This document shows positions 1 through 44,799 of a stretch of 44,799 bases of DNA, piece by piece (within the stretch, counting starts at the first letter, position 1; each line of letters opens with the position of its first letter). The notes under the pieces are model-generated. The model had not been told where the DNA came from, did not search any database, and was given only the letters and a program-made list of their open reading frames with translations. A program made the translations under genes and the position numbers. The DNA comes from a virus, in the IMG/VR virus record IMGVR_UViG_3300017613_000536, positions 1-44,799 of that record; one strand, given 5' to 3'.

Positions 1-121
1 AGGGCCTCGGCCTGATCTGACGCATGGAAGACAACCCAGTGGTCGTACCATGCGAGTGCGGCGGCATCCAGATCAGCAAGCTGGGTTGCAAGCATCTCGT
101 CCGAACTGGGCACATAAAACT
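1..121. repeat. Terminal direct repeat, left copy
   Basis: Bases 1-121 are identical to 44679-44799. A perfect repeat of exactly this length at contig ends is what a de Bruijn assembler leaves when it closes a circle. It could also be a true short terminal redundancy, or reflect a circularly permuted, headful-packaged genome as in P22. The reading frame that crosses the join stays open, so the two ends are truly adjacent. Confidence 0.95.
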
Positions 122-296
122 CTTCGCCCTCCCACTCATAGGTTCCCGCCGCTACTCCGAATGAATTGAGACTCATCAGTTTCACGATCTTTTCTTTGAA
201 GGAATCGAACTTCGCCTGGATCTGTTCCAGGTTCGGTTCTGTGATCGCCATTGCCGTAAGCCGCACCAGTTTCTTTCCTCTCAGCTTCTCTGCCAT
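1..296 (-). CDS. Hypothetical protein, N-terminal part of a gene that crosses the contig join
   Basis: The ATG at 296 follows an AAGGAGAG ribosome-binding site. The frame runs to base 1 and continues at 44678, stopping at TGA 44623-44621. The joined gene has 117 codons plus stop. The product starts MAEKLRGKKLVRLTAM and is acidic in the middle, with a short Trp/Tyr-rich stretch (WYDHWVVFHAS) and a C-terminus ending in YLAARGW. I see no signal peptide, membrane segment or known motif, and I do not recognise the family. It lies in the early transcript between a zinc-ribbon gene (downstream) and the radical-SAM gene, which is transcribed next after the join. Its stop codon lies inside the GTGAGGGGAGGTCAC ribosome-binding motif of the radical-SAM gene. 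Confidence 0.85.
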   Translation of the reverse strand, partial: MAEKLRGKKLVRLTAMAITEPNLEQIQAKFDSFKEKIVKLMSLNSFGVAAGTYEWEGEEFYVPSSDEMLATQLADLDAAALAWYDHWVVFHASDQAEA

Positions 297-331
297 GTTA
301 CTCTCCTTCTCTTGGGTTTTTGTAGACGTGT

Positions 332-679
332 TCATCGGTCACTAGTCCCAGGCAGAGCCCTTGCAAGGGCCTCGCATTGGGGGCAGACGGCATCGTCCCC
401 TACCCGCCCACGTCCAAGGTGTCTCCAGTCGCATTTAGGGCAGGTGAAGCAGACTAGGCCCTTCTCTTGGGTGTAGATAATCTCGCACTCTAGTTTGTTG
501 ACATACGCCAGGAGTTCTCTGTACTGGACCGCGGGTTTGAAGAGCTGGACGATGCGCTCCAACGCCACACTGAGTTTGTTGTTTTCCCTTGCCTTAACTT
601 TGGCAAGCTCGGCCTCGGCCTTCTCTGCTCGTTCTTTTAGGGCGAGGTAGGAACCGCCCTGTGGTCTGTCGTCACTCAT
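332..679 (-). CDS. Small coiled-coil protein with C-terminal zinc ribbon
   Basis: This 115-residue product starts at MSDDRPQG. A longer frame opens upstream, but the ATG at 679 has a GGAGGAGAG site just before it, and the longer form would overlap the neighbour deeply. Residues 10-35 are a Glu/Ala/Lys coiled coil (KAEAELAKVKA). The C-terminal third carries four cysteines as CFTCPKCDW...CPQC, a typical zinc ribbon. Function is unknown; a nucleic-acid or protein contact is plausible. The start overlaps the stop of the upstream gene by 8 bp, which suggests translational coupling. Its coiled coil shares a 23-bp identical DNA stretch with the next gene (602-624 versus 855-877), so the two may be partial duplicates. 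Confidence 0.8.
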   Translation of the reverse strand: MSDDRPQGGSYLALKERAEKAEAELAKVKARENNKLSVALERIVQLFKPAVQYRELLAYVNKLECEIIYTQEKGLVCFTCPKCDWRHLGRGRVGDDAVCPQCEALARALPGTSDR

Positions 680-923
680 ACTCTCCTCCCTGCCCACCGC
701 CCAGGGCATCGTTTACAATGTCGGCCACATATGCGGTACAGGTGTAGTGACGCTGTATCTCCTCCAACGCCTCCCGCAGCCGTACTATTTCGTCTAAGAA
801 GGAAGAAGCCCATCCGTAGAACTTCGTTGAGTCGGCGGCTTCGGCCTTCGCCTCGGCAAGCTCGGCCTCGGCCTTCTTCTTCTCTTTGTAAAGGTGTCTA
901 CAATTTTCACAGGTCAGGTTCAT
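672..923 (-). CDS. Small coiled-coil protein with one CxxC
   Basis: This 83-residue product starts at MNLTCENCRHLY. The ATG at 923 follows GAGAGGAGGTGAGC, an excellent ribosome-binding site, so I prefer it to the longer open frame. An N-terminal CxxC is followed by a Lys/Glu/Ala coiled coil (KKKAEAELAEAKAEA) and an amphipathic segment with REALEEIQRHY. With only one CxxC, any metal site would need a dimer or a partner. It is in the early operon and overlaps the next gene by 8 bp. The coiled-coil stretch resembles that of the 332-679 product. I do not recognise the family. Confidence 0.78.
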   Translation of the reverse strand: MNLTCENCRHLYKEKKKAEAELAEAKAEAADSTKFYGWASSFLDEIVRLREALEEIQRHYTCTAYVADIVNDALGGGQGGEYE

Positions 924-925
924 GC

Positions 926-1177
926 TCACCTCCTCTCTCTCCTCGTTTTTGGGTTGTAGCACCTGATCTGCTCCGTCTCCTTGTGATACCCGAACCAGTC
1001 CCCGTCCTTGCATAAGTGTAGTTGGTCGTAGTGCAGGGTCAGGTCGGAGTCGATGTCCAGGGACTCCGTGTCCCGCTCCCGTTCCGGTGACCATGCGAAG
1101 TAAGCCATCAGCAGCATGATCGACCACAGCCCCAGAATAAAGGTACGGGTAGTGGCGGTCGCGGTTCTTTCACTCAT
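926..1177 (-). CDS. Small single-pass membrane protein
   Basis: This 83-residue product starts MSERTATATTR. The ATG at 1177 lies behind a GAGGAGAG site. The longer open frame to 1339 would run into the lipoprotein gene and has no good site. Residues 11-30 (FILGLWSIMLLMAYFAW) form one membrane helix. The rest is charged, with two cysteines and the sequence HLCKDGDWFGYHKE. The probable topology is N-in with a periplasmic tail. No family is recognised. It sits next to a predicted lipoprotein, so an envelope role is plausible, but that is inference only. Confidence 0.75.
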   Translation of the reverse strand: MSERTATATTRTFILGLWSIMLLMAYFAWSPERERDTESLDIDSDLTLHYDQLHLCKDGDWFGYHKETEQIRCYNPKTRRERR

Positions 1178-1188
1178 GCTCTCCTCCC

Positions 1189-1881
1189 TCAATAGTAACT
1201 CTTGGTGGCTGCGTTCTCCTCGGTGGTCCATGGACAGAGAAACCATACGGTGCCGACCTTGCGAGGCAGGTTGGGGCATCGGGCTTTTATGTGAGGCCAA
1301 GACCAATCGAACCACATTGTATTTTCCCACTCGCACCAATCCTGCCTCGCGGCGATTGTTTTGTGGTACACCCCTCGGGCGGCATGGTTGAGTTCATGCA
1401 TAAAGTACTTCGCAAAATACGGGGAGTGGAAGCCGTAGGTCGAAAGGAAGATGTGGCCTCCCTTTGCCAACCCACCCAGGCCGATGCCTCTGGCGTCCTC
1501 TACCCCAAGGTGCGCTTGGTACACCTCGTCCCACCGGCACGCCTCCCCGTGGGTCAGCTCCAGGCAGGGGATGTCCTCATGGAGATCCCGGACCAGCCAG
1601 ATGGAGTCCACCTCGTCCAGTATGTCCTGCCCATACCGATGCTCGTAGGAGGCCAGGACGGCCTCCAGGATGCACCCCTCGACCTGGGAGGCCTCGGTGT
1701 ACAGGTCCACGCCCATTACCTCTGTAATGGGGTCATACGGCCTCATGATGGTGTCACCGCATCCCACCAGGAGGTATGCCACCATCGCCCAGAACAGGAC
1801 CGAAGCCGCGAGAAGGGTCAGCCTCCCCGATGCCATTTTCAGACCGGCCCACCTTTTTTCGGGGACTCTTGTTTCGTCCAT
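1189..1881 (-). CDS. Putative lipoprotein with HELNH zinc-metallopeptidase motif
   Basis: The product has up to 230 residues. A hydrophobic stretch (TLLAASVLFWAMVAYLLVGC, ending at Cys41) ends in an LVGC lipobox, so it is probably lipidated and held in the envelope. Residues 162-166 read HELNH, the HExxH zinc site of many metallopeptidases. The motif is followed by AARGVYHKT, so His173 is a possible third ligand, but the spacing is not the metzincin pattern. Seven further cysteines may form disulphides. The ATG at 1881 has a GGGAGGGA site; the second Met (1836) gives a more usual signal peptide but lacks a site. The longer start overlaps the Lar-like gene by 128 bp in another frame. Substrate unknown: host envelope protein cleavage, superinfection exclusion or lysis are possibilities. 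Confidence 0.75.
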   Translation of the reverse strand: MDETRVPEKRWAGLKMASGRLTLLAASVLFWAMVAYLLVGCGDTIMRPYDPITEVMGVDLYTEASQVEGCILEAVLASYEHRYGQDILDEVDSIWLVRDLHEDIPCLELTHGEACRWDEVYQAHLGVEDARGIGLGGLAKGGHIFLSTYGFHSPYFAKYFMHELNHAARGVYHKTIAARQDWCEWENTMWFDWSWPHIKARCPNLPRKVGTVWFLCPWTTEENAATKSYY

Positions 1882-2071
1882 TGTGAGCGTCCCTCCCTCT
1901 CTGTTCTCCCAGTTCGGCCGATCGCCGGTTCCAGGATTTCCCTGCCATCTCTACCCCCACCCGGTTCGGCCCCAGGGCGCCGCACTTCAGGCACCCCATA
2001 TAGAACCGATTCGCCACGCAGTACATCTTCAGCTGCTTGAACCCACAGAATGGGCACTCCTTGTACACCAT
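1754..2071 (-). CDS. Lar-like restriction alleviation protein
   Basis: This frame has 105 residues. The N-terminal 55 match the Lar family pattern: CPFCG near the start, a second CxxCGALGP, and a WNRRSAEL motif at the end of the domain. Lar-type proteins are small zinc proteins of phages and prophages that reduce attack by type I restriction systems. The ATG at 2071 follows a GGGAGG site. After WNRR the frame continues for about 50 Arg/Gly-rich residues overlapping the lipoprotein gene. That tail may be real or simply unselected read-through. Together with the Mom-like gene it suggests this phage invests in evading host restriction. Confidence 0.8.
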   Translation of the reverse strand: MVYKECPFCGFKQLKMYCVANRFYMGCLKCGALGPNRVGVEMAGKSWNRRSAELGEQRGRDAHNGRNKSPRKKVGRSENGIGEADPSRGFGPVLGDGGIPPGGMR

Positions 2072-2122
2072 GATTGCACCTCCCTTGCCCTGGTCACCGC
2101 GCCAGGGCTCGCGAAGAAGGGT

Positions 2123-3562
2123 TCAATCCCAGGACGGGCAACCGTCACGCAGCTTGCATCCCTGCCCTTCGTGCTTGCCGGTAGAGTTGCAGTAATGTTC
2201 GCTCATCATGTCCCCACCAGCGTCCTCGCACGGAACCATGGTTTCCGGCTGGGCGGTGGGAGTCTGGCCCGTAAGGGCGGCCACGGCCTTCGCGAGGGGG
2301 CGTCTGAATACCGACTTTGACTTGGCCTCCAGGGCCTTCAGTACGTCCTCCGGGAAGTGGACGAAACGAGTGTGGTTGGAAATGATGTACTGCTTAAACC
2401 CGCTGGACTTCTTGTCCTTGAACTTGGCGAGCTCTACGCCCACTTCATACTTGTCCCAGGGCGATTTGTCTGGCTCCTCCTCGCTGGGCTGATCAGTTGC
2501 AGCCTCTGTGGGGGGCGGCTCTTCCTCGCCCTGAAACTCTCCTGTCTGCTTCGCATACCACTCCTCATACTTGCCCATGAAACCCTTCATTGCAGCTGGT
2601 GCCTCGAGGGTCTGTCGGAGGGCGTCGATCTCGATCTGATTTCTCTTGCAGACCAGGTCGGAGAACTCGGAGAAGAGCGGCGCCTCCAGGACATCCATCG
2701 CCTTCATGACCTTGTCGTAGACATACTCCCGGCTGGCTTCTGGGGGGTCCCCAACCTCATCCATGGAGAGGTCGAGGTCGGTGGTGGGGGTAGGAGGTGA
2801 CGCTGGTGCAGCTGCAGGTTTTGCCGCTGGTGGGGGGGCCTTCGTACCAGCGGGATCCGCGGCGGCACCCGCGCCACCATTTTTCGCTTTGAGCTTGTCC
2901 TTGAGAGACTTCGCGGTGGGTGGAACGTCTACCGGAGAGAACCCACCGTCAGGGGTTGCCTCCATCACGACGATGTCTCCGGCCTCCTCTCGCGTCTGGA
3001 GTCCCTTGAGCACATCCGTGAAGTTATCCCTCAGAGCCCAACTCCGTGCACGCATCTTGAGCATCCTCTGTGGATACTTCGCCCAGGGGGTGGCGGGGTC
3101 AGCCGGAACGAGCTTGGCCCTCTTCGCGTCTCCCAGGGAGAACGTCTCGGTGATCCCTTCCTTATCACCCCTTCGATGTGCGAGGCAATGGGCGGTCCAG
3201 TTGTCGGCGCCCTCGGTGCCCGTGAACCACTCCCTGAAATCCTCGAGCAACCCGGACCCCCTGACCAGAGCCAGGGCGGCATCTCCCCAGATGGAGGGAC
3301 GGCCGTTAATGACCGCTATGTTCTGCACCGCTTGCATGGGCATCATGCCCACCTCGAGGCCCATCTGGATGGCCACGGCCAGAGCCTCCGGGGACTGCAT
3401 CCCCTTCGGCGCCATGCCGCTGGTCGCAATCATGGAGGCCATCCTCCAGAGTTGGTCGAGGTCTTGCGGGATGAGAGCTCCCGCGGTTCGGTTGGAGGTT
3501 GTGATAGATGGCTTGGGCGCCCCTACCTGAATCGTCTGTAGGCCTTGTTCCTCCGTTGTCAT
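2123..3562 (-). CDS. recT: RecT-family single-strand annealing protein
   Basis: This 479-residue product matches the RecT/Redbeta-like phage recombinase group. Characteristic stretches are MQAVQNIAVINGRPSIWGD near residue 80 and ARSWALRDNFTDVLKGL near residue 175. The C-terminal half is longer than usual: a Pro/Ala/Lys linker (about 220-270) and an acidic region lead to a terminal four-Cys segment (PCEDAGG...HYC...GCKLRDGC) that could bind zinc. These proteins bind single-stranded DNA and anneal complementary strands in phage recombination and genome concatemer repair. It is directly downstream of the YqaJ exonuclease gene with a 19-bp gap, the classic exo/annealase pair. The start is ATG at 3562. 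Confidence 0.9.
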   Translation of the reverse strand: MTTEEQGLQTIQVGAPKPSITTSNRTAGALIPQDLDQLWRMASMIATSGMAPKGMQSPEALAVAIQMGLEVGMMPMQAVQNIAVINGRPSIWGDAALALVRGSGLLEDFREWFTGTEGADNWTAHCLAHRRGDKEGITETFSLGDAKRAKLVPADPATPWAKYPQRMLKMRARSWALRDNFTDVLKGLQTREEAGDIVVMEATPDGGFSPVDVPPTAKSLKDKLKAKNGGAGAAADPAGTKAPPPAAKPAAAPASPPTPTTDLDLSMDEVGDPPEASREYVYDKVMKAMDVLEAPLFSEFSDLVCKRNQIEIDALRQTLEAPAAMKGFMGKYEEWYAKQTGEFQGEEEPPPTEAATDQPSEEEPDKSPWDKYEVGVELAKFKDKKSSGFKQYIISNHTRFVHFPEDVLKALEAKSKSVFRRPLAKAVAALTGQTPTAQPETMVPCEDAGGDMMSEHYCNSTGKHEGQGCKLRDGCPSWD

Positions 3563-3581
3563 GGTGATTCCTTTCTGGCTC

Positions 3582-4490
3582 CTACTTTGTGAGGAACCTG
3601 CGTTGGGTCTTCTTGTCCACGCAGCATTCTGCGTAGATCTCCGGATGCTTCTTTTTCAATTCATCAACAATGAACTGCTTGCCAGGCTTGGCCGTCTTCC
3701 AGGTGGCGAGCACCTGTTCGCCGTTCCCGGCCAGGGCCTCGTGCTCGCCCATGAACTCCTGTATCTCCATCTTGAGCCGGTTCTCCCTGCTCTCCAGATC
3801 CTTCTTCTCCTTCTTCACCAGCAGCAGGTCTGCCACGGCCTCCATCACCTCGATCGATGCGTCAATGGTTCCCTTTGCGTGCACGCCGCCGAACCGGAGC
3901 GCGATGTCGCGTGCGGTGGTGAAGGGTGGGGGTTTGCGGTTGGTGACCCGCGCCCAGAACAGACGCTCCTGCTCGATCAGCAACTCCGCGAGCTCGGGGT
4001 CACTCTCGATCGTGTAGATCCTGAAGTCGGACCCACCGATGAGCGCGGCCACGTCTGCGATCTGGTAGCCGACCACGGTCATGTAGTGTTGGACCTGGGC
4101 CAGGTAGTGCTCCGGGATCTCGTCTGAGCCGTCAGGGCCCCAGCCCATGTCATACCGGGCGGTCTTGATCTCGAGGATCCGGTCATCGCAGAGCCCGTCT
4201 AAATTTGCGCGCATGAAGGTGTGGGTGGGGTGTACGATCGCGCCGTCCGGGACGGTGACCTGGCACCCGGTGTCCTCCTGGTACCGCTCGCGGATCACCG
4301 GCTCCATGATGCGTCCCCACATCATGCTTGGGTTGTCCTCTACCTCTTCGCCTTCTCCGATCTTGTCCAGGTAGAGTTCGAAGGGGCTCATCCATGGGTT
4401 CACCCCACAGATCACGGAGGCGTCACTCCCTCCGATCCCCAGCCTTCTCTGCTCGAGCCATGCGGCCCTGTGTTCTGGTGTCATTGTCAT
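3582..4490 (-). CDS. YqaJ-type recombination exonuclease
   Basis: This 302-residue product belongs to the YqaJ/lambda-exonuclease group. The N-terminal LGIGGSDASVICGVNPW (from residue 17) is the family signature. Catalytic residues of the PD-(D/E)XK core are visible as Glu63 (GRIMEPVIRERY), Asp98 (ANLDGL) and Glu107-x-Lys109 (LEIKT), followed by YLAQVQHYM. The enzyme degrades one strand of duplex DNA to give single-stranded DNA for the RecT partner. A coiled-coil region (about 220-250) is followed by a basic C-terminus. The ATG at 4490 overlaps the TGA of the upstream gene (ATGA), so the two are translationally coupled. Confidence 0.92.
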   Translation of the reverse strand: MTMTPEHRAAWLEQRRLGIGGSDASVICGVNPWMSPFELYLDKIGEGEEVEDNPSMMWGRIMEPVIRERYQEDTGCQVTVPDGAIVHPTHTFMRANLDGLCDDRILEIKTARYDMGWGPDGSDEIPEHYLAQVQHYMTVVGYQIADVAALIGGSDFRIYTIESDPELAELLIEQERLFWARVTNRKPPPFTTARDIALRFGGVHAKGTIDASIEVMEAVADLLLVKKEKKDLESRENRLKMEIQEFMGEHEALAGNGEQVLATWKTAKPGKQFIVDELKKKHPEIYAECCVDKKTQRRFLTK

Positions 4491-4672
4491 TTGTCACCTC
4501 CATCTCGTTTACGTTTCGCCTGGGACGGCCCCAGGCACTTGACCATGCACTTGCCACACTTCAGGCCAGGATCTTCATCCGTGAAGAATGAAGATATGCG
4601 GGGGATCTCCTTACCGCATCTGGTGCACCGGATCTTTTGGTGAGCTTCCGGCCGTACATGGACGTCGCTCAT
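4487..4672 (-). CDS. Small zinc-ribbon protein, faintly Com-like
   Basis: This 61-residue protein has two CxxC pairs (IRCTRCGKEI and GLKCGKCMVKC) and a Lys/Arg-rich tail. The arrangement IRC-x2-C-x-K...SF...KC-x2-C resembles, as far as I recall it, phage Mu Com, the zinc protein that binds mom mRNA and allows its translation. The likeness is short and could simply reflect a generic zinc ribbon. The gene is second in the early operon, with ATGA overlaps on both sides. It would be transcribed ahead of the Mom-like gene on the same transcript across the contig join. A role as RNA- or DNA-binding regulator is inferred. Confidence 0.7.
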   Translation of the reverse strand: MSDVHVRPEAHQKIRCTRCGKEIPRISSFFTDEDPGLKCGKCMVKCLGPSQAKRKRDGGDK

Positions 4673-4860
4673 TCGGGGGGGTCCTCCTTTCCTGTCTTGG
4701 TCATGTACTCCACGACCGCGTCCAGGTCGAACCGGAGCGCCATGGTGGGCGCCAACTGCAGCCGGGGAAAATCGGGATCGGCCAGATACTTGAGCAGCGT
4801 CTTGCTGCCCAGCTTCAGCCGTACCGCCAGTTCCTCGTGGGTGAGGATTTCTCGTGCCAT
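4669..4860 (-). CDS. Small helix-turn-helix protein, first gene of the early operon
   Basis: This 63-residue product starts MAREILTHEELAVRLKLGSK. The stretch LTHEELAVRLKLGSKTLLKYL is a helix-turn-helix of the excisionase/MerR-like small type, and LRFDLDAVVEYM matches the usual wing-to-helix ending of that fold (R-F-x-x-x-D-V-x-x-Y). It could be a transcription regulator of early genes or an accessory DNA-bending protein. No integrase is present, so an excisionase role is unlikely. The ATG at 4860 follows AAGGAGAAAGGAG. Its stop overlaps the start of the next gene (ATGA). Being first after the terminator, it is well placed to control the early block. Confidence 0.78.
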   Translation of the reverse strand: MAREILTHEELAVRLKLGSKTLLKYLADPDFPRLQLAPTMALRFDLDAVVEYMTKTGKEDPPE

Positions 4861-4946
4861 CTCCTTTCTCCTTTATAGTGGTTTTTGGGGTACTTTTACT
4901 CCCAACCTACCCCACCCACGGGAAAGCTGTCAAGAGAAAAGAAAAA
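4861..4946 (-). promoter_or_regulatory. Early-operon leader and probable promoter region
   Basis: These 86 bases separate the late-block terminator from the first early gene, so the early promoter should lie here. On the minus strand a perfect TTGACA reads from 4933 to 4928, but no good -10 lies 16-18 bases further on. A TATAAA reads from 4877 to 4872, too far from that -35 for a standard promoter. The assignment rests on position more than on sequence. Confidence 0.4.
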
Positions 4947-4976
4947 GGGGGCAGGGTGGCCTAAGCCCTGCCCCCC
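4931..4976 (-). terminator. Rho-independent terminator ending the late operon
   Basis: On the minus strand, GGGGGCAGGG (4975-4966) pairs perfectly with CCCTGCCCCC (4956-4947) around a 9-base loop. It is followed by TTTTTCTTTTCTC, a U-rich run. It lies about 50 bases past the stop of the giant polyvalent gene and just before the early leader, so it separates the late and early transcripts. Confidence 0.85.
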
Positions 4977-4987
4977 AGATGGAGGAA

Positions 4988-5013
4988 CCTGGCAGATATA
5001 AGCCCCTGCCAGG
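4988..5013 (-). terminator. Second hairpin directly after the giant gene
   Basis: CCTGGCAG (5013-5006) pairs with CTGCCAGG (4995-4988) around a 10-base loop, between the stop of the 5023-13557 gene and the main terminator. It lacks its own U-tract. It may protect the mRNA 3' end or help pausing. Confidence 0.55.
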
Positions 5014-5022
5014 ACGGGCTTT

Positions 5023-8000
5023 TTACTTCCGCCACCCGATCGGCCTCTTGGTGAGCTTCTCTTTTCCGATGGCCTCCCTGGCCAGGTCGATGATCGCCCA
5101 CCAGCAAGCGTCCAGGGCCTTCTTCTTCTCCTCCGGGGTAGCCGTCTTGTTCGCGAAGATCTCTCGGGCCGTGTTCCGCTGGATGTCTATGAGGTCCTTG
5201 TATTTCTCGAGCTCCCGGAGGCGGCCACTCTTGGCCATACCGGAGATCTCGTTCACCAAGCCTCCAGCCCCGGCCACCCTGGCAAGGGGTGCCACATCCG
5301 CGATCCCCTCCGTGATCTTGGTGGATTTGTGCTTCTGCATCTCCGCGGAGAGCTCGTCGTAGAACCTGCCCACGCTCCGGGAGCTCGCGGAGGGGAACCG
5401 GGTATGGAAACCCTTCCAACCGGGGATCACGTCATGGATGTCCTGGGCCGGCATATCCGGGATGTCTCCCACGTTGAACTTCTCCAGGGCCCTGTCCAGG
5501 GAGGCCACCACCAGGCGGCCAGCGCCAGCGAAGGTTGTGTACAGCAGGTTCTCGAGCTTTCCAGGGCTCGCAAGGTGCTTCAGGCCCGGTACCTTGTTCA
5601 TCGCCTCGGCCAGGAGTCGGATAGACCTGGACGTGTACGGCCCGTACTGCAGGTACGGATCCGCTCCCAGTTTATCCCTGGGCACGGTCGGCCGATCAAA
5701 GAACAGGCTTTGTTCCGTCTTCCATTCGATCGGTGCGATCGCTACGTTGGGCAGTTGGAAGGGGGACGCCCCTTCCCAGAGTGCCTTTCCAAGCTCCTTG
5801 ACCGTGGCCTTGTCGTGCTCCACGATCCAGTCCCCGATGATCTCCGGGATGGATCCGAAGATGAGGCCCATCTCGAAGGGCTTGGGTATCGACCAGATAT
5901 TCTTCAGCGAGCCGTCATCGTTGTGGGTTACAAAATTCCAGAACAGGATTCGTCTCCAGGGCGCGATTTCCTGGTAGAACTCATCGTCCTTTTGCGCGTA
6001 CCAGATAAGAAGGCTGGGTAGCGTAATGCCGAAGAATCCAAGAGCCGTGGTACGGGCGGGGTGGTCCCGGAACTGCCGCCGCATTTTCTCCAGCCCCTGG
6101 ATCTTCGGGTTCCAAAACGCGGAGATCATTGCGTAGCCCTTGGTCAGCTGCCCGAACTGCTTGAAGTCGAGCGTCATGTCCCTGGCCTCGATACCCGCGT
6201 CCATGAGGGCACCCCTGTCTGGCGTACCCTCCTTCTTGCCCCAGAGCACGCCTCCGTGGGCGGCCCTGGCCATGGCACCCACACGGGTGCCCTCCTCCAG
6301 GATCTCGGAGAGCATCTGGACACTCTCGAGCGGGTGCACCACGCGGTGCTTGATGCGCTTCACCCGGTTGGCCAGGATCTTGGACAGGTCGGTCTGGATG
6401 TAGTTCCGGTCCATCGATACCAGGGCGCTCGTACCGGCGCCACTTGCGTTGAACTGCTGGTAGAGTTCGGTCTTGCCCAGGATGTGGAAGATGCCTCGGC
6501 CCAGATCCCAGAAAGGCTTGTACCCGTAGTTGGTAAACAGGAACGCAGTGATCTGATCGCGTACCGGGTTACGGAGTGCAAACTCCGGGGAGTAGATCGT
6601 AGCTCCTGCGCGTAGCCACTTGGCCGGGTGCGCGAAGAGCCTCCACGCAGCGTTCACGCTCTCCGCGTCCAGGCCCATGATGGCGCCGTGTACCTCCGGA
6701 GCCATCCAGTAGATCGTGGGTTCTCCATTCTCGTAAAAAATCGCCTCATTTTCCCTGGTGGCGTAGTTCGGCCGGAACGCGGTCAGGACCTCCTGGATGA
6801 GGAACACATCTTCCGGGGCCAGGCCGGCCTCCTCCACCATGTTCTCCCACTCCACGAGGCCACCCTCACCGGCCTCCATCTCCTTGAAGATCTTGTTCAC
6901 CACCTTGTTGTGCTCGGTCATCATGTCCAGGACCTCGAGGATCCTCGCGGCCACATCGCTGGGGGAGTCCTTCAGCTGCTTCTGTATGCTCTTCAGGGCC
7001 TCCTCGAGCTTCATGGACTGGGGTTTCATCGGGGTGTCCACCTTATGGATGAGGTCCCCCATGTTTGGCAATTCCGCGATCTTGGCCATCGCCTTGCCGA
7101 CCTCGTTACGACTGGCCAGGTTGATGATCGTGAACGTGTTTGCTACCATCGTCTCGGTAGGGGAATACACCTCTCTGGCCTCGCCGCCGACCTTTTTGAG
7201 AGGGCTGAAAATATCCCCGAATTTCCTATTGCTCAGGCCGCCTTGGTGGGCGCCGGAGTCCATGACTCTATACAACGGTACATAGAACAGATTCTTTTCC
7301 TGTATCTTCTCTGCGAGCTCCTGGGATATGCGGCCACTGTCTACCAGAAACTGCAGAAGATCTGCGTTGTACTTGTGCAGCTGTCCCGCCACCTGTTCAA
7401 GCTCGGGCTCCAGTTGGTCTACAACCTGCTGGAACTCCTCCCGTGACATGATATTTTCGTAACTCTCGAGCAATCGATCGTCGTTTACAACCCGCTTCGC
7501 GACCAGGTACTGGTCGAGCTCCTGCCGGCGGCCCTCGGCCTCGATGCCCTTTAAGATCGGGAACAGGCCCGGCCCTTGGGCCTCGAATCCCTCGTCTGTC
7601 ATGCGGTAGGTGCCCCAGCGCAAGAACTGGATTGCTCGCTTCGGCCAGCCCCTGGTCAGCCACGCTACCTTGTGGGGGTTGTCTGCCGTCTCGAGTTTGT
7701 CCCCCATGCGCTTCTCGACTTCCTTGGAAAACACATCGAGGAACTCGATGTCGTTAATGAACTTGGCCCAGAACTCATTCATACTCATCCGCGGCTTCTT
7801 GCGATCGCCCGATACGATCATAGTCTCGAGCTTCTTCTGCGGAGGCAGCAGCTGATGGTCTACCCACATCTGCCGGATCCGGACCATGGCCTCCTGGAGC
7901 TCCGGGTGATTGAATAGCGCCCCTTCGAACGCCTCGTGGAACTGAGGGGCGTCCTTCACGAGCTCGCTCTGCACGCCGGTCACATACCTCTGGAAAAACT

Positions 8001-11000
8001 GGGCCGCGCCCTCCATGGTGGGGTTCTTGACCCCCTCCGGATCCGCGAGCAGCCCCTGGAGTTCCTTGGCGTACCCTTCCGGGTTGATGTCCAGCAGTTT
8101 GTAGGCACGAGGCGCCACCGTGAGCAGGGTGCCCTCGATGTCCAGAGGTCGCTTCACTCGAGCGAACCCGCTGCGCTCCCACATCTTGCCGGCCACACCG
8201 CCAGATACCCGGCCGAAGAGGATCGGGATCCCAAACGCCTCCATGATCTCGTTGGTGATCTCCTTCCGGGTGGCTCGCGACTCCTTGCCCTCTTCCGGGA
8301 GCATCTCGCTGGGGAGACTTCTCTTGATGGAGCCCCGCCGTGGTGCGAACACGATCTCCTTCTTGCCCTTGATCACGGGCTGTGCCGGCTGGGCCTTCAA
8401 CCCCGCGGTGGGCTCGTCCACCAGCTGGTAGTTAACGGTGGCGCCCTTGCTGGCATCGACGTTGGCCATACACTTCGGGCCGCACGCCCTGCAAACACCA
8501 CCCTCGCCAGGTACGAGTTCTCCCTCACAGCAGATGTTTTCAAACTTGCCGCTCGGCTCGCTCCGGTCCTGCACGTCCTTCTTGTTCTTCCATACGTCCT
8601 CATGGAACGGAGTCTCCAGGATCTGCCCCTGCGTGACGCCGGCCTTCTTCATCTCTGAGATCAGGAACTGCTCGTTGATCATCTTCACGTCAGCGATGTT
8701 GTCGGCGTTGGTGATGATTCGTATAGAGGTGTTGAGTCCCGCGGATCGTGCCGCGTCGAACTCAGCCAACCGGATCATCACCTCGTTCTTGTGAAACCAC
8801 CCGGAGTTGGAGATGTGGAGTTCAAACTGATCCGCGTATGGGGCCAGAGCCTTGTACTGGGCGTCCGTTATTGGAGCATACGCCCCAGAGATAAGGATTG
8901 TCTTCGGCTTGACCTTGAGGTCCTTGGCCAGCTTGAGCCACTCGAGAACGGTACCGTTGGCTATGGCGTGCGAGTCGCACCCCTTCTGCCCACACCGGAT
9001 AATCATGCTCTCGTTGAACCGCTTTAGGTTTGCACTGTTCTTCGCGGTCAGCCACTTGTGCAGTCTCTCCACGTTGATGAACTCGAGGTCCCGGAGTTCC
9101 ATGGCGAGATGGTTTCCAAAGAGGTGATTGAACTGCCGGTTCACCCAGCAGATCCCGCCGTAACAAGCCTCGATGCGAGTCTCCATCGGCAATACCCCAG
9201 TGGCCACCCGCTCCACGGAGGTGTGGGCTCTCTGGCACCCCCTGGTCAGGTGCAGGACCCAGAGGTCTTTCAGTTTCCCGTCAGTATGGAGCTCAAACAT
9301 ATTGCTGGAGGTCTTTATCTCCGGAGCTCTTTCGTAGAGCACGCCGTAGTCTTCCACCCGCTCCTTGCCGGTCTGCTCCTTCCTGGCCTGAGAGAGGGTC
9401 TTTATGATCCGCTTGACTGGGTTGTCTACCCTGGCCAACCTGCCCACCGGCACCGACACCTCGTAGATTCTTGTCTCCTCGTCCGTGTTCACCCGCTTGC
9501 GTACCGTAGCCTCCCTCTTGACCAGCTGCAAATTTTTTCCTTGACTCCAGGGACCGTTCTCCCTTAGTCTTGACTTGAACGCGGCAAAACGAGAGGAATC
9601 CCTCGAACCGCGATCACGGCCCTTGGGTGGGATACTCGCCCTCGGGCCTTCGCTTTTGTCCTGCCACACATCCCCCCGCTCGATCGCCTGGAATATCTCC
9701 TTCGCATTCGCGGGGAACAGGTTCGGCGCGGCCTTCCGGACGAACTGCCGGAAGAAGTTGTAGATCTTCCGGAAGAGCGAGTTCGCCTCTCCCCTGGGAT
9801 TCCAGTTGGCGTAGGCGTCTGCAGCCATCTCCTCGTTGCCGTACTTCTTCAGGATGGTGCGTATCTCAGCCGGCGTGAGTACCATACGCATGGCGGCATG
9901 GAATATCTCGTGGTCCAGGGTATCGTCCCGCTCGTACTTGGACAGCTCTATCATCCCCTCGCCGGCAGAGAGCCGTTGGAAGGCCCCGGCAATCCTCATC
10001 GCTCCGGCCCGTACCTGGTCGGCATTCTTTGCGCCCCGTTCCCTGGCGATCGACTCGAGCACCTCCTCGTCAGGCACGATCTCCAGCTGCTTCGATACGG
10101 TGAGCTTCATGCCGTTGGGCATGGTGACCCGGAACTTGCCAGCGCCGGTCTGCTCTACCGTGCCCCAGGGCATGATCCGCTTCAGGTCCTCCAGGAGAAC
10201 GTCAGGGCGATCCGATATGCTGATCCACTTGGTAGGCTGGAACATGGGCTGGCCCTTGCCCAGGACGGCGGCCTTCATGTCGGGCGTGATGTCCAGGGAG
10301 TGGGTGGTAAACCTTTCTCCAAACTCACCCTTCCCAACCTTCGCGCCCCACTTCTTAACGTACTTGTTCACGGAGCGTACAAGCTGGTCGTCGTAGAACC
10401 GCTTCATGCCCTCGCCGCCGACTTTGAGGTCGAGGCCCTCAAGAGTACCGTACTCTCCCGGTGCCGCCATCAATTTATCAGCTATTTCTTTTCCAACAAC
10501 CTCATCCAGCATTTTACCGTTGAGGGTTTTTTCCGAAGCATCCACCACCTTGCCTTCTTTATCTACAAACATGCTGGTTGTGTTTCTTGGACCACCAAGT
10601 TGTCCAGAATCCCTGAGCATTATGGTGATGCCCCGGTCGGCCTGGTCTTTACGTTGCCCCCAAACAATTTTTTCCACCTGCTTACTCAAATCATACCGTT
10701 CTGCTTGCTGCGCCCCGGTGGTCCACGCGATACGGTCGTACCCGTTCTCGGCTGCCTCCCTGATCATGCGCTTCATGGCGAGCATCGGCCACGTCTTCTT
10801 GAAGGGGGCGTCGGGGACGGTGCCGTGCTTACCTTCGGCAGCATCTATTATTTTCTCGTATGCCTCTCTCACCTCGGAAGGGAACGGTTCTTTTTTGTAT
10901 CGATAATAATGGTCCCCAATTACATTCATAACCCGAGAATCAGTAGCCTGTTCCCACTCGATTGCAGACAAGCCCAGCTTGTCCCATACGGGACGGGCGA

Positions 11001-13557
11001 CAGTCTCAAAGTTGTCCTTGGCGGCATCCAGCAGCTTTTTGCTGGTTTCCTCGTCTGGCTTATACCCCCCCCTCTTCCCGGCCTGATGCCAGTCGCTTTG
11101 TATCTCCTCGAGGAAGAGAACCTTCTTGCCGTCTGCGTCGGTTCGGTCGTTGGCTCGGATGTGGGCCAGGACGTTCGGCTCGTCCCAGTGACCGCCCGTG
11201 AAGGTGCCCTCTGTTGGAGGGGCAGGATATTTCAACCCTAGCTCAAGCCAAGCCTCTTGGGCCGCCTGCTGCTTGTCCATTGAGTCTGTGAGAACACCAC
11301 CCTCTCCCTCCTTGACCACCCCCCATGCTCCGTCGTCAAGCCGCGTAAACATGTACCCAGGCGGCAACTCTGTCTGTAGCGGTTGATGCGGCATCCTCAA
11401 GAGTATCTCCCGGTAGTTCTCGCCGCCGGGGAGGTTGAGGTCGCTGCGGTTGAACTTGGTGGCAATGTCCTCGTCGGTAAGGATTTCCCCCAAAAAGAGA
11501 ACCCTGGCCCCCTCCCTCTCGAGTTCTAGGCCCTCGTCTGAGTCATAAATCCATCGAGGGGGCTCGGTGGGGTCGCCAAACTTATAACCCACCGCACCAT
11601 TGGGTATTTCTGTCTCAGGTATTCCATGCCGCTCCAGTTGCTCCTCATCGGAGGGAACCTTGCCGGGGTCATGGCCTCTTGTAGTCTCCTCGAGCTCCAG
11701 CTGGTTCCCCCGGACGTACTCCATCACCTCCTGCTTGCTTACCTTCCGGTCGCCCTGCTCCGCGAGCCATTCCTTGATGCCCAGGCTCTCAACCTCCTCG
11801 GCTTTGACCTCACCCTTCTTCACCATCGAGTCGATCTGCTGGGAGGCTTGCTTTGCAAACATCTTGCCGGGGAGTTTCTTCTCGGCTACTTCCGAAAACT
11901 GGGAGTACATACCCGGTACGGGCTGGGCCATCTTCTTGCCGGGCTTCTTCATTCCTGAAGAATCAAGATCCGGCTCTCTTCGCATAAAACCATCTTGCCA
12001 CTCAAAGCCATGCCTTGAATACCATGCAACAATATCCATGGGAGCAGACTCTTCTCCTCCCCCCGGCTCTACTTCAACTGCCAACCCATGCTTATCCGCA
12101 ATCTCCGTCAACCGCCGAAGAGCCCGTCCTCCAATGCCCTTTTCTCGCATCCCCGTTTCTACTGTAATTGTGTGTAATTCGAGAGCATCCTTGTCGGCGT
12201 TCATTCCAACATCGAGGGTGTCCATTCCTTCTGGCAAGCCCACCTCTTCGCTGAACTCTTCTGATGCAGCCTTCAGTCGCTCCTCTAACGGTACGGGCTG
12301 GGCCATCTTCTTGCCCTTCTCGGGTTCCCCCTTGGGGGTCGTTGTAGCCGGCGGCAGGGTCTTGTCCTTATCGCCCAGGTCGAGGGGCACGGTACCCGGC
12401 TCCGTAATACCAAGCTCCTGGCGTAGCTTCTCGTCCTTGTGGGCCACCTTCTTATCGTCCTTGGCCTTCTTCTCCTTCTCCAGGTCGAGCTGCTTCTTCA
12501 CGGCCCGTTCCCGGTACGCCTGTACTCCGGAACCCATACCGCCCATGAGTGCGGCACCACCGGCGGCTACGGGCGCCACCTCGAGCGCGGCCTTCACCTT
12601 GCCCTGATGCGGCATACCTGCAGACTTGGCGGCCTCGTCCTGGGCGGCCGCGGTGGCCATCTCGGAGAGCGTCTCCACGGGGATGCTTTTGGCCATGTTC
12701 GCAAGGTGCTTCCTGAGGGGCGTCAGAGCCCCTTCCTTGAGAGGTTTGCTCAGTCCAAGGATCTTTCCAAGGGCCAAGTCGCTAACGGCCTCAAAACCAC
12801 CTTCTGCGAGCCCTGAGAGGATTGCGGGGGTACGGGCCTTCTCCCTCGATATCCCCAGCTTCTCGGCCTCCTCCATGAAGGAGTCGTACTCGGCTATGCC
12901 AAACAGGAACCCGGCAGACCCGGCATACCCCATCACCGCGCCCAGGGCCGTACCGATTGGAGAGCCCAGCGAGCCCAACCCCGCGCCGACCGCGGCGCCC
13001 GGAAGACCACCAGCCACGGAGGCCGGTACCATACGGAAGGATCCGCGGAGAGTTTTGAAGGCCTCCTCGTTCTCGGGCCGGAGCCATTCCTCCACCGCCC
13101 CGGTCTTGCCCAGCCATTTGTCGGTATCGATCCCCAGCTTGTCGTTGATACCCATCACCCTGCCGGCACGCAGGAACATCTCGGGGGTATCCACGCCGGC
13201 GCCCAGGGCGGCACCCCTGGCAGCTTCCCTGCCGCCCCCGATGAAGTCAGAGACGGCGTCCTTGCCGATATCCAGCAAGGACCTGGCCGGCATCGGCTGG
13301 TCGAGGGTTGTGCCCTCCCCTGGCAGGGGGCCTTCCCAGGATCCGCTCGCAGGATCCTCCCAGGATCCGGACGCACCAGGACGGGAGGGGGTGGTGAGGA
13401 ACTGCATTGTGGGGTCTGGGTCTTTAGGTTCCTCGGGCGCCTCCAGGAATCCCATCGTGGGGTCTGGGTTCTGGGGATCCGATGTCAGGAAGTCCATCGT
13501 GGGGTCAGACGCAGGAGTATCCTGGCCCATCAGGAACTCCATAGTAGGGTCTTTCAC
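5023..13557 (-). CDS. Giant polyvalent internal virion/ejection protein (2844 aa)
   Basis: Residues 1-57 hold four copies of DPTM(E/D/G/Q)FL. A Gly/Ala-rich segment (about 178-225) could insert in membranes. A small GNAT-like module lies near 450-525 (REKGIGGRALRRL), and polyvalent-protein domains follow (about 550-1105), including GGHWDEPNVLAHIRANDR and IAWTTGAQQAERYDLSK. A DHEIFHAAM metallopeptidase site (His1216, Glu1217, His1220) with NEEMAADAYANW downstream comes next. A Cys-rich barrel-like region spans about 1430-1700. A long helical region with the LPD38-like tail (about 2260-2790) completes it. Such proteins are packaged in the capsid, injected with the DNA and bring several enzymes into the host. 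The start is GTG at 13557, directly after the upstream TAA, with AGGAGGAGGG before it. It is the last gene of the late operon. Confidence 0.9.
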   Translation of the reverse strand: MKDPTMEFLMGQDTPASDPTMDFLTSDPQNPDPTMGFLEAPEEPKDPDPTMQFLTTPSRPGASGSWEDPASGSWEGPLPGEGTTLDQPMPARSLLDIGKDAVSDFIGGGREAARGAALGAGVDTPEMFLRAGRVMGINDKLGIDTDKWLGKTGAVEEWLRPENEEAFKTLRGSFRMVPASVAGGLPGAAVGAGLGSLGSPIGTALGAVMGYAGSAGFLFGIAEYDSFMEEAEKLGISREKARTPAILSGLAEGGFEAVSDLALGKILGLSKPLKEGALTPLRKHLANMAKSIPVETLSEMATAAAQDEAAKSAGMPHQGKVKAALEVAPVAAGGAALMGGMGSGVQAYRERAVKKQLDLEKEKKAKDDKKVAHKDEKLRQELGITEPGTVPLDLGDKDKTLPPATTTPKGEPEKGKKMAQPVPLEERLKAASEEFSEEVGLPEGMDTLDVGMNADKDALELHTITVETGMREKGIGGRALRRLTEIADKHGLAVEVEPGGGEESAPMDIVAWYSRHGFEWQDGFMRREPDLDSSGMKKPGKKMAQPVPGMYSQFSEVAEKKLPGKMFAKQASQQIDSMVKKGEVKAEEVESLGIKEWLAEQGDRKVSKQEVMEYVRGNQLELEETTRGHDPGKVPSDEEQLERHGIPETEIPNGAVGYKFGDPTEPPRWIYDSDEGLELEREGARVLFLGEILTDEDIATKFNRSDLNLPGGENYREILLRMPHQPLQTELPPGYMFTRLDDGAWGVVKEGEGGVLTDSMDKQQAAQEAWLELGLKYPAPPTEGTFTGGHWDEPNVLAHIRANDRTDADGKKVLFLEEIQSDWHQAGKRGGYKPDEETSKKLLDAAKDNFETVARPVWDKLGLSAIEWEQATDSRVMNVIGDHYYRYKKEPFPSEVREAYEKIIDAAEGKHGTVPDAPFKKTWPMLAMKRMIREAAENGYDRIAWTTGAQQAERYDLSKQVEKIVWGQRKDQADRGITIMLRDSGQLGGPRNTTSMFVDKEGKVVDASEKTLNGKMLDEVVGKEIADKLMAAPGEYGTLEGLDLKVGGEGMKRFYDDQLVRSVNKYVKKWGAKVGKGEFGERFTTHSLDITPDMKAAVLGKGQPMFQPTKWISISDRPDVLLEDLKRIMPWGTVEQTGAGKFRVTMPNGMKLTVSKQLEIVPDEEVLESIARERGAKNADQVRAGAMRIAGAFQRLSAGEGMIELSKYERDDTLDHEIFHAAMRMVLTPAEIRTILKKYGNEEMAADAYANWNPRGEANSLFRKIYNFFRQFVRKAAPNLFPANAKEIFQAIERGDVWQDKSEGPRASIPPKGRDRGSRDSSRFAAFKSRLRENGPWSQGKNLQLVKREATVRKRVNTDEETRIYEVSVPVGRLARVDNPVKRIIKTLSQARKEQTGKERVEDYGVLYERAPEIKTSSNMFELHTDGKLKDLWVLHLTRGCQRAHTSVERVATGVLPMETRIEACYGGICWVNRQFNHLFGNHLAMELRDLEFINVERLHKWLTAKNSANLKRFNESMIIRCGQKGCDSHAIANGTVLEWLKLAKDLKVKPKTILISGAYAPITDAQYKALAPYADQFELHISNSGWFHKNEVMIRLAEFDAARSAGLNTSIRIITNADNIADVKMINEQFLISEMKKAGVTQGQILETPFHEDVWKNKKDVQDRSEPSGKFENICCEGELVPGEGGVCRACGPKCMANVDASKGATVNYQLVDEPTAGLKAQPAQPVIKGKKEIVFAPRRGSIKRSLPSEMLPEEGKESRATRKEITNEIMEAFGIPILFGRVSGGVAGKMWERSGFARVKRPLDIEGTLLTVAPRAYKLLDINPEGYAKELQGLLADPEGVKNPTMEGAAQFFQRYVTGVQSELVKDAPQFHEAFEGALFNHPELQEAMVRIRQMWVDHQLLPPQKKLETMIVSGDRKKPRMSMNEFWAKFINDIEFLDVFSKEVEKRMGDKLETADNPHKVAWLTRGWPKRAIQFLRWGTYRMTDEGFEAQGPGLFPILKGIEAEGRRQELDQYLVAKRVVNDDRLLESYENIMSREEFQQVVDQLEPELEQVAGQLHKYNADLLQFLVDSGRISQELAEKIQEKNLFYVPLYRVMDSGAHQGGLSNRKFGDIFSPLKKVGGEAREVYSPTETMVANTFTIINLASRNEVGKAMAKIAELPNMGDLIHKVDTPMKPQSMKLEEALKSIQKQLKDSPSDVAARILEVLDMMTEHNKVVNKIFKEMEAGEGGLVEWENMVEEAGLAPEDVFLIQEVLTAFRPNYATRENEAIFYENGEPTIYWMAPEVHGAIMGLDAESVNAAWRLFAHPAKWLRAGATIYSPEFALRNPVRDQITAFLFTNYGYKPFWDLGRGIFHILGKTELYQQFNASGAGTSALVSMDRNYIQTDLSKILANRVKRIKHRVVHPLESVQMLSEILEEGTRVGAMARAAHGGVLWGKKEGTPDRGALMDAGIEARDMTLDFKQFGQLTKGYAMISAFWNPKIQGLEKMRRQFRDHPARTTALGFFGITLPSLLIWYAQKDDEFYQEIAPWRRILFWNFVTHNDDGSLKNIWSIPKPFEMGLIFGSIPEIIGDWIVEHDKATVKELGKALWEGASPFQLPNVAIAPIEWKTEQSLFFDRPTVPRDKLGADPYLQYGPYTSRSIRLLAEAMNKVPGLKHLASPGKLENLLYTTFAGAGRLVVASLDRALEKFNVGDIPDMPAQDIHDVIPGWKGFHTRFPSASSRSVGRFYDELSAEMQKHKSTKITEGIADVAPLARVAGAGGLVNEISGMAKSGRLRELEKYKDLIDIQRNTAREIFANKTATPEEKKKALDACWWAIIDLAREAIGKEKLTKRPIGWRK

Positions 13558-14700
13558 TTATTGAGGCCCTCCTCCTGCTGCTGCTGCAATCATTGCGTCG
13601 ATCTCGGCCTTGCCTTCTTCTGGGGTCATCTCTCCTGCCTGGACCAGGTTCTTGATCGACTGAGCCCTCGGAGAGGCATAAACCTGGGCGGCTACGGGGT
13701 CTACCCCCGGCGGTGGAGCTCCCGCGGATCCCGCTGCTGCTCCCGTGTCCACCTCATCGCCCAACCCCGCCAATCGGCGCATCCGCTGGTAGGCGTCCCG
13801 CAAGGTTTGCTGGTCCTCTTTTGCCTGTTCGTAGTTCTTGTGGTCCGGGTTGTTTGCCTGGGCGTCGATAACGTCCAGGGCGTTCTTGCTCGAGGAGATC
13901 ATCTTGATGAGATAATCGCCCAGGGATTCGGAGTCTCCCCTGGGAGGCATGGCCAGCTGGTACTTCTTGAGGATCATGGGAACGAGGGTTTTGAGCCGAC
14001 CGAACTCTACCTTTCCGATTTCGCCCAAGCCCTCAATCTCCAGCTTCTCCTGGTCGTGCTTCCAGTCCCGGTACTTCTCCGGACCCATGGCCTCCCTGGC
14101 GTACCCGTCCAGCAGGTACATGACGTTTTGCTTGGCCTCCTCGGAGTCCGGGATATCGTCTGTCATGGTCTTAATGGCGTACATGAGCTTCTCTTCTTCC
14201 TGCTCTGTAAACGCATCGCTCGCCTTGATCTTGCTGGACAGTACGGTACCCCATTGCCGCATGGACGCCACCATGGATTCCGTGCTCGACAGGTCCAGCT
14301 TGTCCAGAAACTCCACCCCCAGCTTCCGGGCTTCTGTCTTCGCTTTTACACCGTACTCCTTGCCCAGCCGTGTCTCACGATCCGCTGCCGTCTTGGCCTG
14401 GGACTCAGACGCCGCGGCGGCCTTGCCGGAGATATCTTCTCGCGCCCTGTTGCTTCGCTCGGTTTCCGCTGATGTCGTATTGAACCGCTCGCCCACGGCC
14501 TTGTCGGAGGCCTCCTTGCGCTTGAGCTCGCCCTCCTGTATGGCGATGTTCGCCTTCCGGTCTTTACTCTTGTCTTTCAGGTCCCTGGACAATACCACGG
14601 TTTTGTACGCATCTAGGAAGTTCCCAGCCAGGTCAATCGATCCACCGAACTGATTGTATGTTGGCCACAGATTCCTGCCGCCGCCTACTCTTCCACCCAT
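13558..14700 (-). CDS. Internal virion protein, coiled-coil type
   Basis: This 380-residue product starts MGGRVGGGRNLWPTYNQF. Residues 40-130 are strongly charged and helical (RDLKDKSKDRKAN, KRKEASDKAVGER), typical of coiled-coil ejection proteins of podoviruses. The C-terminus is Ala/Gly/Pro-rich and ends AAAAGGGPQ. There are no cysteines or enzyme motifs. It sits between the DNA-transfer-like protein and the giant polyvalent protein, the usual place for a second ejection protein. Its TAA is followed at once by the GTG of the giant gene, so the two are probably made in a coupled way. The role as injected internal core protein is inferred from context and composition. Confidence 0.75.
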   Translation of the reverse strand: MGGRVGGGRNLWPTYNQFGGSIDLAGNFLDAYKTVVLSRDLKDKSKDRKANIAIQEGELKRKEASDKAVGERFNTTSAETERSNRAREDISGKAAAASESQAKTAADRETRLGKEYGVKAKTEARKLGVEFLDKLDLSSTESMVASMRQWGTVLSSKIKASDAFTEQEEEKLMYAIKTMTDDIPDSEEAKQNVMYLLDGYAREAMGPEKYRDWKHDQEKLEIEGLGEIGKVEFGRLKTLVPMILKKYQLAMPPRGDSESLGDYLIKMISSSKNALDVIDAQANNPDHKNYEQAKEDQQTLRDAYQRMRRLAGLGDEVDTGAAAGSAGAPPPGVDPVAAQVYASPRAQSIKNLVQAGEMTPEEGKAEIDAMIAAAAGGGPQ

Positions 14701-14717
14701 GACTGGCCTCCTTTAAC

Positions 14718-15497
14718 TCAAGCATTTAAGTAGTCGAAATTTCTTGCCGGGACCTTGGCGATGTTCGCCGCGCCACCCTTATTCAGTAGAGCATTAATGC
14801 CCAGGGCGGCCGCGGTGCTCCCACCCTGGAGCCCCTGCATAAGTGCTTGCTGACCGCCCAGGATCCCGCCGGCCTCCGCGGCGCCTCCAGCCAGGATCGT
14901 GTTCGCCATGCCGCTGGCTGCGTTCGCGTTCGCGTTCGACATGGCCGGCACCACGTTCATTGCCGGGTTCGTTGCAGCCGCGTGCCCAGCCAGGGAGTTG
15001 ATGTTCTGCTGCAAGGGATTCAAGCGCGTGTTGATCCACTCGTTTATGAAATTCCCCCTGCCCTGCCTGGTCAGTTCCGCGGCGGTGTCCATCGAGTAGT
15101 CTGTGAGCTTCCGGCCGTACATGGACCCCGTGCCCGTACTCTTAAGGTCCATCTCCTTCTGGGCCTTCTCGATGGCGTAGTCGATGGAGGCTTGGGTGTC
15201 CTTGTAGTAGTCGCTCTCCTCGTAAGAACCAGGACCCTCGCTCCACAGGTCCTGGAACGCGCTCTGAGCGTCCCGGTGACCAGAGCGCATTGCGTCTGCA
15301 TGGGCGTTGGCACTCTCATCGAACTGGAGCATCGACTCCGCGTGCTCGAGGAACGGCATCATATCCTCACGGTTTTGATCGTACATATCCCGCTGCAGAT
15401 CGGTGGCGTACTTGCTCGCAGCCGCCCCCGCATCCGCGGCATCGCTCGAGGCGTTAGAGCCCGTGATCGCACCGACAACGCCAGAAACTACGCTCAT
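14718..15497 (-). CDS. DNA-transfer/ejection protein (P22 gp7-like role)
   Basis: This 259-residue product starts MSVVSGVVGAITGSNASSDAA. The small-residue N-terminus, followed by YATDLQRDMYDQNREDMMPFLEHAE, is typical of podovirus DNA-transfer proteins. It is followed by a helical middle and a Gly/Ala/Asn-rich C-terminal third (LAGGAAEAGGILGGQQALMQG) that could enter a membrane. Such proteins leave the head first and help form the channel across the host envelope. The ATG at 15497 overlaps the stop of the GNAT gene (ATGA). Confidence 0.78.
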   Translation of the reverse strand: MSVVSGVVGAITGSNASSDAADAGAAASKYATDLQRDMYDQNREDMMPFLEHAESMLQFDESANAHADAMRSGHRDAQSAFQDLWSEGPGSYEESDYYKDTQASIDYAIEKAQKEMDLKSTGTGSMYGRKLTDYSMDTAAELTRQGRGNFINEWINTRLNPLQQNINSLAGHAAATNPAMNVVPAMSNANANAASGMANTILAGGAAEAGGILGGQQALMQGLQGGSTAAALGINALLNKGGAANIAKVPARNFDYLNA

Positions 15498-16021
15498 TGG
15501 AAGTCCTCCTCTGTTAACTGCTTGAATGCTACAGCCTCGAAGGGCATATATCCCATCCGCTCATACCACTCCATTAAACTCCTGCCAGCCTCCGTGGTGA
15601 TGGCCAGGGCTACCTTCTTCATCCGGCAGCCGTTCTCATACGCCATCTTGGTCGTGGCCTTCAGCAGTGCCTTGCCGATACCCTGCCCTCTAAAACCAGG
15701 ATGCACATACCAGCCTGACTCCACGCAGATCCGCTGCCCGTATGCGAGCATACTGGGCTCGTACCGGCAGGAGTAGAATCCCACGATCTTGCCGTAAACT
15801 TCCGCGACCAGGCAGGATCCGACCGTGCCCTGGTTCATTACCAGTCTTGCGAACCCGGCCTGTACGCTCAGGTGCGAGAAGTCCAGGCCCAGAACGAATG
15901 CGAGCTCCTCCTTGTACTCCAGGTACCCGATCTCCACGAGCACCGGCACGTCCTCCTGTGTTGCTGGTCGTACTGCCATCGGGATGTCCTTTGCTTCTGC
16001 TGTCTCTTTTACTTGGGCCAT
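15494..16021 (-). CDS. GNAT-family acetyltransferase in the virion module
   Basis: This 175-residue product carries a GNAT fold. The acetyl-CoA loop VHPGFRGQGIGKALLKA (from about residue 107) matches the Q/RxxGxG/A motif, and GRSLMEWYERMGYMPFE matches the C-terminal strand and helix. It would transfer an acyl group from acyl-CoA to an amine. The target is unknown. It lies between the seven-repeat fibre gene and the first ejection gene and overlaps the latter by 4 bp. It may modify a virion protein, or act on the host after late expression. The ATG at 16021 has an AGGAGGAAGA site. Confidence 0.88.
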   Translation of the reverse strand: MAQVKETAEAKDIPMAVRPATQEDVPVLVEIGYLEYKEELAFVLGLDFSHLSVQAGFARLVMNQGTVGSCLVAEVYGKIVGFYSCRYEPSMLAYGQRICVESGWYVHPGFRGQGIGKALLKATTKMAYENGCRMKKVALAITTEAGRSLMEWYERMGYMPFEAVAFKQLTEEDFQ

Positions 16022-16035
16022 GATCTTCCTCCTTG

Positions 16036-17211
16036 TTATGGGGTTTCCCAGGTGGGGGCGGCGTTCCCATGGGCGGTTAAAACCTGTCCCTCTGAGCCCG
16101 GACTAAGCTCGGTCATATTGCCACTTCCGTTCGTGTAAAACAGCTTCCAGTTGTTTTCAGAAACGAAGTCCTCCATTTTAGGGAACTGGAAGGAGGGGGC
16201 GGCAGCGGTTCCATTGCCCTGAAGATATGTCCCTGAGGCTCCAACGGCACAGTAATTCAGTCCAGCTCCGACAGGGTTTTCCGAAAAGAACATGGACCAG
16301 GAGTGCTCGCCTACAATCTCCATTGTATTTACATCTGCAAAGGTTGGTTCGGCGGGGGCGGTAGGACACCTAAACACCTGTCCCGCCGAACCAAGGGCGA
16401 GCGTCTTTACATCCCCTGCAGCATCTACCCAGACAATGCTGGTCGCAGATTCTGTTTTAAACAAACTCAGCGTTGGGGTAACGAAGTCAGGCGCCGACCC
16501 AAGGCCCTGCGACTTCAAGAGGTCACCATCGCTCCCAAGGATAATGTCTTTCATGTCCCCGCTGGCATCGGAATAAAATATTTGGTTGGCAGCCTCGTCC
16601 ACAAACTCGGCCATGGTCGTGTAATCCCCGGCCAGGGCTGGGGATTCCCAGGTGGGGGCCGCGCTGGCTCCGTTGCTCTTGAGGTACGTCCCGGAGGACC
16701 CCAGGGCCAGTTCGGTTACATCCCCGCTTCCGTTGGAATAGAACACCCTCCAGTTTGTCTGGTCCACAAACTCGGTCAGGTCGGTATAGCCTGTGCCTGG
16801 AGGGGTTTCGAAGGACGGCGCAGAGAATCCGTTACTTCGAAGATATTTGCCGCTATCGCCGCCGAAGTACAGTTCTTTTACGTCCGTGGTGCTCAAGGTA
16901 TAGAACACCCGGTACAAAGAGCCCACATTTTCGGTTATGTCTGGGGCCGCGAACGCCGGCGCCGTTGCCCCTCCCGCTGCCCCGCTTCGAAGGAATGTCC
17001 CGGCATCGCCAAGGGCAACCTCTTGTACGTCCCCGTCATCGTCCGAATAGAAGACGCTCCCGGCTGTCTGGTCCACAAACTCGGTCAGGTCCGAGTACCC
17101 CGCCGCATCACCCAGGTCTTGCAGGTACTGCCAGAGATCCGTGAACCAGTGTCCGTCCCTGGACCCCCGTATCAGCCCTGGCGGTGGTCTATTGAACTTA
17201 TCTCCAGCCAT
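16036..17211 (-). CDS. Fibre-like protein made of seven ~50-residue repeats
   Basis: This 391-residue product, after a short N-terminus, is almost wholly seven imperfect repeats. Each has the plan: (D)LTEFVD...W-R-VFYS-x-GSGDV-x-ELALG-x-GTYL-x-SNG-x-AAPTWE. Clear copies begin near residues 39, 91, 141, 195, 249, 293 and 344. The pattern of short beta strands ending in a turn fits a trimeric fibre shaft. There is no signal peptide. It directly follows the gp10-like hub gene (3-bp gap) and ends in the bare repeat TWETP, without a separate tip domain. Receptor contact or attachment of another spike are possible. Confidence 0.8.
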   Translation of the reverse strand: MAGDKFNRPPPGLIRGSRDGHWFTDLWQYLQDLGDAAGYSDLTEFVDQTAGSVFYSDDDGDVQEVALGDAGTFLRSGAAGGATAPAFAAPDITENVGSLYRVFYTLSTTDVKELYFGGDSGKYLRSNGFSAPSFETPPGTGYTDLTEFVDQTNWRVFYSNGSGDVTELALGSSGTYLKSNGASAAPTWESPALAGDYTTMAEFVDEAANQIFYSDASGDMKDIILGSDGDLLKSQGLGSAPDFVTPTLSLFKTESATSIVWVDAAGDVKTLALGSAGQVFRCPTAPAEPTFADVNTMEIVGEHSWSMFFSENPVGAGLNYCAVGASGTYLQGNGTAAAPSFQFPKMEDFVSENNWKLFYTNGSGNMTELSPGSEGQVLTAHGNAAPTWETP

Positions 17212-17213
17212 CT

Positions 17214-18656
17214 CTATGCTCCCATGATGATCCGTAGGTTGGCGCCGAATAGCACCCGCTCCTGCGCTGCGTCACAGTACCACCTGTACTGCCGATCCTC
17301 GGCGCTGCCCAGGCCGAACCATTCGAACTTCTGGGTATAGTCTGCGTTGACCATGGTGATCGCGGTCGGAGTCACCCAGCTTACAGATCGATCGTCGGAG
17401 TAAGACAGGACCTGCGAGCCCGTGCCTACGCCCTCCTTCATCATCACCTCGAAGGCGCCGTGCGTAATTGTCTGGCCTCCCTCCCGGATCGCCGGCGGGT
17501 ACCATATGGTTCGGAACGCCGCTGTGTTGTTGGTGTGTGTGGCCTTGTCCATCACATAGAGATTTGCGTTGGAGATGTCTCCGTACACCATGGCCGGCTG
17601 GGAACTCAGGGCGTCCATGGTCAGACAGGAACAGCAAGCCGTGATCGCCGTTTGACCTTCGTCCCCGATGCCGGTAGTCCACTCAAACCAGGGGTACAGG
17701 CCGGCCTCCCATGCTGCGTCAGAGAAGCAGAAGCACATCCCTCCGGTGCCAAACCGAATAGCGTAGAAGGAATGCCCACCATGAAAACACTCAAAGCCCT
17801 GGGCGTCCCAGGTGTCGGCATATCCACCCCACACGCTCTCGAGTTGCGCGGTGCTTACAATCTCGTGGCCCCCGGACCCCGTGGTGCGTGCGATGCGGCC
17901 GGAGTGGGTGAGCCAGTAGAGCCGATCCCCCACCCTGGCCACGGAGTTGGGAGCTCCACACCCCACGTCCATGGTGGCGCCGTAGATCCGGCCCAGCGGC
18001 CCGGACGAGTTCTGGGTGTTGTAGGTGACCTCCGTGGTTCGCTCTCCAAAGACATACGCCCTGCCCTGCAGAACCGCGACATTTATGATGTAGTCGTGGC
18101 CAATCCCAGGCTTGAATCCATCGTAATCGTCCCAGGCAGCCTCGGAGAGATCCGAAGGCGTGACGATCGTGCCGGTGCCGGTCATGTATGTCAGGAACAT
18201 TCGGTCCAGGTACGCGATCGAGCCGCCCTGTACTCCCGTGGCCGTGAGCTCGGTCATGGCCCCACCGCTGGCTCGGTGCCACATCGTTGGCGCGGCTCCC
18301 ACGCCCCAGTAGGAAGTGGCCTCTGCAATGATCAGATCGGAGTTGTCGTTCATGGCCATCTGGACCGGATTGTCGGTACCTATGTTGGTCAGGGTGTCCG
18401 TATCGCTGATGGTCACCGTATCGTCCGACAGCGCGCAGGTATGCAAATCCCCACCAACCACCACAAACATACCCCCGTACACGTTGTGATAAATCCCCTG
18501 CACCATCCCGGAGGGCGTAGCTCCCGCCCAGGTGAGAGGCACGAGCCCTGGCATTCCACAGAGCGCCGGCCTCCCGTACAGGGTGCCGGGATCGAAGAAC
18601 AGATTCCGGTTGGTCTTTGGTTGCTGGCTCGGTGGTAGGAGAAGAGGTATGCTCAT
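17214..18656 (-). CDS. P22 gp10-like packaged-DNA stabilisation / tail hub protein
   Basis: This 480-residue product starts MSIPLLLPPSQQPKTNRNLF. It resembles the P22 gp10 family: an N-terminal segment with the GRPALCGMPGLVPLTWAG pattern, beta-propeller-like repeats (VYGGMFVVVGGDLHTCA, GRAYVFGERTTEVTYNT) and the C-terminal FGANLRIIMGA. In P22 this hub closes the portal channel below gp4 and carries the needle. There are several cysteines, including a CFCF and a CCSC. The start ATG overlaps the upstream stop by one base (TGATG), with a GGAGGA site. No obvious needle gene (gp26-like) is seen nearby. Confidence 0.82.
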   Translation of the reverse strand: MSIPLLLPPSQQPKTNRNLFFDPGTLYGRPALCGMPGLVPLTWAGATPSGMVQGIYHNVYGGMFVVVGGDLHTCALSDDTVTISDTDTLTNIGTDNPVQMAMNDNSDLIIAEATSYWGVGAAPTMWHRASGGAMTELTATGVQGGSIAYLDRMFLTYMTGTGTIVTPSDLSEAAWDDYDGFKPGIGHDYIINVAVLQGRAYVFGERTTEVTYNTQNSSGPLGRIYGATMDVGCGAPNSVARVGDRLYWLTHSGRIARTTGSGGHEIVSTAQLESVWGGYADTWDAQGFECFHGGHSFYAIRFGTGGMCFCFSDAAWEAGLYPWFEWTTGIGDEGQTAITACCSCLTMDALSSQPAMVYGDISNANLYVMDKATHTNNTAAFRTIWYPPAIREGGQTITHGAFEVMMKEGVGTGSQVLSYSDDRSVSWVTPTAITMVNADYTQKFEWFGLGSAEDRQYRWYCDAAQERVLFGANLRIIMGA

Positions 18657-19033
18657 CAGTTCTTCCTCCGGCGGTCTATCTTCATCTCTTCTACGTCTGT
18701 TTGTACCTCATGGATCTGTCCCTTGAGGCCCCTAATCTCGACCAGGACGTTGTTCTGTTTGGTAATCACGCTGTCTATGGAAACTTGCTGCTTTGCGTCC
18801 CGTGAGACAGAGCCCTCTATTGCCGAGTGGTTCATCTGCACCGAGTACCCAAACAGGGCCAGGAACGCTACGGAGGATGTTCCCATCAGCCACATGAGCG
18901 TCTTCGCCTTAACGAATTTATCTATGGCATCCCACACTCTGATTAATTCCTTCTTTATGTCCGACATGTTGTCGCACTGATCGTCATGCATGAAGCACCT
19001 CTTGTGGATAGGGTCTTTTTCTTCCGTCACCAT
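18656..19033 (-). CDS. Single-pass membrane protein with C-terminal coiled coil
   Basis: This 125-residue product has a soluble N-terminus with three Cys/His pairs (KRCFMHDDQC) and a helix SDIKKELIRVWDAIDKF. One membrane helix follows (about 45-65, LMWLMGTSSVAFLALFGY), then a long coiled coil (VITKQNNVLVEIRGLKGQIHEVQTDVEEM). This plan resembles haemolysin XhlA-like and some spanin or holin-accessory proteins, though I see no clear family match. It lies in the tail cluster rather than beside the DUF5675/holin-like pair, so a tail or channel role is also possible. Confidence 0.7.
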   Translation of the reverse strand: MVTEEKDPIHKRCFMHDDQCDNMSDIKKELIRVWDAIDKFVKAKTLMWLMGTSSVAFLALFGYSVQMNHSAIEGSVSRDAKQQVSIDSVITKQNNVLVEIRGLKGQIHEVQTDVEEMKIDRRRKN

Positions 19034-19078
19034 GTCCTCCCGCTAATCGCACAAGTTACTACCGTCATGTTGCAATTT

Positions 19079-20164
19079 TCAGAACATGTTGATCCGTATC
19101 ACCTGGCCCGCGTCACCGCCGCCTGCGGCAACATATTCATCCGCACCAATGTCCCATGAGCCTGACCGCGTATCCTCGTCGATGTCATCCGAAAAAGTAC
19201 CAGACAAATCGACGCCTTGATCTGTGGCATTTGAATCGCCGCTGTCAAGGTGAAAATCATCGGCTCCCTCATTTTCAAACGTGACGGTCCCGTCTGCCCC
19301 GTTTCGGGAATTTGCGCCCGCCGCATCACCGGCTATGTCTGAAGCATTGTAGTCAGAACTTGCATGGAAGGAGCCAGAAAAACCGTCTGTACAGTCGTTT
19401 GCGATATTGTTCTTGATGAGTGTGTTTGTCGTATTTGTGTAGAATCCTATATAAGAATTATGGGCCGTGTTGTTATAGAAGTAGCTGTTTGCGTCTACGC
19501 GTAGATAAAAGGCGGTATTCCCCGTATATGTGCTGTTGACCACGTCGTAGATTATGTTGTTCCAGACCTTCACCTCCCAACCGGTGCTATACACGTTGAA
19601 TCCGTGGCAATCGTCGCTTGTCCCAGTAACAACCCCCTTGATGATGGTGTGAGACATTTCGTAGTAATCGCCACCGTTTATCTTAATCCCAAACCTATCG
19701 TCGCTGTTGGTGGCGGTAAACTGAACTTGCAACCCCTCAACGCGAACATAGTTGTCCTTAATTTCCAGAGCCCTGCCCGTTACTTCGAGCCGGTATTTAC
19801 TTGTATTGTATTTCCCGTCGTGCCGATCTGCTGAATCAACCAATATCGTAAGATCGTAGGTGGCTGACGTGGTGAATCCATCCAACGTAACCGCTGTTGT
19901 GTCGGCAGAGCCGCTAGACGCTTTGCACTGAAATGTCAGTGTGTTTGTGTCCGTTACAAGGTCCCCGCTATCGTCCTCTGCGGCTTCCGCTACAGATAGG
20001 CTTCCGTATGCGTTTGCCCAACTGCTACCATCCGCATCACCCCCGGCAACGTCTGGGTCCACATAGGCATTACAGTCGTCGTCCGTACACGCATCTCTGC
20101 CATGTGCCGTGACGGGCAGCAACAACAGCAATGCCAGAAACCATACAGAGAGATACCTGTTCAC
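19079..20164 (-). CDS. Secreted right-handed beta-helix protein (spike-like)
   Basis: This 361-residue product has an N-terminal Sec signal peptide (FLALLLLLPVTAHG). The body has short strand repeats: LEIKDNYVRVEGLQVQF, NNIIYDVVNS, FYNNTAHNSYIGFY, and NNIANDCTDG. The typical parallel beta-helix ending WDIGADEY follows. Such folds make up tailspikes and secreted polysaccharide-binding or cleaving proteins. I see no clear catalytic residues. The start is GTG at 20164, overlapping the upstream TGA (GTGA). It is one of three adjacent proteins with signal peptides. A signal peptide is unusual for a cytoplasmically assembled tail part. Confidence 0.8.
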   Translation of the reverse strand: MNRYLSVWFLALLLLLPVTAHGRDACTDDDCNAYVDPDVAGGDADGSSWANAYGSLSVAEAAEDDSGDLVTDTNTLTFQCKASSGSADTTAVTLDGFTTSATYDLTILVDSADRHDGKYNTSKYRLEVTGRALEIKDNYVRVEGLQVQFTATNSDDRFGIKINGGDYYEMSHTIIKGVVTGTSDDCHGFNVYSTGWEVKVWNNIIYDVVNSTYTGNTAFYLRVDANSYFYNNTAHNSYIGFYTNTTNTLIKNNIANDCTDGFSGSFHASSDYNASDIAGDAAGANSRNGADGTVTFENEGADDFHLDSGDSNATDQGVDLSGTFSDDIDEDTRSGSWDIGADEYVAAGGGDAGQVIRINMF

Positions 20165-20664
20165 TTGGCCTCCGATACCGTGTTTTTCTGTATGCTTGTG
20201 ATTCCGTCCTCCATCATGTCGAGCAAGATGGCCTCCTTCGCCGCTGGGGAGACTAGAACGCTATCTAGCTGAATAGCGTTGGTTGTCGTAACGTCTGGCA
20301 GTTTGACCATGTACGGCGGCAACTCCTTGACTTTTACCCATGTGTCCGTCTTCGTATCCAGCCACTCCACGACACCCGTTTCGGTGTCGGTTCGGGTTTT
20401 TGGCACTGTAGCCCAAGCCAAATCCCACACCTTTTCTCTCGACAACCCTTTTGCACTCACATGGTCAAACGTGTCGAAATTTCGCCCGTTTTTACAGAAC
20501 TGGACGGCTACAAGCCATCCGGTGTTTTTCTCCAGCACCAGCACCGCATCGTTCAGCCCATCGTCTTCACAGCACCATGAGCCGGTGGAGTTCTCATAGC
20601 AGGTTTCAGCATAAGCGGGTACAGCAAAAAGCAACGTGACAAGCAGAATAGCGGTTCTCAGCAT
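20161..20664 (-). CDS. Small secreted protein of unknown function
   Basis: This 167-residue product starts MLRTAILLVTLLFAVPAYA, a near-ideal signal peptide with cleavage after AYA. The ATG at 20664 lies 8 bases after AAGGAG, so I prefer it to the ATGs at 20700-20694. The mature part has CYENSTGSWCCEDDG near its start, a further Cys, and a Pro/Tyr segment (KVKELPPYMVKLPDV). The four cysteines may form disulphides in the periplasm. I do not recognise the family. It sits between the 1327-residue fibre-like gene and the beta-helix gene and overlaps the latter by 4 bp. It may be a chaperone or partner of one of them, which is inference. Confidence 0.75.
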   Translation of the reverse strand: MLRTAILLVTLLFAVPAYAETCYENSTGSWCCEDDGLNDAVLVLEKNTGWLVAVQFCKNGRNFDTFDHVSAKGLSREKVWDLAWATVPKTRTDTETGVVEWLDTKTDTWVKVKELPPYMVKLPDVTTTNAIQLDSVLVSPAAKEAILLDMMEDGITSIQKNTVSEAK

Positions 20665-20699
20665 TGTATCTTCTCCTTTTGCAACGTGTCTCATTATCA

Positions 20700-23600
20700 T
20701 TAGTCCTCCTCTGCGTAGAACCACATCTCAAAGTTCCACTGTACACACGTACCCTCTGGGTCTGCATCGAAACCGATATAGACCACCTTGCCGTTTGCTA
20801 CTGCGGAACCACCATTGATGCTGGCATTTGTGTCCTCGGAGGATGTCCCGCTCGTTGTGTCTATCTCGTCGATGTCAGCAGCGTTTGCGAGGCCAATAAA
20901 GGCATCTGCATACCGAAGGTCTGCGTCGATTTCCGTATCTGGGTCTACATTACAGGACGATTTCCACTCAGTAATGGTGATCCCCTCTGGGCCATCGTCC
21001 CCTACCGTGAAGAGGAATATCTCTGCGTCACTGTCGTACCAAGCTCCAGGGTCTACAGAGAGGGACACATGCTTGAGTAGCGACATAGCCGCTTCGCCCT
21101 GAATCTCACCGGCAGAACCACCGTGGAAAGCAAGCTGGTCATCCGTAGATTGCAACCCAATCTGCCCCTCCGTGCCAAGCGCCAGGTCAGAGGTTGAGTT
21201 GTGAATCTCAACAGTATTCCCACCCATATCAATGGGGCCAAGCACCCGAATCCCGGTATCTGCCTCGATGTCGAGGTATCCATCATCATCTGAGTGGATA
21301 TAAACCGCCGTGTCCCCGAACAGGAGCTTGTCGTCAAGCTCGATCTGCACCCCTGTATCTGCAACGTGAGTGAGTGTCACGTCTTGATCCGCACCGAGGT
21401 TGATGATCGACCCATCTGCTAGGTAGAGGTCCGAGAACTCCAGGGATGTACCGCCAATATCAGCGCCATCCGCAGCATCTGGATTAAACAGGTTTGCAGA
21501 GATTGTACCGCTCGCGTCTATCCCCACAACGGCAGTCATGGAGCCCGCGTTCAGGGTGGCGGTGCCATCTGTAATGCTCGTCCCCTCTACAGCCCCAGTC
21601 GAGGTTATGGCACCGGAGCCGATAGTTCCAGCGTTCGCTATGTTCCCACTGGTATCAATGTCTATCCCATCGGACGCAACAGAGAAGTTATCCCCACCAT
21701 CCCCAAGGGCCACAACCCCATCAGCGTCCAGGGTGCCGTCAACCTCCACCTCCAGGTTCACCAGGATGCCCGTGTCAGCTACGTGGGTAATCGTCACATC
21801 TTGATCTGCACCGAGTTGAATGACCCCACCGTCATTCAGAAAGAGGTCATTCCACTCTGCCGCAGTAGACCCAAGGTCTTCCCCCGCTCCAGTGATGCCG
21901 TTGTCAAATATGTAGGTTCCACCGTCTGTAATTATGGTAACGTCATCAACATCAGCTGACCCAATATCGAAATCATAATCCCCACCCGCGTCAATCCCAA
22001 CCGTCGAAGTAATTACGCCAGTAACGGCTAACCCGCCACTGGCTGTCAGGGTGTCGGTAACTGTGACTGCATCCCCGAACGTCATAAGCCCGTTCCCGGC
22101 GGTCATTGTGTGGTCTGTGCCACTTACATCGAAGGTCCATATATTCGACGCATTCGCATTGTCAGACCATGTGGTTGCGTCTACCGCCGTTGAGTCGAAA
22201 GACCCCGCAGATTCCCAGGTAAGGGCTCCGCTCCCGTCCGTCTGGAGTTGCTCTCCCGCGTCTCCGTCGTCGGGCGGCAGGGTGTACGCCGTGTCCATCG
22301 TCATGTCGGCGGGAGGGCCGAAGGTTGCGTATTGATCGCTGGCTTCGTCAGACCATATCACCAAGCTGCCGTCCGTACCTGCGAGCCCCGTTTGCAGGGT
22401 GCCGTGAGCGGTGGTCTTCTGAGCATTGTCTACCGTAAGGGCGTCCGTTCTGGTTGAGGCTCCGTCAGCAGTAGTGGAAAAGACGATCTTCCCAGGCATA
22501 TCATTAGAGCCGGGAGTTCCGTCTATATGGAACAGCATCCCCGCAATAGGCTCGTAATCTACGCCGTCGTGAGCATATCCTACCCACCCACCCGCCGAGT
22601 CGCCGTCTTGTATTATGGCCCCCGACCGCGACTTGTACGATTTGATGTAACCGGCGTATGCGTCTGCGCCGTTGTGAAAAGAACTAATACTAGCACTTGC
22701 CAGGGTACTCCCAGCAGCGATAATCCGATGTGCAGATCCAGCCAGGGCTGTGCCGCAAGCCGCGCCGGTCCCTACCGATATGCAGTTGTTCGTATCGTCG
22801 TATACGAACGTGGCCTCGCCACCGAAGGCAGAGGAGTTGTTGTACTGAACGTGCGTGTCGGAGCCGCCAGGGGAACCAGACCCGCAAGCCTGCCACTCAA
22901 AATCGCCTGTGGTTTCCTCGTAAGTTAAACACTCTTCGTCTGCTGCTGCATCGACCGCCTTCAGGTGTTCCTCTTGTAAGGCATCATCTGCTATAAGGCT
23001 TTGGTCGATGGCGTCCCCGGCTATGTGGGCCGTGTCGATAGATGCGTCAACGTACTGGTCCGAGTCAATAGACTCCACCGACATATGGGCAAGGTCGATA
23101 GAGGCGTCTACATATGAGTCAGAGTCTACACTGTTAGCAGACATATGAGCTTCGTCGATAGACCCGTCAACGTAGGAGTCCGAGTCAACCGAGTTGGCAG
23201 ACATATGGGCTTCGTCGATAGACCCGTCAACGTAGGAGTCCGAGTCAACCGAGTTGGCAGACATATGGGCCGCGTCTATGGCTCCAGCAGCAATTTCATC
23301 GGAGTCTGCCGCGTTATCCGCGAGGTGTTCGTTGTCGATAGATGCAGCGGCGTAGTGAGCGGAGTCTATGCCGTCGTCTGCGACCTTGATGGTCAGGTCA
23401 AACGGGTCTGCGTCCGATCCCGTGTCGGTGTCGGTCCAGTCGATGTCGAGGCCAGAGCCCTCAATGAACTTCCACTCCTTCGCCTCGTCTATTTCTACCT
23501 CTGTCCCATCCCCATCCTCGGCAAAGAAGCTGCTCATATCCCCGCCGCCCACTCCCGCGTCGATGTTGTCGATATCGCCATCGTCATCAGTATCGTACTG

Positions 23601-24683
23601 ATGGAGGATGTCGTACACCGAGTTCTGGCTGGGGGCGTTCGTCGAGTCTGCGTTCCACCCGGACCCGTATACATCGTCCTCTACGGTAGCACTTGGGATG
23701 TTGGTACAATCCGTACAGTCAATGGCCGGGGTGGTGTCCGTTGTCCACACCCCACCAGCAGCGAAAATTACCCCGCCATTTGTCTCTGTAAGGGCGGCAA
23801 TCGTGTCAAGCTCCGCGTCCCATGCCTGTACGTTCGTTCCGATAGCAAGGCCAAGGGTTGCTCGCATCGTGCTTGCGTCTACATCGTCAAGATATTCGTT
23901 CGCAAAAGCACCCAGGTTGGCAACCGTTTCCAACTTCACAGCGGTATTGATCTCCGAAGTCTGTACGAAGTCAGCCACGTCACTTAACGCCGCATACAGC
24001 CCCGCCTCGTTGTCTAGTTCGCCCTCAAAAGCGCTGTCTGCCGCACTCACAGAATAGAAGTCAGTCCCGGCCTCCAGGTCGAGCAGCGTCCTCATGGCCG
24101 CGTAATCAGCAGCCGTCACTAAGCTCTGGCCGTTTGCAGTCAGCCCCATGGTGGTCATCATAGCCGCCGCCGTGGCATCGTCGGCGTACTCGTTGAAAAA
24201 AGCACCCAGGTTGGCTACGGCCTCAAGCTTCGCTGCAGTGTCGATCTCTGTGGTGCGGGTAATCCCGGAGTTGATTATCACCTGGATCTCGGTGTCTGGA
24301 TCCTCGGCCAGGTCGAAGTCTGCACCCAGGAAGTCCAGGGTTACGATGTCGGCGCCACCAACGGCTACGTTGTTCTCCTTGATCGAGGTCATGCTCCCGG
24401 AACCGCCGCCGCAAGTCTGCCACTCGTAGGTCGTGCCGGTGGCCTCGTAGGTAAAGCACTGCTCGTCGGTGGGGGTATCCGTGGTAAAGCCCTTCGGCAC
24501 GTTTTTCATCTGTAGTTTGCCTCGCCGGGATCCGAAGGCGAGGTCTGGATCTACTACATAGATAACGTGGTTCTCTTCGGGGGTGGTGTTTTCGTCCATA
24601 TCGGTGAGGTTTTCCAGTGCCCATGCCGGAGCACCGTACACCAGGAGCAGGAACGCGATCAGCAGGTTTCGGTATCGTTTCAT
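20700..24683 (-). CDS. Very long fibre-like protein with Sec signal peptide (1327 aa)
   Basis: The start MKRYRNLLIAFLLLVYG (ATG 24683, after AAGGGGAGA) begins a signal peptide ending near APAWA. A longer open frame upstream is out-of-frame overlap with the gp4-like gene. Residues 22-440 are beta-rich fibre sequence with KLEAVANLGAFFNEY-type repeats. About 445-560 holds 20-residue repeats (SIDEAHMSANSVDSDSYVDG). The rest has repeated ADQDVTLTHVADTG-like and GSGALTWESAG-like units typical of phage fibre shafts. The last 100 residues may form the tip. It is highly acidic. It probably acts in host recognition, or as a secreted adhesin of the infected cell given the signal peptide. Confidence 0.8.
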   Translation of the reverse strand: MKRYRNLLIAFLLLVYGAPAWALENLTDMDENTTPEENHVIYVVDPDLAFGSRRGKLQMKNVPKGFTTDTPTDEQCFTYEATGTTYEWQTCGGGSGSMTSIKENNVAVGGADIVTLDFLGADFDLAEDPDTEIQVIINSGITRTTEIDTAAKLEAVANLGAFFNEYADDATAAAMMTTMGLTANGQSLVTAADYAAMRTLLDLEAGTDFYSVSAADSAFEGELDNEAGLYAALSDVADFVQTSEINTAVKLETVANLGAFANEYLDDVDASTMRATLGLAIGTNVQAWDAELDTIAALTETNGGVIFAAGGVWTTDTTPAIDCTDCTNIPSATVEDDVYGSGWNADSTNAPSQNSVYDILHQYDTDDDGDIDNIDAGVGGGDMSSFFAEDGDGTEVEIDEAKEWKFIEGSGLDIDWTDTDTGSDADPFDLTIKVADDGIDSAHYAAASIDNEHLADNAADSDEIAAGAIDAAHMSANSVDSDSYVDGSIDEAHMSANSVDSDSYVDGSIDEAHMSANSVDSDSYVDASIDLAHMSVESIDSDQYVDASIDTAHIAGDAIDQSLIADDALQEEHLKAVDAAADEECLTYEETTGDFEWQACGSGSPGGSDTHVQYNNSSAFGGEATFVYDDTNNCISVGTGAACGTALAGSAHRIIAAGSTLASASISSFHNGADAYAGYIKSYKSRSGAIIQDGDSAGGWVGYAHDGVDYEPIAGMLFHIDGTPGSNDMPGKIVFSTTADGASTRTDALTVDNAQKTTAHGTLQTGLAGTDGSLVIWSDEASDQYATFGPPADMTMDTAYTLPPDDGDAGEQLQTDGSGALTWESAGSFDSTAVDATTWSDNANASNIWTFDVSGTDHTMTAGNGLMTFGDAVTVTDTLTASGGLAVTGVITSTVGIDAGGDYDFDIGSADVDDVTIITDGGTYIFDNGITGAGEDLGSTAAEWNDLFLNDGGVIQLGADQDVTITHVADTGILVNLEVEVDGTLDADGVVALGDGGDNFSVASDGIDIDTSGNIANAGTIGSGAITSTGAVEGTSITDGTATLNAGSMTAVVGIDASGTISANLFNPDAADGADIGGTSLEFSDLYLADGSIINLGADQDVTLTHVADTGVQIELDDKLLFGDTAVYIHSDDDGYLDIEADTGIRVLGPIDMGGNTVEIHNSTSDLALGTEGQIGLQSTDDQLAFHGGSAGEIQGEAAMSLLKHVSLSVDPGAWYDSDAEIFLFTVGDDGPEGITITEWKSSCNVDPDTEIDADLRYADAFIGLANAADIDEIDTTSGTSSEDTNASINGGSAVANGKVVYIGFDADPEGTCVQWNFEMWFYAEED
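23151..23270. repeat. 60-bp perfect tandem repeat in the fibre-like gene
   Basis: Bases 23151-23210 and 23211-23270 are identical, coding one 20-residue unit twice (about residues 471-510). A diverged copy lies just to the left in coordinate order at 23091-23150, and further weaker copies extend to about 23030. Perfect identity at silent sites points to recent duplication or gene conversion. Confidence 0.93.
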
Positions 24684-24694
24684 CAAGTCTCCCC

Positions 24695-25429
24695 TTACTC
24701 GAGGCCCAGGGCCGCAATGGCGCCAGCCATCCCCTCGGACTGTTCCACCACCTCGGTGGTATCGATGATATCCATAGTCACCGGCTTGGCTCGTCGCACA
24801 GCGTTCAGGGTGATCAGCCGGTTCAAGCTCTCCTCTGCCATCTTGGCCTGGACCGCGGTGAGCTCTATCCCCGGCAGCATATCGGCCAGGCGTACACACA
24901 TATTCCACATGATAATGGGATCCATGGACCTGGGCACCACGAGCGTAGCGTCCTCGTCAGCTGGCTCTGGGAACGCCTGGAGGTGGGAGTAGTGGATGGC
25001 CTCTGCCGTGGCCACCGTGGGGTAGAGCAGCAGCGTGCCGTTCGGCACCGTGGGGTTGTACCACAGTACACTCGGCCTTCCGGTCGAACCCTTGCTGGCG
25101 AACTGCATATACCGGGCCTCGTCCACCACCTCGACCCGGTGGTCCTCGTCTCCCGCGTCCCGGATAAACGCCCGGTCGATATACTCGGGCCGCACGTCGG
25201 TCACATCTGCCGCGGAGGCTCCGATCGAGTACTCGGCCTTGTTTGCGGTAAGGGTGAACGTGTCCCAGGTAGTGAACGGGATCACCAACCGCCGGCCGCT
25301 CCACTCCGCAAGCATCTGGTTCAGTACCTCGACGCCTACGGCCCTCAGTTGGGGGTCTGCCGTCTGCCCGTATGAGAGGAACCTGACCTGCCTGAGAGAC
25401 AGGTTGAGGATCTCGAGAACGGTGCTCAT
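24695..25429 (-). CDS. P22 gp4-like tail adaptor, paralogue 1
   Basis: This 244-residue product resembles P22 gp4-type head-completion proteins: an N-terminal helix VLEILNLSLRQVRFLS, LRAVGVEVLNQMLAEWSGRRL, a beta domain (TLTANKAEYSIG, GRPSVLWYNPTVPNGTLLLYP), and a helical C-terminus with AKMAEESLNRLITLN. gp4 forms the first ring below the portal and carries the gp10 hub. It is the third of three adjacent genes with the same plan and size, and the least similar to the other two. ATG at 25429. Confidence 0.82.
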   Translation of the reverse strand: MSTVLEILNLSLRQVRFLSYGQTADPQLRAVGVEVLNQMLAEWSGRRLVIPFTTWDTFTLTANKAEYSIGASAADVTDVRPEYIDRAFIRDAGDEDHRVEVVDEARYMQFASKGSTGRPSVLWYNPTVPNGTLLLYPTVATAEAIHYSHLQAFPEPADEDATLVVPRSMDPIIMWNMCVRLADMLPGIELTAVQAKMAEESLNRLITLNAVRRAKPVTMDIIDTTEVVEQSEGMAGAIAALGLE

Positions 25430-25432
25430 TGT

Positions 25433-26146
25433 CTACCCTCCCTGAGTCTGTGGACCCTGACCCACCTGGGCCAGGAGGTCCGGGACTACGCTCGGATCCA
25501 GGACGTACTGCCCGGTGATCATCATCTCCATGAATAGGTTCAGGTTCTGCTGTAGCTCGCCCTTCAGCTCGAGGGAGAGCTTGTGCATACGGGCCAGCTG
25601 AACCGCGGCCATGTAACACACTACGAACAGGAACTCGTCCGGGAGGGTAAACGCGGCCCCGGCCGTGGCCATGAGCTCTGTCTGCTCCCGGTAGAAGTAG
25701 ATCACGGTACGGTTTTCATCCGGCCTACGGTTAACGTACAGCCGCGGCTGGGTATTGATCGCGACCTCGGCGGTGTTCAGCCACCCGTGCGAGGGGATCC
25801 CGGTGGCGTACAGCGGCCCGTGCTTCAGGCACTCCTCCGGACTGGTCACGATGAGCGGCATACCCACCTCGCCGCCAGAAGCCTCGTAGGTAAACGCTGC
25901 CACCACGTCCACGGTCTGTGCGTCCAGGGTGGTGTAGTTGTTCCCCGCGTTCACCTGGCCGGCAGCCTGGTTGATGTTCTGCCGAAACCAGCCAGCGCCG
26001 TCCAGGCTCTTCACCGCGGTGTTGATGGCCCAGTACGCTTCCGTTAGCTCGTCTGCTCCGGCGGTACCTCCGGTCTTCAGGAACCCGATCATCTTGAGCA
26101 CCACGTCTGCCATCTCTGCCATGGTAAGTGCCATTGTGTATGCCAT
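25433..26146 (-). CDS. P22 gp4-like tail adaptor, paralogue 2
   Basis: This 237-residue product is clearly paralogous to the next upstream gene. Shared stretches include AVKSLDGAGWFRQ versus SVKSFDSAGWCRQ, and SPEECLKHGPLYATGIPSHG versus SPKECFSHGPIYARGIPSHG. A middle beta region (PRLYVNRRPDENRTVIYFY) is followed by a helical C-terminus with many Met/Gln/Leu (LQQNLNLFMEMMI). It is probably an adaptor ring component. The start ATG at 26146 overlaps the upstream stop (TAATG). Confidence 0.8.
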   Translation of the reverse strand: MAYTMALTMAEMADVVLKMIGFLKTGGTAGADELTEAYWAINTAVKSLDGAGWFRQNINQAAGQVNAGNNYTTLDAQTVDVVAAFTYEASGGEVGMPLIVTSPEECLKHGPLYATGIPSHGWLNTAEVAINTQPRLYVNRRPDENRTVIYFYREQTELMATAGAAFTLPDEFLFVVCYMAAVQLARMHKLSLELKGELQQNLNLFMEMMITGQYVLDPSVVPDLLAQVGQGPQTQGG

Positions 26147-26868
26147 TACATATTACTCCGCTTGACATCCGTGGGGGTGGGCATCACCTGGCCGGTGAGT
26201 GTCGCAACGGTACCAGGGTGCATCAACTGCTGGCCGCTCTTGAGCATATCCAGGTGCATTGACAGCTGGGCTCGCATCTCCTGCATCTCGCCAGGACCCT
26301 GGCCGTAAGCCGGCGCCACCGCCAGCGCAGACATGAGTACGCACGCCATCAGGAACTCCTCGCCCAGGCCGGTACTGATGAACTTCACGGTATCGCCATC
26401 GATCACCACCAGGCTGGTACGGAACGAGTACAGCAGATCCCCGGCCACCGGCACCCGGCGGTTGAGGTACAACGTGCCGGCGCTGGAGCTGGGCTTGATG
26501 AAGCACCCGTGCGAGGGGATTCCTCGAGCATAGATCGGGCCGTGAGAGAAGCACTCCTTCGGGCTCACGATCTCCACGTTGTGCGAGGTGCCGTCATTGT
26601 CGATGATGTAGTGGCAGCCCAGGATGGAATGAGCGGCGGCCTCTGCCGTGATCTGGTACGCATTCGCTGCGATCGCGCCGGAGGCCTCCTGGCCCGTGGC
26701 CTGTCTGCACCACCCGGCAGAGTCAAAGCTCTTAACGGACATATTCAATACCCGCTCGATCTCGTCCTCCTGGGTTTCGCCGGGACTTACACCAAGGTTG
26801 AGCCCTCCTACGGTCCTCATGATGAGCTTTACCAGGGTATCCCTGGTGTACTGCAGAGCGTATGCCAT
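26146..26868 (-). CDS. P22 gp4-like tail adaptor, paralogue 3
   Basis: This 240-residue product starts MAYALQYTRDTLVKLIMRTV. It shares the central SPKECFSHGPIYARGIPSHG motif and overall plan with the 25433-26146 product. The N-terminal GGLNLGVSPGETQEDEIERV resembles the usual gp4-type start. The C-terminus is helical and Met-rich. Three copies of one adaptor type in a row suggest either a stack of rings of different subunits, or one true adaptor with two specialised relatives. It is followed with a 3-bp gap from the small acidic/basic protein upstream. Confidence 0.8.
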   Translation of the reverse strand: MAYALQYTRDTLVKLIMRTVGGLNLGVSPGETQEDEIERVLNMSVKSFDSAGWCRQATGQEASGAIAANAYQITAEAAAHSILGCHYIIDNDGTSHNVEIVSPKECFSHGPIYARGIPSHGCFIKPSSSAGTLYLNRRVPVAGDLLYSFRTSLVVIDGDTVKFISTGLGEEFLMACVLMSALAVAPAYGQGPGEMQEMRAQLSMHLDMLKSGQQLMHPGTVATLTGQVMPTPTDVKRSNM

Positions 26869-26871
26869 CGG

Positions 26872-27243
26872 CTATACCTCCATGACCAGATCTGGTTTCT
26901 TCTTTGGGGCCTTCTTCTTCGGCTTTGCCGCCGGAGGGGTGACGGGGGCCGGAGCGGGATCCGCGGGAGGCTCTTCCTCGACCTCGAGCACAAACATCTC
27001 GGGACCGCCCAGGGCGTTGGCTGGTGTTATGGTCGCGCCTCGCTCCGAATCGGGGTGGTCATACCACTCCCCGGTGAGCACGCACTCGATGTACGTTGGC
27101 GATCCCACCAGGAAGACCACACCCTCTGGATATTCGGAATGGTACATCCAGGTCCTCGGGGGCTTGGGTTCCTCGACCTCTATCTCCTCTGCGTCCACTT
27201 CCAGGATGAGCTCCTTCGTTGCGTCCGTTAGTATTCTACCCAT
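26872..27243 (-). CDS. Hypothetical protein with Lys/Pro-rich tail
   Basis: This 123-residue product has an acidic start (LILEVDAEEIEVEEP), a small central domain (WMYHSEYPEGVVFLVGSPTYIECVLTGEWY) and a Pro/Ala linker leading to a basic tail (KPKKKAPKKKPDLVMEV). The central part looks like a small beta domain. I do not recognise the family. It is in the head-to-tail module between the sugar-acetyltransferase gene (8-bp overlap) and the first gp4-like gene. A virion minor protein is the best guess by position only. Confidence 0.7.
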   Translation of the reverse strand: MGRILTDATKELILEVDAEEIEVEEPKPPRTWMYHSEYPEGVVFLVGSPTYIECVLTGEWYDHPDSERGATITPANALGGPEMFVLEVEEEPPADPAPAPVTPPAAKPKKKAPKKKPDLVMEV

Positions 27244-27835
27244 GGTTCACCTCCTTCTGGTGTTCTGCTTCAAGCTCGAGAATGGTGGTCTGTGGTCTGC
27301 TTCTCAGGTACCTTACGGGGGTTCCCGCGTACACGCTCCACGTTTCCAGGTCCTTCAGAATGAGCGAGTTCGCGCCGATCACGGTACCCTCTCCGATGAT
27401 CACTTTCGGGAGCACCACGGTATGCGCTCCGATGTGTGCGTGCCGGCCCAGGTGTATCAACCCCCCCTTGAGGGTGGGCTTGTACTTCTCGTCTACGCAC
27501 GGGCCGACAAGGCTCATGCCGGAGGCGTGATCGTCGCTCGAGGAGAAGAACGACACCCTCATTGAGCAACCCCCGTAGTCCCTGATCGTGATGCCGTTGG
27601 CGCCGCCCAGGTACGAGTACGCACCGATGTGCACATAGTCTCCCAGGACGACCCTGCCGGTGATGATCACAAAGTCATCGATCCTGCAGCCCTTGCCTAT
27701 GGTCAGGTCCCCGTACACCCTGGCCAGGGGGCTTATGGCGCTCTCCTTCCGGTGGTTCTGTAGGCACCCGGAGCACAATTCGTCCGGTATGCCAGGGTAC
27801 TTCATGCTGCACTCGTCACACAGCTTCCAGGCCAT
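27236..27835 (-). CDS. Left-handed beta-helix acetyltransferase (hexapeptide repeat)
   Basis: This 199-residue product has repeated (I/V/L)Gxxx hexapeptides: LTIGKGCRIDDFVIITG, VVLGDYVHIGAYSYLGG, and IHLGRHAHIGAHTVVLPKVIIGEGTVIGANSLI. The NeuD/WbbJ-like ending WSVYAGTPVRYL follows. It should move an acetyl group from acetyl-CoA to a sugar hydroxyl or amine. A CxxC...CxxC pair lies at the N-terminus (LCDECSMKYPG...LCSGC), an unusual addition that may bind zinc. It overlaps the DegT-like gene upstream (start and stop share a base), and the two reactions are consecutive in making N-acetylated amino sugars. Confidence 0.88.
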   Translation of the reverse strand: MAWKLCDECSMKYPGIPDELCSGCLQNHRKESAISPLARVYGDLTIGKGCRIDDFVIITGRVVLGDYVHIGAYSYLGGANGITIRDYGGCSMRVSFFSSSDDHASGMSLVGPCVDEKYKPTLKGGLIHLGRHAHIGAHTVVLPKVIIGEGTVIGANSLILKDLETWSVYAGTPVRYLRSRPQTTILELEAEHQKEVNHG

Positions 27836-28482
27836 TAGATTCCTCCTCGGTTGTAGATATCGTACTGTGATAGATCAGGGTACGGCAGTTCCTTGTCCTC
27901 CATGGTCAAGGGCTTGCCGTCCAGGCCGTAAAATCGATTCATCAAGGATAGACCTCTGACCGCGAGCTCCGGCAGCAGCCACATATTCCAGCCGCGTTGA
28001 TCGAAGGTGTCCTCGAGGTACGAGATCTCGCGCCGGCCGGAGTATCGTGCTCTCCGAAACCAGCAGTTGGCAGCCCAGTCATCCGTGAGGATGGCGCCGC
28101 CCTTGCCGATGGACAGGTGCTTGTGTGGGCCCGTGAAGGACAGGCACATATAGGTGTCGGGCCGGTACATATTGTGCGTGAAACGTAATGCTGCATCCCA
28201 CACCCTGCTGGGCGAGAGTGGGTATGCTCCCTTCAGGTAGTCGTTCGGCCAGGGAACGAAATCCGGGACCATGCCGGCCTGGATGATGGAGCACGGCACG
28301 GAGGGGTACGTCCTCGCGGGGATCTCCAGGAGGTGCAGCCCTGGGCTCATGGCCTTCGAGTAGGTCAAAGACAGGAACAGAGCGTTAGTGCACGAGTCCA
28401 CCGCGACCGCGTAAGGGGCGCCGGTGTACTTCTCCAGGGCGGCCTCGAAGTCCTTGGTGGCCTTATGCGCTTGCTGCAGCAT
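27835..28482 (-). CDS. Short DegT/DnrJ-type sugar aminotransferase
   Basis: This 215-residue product matches the DegT/DnrJ/EryC1 family in FEAALEKYTGAPYAVAVDSCTNALFLSL and in the PLP-lysine region SFTGPHKHLSIGKGGAIL, where the Lys in PHKHL is the likely Schiff-base residue. Family members are usually 360-400 residues, so the C-terminal small domain is largely missing. It could be a minimal enzyme, a truncated relic or a binding protein. Its partner would be the hexapeptide acetyltransferase next to it, giving an acetylated amino sugar on a nucleotide carrier. It overlaps the glycosyltransferase gene by 20 bp. Confidence 0.85.
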   Translation of the reverse strand: MLQQAHKATKDFEAALEKYTGAPYAVAVDSCTNALFLSLTYSKAMSPGLHLLEIPARTYPSVPCSIIQAGMVPDFVPWPNDYLKGAYPLSPSRVWDAALRFTHNMYRPDTYMCLSFTGPHKHLSIGKGGAILTDDWAANCWFRRARYSGRREISYLEDTFDQRGWNMWLLPELAVRGLSLMNRFYGLDGKPLTMEDKELPYPDLSQYDIYNRGGI

Positions 28483-29206
28483 TCATGGCCTCCCTTGCCT
28501 TCTCGAGGGGATCGCCGTCCCGGAGGTACTTGTGCAGGTTTCCCTTCCACTCGGCAACACCCCAATGCGAGATGTCGAAGTCTGGGAAGATCCATAGCGG
28601 ATACCCCAGGGCTCGGAAGGCATCGCTCATCACCATGTCCATACCCGTGAACTCGTGGTCAATCACATCGTTCCAGAAGAACCTGTACGCCTTTGTCTCT
28701 TTGTCCCGGATGTAGAAGTACTCCTCCGGGTGGGCCTCGATAAAGTCGAGCACGGGCTTCTTGCGGATCCGGAGCATCCCGGCCGCCACCCGATCGGCCT
28801 CGAGGAGCACCTGATCGCCCCCCTCTTCCTTGCCGGCAAAGTGGAGCATCCCGTCCTCTTCTATCCTGGTGGGCACGCCCACATACTGGTTCCATGCGTT
28901 AGTCATCTTGTACGAGGCGGCGATGATGTGCTCTGGCCTCAAGAGCATCCGGACCAGGTGCTCCGGGTTCCAGCTGTGGTCGCTGTCGATGTTGATCCAG
29001 TCCGTAGCCTCCTCGTCCTCCGCAAACCTGGAGAGCGAATCGTTGACCGCCCGTTCCGGGTGAAAGTCCCCAGTCCAGGAGAAGTCGAACTTGATGCCCA
29101 GGCGCTCGAGCACCAGGGCGGTTGTAAGCAAGCTCTGCGTGTACCCGGCATAGGCTTGCTGCTTGTAGAATGCGGTGTGAATGATCAGCTTCCCTTCGTA
29201 GGCCAT
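28463..29206 (-). CDS. Glycosyltransferase-like protein (GT-A type)
   Basis: This 247-residue product has a GT-A-like start (KLIIHTAFYKQQAYAGYTQSLL) and the metal/nucleotide-sugar motif INIDSDHSWNPEHL with the DxD-type Asp pair. Later YRFFWNDVIDHEFTGMDMVMSDAFRALGYPLWIFPD matches the acceptor side of family-2-like phage enzymes. It probably transfers a sugar to a protein or glycan. With the aminotransferase and acetyltransferase it forms a three-gene set placed immediately after the decoration protein genes, so a virion protein is the most likely acceptor. That is inference from position. ATG at 29206. Confidence 0.8.
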   Translation of the reverse strand: MAYEGKLIIHTAFYKQQAYAGYTQSLLTTALVLERLGIKFDFSWTGDFHPERAVNDSLSRFAEDEEATDWINIDSDHSWNPEHLVRMLLRPEHIIAASYKMTNAWNQYVGVPTRIEEDGMLHFAGKEEGGDQVLLEADRVAAGMLRIRKKPVLDFIEAHPEEYFYIRDKETKAYRFFWNDVIDHEFTGMDMVMSDAFRALGYPLWIFPDFDISHWGVAEWKGNLHKYLRDGDPLEKAREAMNAAASA

Positions 29207-29227
29207 GATTGTTCCTCCGGGAATGGA

Positions 29228-29245
29228 GGGAGGGGTTCCCCTCCC
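29228..29245. terminator. GC hairpin after the small decoration-type gene
   Basis: GGGAGGGG and CCCCTCCC form a perfect 8-bp stem with a 2-base loop, 13 bases past the stop of the 29259-29513 gene. There is no U-tract. It may stabilise or process the mRNA, or weakly terminate, giving more head protein than glycan enzyme. Confidence 0.5.
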
Positions 29246-29258
29246 CCCGGTGAATGGT

Positions 29259-29513
29259 TTACGTCAGAGCCGCGATCCCGATGTTCTCCAGGGCCACGAT
29301 GATGGCATTGACCGCCGTCACGATGGCATCAGCCTGGGTGCTCGTGGAGTACCCAAACGCATTTGTGGTGCTGGTAGCTGCCGTGGTGGCCACCGCTGTG
29401 AAGGTGGATGCTTGCACCACCGGGGTGGCGCCGTACAGGCCCACCTTGTCCGCTGCAGCCCTGCCCAGGCAGACTCCTGCCGTACCGTAATCGCCAAGGT
29501 ACTTAACGCCCAT
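29259..29513 (-). CDS. Small head decoration/fibre-type protein
   Basis: This 84-residue product starts MGVKYLGDYGTAGVCLGRAA. It is Ala/Thr-rich with ADKVGLYGATPVVQAS and ends in a hydrophobic helix (VTAVNAIIVALENIGIAAL). The beginning and GLYGATP motif are seen in small head-fibre or decoration proteins of several podoviruses. It lies two genes after the coat gene and is bracketed by GC hairpins. ATG at 29513 behind GGGAGGTAAAAG. It has one Cys and few charged residues. Confidence 0.68.
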   Translation of the reverse strand: MGVKYLGDYGTAGVCLGRAAADKVGLYGATPVVQASTFTAVATTAATSTTNAFGYSTSTQADAIVTAVNAIIVALENIGIAALT

Positions 29514-29526
29514 CTTTTACCTCCCT

Positions 29527-29546
29527 GGGGGGCCTTCCAACCCCCC
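29527..29546. terminator. GC hairpin before the small decoration-type gene
   Basis: A perfect 6-bp G/C stem (29527-29532 with 29541-29546) with an 8-base loop lies between two head-protein genes. It has no U-tract on the minus strand. It overlaps the leader of the 84-residue gene and could protect its 5' end. Confidence 0.45.
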
Positions 29547-29559
29547 GTGTCTGTGTGAG

Positions 29560-30060
29560 TTAACTCGTACTCAGCTCGATCTGCCACTTCTCGACGGTCC
29601 ACATTTCTACCGTGCACGCGTCCGATCCGCTGGCCAGGGTGATCGCTGCTGTGAGTTGCGTATCCACCGTGCAGTCCACGGCGCCAGCAGCATAGTCGAT
29701 CTTCTTGTCCCCAGTTGATACGGTCTTGTCCAAGATGCCGATGGTCTTCTGCACCTTGGGGTTTTTGAAGATGATGAGGCCCTGGAAGATCCAGTCTCCG
29801 GTTGTAGTTTCTGCACCGGCCACGGAGATGACGTCAGTGCCGCCGATCGCAACTGTGATCGTCATGGCGCCGTTGGTACCCGTGGCGTTGGTGCCAGCGA
29901 TGGTGACGCGGAACGCGGTCCCTGCCGGGACGTGGCCAGGGATATTGACCTTCATGTTGGCGATCTGCTCTGTGGCAGCTTCGCCCTCGCTGTACTGCTG
30001 CACGCCCTGCGCTACGATCTGCGGGACGCTCCCAAACCTCTCATTCAGGTTAGAGCTCAC
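29560..30060 (-). CDS. Beta-rich head protein, probable decoration protein
   Basis: This 166-residue product starts MSSNLNERFGSVPQIVAQG. The middle is Thr/Val/Gly-rich strand sequence (AFRVTIAGTNATGTNGAMTITVAIGG), ending VEMWTVEKWQIELS. There are no enzyme motifs or membrane segments. It lies 12 bp after the coat protein gene, where decoration or stabilising proteins usually sit. An N-terminal helical hook followed by a beta domain fits that role. It would be a candidate target of the nearby glycan genes. Family not recognised. Confidence 0.7.
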   Translation of the reverse strand: MSSNLNERFGSVPQIVAQGVQQYSEGEAATEQIANMKVNIPGHVPAGTAFRVTIAGTNATGTNGAMTITVAIGGTDVISVAGAETTTGDWIFQGLIIFKNPKVQKTIGILDKTVSTGDKKIDYAAGAVDCTVDTQLTAAITLASGSDACTVEMWTVEKWQIELSTS

Positions 30061-30072
30061 CCTTCACCTCCT

Positions 30073-31314
30073 TTATCCGGCGATCCGGCAGCCCATGAAG
30101 GGGTTGATGGTTTTGTACCCGTAGAGCACGTCGAACCGCACATACTCCTGGTCGTTGATCACGTCATACGAACGCACCACGCGGATCTGGAACCCCTTGT
30201 AGCTCATCCGGGACCCCCAGCCCACGGAGGCCGGCATCTCGAGAGGAACCATTGCAAGGGCGATACAGTCCTTGTGCATGGCGAGGTTGACAGGGTACTG
30301 CAGCCCCGAAGATCCAGGGAATGCCATGGCCGCATTGTTTACAGGGTAGGCGTCCATGTTCTGGTACGGCAGGACCTTCTTGGCCGCGGTGGCATCGTAC
30401 ATCTGCCACGGCGCCGTGCCCGGCGTACACAGGAGGGAACTGTAGTCGTAGGTGCTCGCGGTGTTCAGTTCGTTGCATACGAACTGCCGGAGCCTCCCGG
30501 TGCTCTGCCCGGTGATCGGGTTCACACCGTACACATTCGCAATGGTGAAGATGTCACCCCTGGTGATCGTGCCACCGGAGACTCCACCGTCCACCGTGAG
30601 CTCTGTCTCACCGTCCGTGAGCGCAACGACCTCGTTGAGGGTCGCTGCCGTACCTGCCTGAGTTCCACAGGTATGCACCGCCACGTTGGGGCTCTGGTGC
30701 ATCTGGAAGTTGGAGAGCTCACCGATCGTGCCCTTGGTGACTGCCCGGTTCACGATCGCCGGCTGCAGCAGTCCCTTCAAATGATCGGCGGTGTACGCCT
30801 TGGCGATAGGGTTGATGATGCAGTGCCTGTCATCCTCCGGTACTGCATGGTCCGACAGCATAGCATCGGCCAGGGCGTAGGTGAGGAACGTCTGAGGGGT
30901 GACCCCCGGCGTGCCCACCTGGTTCGGGATGTCTCGGTAACACTGCAGCAGAGAGGTATCGATCTGGTTCGCCAGCGCTTGCATGGCCGGCTTGATAAAC
31001 CGTTTGGACATCTTGTCAATGTCCAAGGTCATCTCTTGCGAGGTGACGGGCCAGGCAACGTGCTTGCGCTGGTCCACGGTCAGAGTGACATCCTCCTCAC
31101 GGAGATCCACGGTGTTGATCGTAGCACCGTCCTGCACGCGGAAGTACACGGGCGCCTTGATCGTGATGGAACTGCCTTTCCTCCATCCGTTGGGGTTTTT
31201 CTGAAACTCGGCCTCGTACCCTCTGTGGACGAGACGGGACGCGACCAGTGCGTTCTCCAGCTGCCGAAGCGCTTCCGTAGCGACAACGCTCGGCTGAATC
31301 CAGGTATGGCTCAC
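30073..31314 (-). CDS. Major capsid protein, P22 coat (gp5)-like
   Basis: This 413-residue product matches the P22-type coat family: the start TWIQPSVVATEALRQLENALV, the N-arm and E-loop region RKGSSITIKAPVYFRVQDG, and the ending YDVINDQEYVRFDVLYGYKTINPFMGCRIAG. The HK97 fold with an inserted domain fits the length (P22 gp5 is 430). It forms the icosahedral shell. It is preceded by the scaffold gene with a 13-bp gap and followed by decoration genes. ATG at 31314 behind AGGAGGTAACAG. Confidence 0.92.
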   Translation of the reverse strand: MSHTWIQPSVVATEALRQLENALVASRLVHRGYEAEFQKNPNGWRKGSSITIKAPVYFRVQDGATINTVDLREEDVTLTVDQRKHVAWPVTSQEMTLDIDKMSKRFIKPAMQALANQIDTSLLQCYRDIPNQVGTPGVTPQTFLTYALADAMLSDHAVPEDDRHCIINPIAKAYTADHLKGLLQPAIVNRAVTKGTIGELSNFQMHQSPNVAVHTCGTQAGTAATLNEVVALTDGETELTVDGGVSGGTITRGDIFTIANVYGVNPITGQSTGRLRQFVCNELNTASTYDYSSLLCTPGTAPWQMYDATAAKKVLPYQNMDAYPVNNAAMAFPGSSGLQYPVNLAMHKDCIALAMVPLEMPASVGWGSRMSYKGFQIRVVRSYDVINDQEYVRFDVLYGYKTINPFMGCRIAG

Positions 31315-31327
31315 TTTCTGTTACCTC

Positions 31328-32209
31328 CTAATCGTGAAACGCAATTCCCTCCTTCTGGTTCATGTGGGTGATGTACTCGTCCGGGGTCATCTTGTTCAAA
31401 GGCTTGGTCACATCACCGTCCCGTACACCGTCCACAGTCTTCAGATCGGGGAATGTGGTTGATGCTTCTTTTTTCCGCGCTGGCGAGCTCTCCTTGAGAA
31501 CCACCTCGAGTTGCGCGATCCGATACACCTGTTCCCTTGGGTCCATGTTCAGGAGTGCCAGCGCCTCTTCCCGATGCTCGCCCCAGTAGTATGCAAGCTC
31601 CGCGGCCATCTCGCTTCTCATCACGATATCCCCCACGGCAGCCGGTATGTACGCCTTCGTCTCGAAGTCAGGCATACGGGCTGCTCCAGCAGTGAGACGA
31701 GCTTCGAACCGCTGCTGTACCTGCTCGTTCTGCTGGTTTGCTTGGAGGGTTCGGTTCTCTTCCCGCGTAGTCCAGCGCGTGAGCTCCTCGACAAAGCCTT
31801 CATACGTGTCGAAGTCCTTCTCCAGAGGCTTGGGCTCTTGGGATACGACAGGCGCGACAGGTCCTGGTGCTTGCGGCGGTGTGGCTGCAGCAACTGGGGG
31901 TGTGGTCTGTAGGGTGGCGTTCTCCCGTTCTAAAGCCTTCATGCGCCCGTACACTTTCGCGAAACGATCGTAAGGGACAGGATCCCCGTCCTTACCATCG
32001 CCACCCTCCGGAGGCGTGCCTTCGGGTGTAGCTTCCTTCTTCTGCTCCGGTGGTACTGGAGCTTCGGGGTCCATTTCCTCGATCGTCAGATCGAGTTCCT
32101 TCGGTGCACCCGGTACTGTCTCGCCCTCGGGAGCAGGGGTTTCTGGTTGGCTTTTTGCAGGAGTCTCGGTACCTTCTGGCAGTACCTGCTCCAGGTCGTT
32201 AACGCCCAT
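31328..32209 (-). CDS. Scaffolding protein
   Basis: This 293-residue product starts at MGVNDLEQVLPEGTE. The ATG at 32209 follows AAGGAG at the right distance; the longer open frame lacks a site. The first 100 residues are Pro/Glu-rich and probably disordered (TPAPEGETVPGAPKELDLTIEEMDPEAP). The middle is helical (AKVYGRMKALERENATLQ, FVEELTRWTTREENRTLQ). The C-terminus carries PLNKMTPDEYITHMNQKEG. This disorder-then-helix pattern, directly before the coat gene, fits a capsid assembly scaffold of the P22 type. Confidence 0.85.
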   Translation of the reverse strand: MGVNDLEQVLPEGTETPAKSQPETPAPEGETVPGAPKELDLTIEEMDPEAPVPPEQKKEATPEGTPPEGGDGKDGDPVPYDRFAKVYGRMKALERENATLQTTPPVAAATPPQAPGPVAPVVSQEPKPLEKDFDTYEGFVEELTRWTTREENRTLQANQQNEQVQQRFEARLTAGAARMPDFETKAYIPAAVGDIVMRSEMAAELAYYWGEHREEALALLNMDPREQVYRIAQLEVVLKESSPARKKEASTTFPDLKTVDGVRDGDVTKPLNKMTPDEYITHMNQKEGIAFHD

Positions 32210-32238
32210 CTTGGTACTCCTTTCGTTTCGGTGGTGGC

Positions 32239-32583
32239 CTATATGGCCAGTTCTATAATCACAGTTGTTGCTTCCGTGAGGTCTGCTGCATCCATTGCTG
32301 GCCACATCAGGCACCCCCGCTCACCGAAGTACCGGACGCAGTCCAGTACCTCCGCGGTGGCCAGGAAGTCCATGATCTTAGCCGCGGTCTGAGCGCTGGT
32401 CTTCGCGTTCCTGATGATCACCGCATCAGACGCGCTTGTGGTGTGTATCTGGATGCTTTTGACCATGAGCCCCTGGTCGTTGCCCTCGACCAGCTGTGGC
32501 AAATCTGTAGGCGCGTTCCAGTCCGTGGCGCCGTCAAGCTCTACCGATACAAACCGGCCGCTCATCGTGGTTGTGTTGCCCAT
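32239..32583 (-). CDS. Small hypothetical protein between portal and scaffold
   Basis: This 114-residue product starts MGNTTTMSGRFVSVELDGATD. It looks like a compact beta-rich domain (MVKSIQIHTTSASDAVIIRNAK, CVRYFGERGCLMWPAMDAADLT, TTVIIELAI). The start overlaps the portal stop by one base (TAATG). There are no signal or membrane segments. Its place suggests a minor capsid or connector-related protein. I do not recognise the family. Confidence 0.7.
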   Translation of the reverse strand: MGNTTTMSGRFVSVELDGATDWNAPTDLPQLVEGNDQGLMVKSIQIHTTSASDAVIIRNAKTSAQTAAKIMDFLATAEVLDCVRYFGERGCLMWPAMDAADLTEATTVIIELAI

Positions 32584-34673
32584 TACTTGGTACCTCCTGG
32601 TCCTGCTGTGGGTTTGGGTGCAGCCGCCTCTGCCGCCGCTGCTTTCTCTGCATTCTGTAGTTCGATACCTTCACGCAGGGCCTGTACCTGTGCTTGCATA
32701 CCTTGCAGTTGCTGGCCATGCTCCGCGGCTTCTGCCTTCATCAGGTCCGCTATGCCCTTGATCAGGGTTTCAAACTCCTTGCGGTCCTGGTCCCTGGTTT
32801 CCAGGGCGAGCTTGTCCTTCTGTACCTGGGCCTCGAGCTCGAGCTTGAGCATCTCCGGGTCTGGAGGAGGGGGCTCAGGCGGGGGATCGTCCGGACCTGG
32901 TTCCTTGATCCCAGGAGGGATCATTTTCTCCAGTCGTTTCTGAAGTTCCGCGGCTCCAGGAACGTCGAGATTCTTCACAACCAAATCTATGGCAGCGACC
33001 CCCGCCTGAGGTACCGTTTTGACTATCTCCAGGAGGGCTTCTGCAGCCTCCTGTCGTTGAGTGCTATACGATGGGCCAATATCGACCCGCACGTCATATT
33101 TCCCTACTGTGAGGTCGTTCAGGTAGTCCGATACATCCGGGTTGTACACCGTGGGGGGCTGGTACTGCTTGCTCTGCTGCATCTCCTGGATCTTGGAGGG
33201 GTGTATCATCTCCGGGTCCATACCGACCGGCTGGTTGATCGGCACCTCGAGCTCGCTATCGTCCTCCCCGCGGATACGAATCACGTCCTCCTTGTCGTAT
33301 ACCTTGGGGATCAGGTCGATGAGGATCTTGCCGTTCCGGGTAAGGGCCGCTTCGAACATATTGGTGAACCCGAACGCCCCGGTATCACCCTCCCGCTGCC
33401 TTGCGAGGATGGCCTTCCCGCTCTTCTCTTGGCCCTCGTCACCCAGGGAGGCCTGGTACAGGCCCATACTCGACATGATGTCGTGCTCCATGCGCTGTAG
33501 CTCGGCACTGATGGCCGTACTCATCATGGGCGGCGCCTCGCGCTTCGGGCCGATTGGTGCCATGGGGTCTGCGGTGTACACCAGGTAGGTGTAGTTCTTC
33601 TCGCTCTGTGCGTCCCACATCTCCTGCGAGCTCTCGAGCATCTTGCCCGTGACCAGGAAGGGAGCAGTAGGTGCCAGCGCGATCTGCTCGGTGACGCTCG
33701 ATGACCAGTAGTTGTACATTTGTTGCGGTTCCCTGGCCATACGGACCATACCGCGGTTGTGCCGGCGCTCTCCGATCCATGTCTCCTTGCCCAAGGCCAC
33801 CACGATCGGGATGTGAACGCCTGGCCACTCGTGAGGGCCGTCCAGGAGCTCGCTGCCACACAGCAGACAGCTGAAGAGCGTCTCCTTCTCTTGCAATCCC
33901 TGCTCGGGGTCTGCCTTCTTGGTGGCCCAATACCAGTACTCTGCCACCCGGACCTTCTTCTCGGTCCTCCAGGCCTGGTCCTCGTCTGTAGAGGACGAAT
34001 CCCAGTCCTGAATGGCGGCGTTCGGGTACCTGTCCCGGAACGCGGCCTCGGGTAATAGCTCGGTGACGAACATATACCGGGCATCGCCCAGGTCCACGTT
34101 CCGGCTCTCCGGATCCCAGTACACCACCAGGGGGTTAGGCATCCGCTCTATGCGGATCTCCTTCTCACCGTCTCTGTCTGTAATCACCCGTATGCGCCAT
34201 GCACCACGACCCCCGGAGATGACCCCATCGAATGCACTCCCATACGCAGCGCTTGCGTTGGAGTTGTACTCAACGTGCCGTACTATGCCCCCGAAGATCT
34301 CAGCTACCTTCGGGTCGGCCTTCGAATCGACAGGTATCACCTTTACCGCTGGTGAGCTCTGCCGGAAGTCTCCACTGATCTGGTCTACCTTCTCCACGAT
34401 CTTGTTAATGGTCAGGCACGGCCGTGGGGGCTGGGCGCCCATTCTCTTGGCCTTCACGTCTACAGGCCACTGATCCCCGTTCAGGAACGTCAAGTCATCA
34501 CGGTACGCCTTGCGCTGGTCCTGGTCGGCATCTGCAGCATATGCGAACCGCTCTCTGGCCTTGCGTACAAAGTCGGCCTCCTGGGTCTTCGACATACGCT
34601 TGCCGGCCTTCTTGCGGCGCCGCTCCTCGAGCTTGCTTGCCCCTGGGTCCAACATCTCTACGACTGGTTCCAT
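32583..34673 (-). CDS. Portal protein, P22 gp1-like
   Basis: This 696-residue product matches P22-type portal proteins: RKAYRDDLTFLNGDQWP, PRPCLTINKIVEKVDQISGDFRQSSPAVKV, ESRNVDLGDARYMFVTELLP and the long helical barrel with QKDKLALETRDQDRKEF near the C-terminus. A Pro-rich stretch (EPGPDDPPPEPPPPDPEM, near residue 590) precedes the C-terminal helical barrel, which is long as in P22. The portal is the 12-subunit ring through which DNA enters and leaves. ATG at 34673, 3 bp after the terminase stop. Confidence 0.93.
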   Translation of the reverse strand: MEPVVEMLDPGASKLEERRRKKAGKRMSKTQEADFVRKARERFAYAADADQDQRKAYRDDLTFLNGDQWPVDVKAKRMGAQPPRPCLTINKIVEKVDQISGDFRQSSPAVKVIPVDSKADPKVAEIFGGIVRHVEYNSNASAAYGSAFDGVISGGRGAWRIRVITDRDGEKEIRIERMPNPLVVYWDPESRNVDLGDARYMFVTELLPEAAFRDRYPNAAIQDWDSSSTDEDQAWRTEKKVRVAEYWYWATKKADPEQGLQEKETLFSCLLCGSELLDGPHEWPGVHIPIVVALGKETWIGERRHNRGMVRMAREPQQMYNYWSSSVTEQIALAPTAPFLVTGKMLESSQEMWDAQSEKNYTYLVYTADPMAPIGPKREAPPMMSTAISAELQRMEHDIMSSMGLYQASLGDEGQEKSGKAILARQREGDTGAFGFTNMFEAALTRNGKILIDLIPKVYDKEDVIRIRGEDDSELEVPINQPVGMDPEMIHPSKIQEMQQSKQYQPPTVYNPDVSDYLNDLTVGKYDVRVDIGPSYSTQRQEAAEALLEIVKTVPQAGVAAIDLVVKNLDVPGAAELQKRLEKMIPPGIKEPGPDDPPPEPPPPDPEMLKLELEAQVQKDKLALETRDQDRKEFETLIKGIADLMKAEAAEHGQQLQGMQAQVQALREGIELQNAEKAAAAEAAAPKPTAGPGGTK

Positions 34674-34676
34674 GCC

Positions 34677-36011
34677 TTACCCTCCCATCCATGATCCGGA
34701 ATGTACGTTGGACCGCTGGCCGACCGCTCCCGGCATCCTGAACTTTACCTTCGGCTGATACCCCACTGCGAAATGACCGAACGAATCAGCGGGGTGCGAG
34801 GCCCAGTCGTGATCAGGGGTATTAAGAAAACTTCTCCGCTCCGGATCCCACTTGCGTGAATAGTTCCTCAATGCGTCCAGACCCAGCTTGCACTTGACCT
34901 GGTCGAAGTACGTCTTCGGAATGAGTACCCTGGAGGCCGTGACCCGCTGCGTAGGGTCCATCTTCGGGATGACCTCCATGCGGCGCCCGTGAGCCTCTGC
35001 GATCATGTACGGGCTCTTGGCGTTCGCGGCAAAACTACGGCCCTTGAAGTCGTGAGGGACGTAGTCCGTGCCGTACGAGTACTTCGCACGCTCCGGGGCG
35101 GCCAGAAGACCCAGGTAGTAGTCGATGCCCTGGCCCGTACCCTCAATGTAATCGAAGGCGTGCGTCTCTCCACCCGGCAAAACCTGCCACAGCCATATAC
35201 TGGTATGATCATGAACTCCGATATCCCAACTCGTATGTACCGGCAGTGCAGGGTCATGAGGCACGTCCCGGATCCGGCCGGCAGCCTGGGCCTCCACCAT
35301 GAGCTTGCCGTAGTACGCACCGACCATGGCGGCTTCGAAGGAGCAATAGAACTCCTGGTCCACCATGTCTTCGCTCATACCGGAGTTGCGCTCGCCCTGG
35401 ATGGCGTTCTCGGTGATGGCTTGCGTCTCTCGTACCGTGAGAATCTCCGCGAACCAGTCCGGATTCTCCGTGGCCATATCGAACAGGGTCTTTCCGTGGT
35501 TCATGCCCCTGGGGGTGTAGATGAACCATGCCCACCCGCCGTTCTCGGTCAAGATCGGCCGGATGTATTCCCACGCGGAAGGCTTGCTCACGGAGTACTC
35601 ACTCATGATCAGGCCGGCCGGGTTACTGCCCACCAGGCTGTCGTAGTTGTCTGACCCGCACAGCTGCCAGATAGACCCACACTTCAGCGTGATCTTCATC
35701 TCCTGCACGTTGGTCTTCTCCCGGATCGCCTCCGGGAACGCCCAGTCGATGATCTTCTGGGGCTTCTTGTACTGGTCGTACACAATGCCGTCCCAGATGA
35801 CTTTTCGCGCCTGATTTTGTTGCGGCAACATATGCCAGTACGTTCCGATCCTCTTGTGGCTCTCAACCGCGGTACGGTGGATTGCGGTGAGGTCCTTGCC
35901 GGCACGGCGGTGCCATACCGAAACTGCACGTCTACCGCCACCAGCGAAGTACTGCCACACTGGCGTCTGGTACTGTCTCAGCGAGAAGTTACTCGGTAGG
36001 CTTACTGTCAT
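34677..36011 (-). CDS. Terminase large subunit
   Basis: This 444-residue product has an ATPase domain with Walker A WHRRAGKD (33-40) and Walker B LIMSEY (134-139). The C-terminal nuclease starts at SWDIGVHDHTSIWLWQV (near 244), with later acidic residues in YGTDYVPHDFKG and DHDWASHPADSFGHFA. It packages DNA through the portal and cuts the concatemer. The sequence type (HRRAGKD, DIGxxDxTSIW) belongs to a group found in many podoviruses. ATG at 36011, overlapping the preceding gene by 23 bp. Confidence 0.93.
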   Translation of the reverse strand: MTVSLPSNFSLRQYQTPVWQYFAGGGRRAVSVWHRRAGKDLTAIHRTAVESHKRIGTYWHMLPQQNQARKVIWDGIVYDQYKKPQKIIDWAFPEAIREKTNVQEMKITLKCGSIWQLCGSDNYDSLVGSNPAGLIMSEYSVSKPSAWEYIRPILTENGGWAWFIYTPRGMNHGKTLFDMATENPDWFAEILTVRETQAITENAIQGERNSGMSEDMVDQEFYCSFEAAMVGAYYGKLMVEAQAAGRIRDVPHDPALPVHTSWDIGVHDHTSIWLWQVLPGGETHAFDYIEGTGQGIDYYLGLLAAPERAKYSYGTDYVPHDFKGRSFAANAKSPYMIAEAHGRRMEVIPKMDPTQRVTASRVLIPKTYFDQVKCKLGLDALRNYSRKWDPERRSFLNTPDHDWASHPADSFGHFAVGYQPKVKFRMPGAVGQRSNVHSGSWMGG

Positions 36012-36366
36012 CTGTCGGTTGCTCTCCCGTTCTTGGTAGCTCCGGACACCCGGACTGCTCCTGTATGCTGATATGCACCGGGCCGCTCACGTTGTGGTCC
36101 ACCTTGTCGCTGGGCTTGATGCCCAGGTGGCCGCCCAGGTCCTGGCGTGCCTTCTGCCGGGTGCCCCAGTTCGGGGTGCCGTAGGCGATCTCGTACGTGC
36201 CTTCGCTCTCCTTGCCCTTCGGCCCTGGTACCCACTTGTAATGAGGGTCCTCGGCACAGATCTCGGCCTTCAGCTTGTACGCGTACAACTTCATGTTCAG
36301 CCGCGCTTGCGCGAACTCCTCCATCAGCGGATCCGGCTGGTCCATCTCCTTGGGTGTTATCTTCAT
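35989..36366 (-). CDS. Probable terminase small subunit
   Basis: This 125-residue product lies directly before the large subunit gene and overlaps it. An N-terminal helical segment (MEEFAQARLNMKLYAYKLKAE) is followed by ARQDLGGHLGIKPSDKVDHNVSGPVHISI. That pattern resembles the C-terminal end of small terminases (KALELLGKHLG...DKVEH). A clear N-terminal helix-turn-helix is missing. If it is the small subunit it would recognise the packaging site. The HTH protein at 38963-39214 is the other candidate. Confidence 0.65.
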   Translation of the reverse strand: MKITPKEMDQPDPLMEEFAQARLNMKLYAYKLKAEICAEDPHYKWVPGPKGKESEGTYEIAYGTPNWGTRQKARQDLGGHLGIKPSDKVDHNVSGPVHISIQEQSGCPELPRTGEQPTDDSKPTE

Positions 36367-36512
36367 TCCAGCGCTACCTCCAGGTCGATCTGCGGGTAGT
36401 CACGCACATCGTAGATCTCAGGTGCAATGGATACGGACAGAGCCGTGAACGTGATGATGCAGATGCATAGCACCACCACCACCGCGACCTCTATGAGATC
36501 GTCCCAGGTCAT
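36363..36512 (-). CDS. Tiny single-pass membrane protein
   Basis: This 49-residue product starts MTWDDLIEVAVVVVLCICI. Residues 6-29 form one hydrophobic helix, followed by a short tail (APEIYDVRDYPQIDLEVALE). The ATG at 36512 has a GAGGAC site and overlaps the stop of a 14-codon frame upstream. A longer open frame exists but has no good site. It ends in an ATGA overlap with the small-terminase candidate. Position near the holin-like and DUF5675 genes suggests a part in lysis, unproven. Confidence 0.62.
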   Translation of the reverse strand: MTWDDLIEVAVVVVLCICIITFTALSVSIAPEIYDVRDYPQIDLEVALE

Positions 36513-36556
36513 TAGATCTTGTCCTCGTCCAGCTTGTGATCCCCACACCAGCCCAT
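36512..36556 (-). CDS. 14-codon possible leader peptide
   Basis: ATG at 36556 follows GGGGAG and encodes MGWCGDHKLDEDKI before TAA, which overlaps the next ATG (TAATG). It is too short to judge by composition. It may only couple translation of the membrane protein gene to the holin-like gene upstream. Confidence 0.3.
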   Translation of the reverse strand: MGWCGDHKLDEDKI

Positions 36557-36559
36557 GAG

Positions 36560-36868
36560 TTAGTACTCCCCTCTCCTCTGCCACCCTTTCAGGCCAAGTG
36601 ATCCAAGTACCAGGCCCACGGACTGGATCGGTATCTCGATGAACTGCCCCTGCATGATCGACATCGCGCACCAGGTACCGACCACCGCGGTGACCACAAA
36701 CACGGTGAGCACGCGCATGGTCGATAATTGCCCGTTGTTGTCCTGCAGTAGTGTTCCCCTGCCTCTGACCTCTGCGTTGTCCTGCAGGTCCATGATCTGC
36801 CTCTGCAGCCCTCTCAGGGCGTCCTCCGTCTCGAGGGTGAATGCCCTGTCTCCGAGTTCTTCGGTCAT
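36560..36868 (-). CDS. Holin-like membrane protein
   Basis: This 102-residue product has a charged N-terminal helix (DALRGLQRQIMDLQDNAEVRG), then two hydrophobic segments: MRVLTVFVVTAVVGTWCAMSIM (about 51-72) and IPIQSVGLVLGSLGLKG (about 79-95). It ends in a basic tail. Such two-helix small proteins with a charged end are typical of phage holins. It overlaps the DUF5675 gene by 4 bp, which supports a lysis pair. Sequence alone does not prove the holin role. Confidence 0.65.
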   Translation of the reverse strand: MTEELGDRAFTLETEDALRGLQRQIMDLQDNAEVRGRGTLLQDNNGQLSTMRVLTVFVVTAVVGTWCAMSIMQGQFIEIPIQSVGLVLGSLGLKGWQRRGEY

Positions 36869-37293
36869 ATCTTCACCCCTACAATCGTTAAGTGGAGGAG
36901 GTCCTTCTGGAAGGTGACGGCCTCAAACGCCGCGGTGATCTGCGAGCTCGAGGTGACCGCTCGAGGTCCTGGCCTGGTCAGCTGTCCGGGGTACCGGCCG
37001 ATCAGGATGCAGCCCTCGGTATCCTCCCAGGTGTTGCCAGCATGGCCGGCCAGGATGATGCCGTCACGACCTTCTACGCCCATGACGTACCAGACATCCC
37101 TGCCGTACTTATCACTCAACCACCGTTCGCAGACGTAGTGTCCCTCCGGGATGCAGGAAACGCTCTGCTCGTTGTTCTTCCAAGGCAGCTCCAGGCAGTA
37201 TGAGAAGAGTTGGTGGTCCACCATGAACACGCCCAGGATCTCTGTGGGGCCGTGCTCGAGCCGTACGATACCGATGTCGAGCTGTCTGCTCAT
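36865..37293 (-). CDS. DUF5675-family protein, possible lysis enzyme
   Basis: This 142-residue product carries the DUF5675 pattern: FSYCLELPWKNNEQSVSCIPEGHY, GRDGIILAGHAGNTWEDTEGCILIGRYPG. The His-x-Gly and Cys in GHAG...GCILIG resemble the arrangement in L,D-transpeptidase-like folds, and members are common in phage lysis regions. It may act on peptidoglycan, either as endolysin or as a cell-wall binding partner. No other endolysin was found in the genome. It overlaps the holin-like gene downstream and a basic-protein gene upstream, each by 4 bp. Confidence 0.82.
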   Translation of the reverse strand: MSRQLDIGIVRLEHGPTEILGVFMVDHQLFSYCLELPWKNNEQSVSCIPEGHYVCERWLSDKYGRDVWYVMGVEGRDGIILAGHAGNTWEDTEGCILIGRYPGQLTRPGPRAVTSSSQITAAFEAVTFQKDLLHLTIVGVKI

Positions 37294-37793
37294 TTCTTCT
37301 TCCTCTTGAACCCTGGTCCCATCTGCTTCAGGTACTGCTGTGTCTTCCGCATCGGCTCGCTTACCTGCTCACCCTGGAAGTCCCCGTTGCTCACCGCCCT
37401 GCGTCCGTATGGCTTGCCCTGCGTAGGGCCAAGAGAGGGGTTGTACCCTGGGCTCTTGCCCCGTGAAGGTGCCGGCGCGGATCCGCGTCGTGCCGGTGCC
37501 GGATCTCCACGCCTGAATGTGGGGTTGGTGCCAGGTGCGAACTGGGGTACCGGGCTGGGCCGACCACCATGGACTCGAGGTGTGAGCGAGGGCTTGAAGG
37601 GGTTGCGCTTGCCTCCCTCCGGATGGAACTGGCCCATCTGCTTCTTGTAGTCGGTGGCCAGGTTGGTGGTGCCCGACTTCTTCTTCTTCACCCTCTCGTC
37701 GGACGCCTTGTTGTCCTTCTCGAGCTTCTTCTTCCGGGAGAGGGGCTTGCCCGTGTTGGGATCCCTGTCTCTATTCCAGGTTGACCCTCGCAT
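37290..37793 (-). CDS. Basic, disordered protein
   Basis: This 167-residue product starts MRGSTWNRDRDPNTGKPLSR. The ATG at 37793 follows TAGGAGGATTATCG. It is very rich in Lys, Arg, Pro and Gly (KKKLEKDNKASDERVKKKK, RRGDPAPARRGSAPAPSRG, ends GFKRKKK), with no predicted fold. It might bind DNA or RNA, neutralise packaged DNA or be a structural filler. No family is recognised. It overlaps the DUF5675 gene by 4 bp. Confidence 0.7.
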   Translation of the reverse strand: MRGSTWNRDRDPNTGKPLSRKKKLEKDNKASDERVKKKKSGTTNLATDYKKQMGQFHPEGGKRNPFKPSLTPRVHGGRPSPVPQFAPGTNPTFRRGDPAPARRGSAPAPSRGKSPGYNPSLGPTQGKPYGRRAVSNGDFQGEQVSEPMRKTQQYLKQMGPGFKRKKK

Positions 37794-37804
37794 CGATAAT
37801 CCTC

Positions 37805-38167
37805 CTATGGTTGTGGGGTACACCCGAACCCATCAGGCACGTCTGGCGGCGTAGTATCCGCAATAGAGGCACAGGCGTGCTCCGAAGGGCCGCTCTCGTT
37901 GCCGGAGGTATCGAAGGCGGTCAGTACCCAGCAATAGGTCTGCCCGTCTGCAGGTACGCCTGGGAGTGATACGTTGGTGTTGGGCGCCGGGATCACGAGC
38001 AGCGCATCGGCAGGGTCATACACGCCGTCAGCCTCCTCGAGGTACAGCCTGTACCCGGCCAGGTCTGGCTCGGTGTTGGCATTCCAGGAGAACAGTACAG
38101 ACGCCGCGAACGCGATACCCGCGGTGGCCATTACGATCACAGCTACCATGCAGAGCTTCTTCATCAT
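37805..38167 (-). CDS. Secreted single fibronectin type III-like domain protein
   Basis: This 120-residue product has a Sec signal peptide (MVAVIVMATAGIAFA) and one FN3 domain: VLFSWNANTEPDLAGYRLYLEE, then TYCWVLTAFDTSGNESGPSEHA. It ends in a short Pro/Cys tail (TTPPDVPDGFGCTPQP). FN3 domains bind proteins or glycans. A lone secreted FN3 protein in a phage late operon could decorate the infected cell or the periplasm. Three Cys may pair. ATG at 38167 overlaps the upstream stop (ATGA). Confidence 0.8.
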   Translation of the reverse strand: MMKKLCMVAVIVMATAGIAFAASVLFSWNANTEPDLAGYRLYLEEADGVYDPADALLVIPAPNTNVSLPGVPADGQTYCWVLTAFDTSGNESGPSEHACASIADTTPPDVPDGFGCTPQP

Positions 38168-38490
38168 GGCTTGCCTCCCTTGTGTACGGCCACGCCCTTG
38201 AACCCACCCTTGGCCGCGACCTGTTTGACAGAGTTGGCTTGCCTCGCTGCGATCGCCCTGGACCGTGGGCCTCCACGCCCCGCGGCAGCCGCCTTCTGTC
38301 TCATCTGCTGCCCGAACGCTTTTACGGCCTGTCCTCGAGGCCCTCCGCGCTGCCTGGGTACGGGCGGTGGAACTCCTGCCCCTGGTACCGGGCGCCCTAC
38401 CATCACCCCTGGTTGCCCCTGGACAGGCCTTCTCTGTCGTACTGCTGGTCGTGCCCTACCTACCGCCCCACCTGGGCTGCCCTTGATCAT
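38164..38490 (-). CDS. Arg/Gly/Pro-rich basic protein
   Basis: This 108-residue product starts MIKGSPGGAVGRARPAVRQR. The ATG at 38490 follows AAGGAGGT, better than the longer open frame. It has low complexity: RGGPRGQAVKAFGQQMRQK, AAAAGRGGPRSRAIAAR, ending GGFKGVAVHKGGKP. It is strongly basic and probably disordered, like the 37290-37793 product. Nucleic acid binding is plausible. No family is recognised. Confidence 0.68.
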   Translation of the reverse strand: MIKGSPGGAVGRARPAVRQRRPVQGQPGVMVGRPVPGAGVPPPVPRQRGGPRGQAVKAFGQQMRQKAAAAGRGGPRSRAIAARQANSVKQVAAKGGFKGVAVHKGGKP

Positions 38491-38521
38491 TCGCTGACCT
38501 CCTTGTGATCTGCGTGCCTGA

Positions 38522-38815
38522 TCATCGTTTGGTCTTGCCTCGCTTGGCTTTGACCTTCTTACGCTTCGGTACCGCCTGGTACCCATATTGGTTCAGGAGC
38601 TCTTGCTCCCGCTCTTCTCTCGTGAGGGTGACTGGTTCGAACATGGCTTTGAGCCGGCTCCAGCATGACGGTTTCTGGCCTCGCCGTTCCCACCATAGGT
38701 AGGCATTGAACACCTTCTCCGACAGCCAGAGCCTAAGCCTCTTCACGGTGCCATCTCCGCGTCCCCCTTTCTCTACCTTCGCCGTCTGGGGTGAACCTGA
38801 CCTTAGGTACATCAA
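38522..38815 (-). CDS. Small basic hypothetical protein, first late gene
   Basis: The frame has up to 97 residues. The C-terminal 70 look like a real small basic protein (VKRLRLWLSEKVFNAYLWWERRG...REEREQELLNQYGYQAVPKRKKVKAKRGKTKR). The start is unclear: TTG at 38815 and ATG at 38812 have no ribosome-binding site, whereas GTG at 38746 follows GGAG at 8 bases and would give about 74 residues. It is the first gene after the gap between early and late blocks, where a late regulator might be expected, but no motif supports that. Confidence 0.6.
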   Translation of the reverse strand: MMYLRSGSPQTAKVEKGGRGDGTVKRLRLWLSEKVFNAYLWWERRGQKPSCWSRLKAMFEPVTLTREEREQELLNQYGYQAVPKRKKVKAKRGKTKR

Positions 38816-38962
38816 GGGTACGACAGGGCGGCACTACGGTGTCAAATTTCCGTCAGGGGGGTATTACAGAAGGGTATTGAGGGGGTACCACGGTACGGTA
38901 CCCCCCTGGGGTATAAAATAAAATAAGGTGGTGAGCTTATTTTCGTTAGCAGTTCCGGGGAG
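38816..38962. promoter_or_regulatory. Early/late junction with two hairpins and GGGGTA repeats
   Basis: This 147-bp gap is one of the longest in the genome. GGGGGTACC (38881-38889) pairs with GGTACCCCC (38897-38905). AAAATAAG (38920-38927) pairs with CTTATTTT (38936-38943) and on the minus strand is followed by ATTTTATA, so the second hairpin may terminate the early transcript. Copies of GGGGTA/AGGGTA lie near 38857, 38871, 38882 and 38907, possible operator repeats. TTGACA reads 38845-38840 on the minus strand, but the -10 position is poor. Confidence 0.5.
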
Positions 38963-39214
38963 TTACAACGCCCCGTATTTCCTGTTCCAGTTGCAGACGT
39001 AGGCCTGGACCCGATTTTCCCATGCGAAGTACTCCTCCCGCGCTGGGCCTCGCACCTCCTTTCGGCGTACGTTGCGGGTATTGATAGCCTGGCACAAGAG
39101 CATATTCTTAACGTGCTTCTTTTTGAGCTTGGGGAGGGATATGCCCATGTAGTCAGCGATGGCCTGAAGGCCGCAAAACTCCACTTGGGGGCGTACCTCT
39201 GACCAGTCGCTCAT
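38963..39214 (-). CDS. Small helix-turn-helix protein at the end of the early operon
   Basis: This 83-residue product has FCGLQAIADYMGISLPKLKKKHV (about 13-35), a clear helix-turn-helix with a basic second half. KNMLLCQAINTRNVRRKEV and a Trp/Tyr-rich tail (EEYFAWENRVQAYVCNWNRKYGAL) follow. It could be a late-gene regulator acting on the neighbouring junction, or a small-terminase-like DNA-binding protein. It overlaps the upstream gene by 4 bp. Confidence 0.72.
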   Translation of the reverse strand: MSDWSEVRPQVEFCGLQAIADYMGISLPKLKKKHVKNMLLCQAINTRNVRRKEVRGPAREEYFAWENRVQAYVCNWNRKYGAL

Positions 39215-39636
39215 CGGTTAGGGGCCCTCCAGACTATGCCGGTAATGTGCATTAGGGTGAGAGCCATACTCGCCCTGGTATCCATGAACACCTGATCGAT
39301 ACCGTCCTTCTTGAGCGGTATGGGGGGCCGATCGGGCACGAAGCATGAGAAGAACACCGGCGCTCGGGCGCCGTTCTCCGATACCCATTGCCAGTCCATA
39401 CGGTAGACGTACCCTTCCGCGAACGATTCTCCCTTGCCCTGGGACAGGTCGAAGGCCTCGCTCATGAGCCAGAGTCGGTCTTTCGGATCCACCCACATCC
39501 TGGTACCCATTGGGGACCGAACACGCTCCAATTTCATACTCTCCGCTCCCTTCTCCTTTGGTTCCCTCTTCTTCCGTGGCCGGGTTGTGGTATACATCCT
39601 GGGCCTTTTGTGCCGAAGCACCTCTTTTTGCGTCAT
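39211..39636 (-). CDS. Hypothetical early protein
   Basis: This 141-residue product starts MTQKEVLRHKRPRMYTTTRP. ATG at 39636 overlaps the upstream TGA (ATGA) and has a GGAGG site. A second possible start is MKLERVRSPMG. The basic N-terminus is followed by a domain with MWVDPKDRLWLMSEAFDL, YRMDWQWVSENGARAPVFFSCF and RASMALTLMHITGIVW. No known family. It lies between RusA-side genes and the HTH gene. Confidence 0.7.
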   Translation of the reverse strand: MTQKEVLRHKRPRMYTTTRPRKKREPKEKGAESMKLERVRSPMGTRMWVDPKDRLWLMSEAFDLSQGKGESFAEGYVYRMDWQWVSENGARAPVFFSCFVPDRPPIPLKKDGIDQVFMDTRASMALTLMHITGIVWRAPNR

Positions 39637-39944
39637 CGGAGCCTCCGGAGGTGTCTGAGTACCCGTTTCTCGATAAAACGCCGAAATGGGGCCGTCACGG
39701 CCCTCCAGGGGTCCTTTTTGGCCATTCCCAAGGCCCTCCTTGCCGCATCGCCGCGGTCCTTTGCCAGATCCCACCAGGAGGCCCTGGCGTACCATGCCAG
39801 TAGGGGTATCCGGTCGGAGATCTTGAGCTCGAGGATCTGCCGTACCTCCGCGTGCCGGAGGTCCTCGGGTACGGGCTTGACCGGGCTCGCGTTGTCGATA
39901 TACACCTCCCCTGTCTCTTCGTCGTACCGGACCTTGGTGCTCAT
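39633..39944 (-). CDS. Hypothetical early protein with basic C-terminus
   Basis: This 103-residue product starts MSTKVRYDEETGEVYIDN. The ATG at 39944 overlaps the RusA stop (TAATG). The middle is helical (RHAEVRQILELKISDRIPLLAWYARASWWDLAK), and the end is strongly basic (PFRRFIEKRVLRHLRRLR), suggesting nucleic acid contact. Family not recognised. It is probably coupled to RusA translation. Confidence 0.7.
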   Translation of the reverse strand: MSTKVRYDEETGEVYIDNASPVKPVPEDLRHAEVRQILELKISDRIPLLAWYARASWWDLAKDRGDAARRALGMAKKDPWRAVTAPFRRFIEKRVLRHLRRLR

Positions 39945-40324
39945 TAGTTGGTCCCCCTCTCCGGCCACGGTGTCATGGTGACCACCACGCCAGGCATCTC
40001 CTTGTTTTGCGTCCAGGTGTCCCTCAGTCCCATGACCTCCTTCCAGCCGTCCTTGGGCAGGATCCCCGCATCGACCAGGGCGTCCAGGATGAACTTCTTG
40101 GCCGCCACGATGTTGTCCGGATCCCGGCGCTTGTTTGTCTCTTGCCAGGAGAACGTGAACCAGGCCTTCTTCATGGGCTTGATCCCCTGGCTCTTGATCA
40201 TGAGCACGATGTCTGCCTCAATCTTCCTCTTCATAGTGTTGTAGGCGTGCTTGCCAGAGCCCTTCGCCTTGGCCATCTCGTTGAACCCAGGCAATCGCAT
40301 GGTCACGCTCAGTACCTGCTTCAT
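39944..40324 (-). CDS. rusA: RusA-type Holliday junction resolvase
   Basis: This 126-residue product matches the RusA family: RRDPDNIVAAKKFILDALVDAGILPKDGW with the catalytic-type Asp68, Asp70 and later Asp85/Asp92, and Lys in the conserved place. RusA is a dimer that cuts Holliday junctions at specific sites. In phages it resolves recombination intermediates before packaging. It fits with the YqaJ/RecT pair in the same operon. The length is close to E. coli RusA (120). It overlaps both neighbours by 1-4 bp. Confidence 0.92.
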   Translation of the reverse strand: MKQVLSVTMRLPGFNEMAKAKGSGKHAYNTMKRKIEADIVLMIKSQGIKPMKKAWFTFSWQETNKRRDPDNIVAAKKFILDALVDAGILPKDGWKEVMGLRDTWTQNKEMPGVVVTMTPWPERGTN

Positions 40325-40581
40325 GGCAGGGGCACCTCTTCCAGCTTAACCTCGATGGGCTCCGGATCCGCGGCATGGTGGCCGTTGTGGTTACAGAGGA
40401 AGAGCATCCGGACGGTGTCGAACGGCCAGAGCTCGTAGTCCGTGGCGATGTGCTCCAGAACGTCCCGGACAATGATCCGCATCCTGTCCCTGCCGATGTC
40501 CTTCTTGCCCTGGAGTTCGAGCGCCTTCAGGGCACTCTTGATGTACACCTCCTGCTTCAGCTCACTTCTCTTTGACTCCAT
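40321..40581 (-). CDS. Small hypothetical early protein
   Basis: This 86-residue product starts MESKRSELKQEVYIKSALKA. It is mostly helical with DRMRIIVRDVLEHIATDYELWPFDTVRMLFLCNHNGHH; the Cys and the HNGHH cluster could bind metal. It ends in an acidic stretch. No family is recognised. It overlaps RusA by 4 bp (ATGA). Confidence 0.7.
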   Translation of the reverse strand: MESKRSELKQEVYIKSALKALELQGKKDIGRDRMRIIVRDVLEHIATDYELWPFDTVRMLFLCNHNGHHAADPEPIEVKLEEVPLP

Positions 40582-40600
40582 GTTGCCACCCCCCTCTTGG

Positions 40601-40972
40601 CTATGCGTTTTTTACGGCTTCGACGTTCGCCTCGACCAGGTCTGCCTTGTCCAACTTGTCCAGGTGCGTGAGTTCGATCAGGGTCCGGATCTCCGGGCCG
40701 GCCAGGGGATCTACTACACCCGCGCTGGAGGCCAGGGCGAAGAGCACTTCAAACCTCTCGGCCTTCTCTTTGCCGGTGGGTTTGTCCATCCGGAGGTATC
40801 GAAGCTCGTGCCCTTCGAGCGTCTTGACCTTCTCCCCCATCTCCACAGCCCAGTCCTCCACCACGTCATACAGGAACTGGGCCACCGCCCAGACCGCGGG
40901 TTTGAAGAGTTTGAGCAACATCTCTGCCAAAAAGTCCAGTCCGATCGCTGCGAGCGTTGTGGTCAAGCTCAT
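40601..40972 (-). CDS. Hypothetical early protein
   Basis: This 123-residue product starts MSLTTTLAAIGLDFLAEMLL. ATG at 40972 overlaps the upstream stop (ATGA); the longer open frame is not needed. The N-terminal 40 residues are amphipathic and Leu/Phe-rich (KLFKPAVWAVAQFLYDVVEDW) and might touch a membrane. The rest is charged helix (ALASSAGVVDPLAGPEIRTLIELTHLDKLDKADLVEANVEA). No family is recognised. Confidence 0.7.
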   Translation of the reverse strand: MSLTTTLAAIGLDFLAEMLLKLFKPAVWAVAQFLYDVVEDWAVEMGEKVKTLEGHELRYLRMDKPTGKEKAERFEVLFALASSAGVVDPLAGPEIRTLIELTHLDKLDKADLVEANVEAVKNA

Positions 40973-41376
40973 ACCTCGTCTCCTCTCGTCCTCTTTACGG
41001 GTTCGCTGAGATCCAGCTTGAACCCCAGCGTCCTCTCGGTGTGCCGCTTCCACTCTGCTACCCACTCCTCGGTGGGGTATTCATCCGGATGGATCGCGTT
41101 ATCCCTTCTCCATCCCTCGAGCTTCTGGCTGAACTCATCCTCCTCGCTCCAGCCGGTACCCTCGGAGACAATCTGGATGTGCTCTCTCAGGTCAGCTGGC
41201 TTGGGGGTGTGCTTACAGGTGGTGGCCATGGAGTCGAGCGCTGCGAACACCCGCTTCTGGGGGTGGTCCTTGGCCACCTGGTAGAAATACTCGTAGGCGG
41301 TGGGGTTCAGGGGTTTGGTGGTGAACATCTCTACGATGTCCTCCAGCTTTCTACTGAAGTGATTTCTGTCGAGCAT
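40969..41376 (-). CDS. Helicase-loader-like replication protein
   Basis: This 135-residue product starts MLDRNHFSRKLEDIVEMF. The pattern NPTAYEYFYQVAKDHPQKRVFAALDSMATTCKHTPKPADLREHI resembles G39P/gp59-type loaders, in which a helical domain ends in PxxADLR. Such proteins load host or phage DnaB-like helicase at the origin. It follows the replication initiator gene with a 26-bp overlap, the O/P-like arrangement of lambdoid phages. No phage helicase was found, so it would use the host helicase. The match is by pattern only. Confidence 0.68.
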   Translation of the reverse strand: MLDRNHFSRKLEDIVEMFTTKPLNPTAYEYFYQVAKDHPQKRVFAALDSMATTCKHTPKPADLREHIQIVSEGTGWSEEDEFSQKLEGWRRDNAIHPDEYPTEEWVAEWKRHTERTLGFKLDLSEPVKRTRGDEV

Positions 41377-42232
41377 CTTCGAGCTCCCTTCTTTCCTGCT
41401 GCTTCAGCCAGTCGGCCCGGTTCTTGGCTCGGATCCGCTGGGCCTTCAGGGCCTCTGGATCTATGCGGCTTGCAGCTGCCATCTTCGGAGCGGCCTGGAG
41501 GTAAGAGGCGAACTTCTGAGAACCGAACAGGGTGGAGGGTCTGTAGTACTTGGGATGTTCCAGGAAGTACGGATCCATCTTCTGTCCTTCGATCACCAGG
41601 ATACAGTCCTGGACGGTATACCCTTCGCGCAATCTGGCGATGATGGGTTTGAGGGTACCGTCTGCTGGCCTGTACTGAGCTCCGATCGATTGGTTCAGGT
41701 ATTCCAGTACCTCCCTGGCCTGGTTCTGGGTATCATCTTTCGGGGGTACCAGGGCGAGCGCCGTACCCCCCGAACTCGACATATCTGTTCCTTCTTTTTC
41801 TATCTTTGCATCTGCAACTGCAACTGCAACTGCAAAGGGGGGCGTAACATCGCCGTAACATTGGTCCTTCCCCCTTTTGCGCTGCATTCGTAACTTACTG
41901 CCCTCACTCAACAAAAACTCCTTGTGCATCCTCCTGTTTTCGAGCGTCACATTGCCGTCACACCGCGTCACATTTGCGAACATTTGCGTCACAGCCTCTT
42001 TCAGGAAGAGCTCGGCCTCGGGTACCGTACAGGTGAGTACCAGGTTCAGCTTGTCCTCTGGTATGGTGATGATACCCCTCTCTGGCTCGAGCCACATCAT
42101 GGATAACACGTCAATCCATATCCCCCTGGTACTGGCAGAACACATCCTCACCCTGGTGTCGGTGAGCCAATCCCTGGCGTACCAAAGAAACGCCGGTGCT
42201 CTCTGTTTCCTCCTCTGGAGCTTGTCGCTCAT
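41351..42232 (-). CDS. Replication initiator with C-terminal phage replisome-organiser domain
   Basis: This 293-residue product has an N-terminal winged-helix-like domain (PAFLWYARDWLTDTRVRMCSASTRGIWIDVLSMM, residues 13-47, and IPEDKLNLVLTCTVPEAELFLKE). A C-terminal domain follows: VLEYLNQSIGAQYRPADGTLKPIIARLREGYTVQDCILVIEGQ then YYRPSTLFGSQKFASYL. That matches the Phg_2220_C-type replisome organiser domain. The middle carries AVAVAVADAK coded by a hexamer repeat. The gene contains phased repeats, so it probably includes the origin, as lambda O does. It precedes the helicase-loader-like gene. Confidence 0.88.
   Translation of the reverse strand: MSDKLQRRKQRAPAFLWYARDWLTDTRVRMCSASTRGIWIDVLSMMWLEPERGIITIPEDKLNLVLTCTVPEAELFLKEAVTQMFANVTRCDGNVTLENRRMHKEFLLSEGSKLRMQRKRGKDQCYGDVTPPFAVAVAVADAKIEKEGTDMSSSGGTALALVPPKDDTQNQAREVLEYLNQSIGAQYRPADGTLKPIIARLREGYTVQDCILVIEGQKMDPYFLEHPKYYRPSTLFGSQKFASYLQAAPKMAAASRIDPEALKAQRIRAKNRADWLKQQERRELEDARQKSLQ
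41843..41993. repeat. Phased CGTCACA/CGTAACA iterons, candidate replication origin
   Basis: Within the initiator gene, CGTCACA starts at 41945, 41956, 41966 and 41987, with a degenerate CGAACAT at 41977, so the steps are 11, 10, 11 and 10 bases. CGTAACA occurs at 41843 and 41854 (11 bases apart) and CGTAACT at 41889. Four CTGCAA hexamers (41812-41835) and a pyrimidine-rich AT-leaning stretch (about 41789-41808) adjoin. One-turn spacing places all sites on one face of the helix, as in iteron origins. Confidence 0.65.
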
Positions 42233-42717
42233 TCGCCCCCCCCATTTGGTGGTCTTAAGTCCCCCTGTGGCACCCAGTATGCTGGTCGTTTGTGACCCCC
42301 TTTTTCATTCCAGTACTCTTGCCTTCCTGCCTCCTTTCCATACACCCAGCCTACAATCCTGATCGACGGGAACTCGTCCCTGTCCACGATCACCAGATAA
42401 AATTGCTTGTCTGGTTTTTCCTTGATGTCTGAATCGTGCATAACCAAACAGCCGTTTTTGTGGTGGGTGGTGCGAACCTCGTGGCCCCCCACATCTCCCT
42501 CCGTTTCCAGCTGCCCAGGAGTGCCGCTCCACCAGACACCGTGTGCCTTGGCAAATGCAGCCTCTCCTATTGCGCCCATCACCTCATATCCCCACTCCTC
42601 TGGCCCAAAGGCGAGATTCCATCGATGTTTGGACCCCTTGTACATCTTGTGAATCTTACGCTTTATTCCCATAATGCAAGCCATCTCAATTTCCGACCAC
42701 GTCATTTTAATGTTCAC
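42229..42717 (-). CDS. Putative PD-(D/E)XK-like phage protein
   Basis: This 162-residue product, starting at GTG 42717 (or ATG 42705), shows GAIGEAAFAKAHGV, then EGDVGGHEVRTTHHKNGCLVMHDSD and FYLVIVDRDEFPSIRIVGWVYGKEA. The order of Glu, Asp and Glu-x-Arg is that of small PD-(D/E)XK-like nucleases, though Arg replaces the usual Lys. It could be a nuclease or an inactive relative. The stop overlaps the initiator start (ATGA). It has a poly-G site before the start. Confidence 0.65.
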   Translation of the reverse strand: MNIKMTWSEIEMACIMGIKRKIHKMYKGSKHRWNLAFGPEEWGYEVMGAIGEAAFAKAHGVWWSGTPGQLETEGDVGGHEVRTTHHKNGCLVMHDSDIKEKPDKQFYLVIVDRDEFPSIRIVGWVYGKEAGRQEYWNEKGGHKRPAYWVPQGDLRPPNGGGE

Positions 42718-42910
42718 GCCCCCCCCCTTCGATCTGCGATACCCAATGACCCCCTGTCACTTGCGAATTGTCCTCAACCCAATCGCTAACGGCAGCCATA
42801 CAGAGGTCGCAGTATGCCCACCCACACCAATAGACAACATCCCAATAATCGAAACAGTTGCCGCACCCGTGGCATTTGACCTTTCCGTGGCTTGCTACCT
42901 TGAATGTCAT
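42707..42910 (-). CDS. Small Cys-rich zinc protein
   Basis: This 67-residue product starts MTFKVASHGKVKCHGCGNCF. It has CxxCxxC and, after VVYWCGWAYC, a further CxxC (CDLC), giving two likely metal sites. The ATG at 42910 is preceded by the GTGACAGGGGGTCAC motif. A second copy of the motif lies inside its own coding sequence (42746-42760). It overlaps the next gene by 11 bp. A nucleic-acid-binding or regulatory role is a guess from size and cysteines. Confidence 0.72.
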   Translation of the reverse strand: MTFKVASHGKVKCHGCGNCFDYWDVVYWCGWAYCDLCMAAVSDWVEDNSQVTGGHWVSQIEGGGREH

Positions 42911-42933
42911 CGTGACCCCCTGTCACTGTGCTT

Positions 42934-43158
42934 TCAGACGTTTTCCTCGATGAAGTCCATCAATAGACGTATCACGGCAACGGCTCTGTCCATGTCCTCA
43001 CGCCATTCTAGTGGGTTCATTCTTGCGAGTTGTTCGGGTGATTTGTCTGCCAACTTCTCTAAGAATTTAACCATCTTCTCTCCCTCCTCGGTCACATCTG
43101 GTTCGCCATCGTGCGGCGAGGCCGTTTTCCACTGGTCATACCCACCAAATCCGTTCAT
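42934..43158 (-). CDS. Small YDxWKTASP-type early protein
   Basis: This 74-residue product starts MNGFGGYDQWKTASPHDGEP. The YDxWKTASP start is common in small proteins of many phages, of unknown function. The rest is helical with EMLxxL-type charged repeats (EGEKMVKFLEKLADKSPEQLARM). ATG at 43158 overlaps the Mom-like stop (ATGA), with a GGGGGAGG site. Confidence 0.75.
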   Translation of the reverse strand: MNGFGGYDQWKTASPHDGEPDVTEEGEKMVKFLEKLADKSPEQLARMNPLEWREDMDRAVAVIRLLMDFIEENV

Positions 43159-43733
43159 TTGCCTCCCCCTTTCAGGTCGTATTCCCATCTGATCTTGTCT
43201 GCCGTTGTCTGCATTTTGTTGCGTTTTCGGGTGTTCCACCCTGTAGTTGACACAGAACTTCTTTGCGTTGGTTTCCACCCTGCTGCCGCATAGATTGTCC
43301 CGGTGTGTACCTCAGTGTCTTGGTAGGAGATGAGTTTCGTGAGTTGCGGCCATCTCTTCACCAACAACAACCGCATTACCTTGAGCATTCTGGATGCTGT
43401 GTTCTGTGGGGCATCTGGTGCGATTGCTAACCGGCGTAACTCTATATAGTCCTTGCCGTTCAACATCCTTGCTATCGGGTCGGTCCAGATTGCCGTGGCG
43501 TACCATCTGTTTTCATATTCCGCACCGAAACAGATAGCATGACCCGATCTAGAGATGTTCGATTTTGAAACAAGGGGGAGTCTGGAGTGCCACAATTCAT
43601 TCAATTCAATGGCAAGATCTATGTTGATCTTATGGATGGCAAGATGGAGCGGAGAGATGGGAATCGAACCCTCACCTTCCGTTGGGAACAACGGATGTAC
43701 TACCCTTATACTATCTCCGCTCAAAATCAACAT
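43155..43733 (-). CDS. Mom-like GNAT-type DNA modification protein
   Basis: This 192-residue product belongs by motif to the Mom/GNAT-like phage group: LNELWHSRLP, ICFGAEYENRWYATAIW, ELRRLAIAPDAPQNTASRML (98-117) and LISYQDTEVHTGTIYAAAGW (134-153). Mu Mom converts adenine to a carbamoylmethylated form that blocks restriction enzymes. A similar job here is inferred. ATG at 43733 follows GTGAGGGGAGGTC. Codons 5-30 lie inside a tRNA-Gly-like sequence, so either the protein's start is further down (no other early ATG exists) or the overlap is real. It is transcribed right after the radical-SAM gene. Confidence 0.78.
   Translation of the reverse strand: MLILSGDSIRVVHPLFPTEGEGSIPISPLHLAIHKINIDLAIELNELWHSRLPLVSKSNISRSGHAICFGAEYENRWYATAIWTDPIARMLNGKDYIELRRLAIAPDAPQNTASRMLKVMRLLLVKRWPQLTKLISYQDTEVHTGTIYAAAGWKPTQRSSVSTTGWNTRKRNKMQTTADKIRWEYDLKGGGK
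43645..43720 (-). tRNA. tRNA-Gly-like element with encoded CCA, possibly degenerate
   Basis: Reading from 43720 to 43645 on the minus strand: a perfect 7-bp acceptor stem (GCGGAGA with TCTCCGC), D-arm GTATAAGGGTAGTAC, an anticodon arm TCCGT/ACGGA around an 8-base loop TGTTCCCA, and T-arm GGTTCGATTCC. It ends with discriminator T and CCA. It lines up with tRNA-Gly but has two extra bases, one in the anticodon loop and one in the T-stem 3' strand. These make a working tRNA doubtful. The element lies inside the start of the Mom-like reading frame, on the same strand. Confidence 0.55.
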
Positions 43734-43752
43734 GACCTCCCCTCACATGTCC

Positions 43753-43792
43753 TTGTAAGAAATTAAGAAATAATGGGTACTTTTTCTTACAA
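43753..43792. other. Hairpin between the radical-SAM and Mom-like genes
   Basis: TTGTAAGAAA (43753-43762) pairs with TTTCTTACAA (43783-43792), a perfect 10-bp AT-rich stem with a 20-base loop, in the 80-bp gap before the Mom-like start. It lacks a U-tract. It may regulate or process the mRNA between the two genes. Confidence 0.55.
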
Positions 43793-43799
43793 AGTAGGC

Positions 43800-43814
43800 G
43801 TGACCCCCTGTCAC
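43800..43814. promoter_or_regulatory. GTGAC-AGGGG-GTCAC motif, intergenic copy
   Basis: On the minus strand GTGACAGGGGGTCAC is a 5-bp inverted repeat with AGGGG in the loop. This copy starts at the stop of the radical-SAM gene. Other copies or close variants are at 44610-44624 (before the radical-SAM start), 43732-43746 (before the Mom-like start), 42912-42926 (before the small Cys-rich gene) and 42746-42760. At three of them the G-run is the ribosome-binding site. Confidence 0.6.
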
Positions 43815-44608
43815 TACGCCGCCTTTGACCTGTAGGCCGCTGGTCTACACCATTTTTTTGCTAATCTTTTCCACTCCCTCGGGTGATCTGCCGGTTGGTA
43901 GAGTTGAGCAAACGGCAGGAACCCCATCCCGTACACCATCCCGAGCCTTGCCTCGGCATCTTCTATGCTCTCCCCGTTGTACCCGATAAGGACAAAACAC
44001 CGTTTTTTGTTGATAGGCATATGGGCGGTCATATCTGCTACTCGCTGGAGGGGCCTCTCACACCCCTCGGAATCACAGGCAAACCACATCTCATCGAGTC
44101 GAATAGACTCAACCAATTCCAAGTGCCAATCCTTGAGTAGTCGGGCATCTAACCCACCGGCAAACTTGATGCGCTTCGGCTGTCTTTTCAGCATCTCGAA
44201 CACCGCCTCAATGTGCTTGCGGGAACAGGCCAGGAGGTTGTTATCCTGTACGATCCAACCGTCCTGAATAGGGATCTCCCTGATAGGCCCCTCTCTCTTC
44301 GGGACGAAGCAGAACGGGCACTTACGGGGGCAACCCCTGGACGTGATGGTCACGCCCTCCTTGAGATACCGGCCAGGGACGAAGCTGCCACCCTGGTTGT
44401 CGAATGCTGGCCCCCCAATCCGCACGTCCTTGTAGAAGTCTGACCATTGCCGAAATAGCCGTTTGCCCTCTTCGATGTCCCATGTGAAGGTGACAGAGAT
44501 GTGGACAGGCTGGTCTACAGGCTGGAACAGGGGCGGGTTCCCCACAAAGGCCAGTTCATCGGTAGGGGTCCAAGTGGTTTTTCTTGGGAAAACCCTAATC
44601 ATCTGCAT
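43814..44608 (-). CDS. Radical-SAM enzyme upstream of the Mom-like gene
   Basis: This 264-residue product has the radical-SAM motif GCPRKCPFCFVPKREG with Cys93, Cys97 and Cys100 (CxxxCxxC), which should hold a 4Fe-4S cluster binding S-adenosylmethionine. Later FAGGLDARLLKDWHLEL and KRCFVLIGYNGESIEDAEARL fit the rest of the TIM barrel. It ends in a basic tail with Cys (KKWCRPAAYRSKAA). No accessory domain is seen. The substrate is unknown. Being directly before the Mom-like gene, it may supply or alter the base modification. ATG at 44608 follows GTGAGGGGAGGTCAC. Confidence 0.88.
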   Translation of the reverse strand: MQMIRVFPRKTTWTPTDELAFVGNPPLFQPVDQPVHISVTFTWDIEEGKRLFRQWSDFYKDVRIGGPAFDNQGGSFVPGRYLKEGVTITSRGCPRKCPFCFVPKREGPIREIPIQDGWIVQDNNLLACSRKHIEAVFEMLKRQPKRIKFAGGLDARLLKDWHLELVESIRLDEMWFACDSEGCERPLQRVADMTAHMPINKKRCFVLIGYNGESIEDAEARLGMVYGMGFLPFAQLYQPADHPREWKRLAKKWCRPAAYRSKAA

Positions 44609-44620
44609 CGTGACCTCCCC

Positions 44621-44799
44621 TCACCATCCCCTAGCCGCAAGGTACTGGGGCAGAATCTGGGCCAACCTGGAAGCCCGTAGGGCCTCGGCCTGATCTGACG
44701 CATGGAAGACAACCCAGTGGTCGTACCATGCGAGTGCGGCGGCATCCAGATCAGCAAGCTGGGTTGCAAGCATCTCGTCCGAACTGGGCACATAAAACT
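44621..44799 (-). CDS. C-terminal part of the junction-spanning hypothetical protein
   Basis: This is the same gene as 1-296. In the circle it runs from ATG 296 through base 1 and 44678 to TGA 44623-44621. The part beyond the repeat codes RASRLAQILPQYLAARGW. The copy at 44679-44799 repeats bases 1-121 and should be dropped when the genome is circularised. The stop lies inside the ribosome-binding motif of the radical-SAM gene, 13 bases before its ATG. Confidence 0.85.
   Translation of the reverse strand, partial: FYVPSSDEMLATQLADLDAAALAWYDHWVVFHASDQAEALRASRLAQILPQYLAARGW
44679..44799. repeat. Terminal direct repeat, right copy
   Basis: Identical to bases 1-121. See the left copy. The genome should be read as a circle of 44,678 bp. 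Confidence 0.95.

What the first reader, a model, noticed from the sequence alone, without database searches (positions are those of the whole stretch)
43645..43733. A tRNA-Gly-shaped sequence with CCA forms the 5' coding end of a Mom-like gene
Directly visible: 43720-43645 on the minus strand has a perfect acceptor stem, a D-arm, a T-arm GGTTCGATTCC and an encoded 3' CCA, with two single-base insertions relative to tRNA-Gly. The same bases are codons 5-30 of the Mom-like frame, giving HPLFPTEGEGSIPISPLH. The frame crosses the element without a stop. From memory, unverified, related Mom-like proteins also begin HPLFQ..GGSIPTSPLQ. That is exactly how a tRNA-Gly(UCC) would translate in this frame (TTCCAA gives FQ, GGTTCGATTCC gives GSIP, CCGCTCCA gives PLQ). 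If so, tRNA mimicry may be a conserved part of the gene: an RNase P/Z-processed regulatory leader, an insertion scar at tRNA-Gly, or a mimic that controls Mom synthesis.
Basis: partly seen in the sequence, partly recalled or inferred. Interest (0 to 1): 0.9.

Follow-up and report, generated by a model that had tools for sequence, protein, structure and literature searches.

The report
Glycine tRNA hidden inside Mom gene
Many phages carry an odd glycine-tRNA-shaped RNA inside, or right beside, the gene for the DNA-modifying enzyme Mom; it folds like a tRNA but is built so that it probably does not serve translation, and it may deliver the glycine that Mom attaches to DNA.

Summary
The element at 43720-43645(-) scores as a tRNA, forms all 22 designed pairs (0 of 20,000 synonymous recodings do), and lies in frame in a Mom-family gene (Pfam PF25680). 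It is not a quirk of this window: about 200 distinct copies were found. Three T-arm DNA patterns that carry no Mom-protein information land beside Mom genes in 211 of 232 hits. The copies covary in all four stems and in the tRNA elbow (G18-U55 versus non-G18-G55, 32/0/0/11), keep glycine anticodons (NCC) even where the encoded amino acid changes, keep G1-C72, C2-G71 and mostly U73, and share an unusual T-stem bulge. The element sits at the 5' end in frame, in the 5' UTR, out of frame, at the 3' end of mom, or, in the cultured Psychrobacter phage Y8A, as two stand-alone copies after mom. That freedom of place argues for an RNA acting in trans, not for a cis leader or an insertion scar. Best reading: a dedicated, non-decoding glycine tRNA, charged by the host's glycyl-tRNA synthetase and used by Mom as glycyl donor. 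Mom's known product (N6-carbamoylmethyl-adenine) is an isomer of N6-glycyl-adenine. The donor step is inferred, not shown.

The parts
43155..43733 (-). Mom-family gene (192 aa), start ATG at 43733
   Evidence: Pfam PF25680 Mom 44.8 bits (cutoff 27.1) and PHROG 1384 Mom-like; AlphaFold model best matches phage Mu Mom 8bv8
43645..43720 (-). glycine-tRNA-like RNA element, 76 nt, overlapping codons 5-30 of mom
   Evidence: ARAGORN, Rfam RF00005 35.1 bits, family covariance model R1 90.6 bits (the window copy is one of its 41 training rows)
43714..43720 (-). acceptor stem 5' strand GCGGAGA (with Gly identity pairs G1-C72, C2-G71)
   Evidence: pairs 7/7 with 43649-43655; compensating changes at pairs 4-69 and 5-68 across homologues
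43697..43711 (-). D arm GTAT-AAGGGTA-GTAC with G18/G19 equivalents in the loop
   Evidence: 4 of 4 pairs covary; G18 covaries with T-loop position 55
43678..43695 (-). anticodon arm TCCGTTGTTCCCAACGGA
   Evidence: 6 of 6 pairs covary; this arm was not used to select the sequences
43685..43686 (-). C35-C36 of the glycine anticodon
   Evidence: invariant in 41/41 rows of A6 and 18/18 of A7; TCC in 49/49 protein-anchored representatives
43656..43673 (-). T arm GAGGG-TTCGATT-CCC(A)TC; conserved bulged base at 43658
   Evidence: the same bulge appears in RNAalifold's independent consensus and in the 3'-end and UTR copies
43645..43655 (-). acceptor 3' strand TCTCCGC, discriminator U73, encoded CCA
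   Evidence: U73 in 193/199 and CCA in 180/199 distinct copies, partly fixed by the search patterns
43736..43743 (-). Shine-Dalgarno-like AGGGGAGG just upstream of the ATG; the ATG lies 13 nt before the element
   Evidence: sequence; 40 of 49 representatives have an in-frame ATG within 30 nt upstream of the element, mostly 4-13 nt

Best explanation
The element is a phage-encoded glycine-tRNA-like RNA that works together with Mom. Shown by sequence evidence: it is an L-shaped tRNA fold under selection at RNA level, with glycine identity bases and a conserved T-stem bulge, tied to Mom genes of many subfamilies whatever its place or coding status. Inferred, in order: (1) it is cut out of the mom transcript (RNase P at 43721/43720, then 3' trimming), or lies free beside mom; (2) the host's glycyl-tRNA synthetase charges it with glycine, reading C35, C36, G1-C72, C2-G71 and U73; (3) the T-stem bulge, odd anticodon loop and, in some copies, missing D arm keep it off EF-Tu and the ribosome; (4) Mom, a GNAT-fold enzyme, takes glycine from it and puts it on N6 of adenine in DNA. 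N6-glycyl-adenine could rearrange through a five-membered ring (Smiles type) to the known product, N6-carbamoylmethyl-adenine, its isomer. In the 5'-fused form each transcript can serve either as mom mRNA or as the tRNA, because the start codon lies 4-13 nt before the acceptor stem.
For: RNA selection: 41 diverse copies, 95.9% of 902 pair cells standard, 17 of 22 pairs with double changes, covariation 0.586 against 0.178 shuffled and <=0.127 slid; RNAalifold finds the same fold and bulge unaided. In a protein-anchored set, acceptor plus T pairing is 99.8% against 74.1 +/- 1.7% after synonymous recoding (the bearing set was defined by pairing >=11/12, but the counts are bimodal: 80 at 11-12, 34 at <=9). 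The tRNA elbow covaries: G18 with U55 32, non-G18 with non-U55 11, no exceptions, P = 1.7e-10 without phylogenetic correction. Glycine: TCC in 49/49 protein-anchored representatives although the codon changes TTC to ATC or CTC; genes without the element use TTT 10, TTC 5; in 3'-end copies position 34 varies (U, A, G) while C35, C36 stay. Link to Mom: patterns A, B and C hit 89/99, 109/120 and 13/13 times beside a Mom domain, including very divergent Moms. Trans action: 5' frame, 5' with stop inside, other frame, 3' end, and two free tandem copies after mom in Psychrobacter phage Y8A, with compensating acceptor changes between them. Protein part dispensable: residues 1-21 are predicted disordered (pLDDT <50). 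Chemistry: the isomerism of product and N6-glycyl-adenine is established structure knowledge plus my inference; the literature states acetyl-CoA (PMC11340752) or predicts glycyl-CoA (PMC7824862) as donor.
Against: No expression, processing or charging data. Mu and ten other named Mom phages carry no copy of this class, so Mom can act without it; they would have to use host tRNA-Gly. Among the Mom genes related to this one the element was gained or lost 7-13 times. About 10% of copies lack an encoded CCA, and some have A73. Aberrant anticodon loops and D-armless copies might charge poorly. Published work reports that Mu Mom binds acetyl-CoA (from memory, Karambelkar et al. 2020; not held in the library). 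In 5' copies, C35-C36 also lie in TTC-C codons, so part of their conservation could be protein-level; the F-to-I/L cases and the 3' copies argue against that.
Confidence: 0.58

Rival explanations
1. Cis regulation: the tRNA fold in the mom mRNA hides the start region, or is bound by GlyRS or cut by RNase P, so that the toxic Mom protein is made late or little, as the Com/TIS system does in phage Mu.
For: Start codon lies 4-13 nt before the element in most 5' copies, so folding and initiation should compete; Mu mom has a translation-inhibiting stem with its start codon, opened by Com (PMC6483171).
Against: The same RNA lies at the 3' end of mom or after it in many phages, twice in tandem in Y8A, where it cannot hide the start. 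Regulation does not explain NCC anticodons and glycine acceptor bases. No Com homologue was recognised in the window.
Confidence: 0.17
2. The RNA is an uncharged structural partner: Mom binds the tRNA-like fold as a cofactor, specificity factor or inhibitor (RNA antitoxin), without glycine transfer.
For: Tight link to Mom whatever the position; strong fold conservation including the elbow.
Against: Does not explain the kept glycine anticodon and the mostly kept U73-CCA end.
Confidence: 0.13
3. A phage tRNA that decodes glycine codons or replaces host tRNA-Gly cut by anticodon nucleases; its place at mom is hitch-hiking.
For: tRNA score, Gly anticodon.
Against: T-stem bulge, 5-8-nt anticodon loops, D-armless copies, A34; link to Mom in more than 200 stretches.
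Confidence: 0.04
4. Insertion scar or pure protein motif: an ancient tRNA-Gly was captured into the ORF and only the peptide matters now.
For: Genes without the fold keep PLF...P.SP at the same distance from WHSRLP; residues 22-31 are modelled with confidence.
Against: Synonymous recoding destroys pairing that the homologues keep; tertiary covariation; non-coding and 3' copies.
Confidence: 0.03

Closest known systems
Phage Mu Mom / Com (DNA N6-carbamoylmethyl-adenine, PF25680, PDB 8bv8)
   Same: The protein is a Mom-family GNAT; the model best matches Mu Mom. Mom expression in Mu is under RNA-level control.
   Different: Mu has no tRNA-like element at mom or elsewhere in its record; Com's target is a short hairpin.
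Non-translational tRNA-Gly of staphylococci used by FemXAB peptidoglycan transferases (from general knowledge)
   Same: A dedicated glycine tRNA with features that weaken EF-Tu binding; donor to a GNAT-fold transferase. Functional analogy only.
   Different: Those are stand-alone tRNAs serving cell-wall synthesis; here the RNA overlaps the gene of a DNA-modifying enzyme and has a T-stem bulge.
tRNA-like structures of plant RNA viruses and mRNA tRNA mimics (e.g. thrS leader; from general knowledge)
   Same: tRNA mimicry inside a longer RNA.
   Different: Those act in cis in replication or autoregulation; this one moves around mom and occurs free.
Ordinary phage tRNA genes (RF00005)
   Same: Acceptor, D, anticodon and T arms, Gly anticodon, CCA; the window copy passes the Rfam cutoff.
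   Different: Bulged T stem, irregular anticodon loop, overlap with an ORF; D-armless relatives get no Rfam match even at E<=1.

Membership tests
Mom protein family (PF25680) | Pfam score above curated cutoff | tested here: met
   44.8 vs 27.1 bits, residues 89-178
Mom protein family (PF25680) | GNAT fold like Mu Mom | tested here: met
   AlphaFold model pLDDT 81; top PDB match 8bv8 E 8.9e-10, TM 0.65
Mom protein family (PF25680) | makes N6-carbamoylmethyl-adenine in DNA | not testable with these tools
   needs biochemistry
tRNA (RF00005) | covariance score above gathering cutoff | tested here: met
   35.1 vs 29 bits; several relatives fall below it
tRNA (RF00005) | continuous 5-bp T stem and 7-nt anticodon loop | tested here: not met
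   bulge at column 63; 6- or 8-nt loop in the window and most 5' copies; one subgroup has a 7-nt loop (sequences)
tRNA (RF00005) | decodes on the ribosome | not testable with these tools
   needs experiment
glycine acceptor RNA (bacterial GlyRS identity set) | G1-C72, C2-G71, C35, C36, U73 | tested here: met
   window has all; in A6 41/41, 39/41, 41/41 and 41/41; U73 193/199
glycine acceptor RNA (bacterial GlyRS identity set) | is charged with glycine | not testable with these tools
   needs acid-gel Northern or in vitro charging
Com/TIS control of mom | Com gene next to mom | tested here: inconclusive
   a small Cys-rich ORF lies at 42707-42910(-), but no Com family hit
non-proteogenic tRNA-Gly (FemXAB type) | weak EF-Tu binding | not testable with these tools
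   the bulge lies in the T stem that EF-Tu contacts (general knowledge)

The most novel reading that the evidence does not exclude
tRNA-dependent DNA modification: Mom enzymes take glycine from glycyl-tRNA, and many phages carry their own non-decoding glycine tRNA folded inside the mom reading frame or beside it. This would solve the unsettled donor of the Mom group and be the first aminoacyl-tRNA-dependent modification of DNA that I know of.
Probability: 0.55. Interest if true: 0.97.

Novelty: categorically new. Interest (0 to 1): 0.92.

Why it matters
The chemistry of Mom has been a puzzle: a GNAT-fold enzyme that adds a carbamoylmethyl group whose source is not settled. A glycine-tRNA-like RNA that travels with mom genes of many subfamilies points to glycyl-tRNA as donor and gives a direct test. 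It would link translation's adaptor RNA to DNA protection against restriction. It also shows a stretch of DNA that encodes a folded tRNA and the start of a protein at once, in the same strand, and that standard tRNA finders and Rfam largely miss.

Tried and rejected
Chance: rejected. Insertion or attachment-site scar: rejected, because the RNA is conserved whole with its own bulge. Over-annotated start codon (a true tRNA gene just upstream of mom): rejected for the 5' in-frame class; 40 of 49 representatives have an ATG within 30 nt before the element, 2 have only an ATG inside it, and only 19 of 49 have an ATG/GTG between it and the enzyme core. Com homologue in the window: no family hit. Literature on a tRNA link of Mom: ten full-text searches found none; the library lacks the main Mom papers. 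BLASTN of a consensus element against named phages and plasmids gave ordinary tRNA-Gly and short chance matches. The element was sought elsewhere in 28 viral or genome records whose Mom lacks it: no convincing copy except beside a second Mom gene in two contigs (hits in one bacterial genome score in the range of ordinary tRNAs). A neighbouring radical-SAM gene (43814-44608) was not found in other viral contigs.

Full report
WHAT IS IN THE WINDOW. On the minus strand an ATG at 43733, behind AGGGGAGGTC, opens a 192-aa frame of the Mom family (PF25680, 44.8 bits, cutoff 27.1; PHROG 1384). Bases 43720-43645 are a tRNA-like element: ARAGORN calls it 'tRNA-???', Rfam RF00005 gives 35.1 bits. Layout: acceptor GCGGAGA/TCTCCGC, TA, D arm GTAT-AAGGGTA-GTAC, A, anticodon arm TCCGTTGTTCCCAACGGA, AGGT, T arm GAGGG-TTCGATT-CCC(A)TC, U73, CCA. 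All 22 pairs form; 0 of 20,000 synonymous recodings reach 22. The element supplies codons 5-30.

IT IS CONSERVED AS RNA. Homologues fetched by protein similarity were cut at a fixed distance from the WHSRLP motif without regard to structure. Counts of acceptor plus T pairs are bimodal: 80 windows with 11-12 of 12, 34 with 9 or fewer. In 49 non-redundant bearing windows 99.8% of these pairs form; synonymous recoding of the same proteins gives 74.1 +/- 1.7% (maximum 79.4% of 500 sets). In 41 diverse copies (A6) 95.9% of cells pair and 17 of 22 pairs show double changes; shuffles reach 74.9%, slid structures 42-49%. Acceptor, D and T pairing helped choose most A6 rows, so the anticodon arm is the cleanest part: it was not used, yet 89.8% of its cells pair and 6 of 6 pairs have double changes. 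RNAalifold predicts the same structure and the same bulge unaided. Acceptor changes even change the protein together: GGA...CCG (Gly...Pro), GCA...GCG (Ala...Ala), GAT...TCG (Asp...Ser).

THE ELBOW COVARIES. In ordinary tRNA G18 of the D loop meets U55 of the T loop. In the protein-anchored set with an intact D stem, G18 goes with U55 in 32 and non-G18 with non-U55 in 11, with no exceptions (Fisher P = 1.7e-10, not corrected for relatedness). Position 55 is a first codon base (Ser to Ala), position 18 a third base. D-armless copies have G55 in 30 of 30; most of these came from a pattern with G55 fixed, so that count is not independent.

IT LOOKS LIKE A GLYCINE ACCEPTOR, NOT A DECODER. TCC is present in 49 of 49 representatives even where TTC becomes ATC (3) or CTC (1); genes without the element use TTT 10, TTC 5. 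In 3'-end copies the base before CC varies (U, A, G) while CC stays. G1-C72 and C2-G71 are nearly invariant, U73 is usual and A73 occurs. These are the bases that bacterial glycyl-tRNA synthetase reads (general knowledge). Anticodon loops of 5, 6, 7 or 8 nt, the T-stem bulge, loss of U55 and loss of the D arm all depart from a decoding tRNA.

IT IS TIED TO MOM WHEREVER IT LIES. Three DNA patterns for the T arm and acceptor end, with no Mom-protein information, were run over 2.9 million viral contigs. Pattern A: 99 stretches, 89 with a Mom domain within 400 nt on the same strand (77 at 5' in an open frame, 2 at 5' with a stop inside the element, 3 at 5' in another frame, 7 at the 3' end). Pattern C: 13 of 13. 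Not all stretches are independent. Most exceptions are contig ends or truncated Moms; L320, L336, L356 and L357 are one odd family. Ten widely diverged carriers all score as Pfam Mom. In the cultured Psychrobacter phage vB_PmaS_Y8A two stand-alone D-armless copies follow the mom stop by 8 and 80 nt (L391 1949-2016, 2021-2089), GCGTGTA/TACACGC and GCGTATA/TATACGC; its paper reports no tRNA genes (PMC10434257). Eleven other named Mom phages, Mu included, have no such copy near mom. Whole-record R1 hits in two of them (HGTV-1, Darwin; at most 43.6 bits) look like ordinary phage tRNAs, which I did not check one by one. Hits in one bacterial genome score at most 45 bits, elements mostly 60-93. L127 and Y8A score in the ordinary tRNA range and are assigned by bulge and place.

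PROTEIN SIDE. The AlphaFold model has residues 1-21 below pLDDT 50 and residues 22 on ordered; the top fold match is Mu Mom 8bv8. Genes without the element keep PLF...P.SP...L at the same distance. In a tree of 79 Moms the element changes state 7-13 times (L127, labelled 'none' there, has a copy farther upstream). Inference: the peptide is a by-product that the protein has come to use in part, and loss of the RNA is tolerated.

HOW IT MOST LIKELY WORKS. A leader that acts only in cis does not need a glycine anticodon and would not move to the 3' end or stand twice behind the gene. A trans-acting glycyl RNA would. Mom's product in Mu DNA is N6-carbamoylmethyl-adenine, alpha-N-(purin-6-yl)glycinamide (established structure, from memory; the base is named in PMC10969986). 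It adds C2H3NO, exactly a glycyl residue. If Mom acylates N6 with glycine from glycyl-tRNA, the free amine can attack C6 through a five-membered ring and release N6 as the primary amide, which gives the known base. The literature states acetyl-CoA (PMC11340752) or predicts glycyl-CoA (PMC7824862). In the relatives of the window protein the place of the usual GNAT CoA loop (R/QxxGxG/A) reads PKNTAS or similar, which fits weakly with a non-CoA donor. Shown: RNA fold, selection, glycine features, Mom link. Inferred: processing, charging, escape from EF-Tu, glycyl transfer.

LIMITS. No expression data; relatedness is only partly controlled; R1 was trained on the window copy; the main Mom papers are not in the library, so novelty is judged on what could be searched.

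Noticed in passing
L391 1949-2016 and 2021-2089 (OQ059336.1, Psychrobacter phage vB_PmaS_Y8A): Two tandem D-armless glycine-tRNA-like copies directly after mom, unannotated; a cultured phage for experiments. A ParB/sulfiredoxin-domain gene precedes mom.
   Followed up: yes
window 43814-44608 (-): Radical-SAM-like gene (PHROG 9298, motif CPRKCPFC) just upstream of mom; no relatives beyond one identical contig found.
   Followed up: partly
window 42707-42910 (-): Small Cys-rich protein (CHGCGNC...CGWAYCDLC) two genes after mom; reminiscent of a Com-type zinc finger but without a family match.
   Followed up: partly
L360 111-186, L353 8056-8138: 3'-type elements without a Mom body within 400 nt; in L360 the frame runs from a Mom-like N-terminus straight into the element, as if most of the gene were deleted and the RNA kept.
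   Followed up: no
L320 4250-4343, L336, L356, L357: T arm and acceptor end of the element without a normal 5' half and without a Mom gene nearby; one family, nature unknown.
   Followed up: no
L302/L204 (contig 3300032331_001653), L284, L300: Two Mom genes in tandem, the first with the element; one RNA might serve both.
   Followed up: partly
L127 2871-2946 (Gemmataceae MAG): Very divergent element (GCGCCAG/CTGGCGC, loop TCGACCAG) with the same T-stem bulge, followed by a Mom start codon after the element, so probably non-coding there.
   Followed up: partly
window 5023-13557 (-), 32583-34673 (-): 2844-aa frame and P22-like portal; the window is a tailed-phage genome.
   Followed up: no
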